A stretch of DNA of 34,371 bases from Candidatus Cloacimonadota bacterium (GTDB lineage: Bacteria; Cloacimonadota; Cloacimonadia; Cloacimonadales; Cloacimonadaceae). Location of the stretch: the NCBI GenBank assembly GCA_012522935.1, contig JAAYJN010000078.1, forward strand, positions 1-34,371. The letters are read 5' to 3'. Under the pieces are notes generated by a model. It worked only from the letters and a program-made list of their open reading frames with translations, was not told the origin of the DNA and searched no databases. Positions 1 to 34,371 of this stretch are shown piece by piece. Made by a program: the position numbers and the translations under genes. Within the stretch, counting starts at the first letter, position 1. Each line of letters starts with the position of its first letter.

Positions 1-1
1 G

Positions 2-478
2 GGCAGCCCCGAAGGCGAAGTGGTGAGTGATGCAGGGAAATCCCAATACAACCCCCTCATCGTCACCATGGGCAACGATGCCTACATCATTTGGGCGGAT
101 GGACGCTCCAGCGGTAAAACGGAAGTTTTGGGGCTATATATGCAAAAGCTCTCCAACGAAACGGTGGGGATAGACGATCCCTCGATACCGCCGGCAACGG
201 GCTTTTATCTAAACCAAAACCACCCTAACCCATTTAATCCACACACCAATATCTCATTTAATATAGCCGTGCCCTCCTCTGCCTATCTATTGGAGATATA
301 CAACATCAAGGGGCAGAAGGTGAAAACCCTGCACAAGGGACCCTTGAGCGCAGGCAACCATACAATCGTGTGGGACGGCAAAGACATTACTGGCAATGAA
401 GTGGCTTCCGGGATGTATTTCTATCGCCTCAGCGATGGCAAAAACAGCCAGAGCCGCAAGATGCTGTTGATGAAGTAG
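2..478 (+). CDS. C-terminal part of a secreted protein with FlgD-like/type IX-type sorting tail (5' truncated)
   Basis: The reading frame is open to the window edge, so this is the last ~158 codons of a longer gene; the GTG at 20 is only an internal candidate start. The last ~85 residues are a typical C-terminal Ig-like FlgD/type IX-type tail: NPFNP, then YNIKGQKV, HTIVWDGKD, ASGMYFYRL and a final basic RKMLLMK. In Bacteroidota and Cloacimonadota such tails direct export through the type IX system and cell-surface attachment. The part before the tail (DAYIIWADGRS) resembles one blade of a repeat-type sensor or sialidase-like propeller, but too little is left to name a function. The same tail type ends two other genes in the window (the deiminase and the M14 peptidase). 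A strong terminator follows. Confidence 0.85.
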   Translation, partial: GSPEGEVVSDAGKSQYNPLIVTMGNDAYIIWADGRSSGKTEVLGLYMQKLSNETVGIDDPSIPPATGFYLNQNHPNPFNPHTNISFNIAVPSSAYLLEIYNIKGQKVKTLHKGPLSAGNHTIVWDGKDITGNEVASGMYFYRLSDGKNSQSRKMLLMK

Positions 479-501
479 CAGGCGCAAACTGAAGTTTGGC
501 T

Positions 502-538
502 AAAAAAGGCGGAACCTGTGTGGTTCCGCCTTTTTTTT
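502..538 (+). terminator. Rho-independent terminator of the first gene
   Basis: A 9-bp perfect GC-rich stem (GGCGGAACC at 508-516, GGTTCCGCC at 522-530) with a 5-nt loop is preceded by six A and followed by eight T. It lies 24 nt after the stop codon of the secreted-protein gene, and the flanking A/T runs could make it work in both directions. Confidence 0.93.
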
Positions 539-550
539 AGGGATCAGGGG

Positions 551-598
551 GCTCGCTGCGCGAGCTTAGAGGCCAGAGACCAGAGACCAGAGGCCAGG
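551..598. repeat. Small hairpin plus four tandem heptamers
   Basis: GCTCG/CGAGC (551-555 and 561-565) form a 5-bp hairpin. It is followed by four head-to-tail heptamers of the form GRCCAGA: ggccaga 571-577, gaccaga 578-584, gaccaga 585-591, ggccagg 592-598. There is no coding potential. It begins a ~990-bp gene-free block (540-1531) made largely of short repeats. Confidence 0.7.
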
Positions 599-662
599 GG
601 AGACACGCTCCCGCATGCGATGAATGATGATTCAACGGCTGGCGCTTGCCCATTAGCCTCCT

Positions 663-717
663 TTGTACCACCCTTGTCTCACCCTTGTCGAGACAAAGGA
701 GAGACAAGGGTGGTTAA
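663..717 (+). repeat. Repeat A, left copy: 55-nt palindromic element, exact inverse of 24161-24215
   Basis: This 55-nt stretch is, base for base, the reverse complement of 24161-24215. It is itself an imperfect palindrome with perfect 13-bp arms (CCACCCTTGTCTC at 668-680 and GAGACAAGGGTGG at 701-713) and a smaller inner stem (TTGTC/GACAA). It encodes no plausible protein; the short ORFs crossing it are accidental. It resembles a REP-type intergenic palindrome, but the family is not recognised. Confidence 0.9.
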
Positions 718-773
718 CAGGGAAGGGGCGGCATTCTGCCGCAGGGGGTCAGGGGACTGTGAACAGGAGCTTC

Positions 774-1069
774 GCTAAAGCCTTGTATCCCCTGGCTTTA
801 GCCGGGCATTTTACCGACTTCAGTCGGTCTTTGAAGCACAGGGATAATAGTATGTAATAACTTGGTAGCAAAGGTCTTACGCAAGAGCTGCCCGACCAGT
901 TTGAAATAAGATCTTATTACTTCTTTAACATAGCACAGAATACACAAAACAACAATCTATATTTGTCACATGAGCATAATTCATAAATACGTGTAAAATC
1001 TTGATATTATAGAGACTTAAAACCGACTGAAGTCGGTGAAACGCCCGGCTAAAACCAGGGGGCACAAGG
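774..1069. repeat. Repeat C: AT-rich segment bounded by 48-bp inverted repeats (MITE-like)
   Basis: The stretch 781-828 matches the reverse complement of 1022-1069 at 43 of 48 positions. Each arm includes a self-complementary ACCGACT..AGTCGGT hairpin facing inward. The left arm also carries a 9-bp hairpin GCTAAAGCC (774-782) / GGCTTTAGC (794-802). Between the arms lie ~193 nt of AT-rich DNA with no ORF. The organisation resembles a non-autonomous miniature inverted-repeat element, but no clear target-site duplication is visible, so an assembly of independent palindromes is also possible. A partial copy of one arm (ttgtaccccatggctttagc) lies at 24250-24269. Confidence 0.65.
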
Positions 1070-1131
1070 GTCGGCGAACCGACCAGCTAACGCCCACGTT
1101 TCCAAAGTGTTACAGGCTTGCTGCGTGAACC

Positions 1132-1471
1132 CTTTCGTGTATTTTCACGCTTTTCGTGGTTAGTTATAAATGCCGTCTCTCCGAGACTCGTAACTTATCC
1201 ATAGCGTGTGAGTTGACCTAAAATAGCGCCTCTGGAGAGGCTCTTTAAGGAGCTCGCTTCGCTCGCGATGATTAATGAACGTAGGGTGTTCAGGGGACAG
1301 GGTGAGGTGTGGCTAATGCCAAGTCTATTTTCAATTGATGAAGTCCTTTAATTAGAGCAATTATTAGTCCAAATATCTTTCGTGTATTTTCGCGCTCTCG
1401 TGGTTATTATAATACTGGCGAGCAGTAGTGAGCCTAAAATTCGTGTCAATTCGGTGCAATTCGTGGTTAAA
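1132..1471 (+). repeat. Repeat D: three dispersed TTCGTG...TTCGTGGTTA copies
   Basis: The segment 1132-1168 (ctttcgtgtattttcacgct..) recurs as a direct copy at 1377-1411 with few changes. A more diverged cousin sits at 1439-1471 (attcgtgtcaattcggtgca.. ending in cgtggttaaaac). The DNA between copies (1282-1376 and 1412-1438) shows nothing recognisable. Similar TTCGTG/GTGGTTA phrases are familiar from intergenic DNA of anaerobic environmental genomes, but their nature is unknown to me. Confidence 0.6.
1169..1281 (+). repeat. Repeat B, left copy (~113 nt), inverted relative to 23983-24096
   Basis: The reverse complement of this stretch aligns along its whole length with 23983-24096, by eye about three quarters identical. 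The first ~20 nt (1171-1190, tgccgtctctccgagactcg) match perfectly, and further conserved blocks are GAGTTGACCT, CTCTTTAAGG and GCTTCGC..GCGATGA. Repeats A and B keep the same relative order in the inverted right-hand block, so both blocks descend from one composite element. Confidence 0.75.
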
Positions 1472-1501
1472 ACCGCTACCCTAACATCTATTACCTATCA
1501 C

Positions 1502-1529
1502 CTAAAACCTCAGCCAGCCAGCGGCTGGC
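1502..1529 (-). terminator. Possible terminator after kdsD
   Basis: Just past the kdsD stop, a 7-bp stem GCCAGCC (1513-1519) / GGCTGGC (1523-1529) with a 3-nt loop forms. On the minus strand it is followed by tgaggttttag. The T-run is short, so this is a weak or partial terminator. Confidence 0.4.
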
Positions 1530-1531
1530 GT

Positions 1532-2518
1532 TCATCCAGACATTGTCTGTGATACCACTCCGGCTCTAATGAGATCGTGCATATGCAGCATCCCCACCAC
1601 CTTGTCATCTTCATCAACCACGGGGAGCATGGTGATTGAATGCTCTTGCATCAATTTGAGGGCGGCAAGAGCCAAATCCGAGGGTTTGAGGCGTTTGGGA
1701 TGGGCGGTCATACACTGGGTAACGGATTGTTGCAATAGCCCTTGAGGATGGATTTGCAACTGGCGGCGCAAGTCTCCATCCGTCACTATGCCCAATAGTT
1801 TGCCATTCTGGTCTGTAACGGCGGTACAACCAAGCTTGCCGGAGGTCATGCTCAGGATTGCCTCATCCATTTGGGCATCGCTATTCACACGCGGTAAATC
1901 TTCATCTGTATGCATCAGATCCTGCACTTTCAGGAGCAGTTGTTTACCGATGCTGCCTCCGGGATGGAAGCGGGCAAAATCCTGAAGGCTGAAGTTACGC
2001 CCCTTGAGGAGGGCAATGGCAAAGGCATCACCCAAAGCCAGAGCCACCGTGGTGCTGGAAGTGGGGATCATGCCCAAGGGCTCGGAATCCTGGGGTACAG
2101 AGCAATCCAAAGCCACATCCGACGCCTCTGCCAAAGGAGAGCTGGCGTTGCCCGTGAAGGCGATGAGGGGGGTCTTGACAAACTTGAGGAAGGGGATAAT
2201 GGAGATTAGTTCAGATCCTGCTCCGCTCTTGGATACGGCTATCACCACATCGGCGCTTTGCACCATGCCCAAATCTCCATGCAAGCCTTCGGCAGCGTGC
2301 AAGAAGATGGATGCCGTGCCGGTGGATGCCAGGGTGGCGGATATTTTGCGGGCGATGATGCCGGATTTGCCCAATCCCGTCAGCACCACCTTGCCCTTGC
2401 AATCTGCCAAAAATTGATAGGCTTGCTGCAGGGCGGATGCATCCAAGCGGTCTGCCATTTTCAAGATGGCAGACGCCTGGGTTTTAAGCTCGTTTTTGAT
2501 GATGCCGGTGATATCCAT
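1532..2518 (-). CDS. kdsD: Arabinose-5-phosphate isomerase (KdsD/KpsF family)
   Basis: The 328-residue product has the family layout and length: an N-terminal SIS sugar-isomerase domain (~residues 40-180) followed by two CBS domains (~200-322). Recognisable motifs are GLGKSGIIARK (~48-58), HAAEGLHGDLG (~73-83), SKSGAGSE (~94-101) and HPGGSIGK before the CBS pair. The enzyme interconverts ribulose-5-phosphate and arabinose-5-phosphate, the first step towards Kdo, and therefore supports a lipopolysaccharide-type outer membrane. The start ATG lies 2 nt after the thrS stop on the same strand, so the two genes are probably cotranscribed. Other KDO genes (kdsA, kdsB, kdsC) are not in the window. 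Family assignment is secure; biosynthetic KdsD versus capsule-specific KpsF cannot be separated from sequence alone. Confidence 0.95.
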   Translation of the reverse strand: MDITGIIKNELKTQASAILKMADRLDASALQQAYQFLADCKGKVVLTGLGKSGIIARKISATLASTGTASIFLHAAEGLHGDLGMVQSADVVIAVSKSGAGSELISIIPFLKFVKTPLIAFTGNASSPLAEASDVALDCSVPQDSEPLGMIPTSSTTVALALGDAFAIALLKGRNFSLQDFARFHPGGSIGKQLLLKVQDLMHTDEDLPRVNSDAQMDEAILSMTSGKLGCTAVTDQNGKLLGIVTDGDLRRQLQIHPQGLLQQSVTQCMTAHPKRLKPSDLALAALKLMQEHSITMLPVVDEDDKVVGMLHMHDLIRAGVVSQTMSG

Positions 2519-2520
2519 TA

Positions 2521-4425
2521 TTATGCCTTGCTGCGTATCAGTTTGATGGCTTCGTCAAAATTCATGGCGCCCAAATCTCCTTCCGTATGACGACGGAGGG
2601 TGAGGGTTTCCGCTTCCACTTCCTTTTTGCCCACCACACACATATAGGGTATCTTTTTCAGCTCGGCTTCGCGGATTTTGTAGCCCACCTTCTCATTGCG
2701 GGCATCCACCTGGCTGCGGAAGCCCAAGAGCTGGAACTTATCATTGAGCATCCGGGCATATTCTTCCTGGTCATCGGTAATGGGCATAATCACAATTTGG
2801 GTGGGAGCCAGCCACAGGGGAAGATTGCCGCCATGATATTCCAGGAGGGAGGCAAAGAAGCGCTCCACAGAGCCCAGGATAGCCCGATGGATCATAAAGG
2901 GACGATGGGCGGTATTGTCTGCACCAATATATTGCATCTCAAAGCGATGGGGCAGGTTAAAATCGAACTGGATGGTGGTGCATTGCCAGGCTCTGCCAAT
3001 GGCGTCTTTGATCTTGATATCAATCTTGGGACCATAAAAGGCACCGCCGCCTTCATCCACATCGTATTGCAAGCCCAGTTTATCCAGGCTGTTGGCAAGG
3101 CTGCGCGTGGCTTTATCCCAATCTTCAGGCTCACCCACGGAGGATTCCGGCTGGGTGCTGAGATAAATCAGGAATTCTTCAAAGCCAAAGTGACGCAGCA
3201 TATCAAGGGAAAAGACGATGAGCTTTTCCACCTCTTCATCCAATTGGTCTGGACGGCAGATGATGTGGGCATCATCCTGGGTAAAGCCACGCACCCTCAT
3301 CAAGCCGTGCAAGACGCCGGAGCGTTCATAGCGATAGACGGTGCCCAACTCCGCAAGGCGAATGGGCAATTCCCGATAGCTGTGGTGTCCGGAATTGTAA
3401 ACGGCAATATGGAAGGGGCAATTCATGGGTTTCAGATAATAATCCTGACCGTCCACTTCGATGGCGGAATACATGTTTTCCTGATAAAAGCCCAGGTGTC
3501 CGCTGGTTTCCCAGAGGTCGCTGCGTCCAATATGGGGGGTATAAATCAATTGATATCCCTGGCGCAGATGCTCTTCTTTCCAATAACTTTCGATGAGATG
3601 ACGGATCATGCCGCCATTGGGATGCCAGAGGACGAGGCCTCCGCCCACCTGCTCATCAAAAGAGAAAAGATCAAGGTCTTTGCCAAGCTTGCGATGATCT
3701 CGCAGAGCAGCTAATTCCAAGAATTCCAGGTAGGCAGTCAGTTCTTTCTGGGAAGGGAAGCTGATGCCGTAGATGCGGTGCAGCATCTTGTTTTTCTCGT
3801 CTCCACGCCAGTAGGCACCGGAGGTTTTTAGCAGCTTCACGGCTTTGATCTTGCCGGTATTGCCGATATGGGGTCCGCGGCAGAGATCGATAAAATCCCC
3901 CTGCTGATAGGTGCTGATGGTCTCATCATCGGGGATTTCATCAAGGATTTCCAGCTTGTAAAGCTCGCCCATATTCTTGAAGATATCGATCGCCTCGGCT
4001 TTGCTGAGCTCGCGGCGGCTGTATTGCAGCTCGTCTTTGATCAGCTCTTTCATCCGCTCTTCTATTTGCAGGAGTTCTTCATCAGTAAAGGGACGGTCTC
4101 TATCAAAATCGTAATAAAAACCCTGTTCGATGGCGGGACCGATGGTGACCTGCACATCGGGGAAAAGCTGTTTGACTGCCTGTGCCATCAGGTGGGCGGT
4201 GCTGTGCCAATACACTTCCTTGCCCACTTCCGTCTTGAAGGTGTGGAGGGTGAGGCTGGCGTCTTGTTCCAAGAGAAAATCCAAATCTCGTAATTTGCCA
4301 TCCACTTCCGCACATACGGCGGCATCCGCCAAGCGCGGGGAAATCTCATTTGCCACCTGCAAAGCGGTGACGGGCTGTGCATACTGTTTATGCGAGCCAT
4401 CGGGTAGGGTAATCTTTATATCCAT
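2521..4425 (-). CDS. thrS: Threonyl-tRNA synthetase
   Basis: This class II synthetase charges tRNA-Thr. Starting at 4425 gives 634 residues, the usual bacterial size. An upstream in-frame ATG at 4518 would add 31 residues unlike the family, whereas the ATG at 4425 is preceded by GGAG with a 6-nt spacer and opens directly into the TGS domain (MDIKITLPDGS). Domains in order: TGS (~1-62); editing domain with HSTAH and CRGPHIGNTG; catalytic core with MNCPFHIAVY (zinc cysteine), the motif 2 region around YRYERSGVLHGLMRVRGFTQDD, and motif 3 IHRAILGSVERF; C-terminal anticodon-binding domain (~535-634). All expected motifs are intact. It heads a two-gene minus-strand unit with kdsD. Confidence 0.97.
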   Translation of the reverse strand: MDIKITLPDGSHKQYAQPVTALQVANEISPRLADAAVCAEVDGKLRDLDFLLEQDASLTLHTFKTEVGKEVYWHSTAHLMAQAVKQLFPDVQVTIGPAIEQGFYYDFDRDRPFTDEELLQIEERMKELIKDELQYSRRELSKAEAIDIFKNMGELYKLEILDEIPDDETISTYQQGDFIDLCRGPHIGNTGKIKAVKLLKTSGAYWRGDEKNKMLHRIYGISFPSQKELTAYLEFLELAALRDHRKLGKDLDLFSFDEQVGGGLVLWHPNGGMIRHLIESYWKEEHLRQGYQLIYTPHIGRSDLWETSGHLGFYQENMYSAIEVDGQDYYLKPMNCPFHIAVYNSGHHSYRELPIRLAELGTVYRYERSGVLHGLMRVRGFTQDDAHIICRPDQLDEEVEKLIVFSLDMLRHFGFEEFLIYLSTQPESSVGEPEDWDKATRSLANSLDKLGLQYDVDEGGGAFYGPKIDIKIKDAIGRAWQCTTIQFDFNLPHRFEMQYIGADNTAHRPFMIHRAILGSVERFFASLLEYHGGNLPLWLAPTQIVIMPITDDQEEYARMLNDKFQLLGFRSQVDARNEKVGYKIREAELKKIPYMCVVGKKEVEAETLTLRRHTEGDLGAMNFDEAIKLIRSKA

Positions 4426-4520
4426 CTGTAACTCCATGTATAAATTAGGTTTAAGGTAAGGGGCAAAAACACGGTTTTCACCAAATACATTAAGTGATAC
4501 TCCAATCTTGAAGGGCATTA

Positions 4521-4586
4521 TTTGTCAAGCATTGCCTTGACATCCATCTGGATGGTCAAAGATTGGGCTAAAAATTGTGGTTGACA
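4521..4586. promoter_or_regulatory. Cluster of TTGAC(A) half-sites between thrS and the cyclase gene
   Basis: Four copies of the same word occur in alternating orientation: TGTCAAG 4523-4529, CTTGACA 4536-4542, GGTCAAAG 4554-4561 and TTGACA 4581-4586. The first pair makes a perfect 7-bp inverted repeat with a 6-nt gap. The second and third pair as TTGACATCC/GGATGgTCAA (4537-4545 and 4550-4559, one bulge). They lie between divergent genes and could be -35 elements for both directions or an operator. No convincing -10 hexamer at proper spacing was found, so the function is open. Confidence 0.35.
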
Positions 4587-4703
4587 AATTACAGGAGTTT
4601 ATGCTTGAGTGCTTTATGCATTATAAGTCGTAACTATGCAATTTAATATGTGTGAATATGGGAATCGATTTGTATCAGTGACCCGCTAATTCGGAAAGGA
4701 AAC

Positions 4704-4754
4704 GGTGTCTTGATAAAGAATCGACACCACTGAAATCGCTTTTGTTCTTTATCA
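4704..4754 (+). promoter_or_regulatory. Leader with two mutually exclusive hairpins upstream of the cyclase gene
   Basis: Hairpin 1 pairs GGTGTC (4704-4709) with GACACC (4723-4728). Hairpin 2 pairs TGATAAAGAA (4711-4720) with TTCTTTATCA (4745-4754), a perfect 10-bp stem with a 24-nt loop. The loop of hairpin 1 contains the left arm of hairpin 2, so only one can form at a time. The element ends 51 nt before the GTG start at 4806. It may be a regulatory leader or an operator; there is no T-run, so it is not a simple terminator. Confidence 0.4.
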
Positions 4755-4805
4755 GAATTACAGTGAGTATAAAATTCATAATTTGTATTGTTTAAAGGAT
4801 ACGTC

Positions 4806-7800
4806 GTGTTTAGATATGTTCCAGGGTTTATTCTTGACCGGTTTGCGTTAGACCAGTATCAAGGCAGCTTTGAAGCCTATGTACTGTTGCTTGATATTGC
4901 CGATTTTACCAAGATAGGGACGGCTCTGCAGAAGGAAGGCAATCTTGGTGCTGAAGAGCTGAGCGGGTTTTTGCATGTGGCATTTGCCAAACCTATCCAG
5001 ATTATAAACAAATCAGGTGGATTCGTGAGCCTATTGGCAGGTGACGCTGTTTGTGCCATCTTTCCAAAAGCCACGCCGGAAAGTATTGTCTCAGCGGTAA
5101 ACTCCATTAGTAGCTATTTGAGTGGCAATGGATTGATTGAAACTCCCTTTGGTGCTTTTGCCTTGAAAATAAGACAGACAATCGGATATGGGGAGGTGCA
5201 TTGGCAGATATTCCTAAATGAAACCCAGTGTGAATATGTGTTTTATGGAAAGGCAATGAAAGAGCTGGCAGAGCTGGCAAAGAGCAAAAAGGATGTGGTG
5301 TTTTCGGATGCAGCAGCCCAAAGCATAGGTATGGGGCTATTTGAGAAAGAGAAAATCGGGTGTAAGATGATCTCCAATACCATCTCAACAGAGCCCAATC
5401 ACCTTGAATTCCACTACAATCCAGAGATAAAAGCCAGATTTATCCATCCCAAATTCAGGGCAGCCAAGCCACAAAATGAAATTCGCAATGCTGCTTTTTG
5501 TTTTGCCAATCTTGAGGGCATAGAGCCGGGTGACTGGGAGAAGACAATCAGCATGATTCAGAGCTGTGCTGATAAATACGGTGGTTTTGTAAACAAGTAT
5601 GATGCTACAGACAAGGGGCTGATAGCCGTCATTATTTTTGGGCTGCCCATAAACATAGGCAAGACTTTGGAGCGTGTTTGTAATTTTTCTTTGGAAATAG
5701 TAAAAGAGATTCCAGAGTTAGCTTTGGGGATCAGCTGTGGAAGCGTGTTTGCAGGTTATATCGAAAGCGGGGAAATCCCAGAATACACTGCCTTGGGGCA
5801 ACCCCTCAATCTTGCCTCCAGATTGATGGGCAAAGCGGTGCAGGGCGAGGTCTTAACCGGTTCTTATCTCTGGCAAGAGCTGAATGCTTGCTATGATCTA
5901 CAGTATCTTGGCTCCATGGAGCTGAAAGGCTTTGCAAGTCAGGTTCGGTATTACAGATTAAGCCAACGGCTGGCAGAGCCCGTGTGGTATCAGGAAAGCC
6001 CGTTTGTGGGCAGAAATGATGAAATTGCCTTGATAAGATCAGAGATCTTTGGCAGTGTAGAAAATACCATAGTCTATATCTCCGGTGATCCGGGTATTGG
6101 CAAAAGCAGGCTGGCTCAAGAGGCATTGGCAGTCTATGCAACAGATACCCATCACAAATTTTACATAACTTGCGATGCAATCCTCACAAAACCATTGGAT
6201 GCCGTGAAACAGATCGTGCGCTCCTTTTTTGCTTATGATCCTCATTTACCAGAGGAAACTGGGATTGCTAATTTTAGAAGAATGTGGGATTCCATAGCCG
6301 GGGATGAACCTCAAATGCAGCGTATAGAATCCGTTATAGCCTCGCTTTTGGGATATGAATGGTCGCAATCTGTCTGGAGTACCATCCCTCCACAAGACAA
6401 GCCAAGGCAATCCAGAATTGCCTTTGCCCTTTTGATGGGGCACCTGGCAAAGACCAAACCTGTGCTTGTTCACCTGGATGATGGACAATGGATAGATGCA
6501 GACAGTAAGTATTATTTGCAAGCTTTGCATGATCAATATACCCATCCCATCGTTATTGTGAGCCCCTGCCGCTATCTGGATAATGGGGAAAAAGTGGATT
6601 TGGCGATTGCGGGTTTCAAGAGAATCGATATCGAGCTGGCATCACTGAACTATGCGGACAGCGTGGAATTGATTAAAACCATGCTGAGAATGGATGATAT
6701 CCCCGCTGATACACGGCAACTGATATACTCCCGTTCCATGGGTAATCCCCTATTTATCGAGCAACTTGCCTCCTACCTGATTGAAAGTGGGGATATTGAC
6801 GACCAAGGCAGATTGACAGGGGAAGTGGGATATCTGGGCTCCTTTGGCATCAGTGATATTATAAATAGTCGCATCGACCGCCTTGGGGACAAGGTTCAGG
6901 AATGTATGTTCAATGCCAGTGTGTTGGGGATAGAATTCAACGTGAAGGTGCTGACGGAGATGCTGAATGCAAATCCGGATTCTGAATTGGAGGAAGGGGT
7001 GAAAAACCGCATCTGGACAGAACTGGATGAACAGCACTATGTATTTTCTCATTTCCTGATCAAAGATGTGGTATATCAAAGGATGCTAAGCGACAAATTG
7101 CAGCGCCTGCATCAAACAGCAGCTGAGGCAATGGAAATAGTATATGCCAAATCCCTGTATAAAAATGCAGAGGAAATAGCCAGTCACTTTGAGAAGGGGA
7201 ATATATTGACCAAGGCTGCGGAATACTATGATAAAGCTGGAGAGCATTATTGGAGTGCTTTTCTATTGGTGCGTTCGGAGCAAAACTTCCAAAAATCCGT
7301 AGAACTTTGGGAACTGACCTTGGGCAAAAACAGCACTGAATATGCGGAAGCCCTGTTTCACTTGGGTTTATTGTATCATTACTTAAGGGATTTTTCACAG
7401 ATTGAATCCATCTATCTGCATGTGTTGGAAATAAATGAGACCCATCATGGCAAGGATAGTACTCTTTTATCGCCATATATAAACAATCTGGGCAGGTTTT
7501 ACAAGGATATCGGAAGGTTTGAGGAGAGTGAGGAGCTGCTAAGGAGATCTTTACAAATAGAGATTGCCTTGGATCCCAAATCTTCAAATGTGCCCGATAG
7601 GCTGAACAATCTGGCTCATCTGTATTCAATTAAAAAAGACTATGCACAGGCGGAAAGCACCTTCCTGGAAGCATTGTCTTTGCTGGATAAGCACTATGAT
7701 AAGGATTTCTGGTTTACCGCACCTGTTCTCACGAACCTGGGGATGGTATTTATAGTATTAAAGAGGTATGAGGAAGCTGAACCGCTCTTGACCCGCGCGC

Positions 7801-8072
7801 ATAGTATTAATTTGAAGGTAAATGGCTTGGAACACCCCACCACAGCTTTATCTTTGTTTAGCCTGGCAAAGCTTTATGTGGCACAGGGCAAAATGGGGGA
7901 AGCTGAACCCATGTTCCACAAAGTGTTGGAAATCAGGGAAAACAACTTAGGCGTAACGCACTCGTCTGTAAAGGATACCATTGAAAGCATTGTGGATTTG
8001 TATGGCAAAACCGGGGAGCTGGAAAAAGAAGAAGAGTATCGGGCAAGATTATCCAAGCTAAACTTAGGATGA
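4806..8072 (+). CDS. Soluble adenylyl cyclase-like protein: two class III cyclase domains, ATPase module, TPR tail
   Basis: The GTG at 4806 is chosen because AAAGGA lies 6 nt upstream; a TTG at 4788 has no such site. The product is 1088 residues. Cyclase domain 1 (~20-180) has both metal aspartates (LLLDIADF, D30; LLAGDAV, D80) but lacks the Asn/Arg transition-state pair. Cyclase domain 2 (~228-390) has Asn instead of the first Asp (CFANLEG) but keeps LGQPLNLASRL with N335 and R339. The two together could form one composite active site, as in mammalian soluble adenylyl cyclase ADCY10. An AAA/STAND-like ATPase follows, with Walker A GDPGIGKS (427-434) and Walker B VLVHLDDGQW (~553-562). From ~790 there are TPR/kinesin-light-chain-type repeats. 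No membrane segment is seen. Probable cAMP-producing signal integrator; activity is inferred. Confidence 0.85.
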   Translation: MFRYVPGFILDRFALDQYQGSFEAYVLLLDIADFTKIGTALQKEGNLGAEELSGFLHVAFAKPIQIINKSGGFVSLLAGDAVCAIFPKATPESIVSAVNSISSYLSGNGLIETPFGAFALKIRQTIGYGEVHWQIFLNETQCEYVFYGKAMKELAELAKSKKDVVFSDAAAQSIGMGLFEKEKIGCKMISNTISTEPNHLEFHYNPEIKARFIHPKFRAAKPQNEIRNAAFCFANLEGIEPGDWEKTISMIQSCADKYGGFVNKYDATDKGLIAVIIFGLPINIGKTLERVCNFSLEIVKEIPELALGISCGSVFAGYIESGEIPEYTALGQPLNLASRLMGKAVQGEVLTGSYLWQELNACYDLQYLGSMELKGFASQVRYYRLSQRLAEPVWYQESPFVGRNDEIALIRSEIFGSVENTIVYISGDPGIGKSRLAQEALAVYATDTHHKFYITCDAILTKPLDAVKQIVRSFFAYDPHLPEETGIANFRRMWDSIAGDEPQMQRIESVIASLLGYEWSQSVWSTIPPQDKPRQSRIAFALLMGHLAKTKPVLVHLDDGQWIDADSKYYLQALHDQYTHPIVIVSPCRYLDNGEKVDLAIAGFKRIDIELASLNYADSVELIKTMLRMDDIPADTRQLIYSRSMGNPLFIEQLASYLIESGDIDDQGRLTGEVGYLGSFGISDIINSRIDRLGDKVQECMFNASVLGIEFNVKVLTEMLNANPDSELEEGVKNRIWTELDEQHYVFSHFLIKDVVYQRMLSDKLQRLHQTAAEAMEIVYAKSLYKNAEEIASHFEKGNILTKAAEYYDKAGEHYWSAFLLVRSEQNFQKSVELWELTLGKNSTEYAEALFHLGLLYHYLRDFSQIESIYLHVLEINETHHGKDSTLLSPYINNLGRFYKDIGRFEESEELLRRSLQIEIALDPKSSNVPDRLNNLAHLYSIKKDYAQAESTFLEALSLLDKHYDKDFWFTAPVLTNLGMVFIVLKRYEEAEPLLTRAHSINLKVNGLEHPTTALSLFSLAKLYVAQGKMGEAEPMFHKVLEIRENNLGVTHSSVKDTIESIVDLYGKTGELEKEEEYRARLSKLNLG

Positions 8073-8214
8073 ACTCCTCATCATATACAAGGGTAAGATA
8101 CATGCCATTTGGGGTGTTGGATGATGCCCTTGCGCTATTATATTGACAAAATAGGCATGAAAATTGTATGTGTCCTATGATAAAACTATGTGAAACTGAT
8201 TGGAGTAAAGCAAG

Positions 8215-10236
8215 ATGACAAGATCCCTGCCCCGTATTGGGCTACTGATAACAATAATAATCTTGGCTACATGTGTAAATGTGACAGCACATCAGGTGTT
8301 GCCAAGTGATACAATCAACTATCAAGCCAGCCTCCGTGCTACCGATCCTCCCGTGGGACCGGTGCGCCCGGTGGCAGAGTTTGAGCCCACATCCCATGTG
8401 ATGGTGCGCTATCCCCTGGGGATTCCGGTGGCGCTGGTGGCGCATCTTTCCAATACCGCGGAAGTAATCTGTCTGGTATCTTCCACTTCCCAGCAGAATT
8501 CTGCCACCACTTCCTTTACCAATGGCGGCGTGAATATGGATAAGGTCACCTTCATGAGGGTGAGCACAGATAGCTATTGGACGCGAGATTATGCGCCCTG
8601 GTTCATCATTGATGGCAATAACGAATTTGCCGTGATGGATTTTGTGTACAACCGCCCCCGGCCTTTGGATAACCAGATACCACAGTATTTTGCCAATCAG
8701 GAAGACTATCCCTATTACGCCATGCCCCTGCAGCAAACCGGCGGTAATTATATGACGGATGGCATCAATATCGTAGCCCAAACCACCCTGGTGTATAATG
8801 AAAACAGCTCCCTGGGGCAAACCGGCGTGAATAATATCATGCAGCAATATATGGGAGCAGAGGAGTTTTATGGCATTCCAGATCCGAATAATACCTATAT
8901 AGATCACATAGATTGCTGGGGCAAGTTTTTGGCTCCGGATAAGGTGTTGGTGCGCAGCGTTCCCGCCTCCCACGCCCAATACAACGCCATCGAGCAGGCG
9001 GCGAATTATTTTGCCACGCGCAATTGTGCCTGGGGATATCCCTGGAAGGTGTATCGGGTGAATACTCCACAGAATCAGCCTTATTCCAATTCGCTAATCG
9101 TAAATAAAAAGGTGTTTGTTCCCACCATGAATAGCAGTCACGACGCTGCCGCTTTGGATGTGTATCGTGATGCCTTGCCCGGATATGAGGTGATAGGCGT
9201 GCCCGGAGCATATATGACACCGTGGGAATCCACCGATGCCCTGCATTGCCGCACGCATGAAATCCCTGATAGAGAGATGCTGTATATCAGCCATCAACCG
9301 CTGTGGGGAGAGCAGGGATTGGATGAGGTTTTTTCCATAAATGCCCAGATCAAGGCGTATAGCGGGCAGCCTCTGTATGGCGATTCCCTGAAGGTGGTGT
9401 ATAAAGTGAACCGGGGAGAATGGCAGGCTGAGCTCTTGCAGGAGCTGGGCAATGGTGATTTTACAACGATGTTGGGTGGCTTTGCCCCCGGGGATACCAT
9501 CCGCTACTTTATCCATGCGGCAGATCAATCCGGACGCAGCCTGGATCATCCTTTCACCGGTGCCTGGGATACCCACATGTTTTATATCGCACCGGATCAG
9601 AGACCTCCCACCATCAGCCATGAACCTCCGGTGGATTATATTGCCAGCGATGCTGGTCACGTCACATTTAATGCAATAGTGACGGATGATACGGGTGTGG
9701 GTGTAGTGTATTTTAGCTATTATACAGAAAGCCAGCCAGTGTTTGAAATACCTATGGAGGATATGGGCGAAGGGCTTTATCGCTTCGATTATTATCCGGA
9801 GTTTGAAGCTGATGACAGCTTTCTATATTATCAAATCATAGCTTATGATATAGCCAATCCTCCCAATTATACATTCTATCCAGATATGTATTCGTGGCAA
9901 AGCATCCCCTTAAAGACAGTTAATAACGATGACAATACCATTCCTGCGCTTTCACTGGATATCCTCAGCATACACCCCAATCCGTTTCAATCTGGAAAGC
10001 AGGGCGTGAAGATAAGCTATCAAGCGCAGCCCAAAGGAAGAATAACGTGGAGTATTTTCAACATTCGGGGACAGCTGGTGGCGAGTGGTGAAAAGATGGC
10101 TGACAGGGATGGATTCGGACAGCTTAGCTGGGACGGTAATGCCAATAATGGCAAGGCGTTGCCTCGTGGCATCTACCTTCTGCATGTGGAACAAAACGGC
10201 AGTGTTAAAACACGCAAAATGAGCTTGCTGGACTGA
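8215..10236 (+). CDS. Secreted agmatine/peptidylarginine deiminase-family protein with sorting tail
   Basis: The 673-residue product starts with a signal peptide (~1-26, hydrophobic IGLLITIIILATC). The domain at ~40-370 is of the PAD_porph/agmatine deiminase family: WTRDYAPWF with D125, TGGNYMTDG, HIDCWGKF with H231, and the nucleophile region ALHCRTHE with C345. The middle (~375-590) looks like Ig/fibronectin-type beta domains. The C-terminus is a FlgD-like tail (HPNPF, FNIRGQLV, LSWDGN, PRGIYLL). Family members hydrolyse guanidino groups, either of agmatine (to N-carbamoylputrescine and ammonia) or of protein arginine (to citrulline, as in Porphyromonas PPAD). The export signals favour an extracellular substrate; which one cannot be decided. 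GGAG lies 9 nt before the ATG. A terminator follows, so it is probably transcribed on its own. Confidence 0.88.
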   Translation: MTRSLPRIGLLITIIILATCVNVTAHQVLPSDTINYQASLRATDPPVGPVRPVAEFEPTSHVMVRYPLGIPVALVAHLSNTAEVICLVSSTSQQNSATTSFTNGGVNMDKVTFMRVSTDSYWTRDYAPWFIIDGNNEFAVMDFVYNRPRPLDNQIPQYFANQEDYPYYAMPLQQTGGNYMTDGINIVAQTTLVYNENSSLGQTGVNNIMQQYMGAEEFYGIPDPNNTYIDHIDCWGKFLAPDKVLVRSVPASHAQYNAIEQAANYFATRNCAWGYPWKVYRVNTPQNQPYSNSLIVNKKVFVPTMNSSHDAAALDVYRDALPGYEVIGVPGAYMTPWESTDALHCRTHEIPDREMLYISHQPLWGEQGLDEVFSINAQIKAYSGQPLYGDSLKVVYKVNRGEWQAELLQELGNGDFTTMLGGFAPGDTIRYFIHAADQSGRSLDHPFTGAWDTHMFYIAPDQRPPTISHEPPVDYIASDAGHVTFNAIVTDDTGVGVVYFSYYTESQPVFEIPMEDMGEGLYRFDYYPEFEADDSFLYYQIIAYDIANPPNYTFYPDMYSWQSIPLKTVNNDDNTIPALSLDILSIHPNPFQSGKQGVKISYQAQPKGRITWSIFNIRGQLVASGEKMADRDGFGQLSWDGNANNGKALPRGIYLLHVEQNGSVKTRKMSLLD

Positions 10237-10355
10237 TGGTGTTGAATAGAATCAACAATCTTGTTGTAATTAATACCTTTTTTGGGCTTGACAGATTATG
10301 CCACCAAAATAACATAACCGTAAGCCTACAGACCCTACATAGAATGCCCTCCGAT

Positions 10356-10394
10356 CAGTGGGGACACCACCCGGTGCTCCCCACTGTTTTTTTT
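10356..10394 (+). terminator. Rho-independent terminator after the deiminase gene
   Basis: A long stem CAGTGGGGA (10356-10364) / TCCCCACTG (10378-10386) is extended inward by CACC/GGTG with one bulged C, and is followed by eight T (10387-10394). It separates the deiminase from the M14 peptidase operon. Confidence 0.93.
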
Positions 10395-10422
10395 GAGCTT
10401 ATAAAAATAAGGACTTAGATTA

Positions 10423-12927
10423 ATGCGTAGATTTGTATTGCTATCTTGTATCATCACCTTAGCTCTTTTTTCAATCCCTCTTCTTGGCATGGAAAAGATG
10501 GTGGTGCGCCTGGATAATGCCACATCAGACATGGCGTATTATTATGACGCCAATGGTTATGACGTGGCTTCAGTAAGACCCGGAGAGTATCTGGACCTGG
10601 TGGTGGATAACGCCACTTTTGCCCAGCTTAAACAAGAAAACCCTGCATGGTATGTGACGCAGACTCAAAGCCAATTGCTGGCAAACCTCGCTCCTCAACG
10701 TGACATACCCGGTTATCGCGATTACAATCAGGTGGTGTCTGATTTGCACCAGCTGCAGGCGCAATATCCCAATCTGGTGCAGGTGCACAACATTGGGGAT
10801 AGCTGGGGCAAGATATATAGGGAGGATTACCCTTTTTATAACAGTTTTGACCACAGTATCTGGACGGTTAAGGTGAGTGCAGATGTGACCCAGAGCCTGG
10901 ATAAATATGCCTTTTATTTTGTGGGCGAGCATCATGCCCGAGAGCCAATATCCACAGAAATGTGTTTTGTGATCCTGGAGCATTTGGTGGAAAATTATGG
11001 CATCCATCCGGATGTGACCACCATCTTGGATGAGAGCGAGGTGTGGATAGTGCCGCTCCTCAATCCCAATGGTCACAAAATCGTGCTGGATCAGCAGGAT
11101 ATATGGTGGCGCAAGAATATGCGGGACAACAATGGTAATCATAGCTTTGACACTGACTATGCTTCTGGCATGGGTGCTGATGGAGTGGATTTGAATCGCA
11201 ACTATGGGTATCGCTGGGGATATTCCAACACTACAGATTTACAGTATTGGCCATCTTATCACGGTCCAGGTCCCTTTAGTGAACCAGAGACGCAAGCCCT
11301 TGCCAATCTGCTTTCTTCACGTCGGTTTTTGGCAGGAATTAGCTATCATACGCATGGACAGTATGTGTTATACCCCTTTGGCTATCTAATGGATCTGGTG
11401 GCTCCCGATAGCTATGAATTGCGCACGCTGGCACAAGAGATTGCCGGGCAGATCCTCAAACATAATTCCACAAACCAGTACTACGACGCGATGCCCTCCT
11501 GGCAGCTGTATCCTGTGAGCGGTAGTTCTGATGATTGGATATATGGCGTGACCGGTGCCTTTGCCTTTACGGTGGAGATGGCAACGACATTTATTCCTCA
11601 CCTTTACGATATACCTCAGATAACCGCACAAAACCTCAATGGTGCCATGATGTTGCTGAAAAGAGGGCAAAAGAAAATGCTGACGGGGCATGTGACGGAT
11701 GCCGTTACGGGTCAGCCCTTGCCAGCCCGGATTTGGGTGCAAGACTACGACGATCTTCCCCAAGGCTATCCGGCTCTTTATGCCAATGCCAGCTTTGGTA
11801 CATATTACAGGTTGCTGCCGGAGGGACAACATCTGGTGCGCTATATATTGCCGGGCTATCAGACCCAAAGCAGGGTGGTGACAATCCTGCCTGATGCCGT
11901 GACTGTGGAAGATATACAGCTGGAACCCACCTACCCCATAGCTTTACAGATCACAATAGTGGATGTCTTGGATCAGCCAGTGGCAGATGCCAGCCTGATA
12001 TTTGAAAGTGACCCCCAGCACGTGTATCTTTCTAATGGCGATGGTTTGATAGTGATACCGGAGTTTTATCCCGGAGAATACAGCGTCACGATTACTAAAC
12101 TGGGATTTTCCACCCTGCGTTATACGCGGCAGATAGACACACCCAATATCTTGTTCAGACTTAATGAATATGCGGACTTGAACGATAGCTTTGAATCCGG
12201 GATGGCTTTGTGGATCACAACCGGAAACTGGGGCACATCCTCCTTACACGCATGGGAAGGAAGCCACTCTTTAACAGACAGCCCCAACGGAAACTATGCC
12301 CCCAATGTTAATAGCTGGTGCAAGCTGGCAGACCCCCTGCTTTTGGATGGTGTGGATAACGTGGATTTGCAGTTTTATATCCGGCATGATCTGGCGCAGG
12401 ATATAGATCATTGCCACCTGCAGTATAGCTTTGATGATCAGAATTGGATTATCCTGGATACATTTATGGAGTTTTCTGATTGGAGCTTGAAGAGCTATAG
12501 TCTGAATAAATTCATCGGCTCCATCCTTTATCTGAGATTCCTTTTCTACAGTGATGGCAACCTCAATGGAGACGGTGTGTATATAGATGACTTCCGTGTT
12601 TACACTGGTTTTGCCTCAACTCCGGCGGATACTCCTGTGGCAAATCCCATTTCCCTGAATGTGTATCCCAATCCCTTTGCACAGCAGGCAAATATCAATC
12701 TGACAGGCATCAAACAAGAGACGGCTCAGCTGCGCCTTGCCATCCACAACCTGCGCGGTCAGCTTGTATGGGAAAAGGAATTGAACAGAGAAGATATCAG
12801 CGGGCAGCCCGTACCCTGGGATGGCAGAGACCAACACGGCAATAATGTGGCATCCGGTATTTATCTGGTTAAACTGTATGACGGCAGGCGGGTGCTTGCC
12901 ACAAACAAGATCTTAAGAATGAAGTAA
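10423..12927 (+). CDS. Secreted M14 zinc carboxypeptidase with regulatory-like domain and sorting tail
   Basis: The 834-residue product has a signal peptide (~1-23, LLSCIITLALFSIPLLG), a short propeptide-like part (~24-110) and an M14 catalytic domain (~110-410). Zinc ligands are H171 and E174 in HHARE and probably H309 in SYHTHGQ; DLNRNYGYRW is the substrate-binding Asn-Arg region; the catalytic Glu is E385 in FTVEM. A carboxypeptidase regulatory-like domain follows (~418-505, LTGHVTDAVTGQPLP), then a second such domain, a MAM/jelly-roll-like domain (~585-730, FESGMALWITTGNWG) and a FlgD-type tail (YPNPF, HNLRGQLVWE, PWDGRD, ASGIYLV). It should trim C-terminal residues from peptides outside the cell. 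Specificity cannot be read off. Only 10 nt separate its stop from potA, so the peptidase and transporter are probably cotranscribed. Confidence 0.93.
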   Translation: MRRFVLLSCIITLALFSIPLLGMEKMVVRLDNATSDMAYYYDANGYDVASVRPGEYLDLVVDNATFAQLKQENPAWYVTQTQSQLLANLAPQRDIPGYRDYNQVVSDLHQLQAQYPNLVQVHNIGDSWGKIYREDYPFYNSFDHSIWTVKVSADVTQSLDKYAFYFVGEHHAREPISTEMCFVILEHLVENYGIHPDVTTILDESEVWIVPLLNPNGHKIVLDQQDIWWRKNMRDNNGNHSFDTDYASGMGADGVDLNRNYGYRWGYSNTTDLQYWPSYHGPGPFSEPETQALANLLSSRRFLAGISYHTHGQYVLYPFGYLMDLVAPDSYELRTLAQEIAGQILKHNSTNQYYDAMPSWQLYPVSGSSDDWIYGVTGAFAFTVEMATTFIPHLYDIPQITAQNLNGAMMLLKRGQKKMLTGHVTDAVTGQPLPARIWVQDYDDLPQGYPALYANASFGTYYRLLPEGQHLVRYILPGYQTQSRVVTILPDAVTVEDIQLEPTYPIALQITIVDVLDQPVADASLIFESDPQHVYLSNGDGLIVIPEFYPGEYSVTITKLGFSTLRYTRQIDTPNILFRLNEYADLNDSFESGMALWITTGNWGTSSLHAWEGSHSLTDSPNGNYAPNVNSWCKLADPLLLDGVDNVDLQFYIRHDLAQDIDHCHLQYSFDDQNWIILDTFMEFSDWSLKSYSLNKFIGSILYLRFLFYSDGNLNGDGVYIDDFRVYTGFASTPADTPVANPISLNVYPNPFAQQANINLTGIKQETAQLRLAIHNLRGQLVWEKELNREDISGQPVPWDGRDQHGNNVASGIYLVKLYDGRRVLATNKILRMK

Positions 12928-12937
12928 GGAGCTGAGA

Positions 12938-14131
12938 TTGGAAGAGATCAGAATACAAAATATCAGCAAAGATTTTGATGGCTTTCTGGCTGTGGATGGA
13001 GTGGATCTCACCATCCGTTCCGGCGAGCTCTTTTCCTTTTTGGGACCCAGCGGTTGTGGCAAAACCACCCTGCTGAGGATGATAGCAGGTTTTGAAACCC
13101 CTCAGAGAGGCAATATCTTTATCGGGGATGAAGATATCACCGATCTGCCTCCGTATAAACGCCCAGTGAATACCATCTTCCAAAACTATTCGCTGTTCCC
13201 TCATATGACCGTGTGGGACAACGTGGCTTTTGGGCTCAAAATCCGCAAGGTGCCTTTGCCGGAGATTCAGAGCCGCGTGAGCGAAATGCTGCAATTGGTG
13301 AAGATGGAGGATCAATCTGCCAAGTATCCGGCGCAAATGAGCGGAGGGCAAAAGCAGCGGGTGGCAATTGCCAGGGCACTGATCAACAAACCCAAGGTGC
13401 TGCTTTTGGATGAACCCTTGGCAGCGCTGGATCTGAAACTGCGCCAGCACATGCTGATTGAATTGATGAACATCCACGATGCCGTGGGCATCACCTTTAT
13501 CTATGTGACCCACGATCAGGGCGAGGCGATGAGTATCAGCGACCGCGTGGCGGTGATGGATAAGGGCAAGGTGGTGCAGGCAGGTCCGCCCGATGATATC
13601 TATGAGCGCCCAGCCAGCATCTTCTCGGCATACTTTATCGGGGAAACCAACCTCATCACCGGGCAGGTAATTGGCATTGAGGATGAATATATCCAACTGC
13701 GCTGTAATATGGGTGATGGCGAGTTTTTTGAGATTGATTCCACCTTCCATTTCCGTCCGGAAGTGGGGCAACAGCTCACGGTATCCCTGCGTCCTGAAAA
13801 GATAGCCATCTCCCGCAATAAACCCCGTATTCAAGACGATATCAACGTGTTGAAAGGGTCCATCGAAGATATCCTTTATTTGGGCAGCCATACACAATAT
13901 ATCGTCACGGTGGGCAAGCTAAAATTCCGCGTATTCAGCCAACACAAACGGGTATATTTTGATGACACGGCTTTGGACTGGGATGAAGAGGTGTGGCTGT
14001 TTTGGCATGATACAGATAGCTGGCTGATAGACGAAATGCCTGATGAAGCAGCATACGCATCCGAGAGCATGGTACACCCGCCTCGCTTTGGCAAGCGCGA
14101 GCAAAGCCGCAATATCGCTGAGGAACAGTAG
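12938..14131 (+). CDS. potA: Spermidine/putrescine-type ABC transporter ATP-binding protein
   Basis: The start is TTG, supported by AAGGAG exactly 6 nt upstream and by the N-terminus IQNISKDFDGF aligning with the family. The 397-residue product has Walker A GPSGCGKTT, Q-loop FQNYSLFPHMTV, ABC signature MSGGQKQRVAIARA, Walker B VLLLDEPLAALD, an H-loop (YVTHDQGEAM) and a C-terminal TOBE-type domain (~290-360). PotA drives import of polyamines in complex with PotB and PotC. It is the second gene of the M14 peptidase-potABC unit, 10 nt after the peptidase. No periplasmic binding protein gene (potD) follows. Polyamine specificity is the usual assignment of this subfamily; related MOI-family importers for other small cations or sugars cannot be excluded. 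Confidence 0.93.
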   Translation: MEEIRIQNISKDFDGFLAVDGVDLTIRSGELFSFLGPSGCGKTTLLRMIAGFETPQRGNIFIGDEDITDLPPYKRPVNTIFQNYSLFPHMTVWDNVAFGLKIRKVPLPEIQSRVSEMLQLVKMEDQSAKYPAQMSGGQKQRVAIARALINKPKVLLLDEPLAALDLKLRQHMLIELMNIHDAVGITFIYVTHDQGEAMSISDRVAVMDKGKVVQAGPPDDIYERPASIFSAYFIGETNLITGQVIGIEDEYIQLRCNMGDGEFFEIDSTFHFRPEVGQQLTVSLRPEKIAISRNKPRIQDDINVLKGSIEDILYLGSHTQYIVTVGKLKFRVFSQHKRVYFDDTALDWDEEVWLFWHDTDSWLIDEMPDEAAYASESMVHPPRFGKREQSRNIAEEQ

Positions 14132-14133
14132 TC

Positions 14134-15021
14134 ATGAGAGATAAACGCGAAATCAAGCCTGTAAACAGCTTCAATCAGAAGATAGATTATATCTTGGCAG
14201 CGCCGGCTCTTTTGTGGCTCACCATCTTCTTTTTGGTGCCCTATTTCATAGTCTTGATTTATGGTTTTCTGACCCCTGATATATTTGATATCAAGTTCGA
14301 ATTTTCCTTGGATGCATATAGGCTGATAGTGGATGGCACTTATTTCAGACCTTTTTATGTTTCGTTTAGGATGGCACTGCTCACCACCGTGCTTTGCATC
14401 CTCTTGGGCTATCCTGTGGCATATTTTATCGCCAGAGCCAAGGAAAAGTTGCGCAATACCCTCCTGGTATTCATCATCATCCCCTTTTGGACCAACCTCA
14501 TCATCCGCATCTTCTCCTGGCGCATCTTCCTGTCTTACAATGGGGTCTTGAACGACTTTCTGATTTCCCTTGGGCTCATCTCGCAGCCGCTGGAGATTAT
14601 GCGCACGGATTGGGCAGTGATCCTGGTGATGGTATATGTGTATCTGCCATATATGATCCTGCCGCTGTATAGCGTGTTGGAAAAGCTGGATTTCACCCTG
14701 TTGCATGCGGCAATGGATCTGGGAGCCAACGAGGTGAAAGCCTTTTTTAAGATCACCCTGCCGCTCAGCATGGGAGGCATCTTTGCGGGAGTGCTGTTGG
14801 TATTTATCCCGGCTTTGGGGGCTTATCTGATCCCGCAATTGGTGGGAGACCAGCGTTCGCTGTATGTGGGGCAGGTGATTACCTACAAAATCAAGAATAT
14901 CCCCCGCAATTGGCCCATGGCATCTGCGCTTAGCTTTACCCTCCTGATCTTGGTGGCTGTCTGCCTTTTGGCAGGGTATTATCTGTATCAAAACAGGCAG
15001 AAGACAAAGAGGTTTGGATGA
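14134..15021 (+). CDS. potB: Polyamine-type ABC transporter permease, PotB subunit
   Basis: The 295-residue protein has about six hydrophobic spans, beginning with ALLWLTIFFLVPYFIVLIYG near residue 25. It carries the EAA-type cytoplasmic loop (AAMDLGANEVKAFFKITLPLS, ~190-210) through which it contacts the PotA ATPase. This is the standard PotB/PotH layout and length. It begins 2 nt after the potA stop and its stop overlaps the potC start by 4 nt, so translation is probably coupled. It acts in the inner membrane. Confidence 0.94.
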   Translation: MRDKREIKPVNSFNQKIDYILAAPALLWLTIFFLVPYFIVLIYGFLTPDIFDIKFEFSLDAYRLIVDGTYFRPFYVSFRMALLTTVLCILLGYPVAYFIARAKEKLRNTLLVFIIIPFWTNLIIRIFSWRIFLSYNGVLNDFLISLGLISQPLEIMRTDWAVILVMVYVYLPYMILPLYSVLEKLDFTLLHAAMDLGANEVKAFFKITLPLSMGGIFAGVLLVFIPALGAYLIPQLVGDQRSLYVGQVITYKIKNIPRNWPMASALSFTLLILVAVCLLAGYYLYQNRQKTKRFG

Positions 15022-15818
15022 AACTGCCACGTCTTTCCAGCTTTTTTAAGGGGATGAATCTCACGGTCTTCACCTTTGTGATGATCTTCTTGTATATCCC
15101 CATCCTGATCCTCATTATCTTTAGTTTCAACGATGCCCGCATCATCACTTCCTGGAAGGGCTTCACCTTCAAATACTATGCCCAATTGTGGGAAAACGCC
15201 GCCATCAAAGAGGCATTTTGGAATACGATGCTAATTGCCATTCTCAGCACTGTGATATCTACGCTTTTAGGATTGATCACGGCTTTGGGCTTGGAGAATA
15301 AACGCTTGAAAGGACGCAGGGGCTTTATGGGCTTGCTCTATGCGCCGCTGGTGATCCCAGATATCCTGATGGGCGTCTCGCTTGCCCTCCTCTTTAACTT
15401 TCTACGTGTAAATACCGGCATGGTAACGGTGTTGATAGCCCATATCACCTTCTGCGTATCCTATGCCGTGATTGTCATCCAATCCCGCTTGGAAGATTTT
15501 GATTATTCCCTCATCGAGGCGGCGATGGATTTGGGCGCCAAACCGCGCACCACCTTCTTCAAGGTGAAGCTGCCCCTCATCATGCCGGGAGTGATTGCCG
15601 CCGCCCTGTTGTCTTTCACCCTCTCCATCGATGATTTTATTATCACCTTTTTCACCTCGGGCAGAGGCTTTGACACCCTGCCCATCTATGTGGAGGGAAC
15701 CATCCGCAGGGGCACCATCACCACCATTAATTCATTATCCACGTTGATGATAGGTTTCACTCTCTTTCTGGTGGTTTTCACCAAACGCATTCGCAAATCT
15801 CTGATATCCTTCTTTTAG
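15018..15818 (+). CDS. potC: Polyamine-type ABC transporter permease, PotC subunit
   Basis: The 266-residue permease is of the PotC/PotI type: a first span at ~16-38 (FTFVMIFLYIPILILIIFSF), an N-terminal FNDARIITSWKGF segment characteristic of PotC, and an EAA loop (AAMDLGAKPRTTFFKVKLPLI, ~170-190). Its ATG overlaps potB (ATGA). It is the last gene of the transporter unit: the usual potD is absent and the next gene (pgsB) starts 122 nt later. The spacer 15819-15940 contains no clear terminator or promoter. Confidence 0.94.
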   Translation: MKLPRLSSFFKGMNLTVFTFVMIFLYIPILILIIFSFNDARIITSWKGFTFKYYAQLWENAAIKEAFWNTMLIAILSTVISTLLGLITALGLENKRLKGRRGFMGLLYAPLVIPDILMGVSLALLFNFLRVNTGMVTVLIAHITFCVSYAVIVIQSRLEDFDYSLIEAAMDLGAKPRTTFFKVKLPLIMPGVIAAALLSFTLSIDDFIITFFTSGRGFDTLPIYVEGTIRRGTITTINSLSTLMIGFTLFLVVFTKRIRKSLISFF

Positions 15819-15940
15819 GATTCGGCAATATGGCTCGATTGTCTTGTACATGGAATGGATATTGCATTGATGTAGGACAAGAATATTTAAGATTGTGGAT
15901 TTGTATCCGCCTAAAGATTTTAATAACACCAGAGGAATAG

Positions 15941-17146
15941 ATGACAATATTGATTTTGGCAACGGTAATCCTAATCCTCAATTGGATTTGGGAATATCGC
16001 CGCCATCTGCGCAAGGTGAAAAGCATCCCCATCCGCATCCATGTCAATGGAACCCGCGGAAAATCCAGTGTTACCCGGCTGATTGCCGCTGGCTTGCGAG
16101 CTGGCGACATCAAGACCATTGCCAAAATCACGGGCACTTTGCCCCGCGTGGTTTTGCCTGATGCCCGGGAAGCTGCCATCATCCGGCTGATGGGTGCAAA
16201 CATCATCGAACAAAAGTATATCTTCCGAGAAGCGCTGGAGCATCAGCCCCAAGCCATCGTCATCGAGTGTATGGCGGTAAATCCTGTATTTCAGTGGATT
16301 ACAGAGCGGAAGTTTGTAAAATCCACCATCTCCGTGATCACCAACTGCCGTCCTGATCACCTTGATCTGATGGGCAGCACAGTGCAGAGCGTTACGATGA
16401 GCCTTTCCAACACCATTCCCAGCCGTGGGGTGTGTTACACTGCGGAGAATGAGCATTTTGTGATTTTGGACAAAGTGGCAAAACGCAGACACACCCGCAT
16501 CCATCAGATTCGCCCTCATGATATCACCCAGGAAGAGCTGGCACAATTTCGCTATATCGAACATGCAGAGAACGTGCAACTGGCTCTTGCCGTGTGTGCT
16601 GAGGCGGGTGTACCGCGTGATGTGGCGCTGAAGGGCATGCAAAGTGCCAATCCCGATCCCGGTGCCCTGCGTAAGTATGAGATCAATGACAGGAATAAGA
16701 AAATACACTTTTATAATGTATTTGCTGCCAATGATCCCAAATCCACCGCCCGCATCATCGATATGGTGACGGGACAGCTGAACAACGTGGAAAAGATTGT
16801 AATCTTGAACAGCCGTTCAGACCGCTTGTTTAGAAGCGAACAATTGGTGGATGCCGTAATGGAATTGGATTATAGTTATCTGCTCCTTACCGGTGAGATC
16901 CCAGAAAAGGTGGAGGCTTATGCCTTGAGCGCAGGTGTTCCTCGCGAAAAGCTAATCCCCATGGGCGAGCCCTTGCCGGAAGCGGTTTATAGAAAGGTAT
17001 GGGAGCTTACAAACCGGGAATCCCATGTATTGGGCATAGGCAATATTGCTGGCAGAATCAAATATGGTGCCCAAATCGTGGCACACTTCCGGCACAGAGT
17101 TCAAGCAGAAAAGAAAGTTCAAAAACAAGGAGTCTCAAGTGGTTGA
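15941..17146 (+). CDS. pgsB: Poly-gamma-glutamate synthase PgsB/CapB
   Basis: The 401-residue protein has an N-terminal membrane anchor (TILILATVILILNWIW), a basic YRRHLRKV stretch and then the Mur-ligase-like ATP site HVNGTRGKSSVTRL (~33-46). Further family signatures are TGTLPRVV, ANIIEQKYI, ECMAVNP, NCRPDHLDLMG, ANPDPGALRKY and AANDPKSTARI near 260. Length and motif order match Bacillus PgsB (393 residues). PgsB/PgsC polymerise glutamate through gamma-carboxyl linkages using ATP at the inner membrane. AGAGGA lies 4 nt before the ATG. The 3' end overlaps pgsC by 8 nt. It heads a run of seven closely spaced plus-strand genes ending with gpsA. Confidence 0.95.
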   Translation: MTILILATVILILNWIWEYRRHLRKVKSIPIRIHVNGTRGKSSVTRLIAAGLRAGDIKTIAKITGTLPRVVLPDAREAAIIRLMGANIIEQKYIFREALEHQPQAIVIECMAVNPVFQWITERKFVKSTISVITNCRPDHLDLMGSTVQSVTMSLSNTIPSRGVCYTAENEHFVILDKVAKRRHTRIHQIRPHDITQEELAQFRYIEHAENVQLALAVCAEAGVPRDVALKGMQSANPDPGALRKYEINDRNKKIHFYNVFAANDPKSTARIIDMVTGQLNNVEKIVILNSRSDRLFRSEQLVDAVMELDYSYLLLTGEIPEKVEAYALSAGVPREKLIPMGEPLPEAVYRKVWELTNRESHVLGIGNIAGRIKYGAQIVAHFRHRVQAEKKVQKQGVSSG

Positions 17147-17594
17147 TGCAGTAGTTCAAGCCGCTGTAGGCATAGGCGTTATCGTTAGCCTCATTTTTAG
17201 CGAGCTACTTGGTGCCTCAGCCGGTGGCATAGTGGTGCCCGGCTATGTGGCGCTATATTTGGATAAACCCATGCAGATATTGGGCACCCTGTTGGTGAGC
17301 CTGCTCACCTGGGGCATCATACGCATTATCGGCAGTTTTACCCTCCTTTTTGGCAAACGCCGGATGGTGTTGAGCATCTTGATTGGTTTCATCTTAGGCT
17401 GGGCGATACGTCTTTTGGTGATCAAAAATGTCACCGTTTACACCCTGCAAATGCAATCCATTGGTTATATCGTGCCTGGCCTGATTGCCAATTGGTTTGA
17501 ACGCCAAGGTTTTTGGAAAACACTTTCCACGATGGGTGTGGCTGCCGTTTTGGTGCGCCTTACCCTGATGGTGGTTTTTGGAGGTGAAGTGTGA
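17139..17594 (+). CDS. pgsC: Poly-gamma-glutamate biosynthesis protein PgsC/CapC
   Basis: A GTG at 17139 is preferred over the ATG at 17046: AAGGAG lies 6 nt upstream, and the resulting 151-residue product matches the ~149-residue family size, whereas the longer frame would overlap pgsB by ~100 nt with a hydrophilic leader. The product is almost entirely hydrophobic, with about four to five membrane spans. It has the family-like segment SAGGIVVPGYVALYLDKP near the N-terminus and another near the end (IGYIVPGLIANWFERQG). PgsC partners with PgsB as the membrane part of the polyglutamate synthase. It overlaps pgsB by 8 nt and pgsW by 4 nt. Confidence 0.92.
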   Translation: MVDAVVQAAVGIGVIVSLIFSELLGASAGGIVVPGYVALYLDKPMQILGTLLVSLLTWGIIRIIGSFTLLFGKRRMVLSILIGFILGWAIRLLVIKNVTVYTLQMQSIGYIVPGLIANWFERQGFWKTLSTMGVAAVLVRLTLMVVFGGEV

Positions 17595-18718
17595 GCATGT
17601 ATCGTCCCTCTCTCAAATCCATTTGGTCTCTGATAGCGCTCTTTGCATTGAGCATAGCCCTCTTTGTGTGGGCTCAATACAGCTATGTGGAAATCAAAAC
17701 AGATCACTATGAACAAAAGGTGCAGGCAGCCCATTTGATGCAAGCCTTTATGGATACCATCAAGGTGGAGCTGCAAGAATCCGGTTACGAATTTGACGCC
17801 ATAGATGACCCCTTCCACACAGGCCTCATCGGTACCCGCCTTTCCGCCATCACCACAGACCGTGGCCTGCTTTCTGACAAACAGGCGGCTTTGAACCCAA
17901 ATCTGGCTGCCATCTTTATCGAAGAATTTACCAAGGAAAAGTTGCAGGCAGGGGATCACATCGCCGTTGGCATCACGGGCTCCAACCCCGCCGTTAATCT
18001 GGCGCTATATGCCGCCATTAGTGCGATGGAGCTTCAGCCTTCCATCATCACCGCTGTCTCCTCTGCTTCTTATGGAGCCAACCGTGAGGATTTTACCTGG
18101 CTGGATATCGAAGCCATTCTTAAGAAGCACAAACTCATCGATTTTAGCACTTCCTATGCCTCATTTGGAGGAAAAGAAGACCTTGCCATTGGGCTGTCTG
18201 ACAATGGAATCCAACGCCTCAGCGAAGCCATGGTGCGCAATTCCACCCCCATGCTGGTGGGCGCCACCCTGGAGGAAAACGTATCCCTGCGCGAAGGTGC
18301 CTATCGTGAATTGATCCCCAAAGGCAAGCGCTATCGCCTCTTCGTGAATATCGGTGGTGGACTTGCCAACGTTGGTTCCGAGCCAAACGCCAAATTGATT
18401 CCTGAGGGGATCAACAAAAAATTGGCAGAAAAGCCCTTTGAAAAAGAAGGCATCATGATGGTGATGGCAAGGCAGAATGTGCCCGTGCTGCATATCCGCC
18501 GCATCCAGCGTTGGGCAAAAAAGTATGACGTGGCTTCCACCCAGGAGATGATACCCATCCCCGGTCAAGGTCCCGCATTCACCAAGCGCAAACACAATGT
18601 AACAGTGGCAACGATAGCATTGGCAGTCCTTTTGGCAGCCATTATTATAGTGATTATTTTCGATCGTCATGATCGCCGTTTTATGGCAAACATAGTGGAT
18701 CCGGATGAGGAATTGTAA
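17591..18718 (+). CDS. pgsW: Poly-gamma-glutamate system protein, PgsW-type
   Basis: The GTG at 17591 overlaps the pgsC stop by 4 nt and has GGAGGT about 6 nt upstream; an ATG at 17597 is the alternative. The 375-residue protein has one N-terminal span (~10-28, SLIALFALSIALFVWAQ) and one C-terminal span (~337-356, TIALAVLLAAIIIVIIF), with a ~300-residue soluble region between that is probably periplasmic. Notable stretches are GLIGTRLSAITTDRG, GDHIAVGITGSNPAVN and NIGGGLANVGS. The position directly after pgsBC and this architecture fit PgsW, a protein found with PgsBC in diderm genomes in place of PgsA/CapA. Its biochemical role is not established. Confidence 0.82.
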   Translation: MSMYRPSLKSIWSLIALFALSIALFVWAQYSYVEIKTDHYEQKVQAAHLMQAFMDTIKVELQESGYEFDAIDDPFHTGLIGTRLSAITTDRGLLSDKQAALNPNLAAIFIEEFTKEKLQAGDHIAVGITGSNPAVNLALYAAISAMELQPSIITAVSSASYGANREDFTWLDIEAILKKHKLIDFSTSYASFGGKEDLAIGLSDNGIQRLSEAMVRNSTPMLVGATLEENVSLREGAYRELIPKGKRYRLFVNIGGGLANVGSEPNAKLIPEGINKKLAEKPFEKEGIMMVMARQNVPVLHIRRIQRWAKKYDVASTQEMIPIPGQGPAFTKRKHNVTVATIALAVLLAAIIIVIIFDRHDRRFMANIVDPDEEL

Positions 18719-18777
18719 GCCAAATGAATAGCTGTTCATCCCTTTCACGCCATTACCCAAACCATTGGAGATACATA

Positions 18778-19608
18778 ATGCAATACAAAAAGATTATCAT
18801 TGTGATGGCTTTGATGCTGGCAGTGCTGGCTGCATTGCAAGCCAAACCCAAAGCTTTGGCATTTGATAACCCCGGCAATAGCCGCCTGCTCAAAAATGAT
18901 GACGGAAACTTCTATTACTATCGCTCCCTACCCGAAAAGAGCATGAAATTGAACGTGACTGATATCAGCGAAATTGAGCTGCGCAGCTTTGCCATCGAAC
19001 CCCTCAAAAAGCCTCAAGTTATCAGCATTATCGATAAAAAACAAACCACCCACGCTCTCACCCTCAAAGAGAGGATGGATGGATATTACCTCTATGAAAG
19101 CGTAAGCATCCCCATTCCAGAGGGAACCAAAGAGATGCAAATCTTATGCTATGACCGCAGCATCTATTTCAGAGCATTCTGGACGCCTCTCCCAAAACCC
19201 AAGGCAAAACCTGTGACAGCCAAACAGCTTCCCAACCTCCACGTGAATGCCCACAGCGGAATACTGACGATGACCCGCAACGGCAATAGCAGCGATTATT
19301 ACAGCTTCACGCCGGATCAACCCCTGCGCTTTACCCTCAATAACAAACGCAATGCCATCGTGTATGTGAGGGCACGCCTCTTGGATATCACCGTCCCTGT
19401 CTTTGAAGTATATGTGAATGGAGAGCTGGCGCAAACCCACGAATTTACCATCAAGCGCACCACCACCTATTCTGTGCCGGGAATACGTCACCTCACCATT
19501 GGCAAAAAAGTGGAGCTGCCCCTCAATGAAGACAGATCGATAATAGAATTTAGAGCCAAGAGCGATCACCTCTTCCTGGGACGCCCCGTACTGCTAAAAG
19601 CAAATTGA
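18778..19608 (+). CDS. Exported protein of unknown function with internally duplicated beta-rich domain
   Basis: The ATG at 18778 is chosen (GGAG 7 nt upstream; an earlier ATG at 18724 has no site and spoils the signal peptide). The 276-residue product has a classical signal peptide (~1-22, IIIVMALMLAVLAALQA). I recognise no family. The two halves look homologous: IELRSFAIEPLKKPQVISII..THALTLK in the first resembles IVYVRARLLDITVPVFEVYV..THEFTIK in the second, and VSIPIPEGTKEMQIL resembles VELPLNEDRSIIEF. It lies 59 nt after pgsW and 9 nt before the barrel gene. An envelope role in polyglutamate handling is inferred from this placement only. Confidence 0.72.
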   Translation: MQYKKIIIVMALMLAVLAALQAKPKALAFDNPGNSRLLKNDDGNFYYYRSLPEKSMKLNVTDISEIELRSFAIEPLKKPQVISIIDKKQTTHALTLKERMDGYYLYESVSIPIPEGTKEMQILCYDRSIYFRAFWTPLPKPKAKPVTAKQLPNLHVNAHSGILTMTRNGNSSDYYSFTPDQPLRFTLNNKRNAIVYVRARLLDITVPVFEVYVNGELAQTHEFTIKRTTTYSVPGIRHLTIGKKVELPLNEDRSIIEFRAKSDHLFLGRPVLLKAN

Positions 19609-19617
19609 GAAAACACA

Positions 19618-20766
19618 ATGCAAAATCCCTCCAGATATTCTCCTGCTGACCCCGACAAGGTGCCAAAAATAACTGAAACACCTGCCGTGGATACCAGCAA
19701 TAAAACGGATAGTCCCCAACAGGAAATCCCGGATAAAAAGCTGGGCAAACCGCGTTCCACGCGCAACTTTATGCCCATCATCATGATCTGGCTCCTGTGT
19801 TTGCTTGCCATGCCCATCTTTGCCCAGTTTGAAGGATCGGTAAGCTTTGGAGCACAGTATTCAGACAACGTGTTCCAGCTTTCTGAATACGATTTTGATC
19901 GCTTTGATGCCCAGCATCCCAATCTGGAATATGCACGCACCACTGATGATCTAACGCTAAAGACCCAGGTTGATCTTGTATATCCCCTGCGCTACAAGTG
20001 GTATCGCTTCGAGCCCTCCCTCACCGCCAGCCTCTCCCAAAACATCTCCAACACGGATAAATGGCGTCGCGATATCCTGGCACGCATAGCAGTGAAACGT
20101 TATTACTGGGATTTCAAGCTGCTGTATGGCTATTATCCCCACAGCTATGTGAAGGATTATGTGGATACCAACGGCTCTGGCGAGCTGGAAAACTACTCCT
20201 ATTCCCGCAATCTCTACCGGGCAGATCTGAATGTGAAGCCCTTGGCAAAGACCACCCTGCGCGCCAATTTCCGCTATGAAGAGTATTTCTACAATCAACA
20301 CTTTACAGAGTATGATGGTGATGCCAAGACCACTGGCTTGGGAATCCGGCAAAACTTTCCCCTCTTCATCCTGGATGCCAGTTACCAATACCGCATCTTT
20401 GATAACTGGAACAAAGAGCCGGCGCACCACAATTCCTCCTACGAAAGCAATATCTACACCGCCTCCATCCGCCTCAAGGAGATGCCCTTGGACGACAGTA
20501 AAAAGAGCCCCGCCCGCTGGCATCCATCGCTTTCCTACAGCTTTGAAGAACGCTTTTACCAAACAAAAGACACTTGGAACGGCGGCCGAATTGACAAGAT
20601 TTATAGCACCACCGCGGGAATAAACTTTAAAATCAACAATAATTGGAATATTCTGCTTGACTATTCTCACCACCTCAGGAATATAGAATCCACCAATGCC
20701 TCCATACGCCGGCTGAAGCCTTATAGCGAAAACCGGATACAGGCAATGGCAAAATATCATTTCTGA
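19618..20766 (+). CDS. Predicted outer-membrane beta-barrel protein in the pgs locus
   Basis: The 382-residue frame has a hydrophobic export signal at ~52-69 (MPIIMIWLLCLLAMPIFAQ). The mature part alternates aromatic and polar residues throughout (KWYRFEPSLTASLSQ, AVKRYYWDFKLLYGYY, SYQYRIFDNW, NWNILLDYSHHL) and ends in MAKYHF with a terminal Phe, typical of an outer-membrane barrel. The first 51 residues are hydrophilic and rich in Pro, Lys and Asp. Neither this ATG nor an internal ATG at 19771 has a strong Shine-Dalgarno, so the start is uncertain. It could be a pore or anchor for polyglutamate or another envelope component; inferred from placement in the pgs operon. No named family recognised. 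Confidence 0.72.
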   Translation: MQNPSRYSPADPDKVPKITETPAVDTSNKTDSPQQEIPDKKLGKPRSTRNFMPIIMIWLLCLLAMPIFAQFEGSVSFGAQYSDNVFQLSEYDFDRFDAQHPNLEYARTTDDLTLKTQVDLVYPLRYKWYRFEPSLTASLSQNISNTDKWRRDILARIAVKRYYWDFKLLYGYYPHSYVKDYVDTNGSGELENYSYSRNLYRADLNVKPLAKTTLRANFRYEEYFYNQHFTEYDGDAKTTGLGIRQNFPLFILDASYQYRIFDNWNKEPAHHNSSYESNIYTASIRLKEMPLDDSKKSPARWHPSLSYSFEERFYQTKDTWNGGRIDKIYSTTAGINFKINNNWNILLDYSHHLRNIESTNASIRRLKPYSENRIQAMAKYHF

Positions 20767-20775
20767 GGATGATAC

Positions 20776-21114
20776 ATGGAATACAAACAAGAGCAGAACA
20801 TCAAGAAAATCAAGGAATTCCTCGATCTTGTGGAAAATCACAAAATCGAGCTGCGCCACTATAAGACGCCTATCCTCGTTTGGGGTGAAGAGGATGGCAC
20901 GATTTACTACTCATTTTGGGAAGCCTCTCTCTTGGAGCAATTTGGCTTAAAAAATGTGGATGGATGGGATTTTAAGGAAGACGCCCTATTTTGCCCCTAT
21001 TGGATGACAGAGGATGACGATGACGATCTGTTTGACGATGATGACGACGATGACGATGATGATCTGATGGGCATCTGCAAAATAGTATTTCCCAAAGACG
21101 ACCCCAAGAGCTAA
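20776..21114 (+). CDS. Small Asp-rich protein of unknown function
   Basis: The 112-residue product has an ordered N-terminal part (~1-75, with aromatic-rich ILVWGEEDGTIYYSFWEA) followed by two nearly pure aspartate runs (EDDDDDLFDDDD..., ~80-96) and a short hydrophobic tail (LMGICKIVFPKDD). The Asp codons are mixed GAC/GAT, so this is not a simple DNA trinucleotide expansion. It sits 9 nt after the barrel gene and 6 nt before gpsA, so it is probably cotranscribed with both. No family recognised; the acidic tract could bind cations or a basic partner. Confidence 0.65.
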   Translation: MEYKQEQNIKKIKEFLDLVENHKIELRHYKTPILVWGEEDGTIYYSFWEASLLEQFGLKNVDGWDFKEDALFCPYWMTEDDDDDLFDDDDDDDDDDLMGICKIVFPKDDPKS

Positions 21115-21120
21115 CCTGCA

Positions 21121-22152
21121 ATGCGCATAGCCGTAATCGGAGGCGGAGGCTGGGGGCTGGCGCTGGCTCGCATCCTTGCCCTCAATGATCACCAAGTCCT
21201 GATTTGGGAATTTAACGCCCAATGGCTCAAAACCCTGCAGGAAACCCATGCAAATCCTGCCTTACTACCCAATATCACCCTCCCCCACAGCGTTCAATTT
21301 ACCGGCTCTTTTGAAGAGCTTGCCGCATGGGAGGCAGAGGTTATAGTATTGGCAACGCCCACCCAGTTTATCCGCAGCACCCTTGAGAGCATCCCACCCC
21401 ATCTCCAAGAGCGAATCTGGCTATCAGAAAGCCTCCAGGCAATCGTAAACGTAGCCAAAGGCATAGAACAAAACACCCTGCTCCGCATCGACCAAATCCT
21501 CATGGAGGTTTTGCCCCCTGCTGCCCATCATCTCATCTGCGCCCTCTCCGGTCCCAGCCATGCCGAGGAGGTGAGCCGTGAAATCCCCACCACCGTGGTA
21601 GTGGCAGGGCACTCGCAAGAGAGATTGATCATGCTGCAACAGCTTTTTAGCAATAGCTGGTTCAGAGTGTATCGCACGGAAGACCTCATCGGTGTGGAAA
21701 TAGGCGGAGCCGTCAAAAACGTAATCGCCATTGCCGCCGGCATCTTGGCTGGATTGGGCTTTGGGGATAACTCCATGGGGGCGCTACTCACCAGAGGAAT
21801 AGTGGAAATCAGCCGCCTGGGATTGGCTCAAGGGGCACGCACCGAAACCTTTTTGGGGCTTTCCGGCATTGGCGATCTGATCACCACCTCCATCAGCCCC
21901 AACAGCCGCAACCGCCATGTGGGTGTGCAGATTGGGAAGGGACGCAAACTGGCAGACATCCTGAGTGAAATGAAGATGGTGGCGGAAGGTGTGGCAAGCA
22001 CCCGCTCTGTGTATGAGCTTGCCCAGCGTTACAAGGTGGAGATGCCCATCACCCAGGAAGTATATTATATCCTCTTTGAAGATAAAGACCCCCATCAAGC
22101 CATCTATGAGCTGATGACACGTGAGCTCAAAGAAGAAGCTGTGGGGCTGTAA
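21121..22152 (+). CDS. gpsA: Glycerol-3-phosphate dehydrogenase [NAD(P)+]
   Basis: The 343-residue product has the N-terminal dinucleotide motif GGGGWGLALA (~8-17), the ATPTQFIRS strand end, SGPSHAEEVSR (~142-152) and the C-terminal-domain helix GVEIGGAVKNVIAIAAG with its catalytic Lys (~196-212), then GLSGIGDLITT. It reduces dihydroxyacetone phosphate to sn-glycerol-3-phosphate for phospholipid synthesis in the cytoplasm. Length and motifs are complete. It is the last gene of the close-packed unit that starts with pgsB (6-nt gap to the Asp-rich gene); the link to polyglutamate is probably only operon sharing. Confidence 0.97.
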   Translation: MRIAVIGGGGWGLALARILALNDHQVLIWEFNAQWLKTLQETHANPALLPNITLPHSVQFTGSFEELAAWEAEVIVLATPTQFIRSTLESIPPHLQERIWLSESLQAIVNVAKGIEQNTLLRIDQILMEVLPPAAHHLICALSGPSHAEEVSREIPTTVVVAGHSQERLIMLQQLFSNSWFRVYRTEDLIGVEIGGAVKNVIAIAAGILAGLGFGDNSMGALLTRGIVEISRLGLAQGARTETFLGLSGIGDLITTSISPNSRNRHVGVQIGKGRKLADILSEMKMVAEGVASTRSVYELAQRYKVEMPITQEVYYILFEDKDPHQAIYELMTRELKEEAVGL

Positions 22153-22247
22153 ATACTCTTGGATTTGGATTAGTAGATACACCTGTATATTGGCACCCTA
22201 CCCCACTCATAGATACTCGCCACAAAACAAATATTTAAGGAGACAAA

Positions 22248-22697
22248 ATGTATCACGCCCGGCTAATAAAAGTGATCGCTTTAGTAGTGATCATAGCATT
22301 ATCTGTTACTTACCTTTTTGCTCAATACGATGAATTTTACGACACTCCCCCTGCACAAACCCAGCAACCCACCGCCACTGCTTACACGCAAACACTATCT
22401 AATGAAGCACAAGGCACACTTGATGGTGAGCGTGATGCCAGCGGCAATTTGCTGTATGGATGCGGTGGATTTGCCTGTGGTGTATTTGGCTTGTTAGCCG
22501 CTGCAATTTCTAATCCACAACCCAATGCCGCAGTAATAGCACAGCTTTATGAAACAAAAGGAACTGAATATGCCCTTGCCTACAAATATTCATATTCCAA
22601 AAAAGCGAGAAATCAGAATATGCTGTATGCAGGTATAGGATGGGCAGTTACTGCAGCAGCAGCGTTGTTCACTTTTTCAACTATTTATGACTATTGA
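22248..22697 (+). CDS. Small exported/membrane protein of unknown function
   Basis: AAGGAG precedes the ATG at the right distance. The 149-residue product has an N-terminal hydrophobic signal (~7-24, VIALVVIIALSVTYLFA), a Pro/Thr/Gln-rich linker, a glycine-rich hydrophobic segment with two Cys (GCGGFACGVFGLLAAAIS, ~72-89) followed by NPQPN, a Tyr-rich soluble part and a last hydrophobic segment (~126-144, GIGWAVTAAAALFTFSTI). Small proteins of this style occur in Bacteroidota and Cloacimonadota, but I cannot name a family. The next gene starts 20 nt downstream, so it may be cotranscribed with the YidD-like gene. Confidence 0.7.
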   Translation: MYHARLIKVIALVVIIALSVTYLFAQYDEFYDTPPAQTQQPTATAYTQTLSNEAQGTLDGERDASGNLLYGCGGFACGVFGLLAAAISNPQPNAAVIAQLYETKGTEYALAYKYSYSKKARNQNMLYAGIGWAVTAAAALFTFSTIYDY

Positions 22698-22717
22698 TAT
22701 GAGATTTATCCTGTAGC

Positions 22718-23098
22718 ATGAGCAAAGTGCTTTTCCTACTGATACTATTGTTTTCAGCTTGGGGATACAATCTTGTCGCCTCTGATATGGCCCACCTGCT
22801 GCGCATATATCCTGTGCAGGAAATAGTGGAAGAGCAACACGAGCACAATTGGCTATTTTCTTTTTATGATAAGGTGATCTCCCCCATTGATGGGGATCGT
22901 TGCAGGATGAACCCCACTTGTTCAGTTTACAGTCGTGAAGCCATCCATGAGCATGGATTCCTCAAGGGTATTATCATGAGTTTTGATAGGCTTTTGCGCT
23001 GTGGATTTGATCTGGATGAGTATCCACGCCTCTACATCGATGGCGGTGAGCGGTTCTTGGATCCTATCCCAACATCCAAATCCAGGCAAGTACCATGA
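22718..23098 (+). CDS. YidD-like protein with N-terminal export signal
   Basis: The core (~48-95) carries the YidD signature: YDKVISPIDGDRCR, NPTCSVYSREAIHEHG, GIIMSFDRLLRCG. YidD assists membrane-protein insertion with YidC and normally lies on the cytoplasmic face, with its gene beside rpmH, rnpA and yidC. Here the neighbours are different, the protein has a signal-peptide-like N-terminus (~1-21, VLFLLILLFSAWGYNLVA) and ~25 extra residues before the core, and the usual Pro after the RC motif is absent. It may be a paralogue working outside the inner membrane. The 3' end overlaps the next gene by 4 nt (ATGA), indicating coupled translation. Confidence 0.8.
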   Translation: MSKVLFLLILLFSAWGYNLVASDMAHLLRIYPVQEIVEEQHEHNWLFSFYDKVISPIDGDRCRMNPTCSVYSREAIHEHGFLKGIIMSFDRLLRCGFDLDEYPRLYIDGGERFLDPIPTSKSRQVP

Positions 23099-23949
23099 GC
23101 AAGATCTGTCTTATTTGCTTGGTGGTATTCACGCTATTTGCCGGCATGGCAGCGGCAGATAATATAGATTACGCAGATTACCTCTTAAAGAACAAGCGCT
23201 ATCCTGCCGCTATCCTGGAGTATGAGCGTTACCTATACCACCATGCCCAAACTGCGTCTGACTCCCTGTATGCACATCTGGCGATGGTGAGGGCATATTA
23301 TGGAGCAGGGATGTATGATGAGGTGTGGGAGTTTGGAAATCAACAATCTTTGCTGAGCAAAAGCCCTGAATTCCAACGCAGATTCCTCAGCCTCTCCCAT
23401 CTGCGGCAAGGCAATTATGATGCCGCCCGCTTGATTCCGGAGCTTGCGCATGGCACCAATTCCATTTTGCTGCAAGGTATAGCCGAATTGTATTTGGGCA
23501 ACGCCAATACTGCTCAATCCCTCTTCCAATCGCTGCCGGATGATCCGGTTAGCTCTACTATCTGGGATAAAACGGCATTGTTACAAATATGCCAGCAAAG
23601 CCAGCGCTTCCCCCACAAAAGCCCTTGGCTGGCAGGCACTTTGGCACTTATCCCCGGTGCCGGTTATGCCTACAATCACAAATGGCAAACTGCACTCTCA
23701 TCGTTGCTTTTGCATTCCATCTTTGCAGCCACTGCCTATGAATTGCACAGCAAGGATTTGCCCATTTCTTCCGCCTTGGTAGCCACTGTGGGTCTTGGCT
23801 ATTATATCGGCAATATCTATGGCTCCATCAGCGAATCCCTCAAATACAACCAACGCCACAGAACCCAGTATCTGAACTCACACTTACAGCCCTTTATCCA
23901 ATATCTGGAAGACGATCTCCCCTTTCTGAATGACCCCAGAGAGCAGTAG
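23095..23949 (+). CDS. Exported TPR-type protein with C-terminal membrane domain
   Basis: The 284-residue product has a signal peptide (~1-21, ICLICLVVFTLFAGMAAA). A helical TPR-like region follows (~25-165, with YADYLLKNKRYPAAILEYERYL and DSLYAHLAMVRAYYGAGMYDEVW as repeat-like units). The C-terminal domain (~178-245) has SPWLAGTLALIPGAGYAYNHK and further hydrophobic helices (SSLLLHSIFAATAYE, ALVATVGLGYYIGNIYGS), similar in style to DUF5683-type membrane modules. It overlaps the YidD-like gene by 4 nt, so the pair is likely to work together in the envelope. Function unknown. It is the last gene before the right repeat block. Confidence 0.75.
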   Translation: MSKICLICLVVFTLFAGMAAADNIDYADYLLKNKRYPAAILEYERYLYHHAQTASDSLYAHLAMVRAYYGAGMYDEVWEFGNQQSLLSKSPEFQRRFLSLSHLRQGNYDAARLIPELAHGTNSILLQGIAELYLGNANTAQSLFQSLPDDPVSSTIWDKTALLQICQQSQRFPHKSPWLAGTLALIPGAGYAYNHKWQTALSSLLLHSIFAATAYELHSKDLPISSALVATVGLGYYIGNIYGSISESLKYNQRHRTQYLNSHLQPFIQYLEDDLPFLNDPREQ

Positions 23950-23982
23950 CTTAATACCTCAGCTATCCATAGGCTGGCGCTC

Positions 23983-24096
23983 ATTCGCTTTATTCATCGC
24001 TTGCGAAGCAAGCACCTTAAAGAGTCTCGGCAGAGACGATATTTCAGGTCAACTCCATCTATAGCATTACGATACGAGTCTCGGAGAGACGGCATT
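23983..24096 (-). repeat. Repeat B, right copy (inverted relative to 1169-1281)
   Basis: Reverse complement aligns with 1169-1281 over its full length. The block 24075-24094 (cgagtctcggagagacggca) is an exact inverse of 1171-1190. A small palindrome CTTGCGAAGCAAG (24001-24012 region) replaces the GCTTCGCTCGCG of the left copy. The phrase ggctggcgctcatt just before it (23972-23985) also echoes the left block (ggctggcgctt near 620). Confidence 0.75.
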
Positions 24097-24160
24097 ATTG
24101 GTGCCAGATATCAGTTCCCCCTGAACCCAGTCCACAGTCCACTGAATCACTCCTTCCTTA

Positions 24161-24222
24161 TTAACCACCCTTGTCTCTCCTTTGTCTCGACAAGGGTGAG
24201 ACAAGGGTGGTACAAGGGTGGT
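24161..24222 (-). repeat. Repeat A, right copy: exact inverse of 663-717, with an extra tandem 11-mer
   Basis: The stretch 24161-24215 is the perfect reverse complement of 663-717. It continues with a tandem duplication of the last 11 nt of the palindrome arm (acaagggtggt at 24201-24211 and 24212-24222). The remaining gap 24223-24302 holds only a partial arm of repeat C (24250-24269) and AT-rich DNA. Confidence 0.9.
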
Positions 24223-24301
24223 TAACAGGCAAGAGGTGGGATACAGTGTTTGTACCCCATGGCTTTAGCGAATCCCTAACAACTATTAACTAAAACTATC
24301 A

Positions 24302-24338
24302 ACTAAAAATGCGTGAACCCCAGCTCTGGAATTCACGC
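24302..24338 (-). terminator. Terminator of the minus-strand gpmA operon
   Basis: On the minus strand, 28 nt after the gpmA stop, GCGTGAA..TTCACGC forms a 7-bp stem (24332-24338 with 24311-24317) with further possible CCAG/CTGG pairing inside, followed by ATTTTTAGTT. A reasonable intrinsic terminator for the whole minus-strand unit. Confidence 0.75.
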
Positions 24339-24366
24339 ACTGCTTTATAGATGTTATTCTAAATCT

Positions 24367-25116
24367 TTATTTTGCTTTGCCTTGGGAAGCCACTGCCTGT
24401 TCGGCTGCAGCCACTTCTTCCTCGCTGGCAAGGTAATAACGCTTCACCACGTTCAGGTCATCATCAAATTCATAGATGAGGGGCATGCCCGTGGGGATAT
24501 TGAGGCTCACGATATCCTCATCGCTGATCTTATCCAGATGTTTAACGATGGCACGCAGGCTGTTGCCATGGGCGCTGATGATCATTCTTACGTTATTCTT
24601 CAGGTGTGGCACCACTTCTTCATTCCAAAATGGCAAAGCTCTGGTGATGGTATCTTTCAATGATTCGCGAAGGGGAATTTGCTCTTTGGTGAGGTTTTTA
24701 TAGCGGGGGTCTATACCCGGATAACGCTCGTCTGTTTCTTCCAGATTTGGAGGCGGAACGTCGAAGCTCCTGCGCCACAGCATTACCTGTTCCTCGCCAT
24801 ATTTCTCGGCAGTTTCTGCCTTGTTAAATCCCTGCAAAGCTCCATAATGCCTTTCGTTCAGCCGCCAATCGTTGATGATGGGCAGATACATTCTATCCAT
24901 TTCGTCCAGAACGATCCAGAGGGTGCGAATGGCGCGTTTGAGCGTGCTGGTAAAGCAAAGGTCAAATTCAAAGCCGGCTTCCTTCAATCGCTTGCCCGCT
25001 TCGTGTGCCTCTTTCAGACCTTGTTCGGAGAGGTCCACATCCGTCCAGCCTGTAAAGAGGTTTGCCTTGTTCCAAGTGCTTTCACCATGGCGCATCAACA
25101 CTATTTTTTTTGTCAT
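24367..25116 (-). CDS. gpmA: 2,3-bisphosphoglycerate-dependent phosphoglycerate mutase
   Basis: The 249-residue product has the catalytic [10 protein letters not shown] (His11 phospho-acceptor), [31 protein letters not shown] and the second catalytic histidine in [11 protein letters not shown]. It interconverts 3- and 2-phosphoglycerate in glycolysis and gluconeogenesis. Length is that of the dPGM family. The start overlaps the adenosyltransferase stop by 4 nt. It is the last gene of the minus-strand unit and is followed by a terminator. No unusual residues noticed. Confidence 0.97.
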
Positions 25117-25673
25117 TTTATTTCTCCTTCACATCCGGGGATATCCGGATTGGTTTTATAGTTGATTTTACCGGCACGATGTTCCAGATAGCGTGCCATT
25201 ATAAAAAAGAGATCAGACAGCCGGTTTACCAGCATCATCAATTGCTCATCCACCGCTTCCTTGCGGTTGAGGGCTATCATGCGCCGTTCTGCGCGCCGCG
25301 CGATGGTGCGGCAGATATCCAGCCTGGCAGATGACACGCACCCGCCCGGTATCACAAAACCCTTGAGCGGCGTCTCTTTTTCCAGTTCATGGATCAGGGC
25401 TGTCACGCTGTCAACATCTTTGGGGCAGATGGGATGCTGATACTCTTGCTGGATAGTGGCAAGCTGTCCCATAGCGCGATACAATAGATTCTGAATGTCT
25501 CGCAGCCATCCCACCAGCTTATCATCATCCACATGGTGACAGGCGTCTCCCACAAAGGCATCCAGTTCGTCAAGGGTGCCATAGGCTTCCACCCTCAATT
25601 CATCTTTCCACACTCTCTGCCCGCTATAAAGGGAGGTTTGCCCCTTGTCTCCAGTTTTGGTGGTTATGCTCAT
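25113..25673 (-). CDS. Cob(I)alamin adenosyltransferase, PduO/MMAB type
   Basis: The 186-residue product has the ATP-binding N-terminus [14 protein letters not shown] (~5-18), [14 protein letters not shown] (~29-42), and the signature [24 protein letters not shown] (~107-130) with the Arg residues that bind triphosphate, then [17 protein letters not shown] (~148-164). It transfers adenosyl from ATP to cobalamin for B12-dependent enzymes such as mutases. Start and stop each overlap the neighbouring ridA and gpmA genes by 4 nt (ATGA), so translation is coupled. Cobalamin-dependent amino-acid or propionate metabolism would fit an amino-acid fermenter, but no such enzyme is in the window. Confidence 0.95.
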
Positions 25674-26047
25674 GATGGGCGTACCGCGATCAGGGAAATC
25701 TCCACCAAGCCATCTTTGGGCAGTCTTGCCACTTCGATGGCTTCCCGGGCGGGAAAGGGCTCTGTAAAATGAGTGGCATAGATTGCGTTTAGCTGGGCAA
25801 AATCGTTCATATCCTGCAAGAATACACTCACTTTCACCACGTTGTCAAACCCCAGCCCTGCCTCTTTGAGGATGGCTTCCAGGCTCTTAAACACACGCTT
25901 TGCCTGTGCTTCAAAGCCATCTTCCATCTCTTGTGTTTCAGGGTTTATCCCCAATTGACCGGAGATAAAGAGGATGTTTTCGCTCATTGCCGCCTGGGAG
26001 TAGGGTCCCACGGCTGCTGCTGCCAAAGTTGTGGAAATCGCTTTCAT
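25670..26047 (-). CDS. ridA: RidA family reactive-intermediate deaminase
   Basis: The 125-residue product is a full-length Rid protein: AVGPYSQAA (~12-20), LFISGQLGINPET (~26-38), VVKVSVFLQDMNDF (~70-83) and the signature PAREAIEVARLPKDGLVEISLIA (~98-120) with the active-site Arg. RidA hydrolyses enamine/imine intermediates released by PLP enzymes and so protects amino-acid metabolism. AAGGAG lies 6 nt before the ATG. The stop overlaps the adenosyltransferase start by 4 nt, and the HisRS-like gene ends 22 nt upstream. Confidence 0.95.
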   Translation of the reverse strand: MKAISTTLAAAAVGPYSQAAMSENILFISGQLGINPETQEMEDGFEAQAKRVFKSLEAILKEAGLGFDNVVKVSVFLQDMNDFAQLNAIYATHFTEPFPAREAIEVARLPKDGLVEISLIAVRPS

Positions 26048-26069
26048 TTCAGCTCCTTTGTTTTAAATA

Positions 26070-27377
26070 TCATTCATTATTGATGGCTTTGCGCGCCACC
26101 AACACTGCATTGGATATATCCGAGAGGGGGATATACTCCTGATGCTCTTTGATCAGATTATAAAGCAGGATCTTGCCGTCACGGATGTTTTGATCCCGGA
26201 TGGCAAATAACAGGCTGCAACCCTTGCGTTTTGCCCGCTGCATCTGCTGTGCCAGTTCATCGCCATTGATGCCAAATACGGTTCTCACTCCCAAGGCATG
26301 CAGTTCGTGAGTAATCTGTAACAGCATCATATCCATGGAGCTGGATTCTGCATAAAGATACACGGCAAAGGTGCCATTTTGAGACTCATAGACGTTGCGC
26401 TGTTTTAGGATGTCAAAGATGATATCCATATCCAGATAAAAACCCACGGCAGGCATGCTTTTGCCCGTAATCTGCTCTGATAGTTCGTCATATCTGCCGC
26501 CACCGCCGATGATGATCTCATTATCGCCCTGTCCCAATACAAAGTCAAACACAGTACCATTATAATAGGAAAAGTTCTTGTACAAAAATGGATCCATGCG
26601 GTAGCTGTGCCCCAGATTGGCCTGTATCTTTTTCAGCTTCACAAAGTCCGCATTGCAGCTATCACACAGATAATCCGTTATTTTGGGACCTTGGCTGAGG
26701 ATTTGTAAACAATTTGGGTCTTCACAGCGTCTGCGCTCAAGGGGATTCACGCTCAGTTTGGCAAAGCAATCCACACACAGCTCGCTTTCACTCTCTACCA
26801 AGAATCTGCGCATCTCTTTGATAAATTCCTGCCGGCAGCCTTTGCAGCCAAAGTTATTCAGCTTCAGCGTCACTTCGCCCAATCCCAGGGATTTGCAAAG
26901 CCTGATCCCCAAGGAGATCACCTCGCTTTCGCTGAGGATGCTGCTGCCGCCCAAGAGCTCCACACCCAGTTGATAAAACTCCTGCGGTTTACCCTGCGGG
27001 TCTTTGCGAAACATAGGACCATGATAGTACAATCTATGCAGTTCGTCTTCGGCAAGATATTGGGCTGCATAATCCAGCACGCTGATGGTTCCTTCCGGAC
27101 GCAGTGATATGGTGGATAGATCGTTATCCACCGCGCAGAGGGTGAGCGTGTCATCCACCGGCTCTCCCGTCTGACATTCGTCTTTTGGTGCTGATATGCC
27201 CCGGTTGATTATCTTATAATCCTGCAGTATGGAAAGGCGGATTTCCTCATAATCATACAGGGCGAGCACCTGATCTATTTCACTTTCAATCATCTTCCAG
27301 CGCCACACATCGGCAGGCATGAAGTGATGAAAGTTGTAGCTATGTTCGGGCATTAAATCTCCGTTTTTTGGATTCAT
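26070..27377 (-). CDS. Histidyl-tRNA synthetase-like protein, probably catalytically altered
   Basis: The ATG at 27377 is chosen (AAGGAG 4 nt upstream) over one at 27413; the product is 435 residues. It is clearly of HisRS descent: SLRPEGT (91-97), motif 2 YYHGPMFRKDPQGK with R124, GGGGRYDEL (291-299), AVGF (310-313) and a C-terminal anticodon-type domain (~332-435). But the histidine-specific segment usually RGLDYY is KNFSYY (267-272), and motif 3, usually GLER, is DMDI (316-319), so two catalytic arginines are missing. An insertion with eight Cys (178-241) probably binds zinc; cysteine-containing versions of this region occur in some bacterial HisRS. It may be a HisZ-like or other regulatory paralogue. 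Genuine HisRS is not in the window. Confidence 0.8.
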   Translation of the reverse strand: MNPKNGDLMPEHSYNFHHFMPADVWRWKMIESEIDQVLALYDYEEIRLSILQDYKIINRGISAPKDECQTGEPVDDTLTLCAVDNDLSTISLRPEGTISVLDYAAQYLAEDELHRLYYHGPMFRKDPQGKPQEFYQLGVELLGGSSILSESEVISLGIRLCKSLGLGEVTLKLNNFGCKGCRQEFIKEMRRFLVESESELCVDCFAKLSVNPLERRRCEDPNCLQILSQGPKITDYLCDSCNADFVKLKKIQANLGHSYRMDPFLYKNFSYYNGTVFDFVLGQGDNEIIIGGGGRYDELSEQITGKSMPAVGFYLDMDIIFDILKQRNVYESQNGTFAVYLYAESSSMDMMLLQITHELHALGVRTVFGINGDELAQQMQRAKRKGCSLLFAIRDQNIRDGKILLYNLIKEHQEYIPLSDISNAVLVARKAINNE

Positions 27378-27442
27378 GACTCTCCTTATGAAATACATAA
27401 GGTTTTCTGTCAATGGAAATTAGTTTTATACGATTGCAATCT

Positions 27443-30400
27443 TCAAGGCTTGAAGGAGGTAAATGGCTGTGAGATATTCCTGCGCCTTTCAAAGAGGGCA
27501 GCCATCTTGATATCAAGCTCGGAAATGGCAGGACGCACCACGTTGTCCAGATCAGCAGGATTCACGCTATCGGGATCAAATACTGGATAGGGCTTGCCTT
27601 TCAGCTCTTCTATCAGCTCGTCTGCCATGGCATTCCAAGGGTTTATATCTGCTAAGGCAGGCGTAATCCAGCCCAGCTCGTAAAATACTTTCAAGAGTTC
27701 GCACAGCTTGTTGCTCTTGGCAGGATCGTGGAAAAAGCTAACCGCCCCATAATTGCCAAGCATACTGGCACTTATCTCCAGATACGATACCTGTGGCAAG
27801 AGGAGGTCTGCGCGGGAATTGTCATCCTCAAAATGCTGGATGCTCACCTGGAAGGCAAGACAATCCTCGTCTCTCAGCTTGGCGCCCCACACCATCACAA
27901 AATCGGCTGGTTCCGCAGGGGCAAAGCTGGGTTCGATGGCGATCAAGCCACCCAAATTGGGATGATGGGTACCCACCATGATGTTGCGCGGAAAATCTTC
28001 ACTATCCTTTGCCAGCTTCCACACCTGCCAGGCGCCGCGGGTGCTGATGCGGTTGATATTATACAGATAGAGGCGTTTGCCACCTGGGGGCAGCTCTTGC
28101 AGTGTGTCATATTTGGCATCCACAAATCTGAGCCATGGAGCCTGGGAATCTCCCACGAATATCAGCTTCTTACCCTTGCGCTGCCTCAGCCTCAGCATGG
28201 TGCGCAATACCAAATCCACCTCATCACACACAATGTATTCGTCATACTCGTCCAAACGTCCATAAGGCTGGGGATCAGGGCTTACAAAGTAAGACGCCTT
28301 GCCCAGATGCAAGATGGAGGCATCCGCCCTCAACACTGCATTGGCGTTTTCCGCCGCCTTTTTGGCAATCAGCATTTCCTCCGTGGTGATATCTGGTGAA
28401 ATCTCAAAACGCATCGTTTTTGCCTGCACTGCTTTGGCTCTAATCAATTCCCTGGCTTCCCGCCAACTGATATCCTTCCACACGCTTCCTTCACGCAGGC
28501 GAGGCTGTTTCAACCTGTTGGGTGCTATCAGCGCCTGCCAGCCAAAGCGTCCGTTAAAGCAGAGGTTACGCCCGTTAAAACGCTGCAAATCGTCTTCATC
28601 CGGGGTCTCAATCAGGGTGGGCACACCGCTTTGGGTTTCCACCTTGATATAACAGCCGCTGCCGCACAAACCACAGTTTTGCACCGTTTCATCTTTAATC
28701 AAGGGATTCAGCTTGTAGTGTGCATTGCGCTCTGCCAAAGCGCCCACAGGACACACGGCGATGCATTTGCCACAGCTTTCACAGGTGGTCTGGGTGAGGG
28801 ATTGTCCAAATTCTGGAACCACCACCGCGGCAAAACCACGGTGGATAAAGCCTAAGACCGCCGGTCCTTGTATTTCCGCACAGGTGCGCAGACAGCGGGC
28901 GCAGTTGATACACTTATTGGTATCACGCAGTATATAGGGATGGGTGTGATCGATGGGATGCTTGTTGATGCTGCCGGGGAAGTTGAGCGCATCCACCTCA
29001 TACTCGGTACAGTATTCCCTCAGGGCACAGGTTTCATTGATCTGGCATCCACATTCCAAACAGCGGGATGCTTCGCTGCGCGCCTGATATTCGCTAAAGC
29101 CCAGCTCCACCTCTTCAAAGGTGCTCACAGCCTTGGGCAGGGGCAATTCCGGCATATTGATCCGCTCTATCTGGCGATAAATCTCATATTCCTTGGTGGA
29201 GATGTCTTCTATGCGATAGCCCTTTTTGGAATCAAACTCAGCACGGCGCGGCTGGATGGGCTGTCCTTTCAGATATCTGTCAATGGCTTCCGCTGCCGCT
29301 CTTCCATCTGCAATGGCTTCAATGGCGGTGGCGGCTCCACGGCGGAAATCTCCGCCTGCAAACACATTATCCAAGCCCGTGTACATGCTCTTTTCATCGG
29401 ATACCACCGTTTGCCAGCGGCTTAAGGGGATGATCTGCCCGTCAATCTTGTTTTCCTCTTCCGCAAAGAGATCAACCTCCGGCACCTGCGAGATGGCGGC
29501 AATGATGGAATCAAATTCCTCATTATAAAAGTCACCCGTGGGTTCCGGACGCCTGCGCCCGCTGGAATCCGGCTCACCCAGTTTCATCTTTTCTATCACC
29601 ACATTGGTCAGTTTGCCTGCATCCCCCAGATATTCCACCGGGTTGGAGAGGAAATGGAACCGTACGCCTTCCTCGGCTGCGGCATCTATTTCAAAGGATT
29701 CCGCCGGCATCTCTTCCCGGGTGCGGCGATAGATCACAGATACTTCACAGCCCAGTCTGATAGCAGTGCGGGCACAATCGATGGCAGTATTGCCTCCGCC
29801 CACCACCGCCACCTTTTTGCCCAAATGTGGGGTATCGCCCAAGGCATGTGCTTTCAAAAAGTCCACACCCAGATGGCAGCCTTGCAAATCGCTGCCTTTC
29901 ACCGGCATGGGCACTGCCTTCTGGGCACCAATCGCCACATACACGGCGTCATAGCTCTTGCTGAGCTCAGCCAAAAACACGTCTTTGCCAAGGCTGATGC
30001 CATAATCTATCTGCATCCCATTGAGGCACATCAGATCTATTTCCGCATCCAATATCTCTTTGGGCAGGCGATATTCCGGGATGCCATAGCGCAGCCAGCC
30101 ACCCGCCTGGGGAGCGGCTTCAAACACGCGCACCTCATGCCCATTATTGGATAGATAATACCCGCAGGTAAGCCCTGAAGGTCCGGCTCCGATGATGGCA
30201 ATCCTCTTGCCCGTGCTCTCTTCTTTTGCCGGCACATAGTTCCACACATCGCCCAAGTCTTCATCCGCGGCATAACGCTTTAGCTGGCGGATGGCTACCG
30301 GATCTTCCACTATCTGGCGTCTGCACTCCTGCTCACAAAATGCAGGACACACCCTGCCTATGGATAGGGGCATGGGCAAAGTGTCTTTGATCACCTTCAC

Positions 30401-30781
30401 CGCATCATGGTATTGACCGTTGGCTATCAACGACACATAGCTTTGCACGTCCACATGATCAGGGCACGCCAGCTTGCAGGGAGCTTCACAATCTGCATAG
30501 TGGTTGGAGATCAACAGCTCCAGCGCCATCTTGCGGGCGGCATGGATATCCTCGCTATCGGTCACTATCTCCATCCCTGGGCTCACCATGGTTCCGCAGG
30601 AGGTCACAAAGCCCTTGCGCCCCTTCACCTCCACTGCACATACCCAGCAGGAGCCATAAGGATTGAGCTCGTCATCATGACACAATGTGGGGATTTGTAT
30701 CCCTTCCATTCTTGCCAGATCCAGGATGCTGATGCCCTCTTCAGTCTCTATCTTTTTGCCGTTCAAAATCACTTCAATCAT
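27443..30781 (-). CDS. Fused NuoG/GltD-type iron-sulfur flavoprotein, putative bifurcating-complex subunit
   Basis: The 1112-residue product has in order: a [2Fe-2S] ferredoxin domain (C34, C45, C48, C62); a Cys cluster HYADCEAPCKLAC (~94-106) leading into a GltD/NfnB-like domain with Fe-S ligands (CPAFCEQEC), FAD motif IIGAGPSGL (~196-204) and NAD(P) motif VVGGGNTAID (~325-335); a cysteine motif CLECGC; two [4Fe-4S] sets (CINCARCLRTC, CESCGKCIAVCP); and a shortened NuoG/molybdopterin-oxidoreductase-like region (~705-1112) starting NCGLCGSGC. No [FeFe]-hydrogenase H-cluster motif is present, and no Mo active-site segment was seen. With the NuoF- and NuoE-like genes it probably forms a soluble NAD(P)H/ferredoxin complex related to HydABC and Stn/Bfu transhydrogenases; inferred. 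It starts 9 nt after the NuoF-like gene. Confidence 0.85.
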   Translation of the reverse strand: MIEVILNGKKIETEEGISILDLARMEGIQIPTLCHDDELNPYGSCWVCAVEVKGRKGFVTSCGTMVSPGMEIVTDSEDIHAARKMALELLISNHYADCEAPCKLACPDHVDVQSYVSLIANGQYHDAVKVIKDTLPMPLSIGRVCPAFCEQECRRQIVEDPVAIRQLKRYAADEDLGDVWNYVPAKEESTGKRIAIIGAGPSGLTCGYYLSNNGHEVRVFEAAPQAGGWLRYGIPEYRLPKEILDAEIDLMCLNGMQIDYGISLGKDVFLAELSKSYDAVYVAIGAQKAVPMPVKGSDLQGCHLGVDFLKAHALGDTPHLGKKVAVVGGGNTAIDCARTAIRLGCEVSVIYRRTREEMPAESFEIDAAAEEGVRFHFLSNPVEYLGDAGKLTNVVIEKMKLGEPDSSGRRRPEPTGDFYNEEFDSIIAAISQVPEVDLFAEEENKIDGQIIPLSRWQTVVSDEKSMYTGLDNVFAGGDFRRGAATAIEAIADGRAAAEAIDRYLKGQPIQPRRAEFDSKKGYRIEDISTKEYEIYRQIERINMPELPLPKAVSTFEEVELGFSEYQARSEASRCLECGCQINETCALREYCTEYEVDALNFPGSINKHPIDHTHPYILRDTNKCINCARCLRTCAEIQGPAVLGFIHRGFAAVVVPEFGQSLTQTTCESCGKCIAVCPVGALAERNAHYKLNPLIKDETVQNCGLCGSGCYIKVETQSGVPTLIETPDEDDLQRFNGRNLCFNGRFGWQALIAPNRLKQPRLREGSVWKDISWREARELIRAKAVQAKTMRFEISPDITTEEMLIAKKAAENANAVLRADASILHLGKASYFVSPDPQPYGRLDEYDEYIVCDEVDLVLRTMLRLRQRKGKKLIFVGDSQAPWLRFVDAKYDTLQELPPGGKRLYLYNINRISTRGAWQVWKLAKDSEDFPRNIMVGTHHPNLGGLIAIEPSFAPAEPADFVMVWGAKLRDEDCLAFQVSIQHFEDDNSRADLLLPQVSYLEISASMLGNYGAVSFFHDPAKSNKLCELLKVFYELGWITPALADINPWNAMADELIEELKGKPYPVFDPDSVNPADLDNVVRPAISELDIKMAALFERRRNISQPFTSFKP

Positions 30782-30790
30782 TATCTTCTC

Positions 30791-32560
30791 CTACTCTCTC
30801 ACAATCGCATCAAACTTACAAGCCTTAAAACACTCTCCACAGCGGATACAAAGCTCCTGATCTATCACATGCGGATTCTTTACACTGCCGGAGATGCAAT
30901 TCACGGGACACACGCGGGCACACAGGGTGCAGCCAATACATTTATCCTCCACTATCCGATAGCTAAGAAGGGCACTGCACACCTTAGCCGGACAGCGTTT
31001 CTCCTCGATATGGGCAATGTATTCATCACGGAAATAGCGCAGGGTGGTAAGGACAGGATTGGGAGCGGATTGCCCCAAGCCACACAGCGAACTCTTGTTG
31101 ATATTCACCGCCAAATCCTCCAGCCTTTTTAAATCCTCCATCTCCCCTTTGCCTTCCGTAATGCGGGTAAGGATTTCCAACATCCTGAGGGTGCCCAATC
31201 TGCAAAAGGTGCATTTGCCACAGGATTCATTTTGGGTGAAATTGAGGAAATAGCGTGCCACATCCACGATGCAGGTGCCTGTATCCATCACCACGATGCC
31301 GCCGGAGCCCATGATGGCACCCGTGGCATTGATGCTCTCATAATCCACCAAGGTATCCAACAGCGATTCCGGGATACAGCCTCCGCTGGGGCCGCCCAAT
31401 TGCACCGCTTTGAAGGGCAGGTGGCTCTTCATGCCACCGCCCACCTTGTAGATGATATCGCGGATATTGATGCCCATGGGCACTTCAATCAAGCCGCTGC
31501 CTGCCACCTTGCCAGCCAAGGCAAATACCTTGGTTCCGGGGGAATCCTTGGTTCCCATCTTGCGAAATTCCTCTGCCCCATGCAGCAGAATCCAGGCGAT
31601 ATTTGCCCAAGTCTCCACGTTGTTGATATTGGTGGGCAGCTCCCACAAACCGCTTTCACTGGGGTAAGGAGGGCGGATGGTGGGCATGCCGCGCTTGCCT
31701 TCGATGGAGTGCATCAAGGCTGTTTCCTCGCCACACACAAAGGCTCCCGCACCTTCCTTTACTTTCAAGGTGAAGTTGAGACCGCTGCCCAAGATGTCTT
31801 GCCCCAAATAGTTTTTGGCAGTGGCAGCTTGAATGGCGATATTGAGGTGATGCACTGCCAGAGGGTATTCCGCCCGGCAGTAGATATAGCCCTCATCCGC
31901 TCCAATGGCCAAAGCGCCGATGATCATCCCTTCGATTATCTTATGGGGATCACCCTCCAAAACGCTGCGGTCCATAAATGCACCGGGATCTCCCTCATCG
32001 GCATTGCACACCACATATTTCTTATCACCCGGCGCCACGCGGGCAAAGCTCCATTTGACTCCGGTGGAAAATCCCGCTCCGCCTCTGCCTCGCAATCCGG
32101 CATCCTTCACCACAGAGATGATGTCTTCGGGTGTCATTGCCAATGCCTTGCGCAATGCTTCGTATCCGCCCTGCGCTTCATAATCTTCCAACGAGGTGGG
32201 GTCGATCACTCCACAATTACTGAGCACAATACGCTGTTGAGAAGCCAAAAGCTCATTACGAGGAGCGTCACAATTTTCTGCCAATATCACATGGGAAGCT
32301 GGGGTGCCTCCCTGTATATATTCATTTATCAATGGTATGATGTTGTCTGCGTCCACTTTACCCAAGGTGATGCTGCCTTGAGGCATGCCGCTCAGCTCCA
32401 CCACGGGCTCTTCAAAACACATCCCGATGCAGGCGGTTTGCTTTAGCTGCACAGGCAAGGGATTCTCGGCTAAATACGCCTCTAATCTATCATACACTTC
32501 CTGGGCGCCGGCCGCTATTCCGCAGCTTGCCAATCCCACTTTAATTATCGTCTTTTCCAT
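30791..32560 (-). CDS. NuoF/HydB-like NADH-binding flavoprotein subunit
   Basis: The ATG at 32560 is preferred (GGAG 6 nt upstream); one at 32572, overlapping the previous stop by 1 nt, is the alternative. The ~589-residue product has an N-terminal thioredoxin-like [2Fe-2S] domain with three visible Cys (C13, C44, C48; the usual fourth is not obvious), the FMN/NADH domain (GLRGRGGAGFSTG, NADEGDPGAF), an SLBB-type segment, the N3 [4Fe-4S] site (ESCGKCTFCRLG) and a C-terminal pair of [4Fe-4S] clusters (CIGCTLCARVCP, CIRCGECFKACK). This order is that of the HydB/BfuB subunit of electron-bifurcating hydrogenases and relatives, where FMN splits electrons between NAD(H) and ferredoxin. It lies between the NuoE-like and the GltD/NuoG fusion genes in one operon. 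Confidence 0.93.
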   Translation of the reverse strand: MEKTIIKVGLASCGIAAGAQEVYDRLEAYLAENPLPVQLKQTACIGMCFEEPVVELSGMPQGSITLGKVDADNIIPLINEYIQGGTPASHVILAENCDAPRNELLASQQRIVLSNCGVIDPTSLEDYEAQGGYEALRKALAMTPEDIISVVKDAGLRGRGGAGFSTGVKWSFARVAPGDKKYVVCNADEGDPGAFMDRSVLEGDPHKIIEGMIIGALAIGADEGYIYCRAEYPLAVHHLNIAIQAATAKNYLGQDILGSGLNFTLKVKEGAGAFVCGEETALMHSIEGKRGMPTIRPPYPSESGLWELPTNINNVETWANIAWILLHGAEEFRKMGTKDSPGTKVFALAGKVAGSGLIEVPMGINIRDIIYKVGGGMKSHLPFKAVQLGGPSGGCIPESLLDTLVDYESINATGAIMGSGGIVVMDTGTCIVDVARYFLNFTQNESCGKCTFCRLGTLRMLEILTRITEGKGEMEDLKRLEDLAVNINKSSLCGLGQSAPNPVLTTLRYFRDEYIAHIEEKRCPAKVCSALLSYRIVEDKCIGCTLCARVCPVNCISGSVKNPHVIDQELCIRCGECFKACKFDAIVRE

Positions 32561-32571
32561 GGCTGTCTCCA

Positions 32572-33036
32572 TCAGTATGCGTATTTATCCAAAATGCCGG
32601 CAATGGCATCAGGGGTGAGCTTGCCATAAGTGTGATCGTCTATCATGATCACAGGCGCCAGGCTGCAACAGCCCAGGCACGCCACTTCCACCAGGGTGAA
32701 GCGAAAGTCCTGGGTGGTATCCTCACCTTGCCCCAGCTTCAAATAATCCATCAAAGCCGTTTTGATGGCATCAACGTCGGACACATGACACGCCGTGCCC
32801 TTGCAAATGCGGATGATATGTTTGCCTTGCGGCTTGAGCCTGAACATAGAGTAAAAAGTGGCAACGCCATAAATCTCTGCCACAGGAATATCCAACTTGG
32901 CAGATATATAGCGCATCGTGTCAGGATTCAGGTAGCCTTCCAGGTCCTGAACTTCCTGCAACAAGGGTATCAATGCGCCCTTTTGATCGCGGTATTTATA
33001 TATGAGGGCGTCGAGGTTTACATGGTCTTTGTGCAT
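32572..33036 (-). CDS. NuoE/HydC-like [2Fe-2S] subunit
   Basis: The 154-residue product is a thioredoxin-like [2Fe-2S] protein with all four ligands: C-x4-C in RICKGTACHV and C-x3-C in ACLGCCSLAP. The N-terminal helical part includes LIPLLQEVQDLEGYL and EIYGVATFYSMFRL, as in NuoE. It passes electrons to or from the NuoF-like FMN subunit. AAAGGAT lies 7 nt before the ATG. It is the first gene of the minus-strand unit that runs to gpmA and overlaps the alternative start of the next gene by 1 nt. Confidence 0.95.
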   Translation of the reverse strand: MHKDHVNLDALIYKYRDQKGALIPLLQEVQDLEGYLNPDTMRYISAKLDIPVAEIYGVATFYSMFRLKPQGKHIIRICKGTACHVSDVDAIKTALMDYLKLGQGEDTTQDFRFTLVEVACLGCCSLAPVIMIDDHTYGKLTPDAIAGILDKYAY

Positions 33037-33383
33037 GAATCGATCCTTTGCATTTTAAAGCAGATTGCCATGAAAATGATGATTTCTCAAGGCAATAACT
33101 CTATAGATACGCCAAAATCCAAGTGGGTTGTTATGTCAATTCATTTATGCACTTTTCTGCTTTGTCGCGAGCGTAGCGAGCCCTCTCTGTCCCCTGCCTT
33201 CTGCTTAGATAAACTCAAAGACTATTATATTGTCATATCCTGTTATAGGTTGAGATTCCACTTTATATGTCGAGCCTAATTTATTGGCCGGCAATGAAAA
33301 CTGCAGATGCAAACCCCAAAACTGCAAATCATGGGAAAGGTATCAACAAAAAAAGCAATTAGTTAGACCTCCGGATATGTCGA
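33037..33383. other. Intergenic region upstream of the redox operon
   Basis: No convincing gene in 347 nt. It should contain the promoter for the minus-strand redox operon, but I see no confident -35/-10 pair. A short GC-rich phrase gtcgcgagcgtagcgagcc (33163-33181) followed by ctctgtcccctgcc resembles fragments of the repeat blocks at 540-1290 (gctcgcttcgctcgcgat). A seven-A run at 33349-33355 (T-run on the minus strand) lies past the next gene's stop without a clear stem. Confidence 0.5.
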
Positions 33384-34028
33384 TTACTTCCAGTTTTCAT
33401 GGTTTTTTTGGGCTCGCCATACTGCCTTACAATACTTGCACCTATAAGTGTGCAATACTTTTGCATAAGACACAGGCACAGTATCGTCCCTCACTATGCT
33501 ACCCCTTTTCTGACCGGAATTATCAAGGATTTCTTCCGTAATCCTTTTTTCTTTGGTGCCCATCCATCGCTCAAGAACTTGTGGAGTACTAATCTCCTTT
33601 GCTGCCCACATCCTACCACACTTTCTGCATTTTCTTTTTATGCCACCAATTATGTAAAACAATAGCACAGCAGCAGCTAAAATTATCAACATAATTACAA
33701 TGCTTTGATTCTCTTTATTTTTACTCTCTACGTGACTCTTTTCTTCTGTGGTTGGATTCTCGATACGGTCTGAATCATCATGTAATGCTACAGCTTCGTT
33801 ACTGGTTTGCTTGCTTGTAATAATCTCTTGTTCTTCATCAGTAATCGTGTTATTAATTTGTACATCGTTCTCCAAAGAAGAAGCTGGTTCAATCTCGCTT
33901 CCATATACAGTATCCAAAGAGTCAGACGTCATTTGATCATATTGTGTATCCATACTTTGTATGACTTCTTCAGAATTAAGGATGCCAATAAATACTACAA
34001 AAATAACACATAATACTAAGTGCTTCAT
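33384..34028 (-). CDS. Single-span membrane protein with cytoplasmic-type zinc ribbon, unknown function
   Basis: AAGGAG lies 8 nt before the ATG. The 214-residue product has a signal peptide or first span (~1-18, VLCVIFVVFIGIL), a low-complexity acidic region rich in Ser, Thr, Asp and Glu (~19-108), a transmembrane helix (~109-129, SIVIMLIILAAAVLLFYIIGG), then KRKCRKCGRMW (C134, C137) and RCKYCKAVW (C197, C200), a split zinc ribbon of the rubredoxin-like type. With a cleaved signal, the acidic part would be outside and the zinc ribbon in the cytoplasm. No family recognised. The base composition is noticeably more AT-rich than the neighbouring operon, which could indicate separate origin. It is monocistronic as far as seen. 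Confidence 0.7.
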   Translation of the reverse strand: MKHLVLCVIFVVFIGILNSEEVIQSMDTQYDQMTSDSLDTVYGSEIEPASSLENDVQINNTITDEEQEIITSKQTSNEAVALHDDSDRIENPTTEEKSHVESKNKENQSIVIMLIILAAAVLLFYIIGGIKRKCRKCGRMWAAKEISTPQVLERWMGTKEKRITEEILDNSGQKRGSIVRDDTVPVSYAKVLHTYRCKYCKAVWRAQKNHENWK

Positions 34029-34371
34029 AATCTACTCCTTTAAAATCAGGTTAAGCCTTTAAAATTGTTTTTATGAACTAATTTTATATCGAGAGCATGT
34101 TGGGTCTCAATTCAAGTAATTAACTACAATTCGATGTTTTGGGCTTTTTAAGGGTCGCCATTTTATCCAAAAATCTTACCCTTTATATTATGTCTTAGTG
34201 CTATTCTCATAGTTATAATTTCAGCGATTCGTGTCAAGTTAAATATTCTTGGCATTCCCCCATTTTTTAAATCAGCCTTATTTTCATTTGCCATGGATCG
34301 ATCAAATCATCTTTATAAGGTGATGTATTATAGTGGGTAACCCTTTGAAGGCAGAATTTGAGTACTTGGCA
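34029..34371. other. AT-rich intergenic end of window
   Basis: This holds the promoter region of the zinc-ribbon protein gene. No RNA gene or terminator was recognised. The only coding candidate is a 43-codon frame on the minus strand (listed separately). Confidence 0.4.
34163..34294 (-). CDS. Possible 43-residue small ORF
   Basis: ATG (34292-34294) to TAA (34163-34165) encodes a basic peptide containing PRIFNLTRIAEI and RHNIKGKIFG. In-frame stops lie just upstream, so it is not the end of a longer gene. No Shine-Dalgarno is evident, which argues against translation. Kept only as a low-confidence candidate. Confidence 0.2.
   Translation of the reverse strand: MANENKADLKNGGMPRIFNLTRIAEIITMRIALRHNIKGKIFG

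Follow-up and report, generated by a model that had tools for sequence, protein, structure and literature searches.

A histidyl-tRNA synthetase paralogue of Cloacimonadota with a predicted broken ATP site and a retained histidine pocket, tentatively read as a histidine-binding regulator

The window, by which we mean the whole 34,371-nucleotide stretch of Candidatus Cloacimonadota DNA that was analysed, carries on its minus strand (26070..27413) a paralogue of histidyl-tRNA synthetase (HisRS) in which residues of the predicted ATP site are replaced and those of the histidine pocket are retained. We read it, tentatively and with somewhat less than even confidence, as a pseudo-HisRS that would make neither His-AMP nor His-tRNA and would instead bind histidine and act as a regulator, in bacteria that are auxotrophic for histidine and degrade it. 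Its binding of histidine, its regulatory role and the existence of a partner are what we infer from sequence.

The open reading frame encodes 447 aa from a TTG codon and 435 aa from an in-frame ATG at 27377 (residue 13), and homologues suggest that the true start lies between residues 13 and 22. The best-scoring NCBIfam family was hisS, with 246.9 bits against a cut-off of 286.75, and the hisZ match was far below its own cut-off (113.7 versus 271.65 bits). Pfam searches revealed only HisRS-type domains across the 447 aa, with no protein kinase domain and with an HGTP_anticodon match slightly below its cut-off. The AlphaFold2 model (49 relatives in the input; mean pLDDT 85, pTM 0.74) consists of a HisRS core, a helical insertion and a high-confidence C-terminal alpha/beta domain, and its best Foldseek matches were HisRS structures aligned over their full length (4e51, E 1e-34). 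These results, with the motif 2 sequence FRKD and its Arg and the GGGGRYD motif, agree with an initial annotation, made from the sequence alone, that the fold and many motifs of HisRS are kept. They also bear out its claim that an anticodon-binding-type domain is retained at the C-terminus (26073..26369, minus strand, approximately residues 349–447; located by Pfam, AlphaFold2 and Foldseek).

Contig C36 of the host metagenome-assembled genome (G000; 2.13 Mb, 94% complete) carries another PF13393 gene, which is a canonical hisS with RGLDYY and GGFERL motifs. Because of this separate hisS the window gene is a paralogue, as initially annotated, and is not the sole HisRS of its genome, the circumstance that the annotation had said would point to a functional divergent enzyme. 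Within the window's family, 48 of 50 genomes have the paralogue, and the remaining two are 59% and 86% complete; eight genomes of other families (G051, G054, G055, G056, G060, G061, G103 and G104) also have it, at about 27–35% identity to the window protein. Nearly all of these genomes also carry a canonical hisS, 25–30% identical to the window protein. In one relative that is 99% complete (G009) the paralogue was present and canonical hisS was not seen; hutH, which adjoins the canonical hisS region in the family, was missing too, which makes a gap in the assembly the likely explanation. In a scan of genome contigs, relatives of the paralogue among the matches listed were all named Candidatus Cloacimonadota, and the best matches outside the phylum among those listed were canonical HisRSs with an RGLDYY-type motif; within that scope the paralogue is likely absent outside the phylum. 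The copy in G043 (C14:4173-5330) matches as two pieces inside one open frame (L060:847-2052, L061:1153-2358), with poor alignment in the insertion-domain region, possibly reflecting a deletion or divergence there.

The initial annotation had proposed a phylogeny; in a tree of 72 rows, the paralogues form a single clade with 100/100 support that includes neither the hisS genes of Cloacimonadota nor any of 25 HisRSs from other phyla. Descent from the hisS of the phylum itself was not rejected (AU p 0.37); nor was a union with HisZ (AU p 0.17), a test that used three HisZ rows and left out L197, a second HisRS-type protein, although the free tree keeps the two apart. Pairwise dN/dS was 0.05–0.13 for five pairs of paralogues (dS saturated in two), compared with 0.18 for one pair of canonical hisS genes, and the paralogue is thus under purifying selection. 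The best reading of these data is that the paralogue is ancient and specific to Cloacimonadota.

Residues were mapped onto E. coli HisRS (1kmm), and 22 paralogues were compared with 50 canonical HisRSs; of 63 columns that are near-invariant in the canonical proteins, 24 are shared by 18 or more of the 22. The initial annotation had observed that the histidine-binding RGLDYY segment reads KNFSYY and that GLER of motif 3 is replaced by DMDI, and the mapping agrees, DMDI lying within GFYLDMDII: Lys279 (26577..26579, minus strand) occupies the place of catalytic Arg259, and Asp328-Met-Asp-Ile331 (26421..26432, minus strand) that of Gly308-x-Glu-Arg311, with I331 at R311. Arg259 is present in 50/50 canonical HisRSs and in 3/22 paralogues; the site is Lys in all 14 members of the window's family in the set, and M, T, S, N or R outside the family. 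Gly308 has become N or D (position 328) in 22/22 and Arg311 (position 331) is missing in 22/22, while Gly260, Asp262 and several basic insertion-domain residues have also disappeared. Most paralogues have a motif 2 loop shortened by two residues. The N-terminal catalytic half carries a mean net charge of -5.2 in the paralogues versus 0.0 in canonical HisRS. The C-terminal domain is conserved at about the canonical level, whereas the rest of the protein has diverged more.

The motif 2 Arg (Arg136, E. coli R113; 27006..27008, minus strand, by mapping and alignment) is retained in 21/22 paralogues. The LRPE(D)xT strand is also retained across the paralogues, along with YY264, GGRY288 and further structural glycines. 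E107, T109, Q148, E152, Y284 and Y308 of the window protein correspond to E83, T85, Q127, E131, Y264 and Y288 of the E. coli enzyme, the established histidine-binding residues of HisRS, and these are retained in 19–22 of the 22 paralogues, with E83D in three distant members and Q127 altered in three. The changes in motif 3, at Arg259 and in the motif 2 loop would therefore alter the ATP and tRNA-end sites and leave the residues that hold histidine in place. As the initial annotation had supposed, the protein is very unlikely to charge tRNA-His normally; these substitutions give good sequence support for a loss of charging.

The insertion domain (residues 190–253; 26655..26846, minus strand) contains eight Cys in four pairs (positions 190, 193, 213, 216, 230, 235, 250 and 253), forming one or more probable zinc sites. 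The initial annotation counted the eight Cys correctly and took the insertion to be an addition, which does not hold: all eight occur at aligned sites in 14 of the 25 canonical HisRSs of other phyla, and seven are found in most hisS genes of Cloacimonadota. The Cys lie in the usual insertion domain of bacterial HisRS, an ancestral feature that the paralogue has inherited. All eight Cys are present in 20/22 paralogues, and such strict retention suggests that the predicted metal site matters.

The gene order in the family is paralogue, ridA (25670..26047), pduO-type cobalamin adenosyltransferase (25113..25673) and gpm phosphoglycerate mutase (24367..25116), all on the minus strand in the window; pduO and gpm are conserved neighbours within the family only. 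By contig position, ridA follows the paralogue immediately downstream, with the strand shared, in 47 of the 56 paralogue genomes, including 5/8 of those in other families, and is nearby but divergent in three more. It occurs in 56/56 genomes with the paralogue versus 18/69 without it (Fisher p 3e-19, computed with 19 entered in place of 18 and with kinship between genomes ignored). Upstream in the window is a fused 2Fe-2S/GltD-like/NuoG-like redox gene (27443..30781, minus strand), which is not a conserved neighbour. The redox, RidA and B12 genes that the initial annotation placed in an operon with the paralogue are confirmed as its neighbours in the window, but the redox genes are not conserved there; ridA is, and within the family pduO and gpm. 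No T-box or other riboswitch was detected in the window at Rfam gathering scores.

Several other genes were observed. The 1112-aa redox protein combines 2Fe-2S, GltD-like flavoprotein and NuoG-type Fe-S regions with a weak molybdopterin-type match and comes after NuoE/NuoF-like genes; it resembles a composite electron carrier linked to NADH. In other families, the genes upstream of the paralogue and ridA encode a LysM protein, PgpH-type 7TM-HD, YbeY, CorC/CNNM and, usually, DUF3108 and VanZ proteins (L048-L052). Gene sizes had suggested a lysine aminomutase-type amino-acid fermentation operon in these distant families, a candidate that was rejected once the genes were recognised as PgpH-type 7TM-HD, YbeY, CorC, DUF3108 and VanZ. 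Elsewhere in the window, a Mur-ligase-like gene followed by two further genes (15941-18718, plus strand) resembles a poly-gamma-glutamate (PgsB/C/W) set, a polymer linked to Cloacimonadota in a 2026 paper (PMC13082233), and 8215-10236 (plus strand) encodes a member of the Porphyromonas-type peptidyl-arginine deiminase family (Pfam PAD_porph, E 1e-31) whose C-terminal domain is FlgD-like.

The hisG search proposed in the initial annotation found no HisG in 125 genomes of the phylum (a control search was positive in 13/14 genomes), and no HisD was found in the 50 genomes of the window's family. Histidine ammonia-lyase (HutH) was detected in 113/125 phylum genomes, and a complete histidine-to-glutamate route has been reported in one Cloacimonadota genome (PMC13082233). 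With no HisG, no HisD in the family and histidine ammonia-lyase present, these bacteria therefore probably import and burn histidine, which would make it both a required nutrient and a fuel. In the family, hutH lies 4-5 kb upstream of truA-hisS (L206:5457-7028, 11544-12860; L207:6729-8264, 12285-13544), a conserved arrangement that places histidine breakdown close to histidine charging. HutH also occurs in genomes without the paralogue and is near-universal, and co-occurrence is thus uninformative as a link between the paralogue and histidine degradation.

In the mechanism that we propose, the paralogue, which keeps its fold and histidine pocket as well as the predicted metal-binding insertion and the C-terminal domain, would form no histidyl-adenylate and charge no tRNA-His; free histidine would close the pocket, and a partner would sense the altered conformation, with the remodelled C-terminal domain as the probable relay, much as HisZ acts on HisG but with a different partner. 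Consistent with this are the fully supported single clade in nearly all family genomes beside canonical hisS, its low dN/dS, the contrast between the loss of Gly308 and Arg311 and the keeping of the pocket, the acidic catalytic half, which does not favour tRNA binding, and the absence of HisG and the family's HisD together with the presence of histidine ammonia-lyase. Against it, the role is predicted from sequence, the presence of the paralogue does not track histidine ammonia-lyase, the pocket is changed in some distant members, and we know of no link between ridA and histidine sensing. A wider form of the proposal, a third HisRS-derived regulator lineage beside HisZ and the GCN2 domain, in which a stand-alone bacterial protein would sense histidine or uncharged tRNA-His, possibly with RidA, is conceivable but slightly more doubtful.

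The main rival, which we consider unlikely, is an RNA-binding or heterodimer partner that would use its insertion and C-terminal domains to bind tRNA, rRNA or canonical HisRS and would modulate translation, somewhat as do GCN2, with its HisRS-like domain, or SLIMP, a SerRS paralogue. Both domains are retained, the Cys almost strictly, and in other families the gene comes after PgpH-YbeY-CorC, YbeY being a ribosome-linked nuclease. However, the motif 2 loop has gone, as have several Arg/Lys residues that are invariant among canonical HisRSs (at 144, 219, 226 and 231, and one Arg that is deleted), and the acidity of the catalytic half also speaks against this reading. GCN2's HisRS-like domain, a catalytically inactive regulatory module, resembles the paralogue in being HisRS-like and predicted inactive, but GCN2 is eukaryotic and its domain is fused to a kinase, which the paralogue lacks.

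Less probable again is a repurposed synthetase that activates an amino acid or other carboxylate for a non-tRNA acceptor, with Lys279 standing in for Arg259. The motif 2 Arg persists, as do GGRYD and the LRPE(D)xT strand, and Lys279 is invariant in the family, yet no member keeps the Gly and Arg of motif 3, the Lys279 site varies outside the family with no clade-wide alternative catalytic set, and no carrier-protein or EF-P-like gene was recognised among the conserved neighbours. PoxA/EpmA and the aa:CP ligases are bacterial paralogues of class II synthetases that do something other than charge tRNA (PMC9437257), but they derive from other synthetases and have kept adenylation, whereas the ATP site of the paralogue is broken as judged by sequence.

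A divergent but active second HisRS, an isoform for stress or drug resistance, is very unlikely. The paralogue shares with canonical bacterial HisRS (TIGR00442) the full-length fold, the Cys-pair insertion domain, the histidine pocket, the motif 2 Arg and the C-terminal domain, but differs in the loss of the HisRS-specific Arg259 and of motif 3 Gly308 and Arg311, in the shorter motif 2 loop, the part that reads the tRNA-His end, and in its low identity and score below the hisS cut-off.

We give next to no credence to a HisZ-type regulatory subunit of ATP phosphoribosyltransferase. HisZ (TIGR00443) is likewise a HisRS paralogue with no charging role that binds histidine in a retained pocket, and common ancestry with the three HisZ rows was not rejected. 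The paralogue nevertheless scores far below the hisZ cut-off, forms its own clade in the free tree and has the eight-Cys insertion and the C-terminal domain, while the three HisZ proteins lack the Cys insertion and have Arg at the Arg259 site (RDFDYY/RGLRYY); HisZ function is ruled out in a phylum with no HisG (or HisD in the family), unless a non-homologous HisG exists. A decaying duplicate with no function, for which the lost catalytic residues and the two-piece match in G043 might speak, is ruled out by the selection pattern, near-universal presence in the family and conserved synteny.

A 2022 review of duplicated synthetases lists HisZ as the only HisRS paralogue with a changed function (PMC9437257), and no description of this paralogue family was found in the literature searched. 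The paralogue scores below the hisS cut-off, and annotation could easily mis-name it hisS or hisZ. For this uncultured phylum, common in anaerobic digesters, histidine sensing would be useful where histidine is imported and burned, and, if the histidine-binding regulator reading is true, this widespread pseudo-HisRS, its histidine pocket intact, would add a new example to the synthetases that have become regulators.
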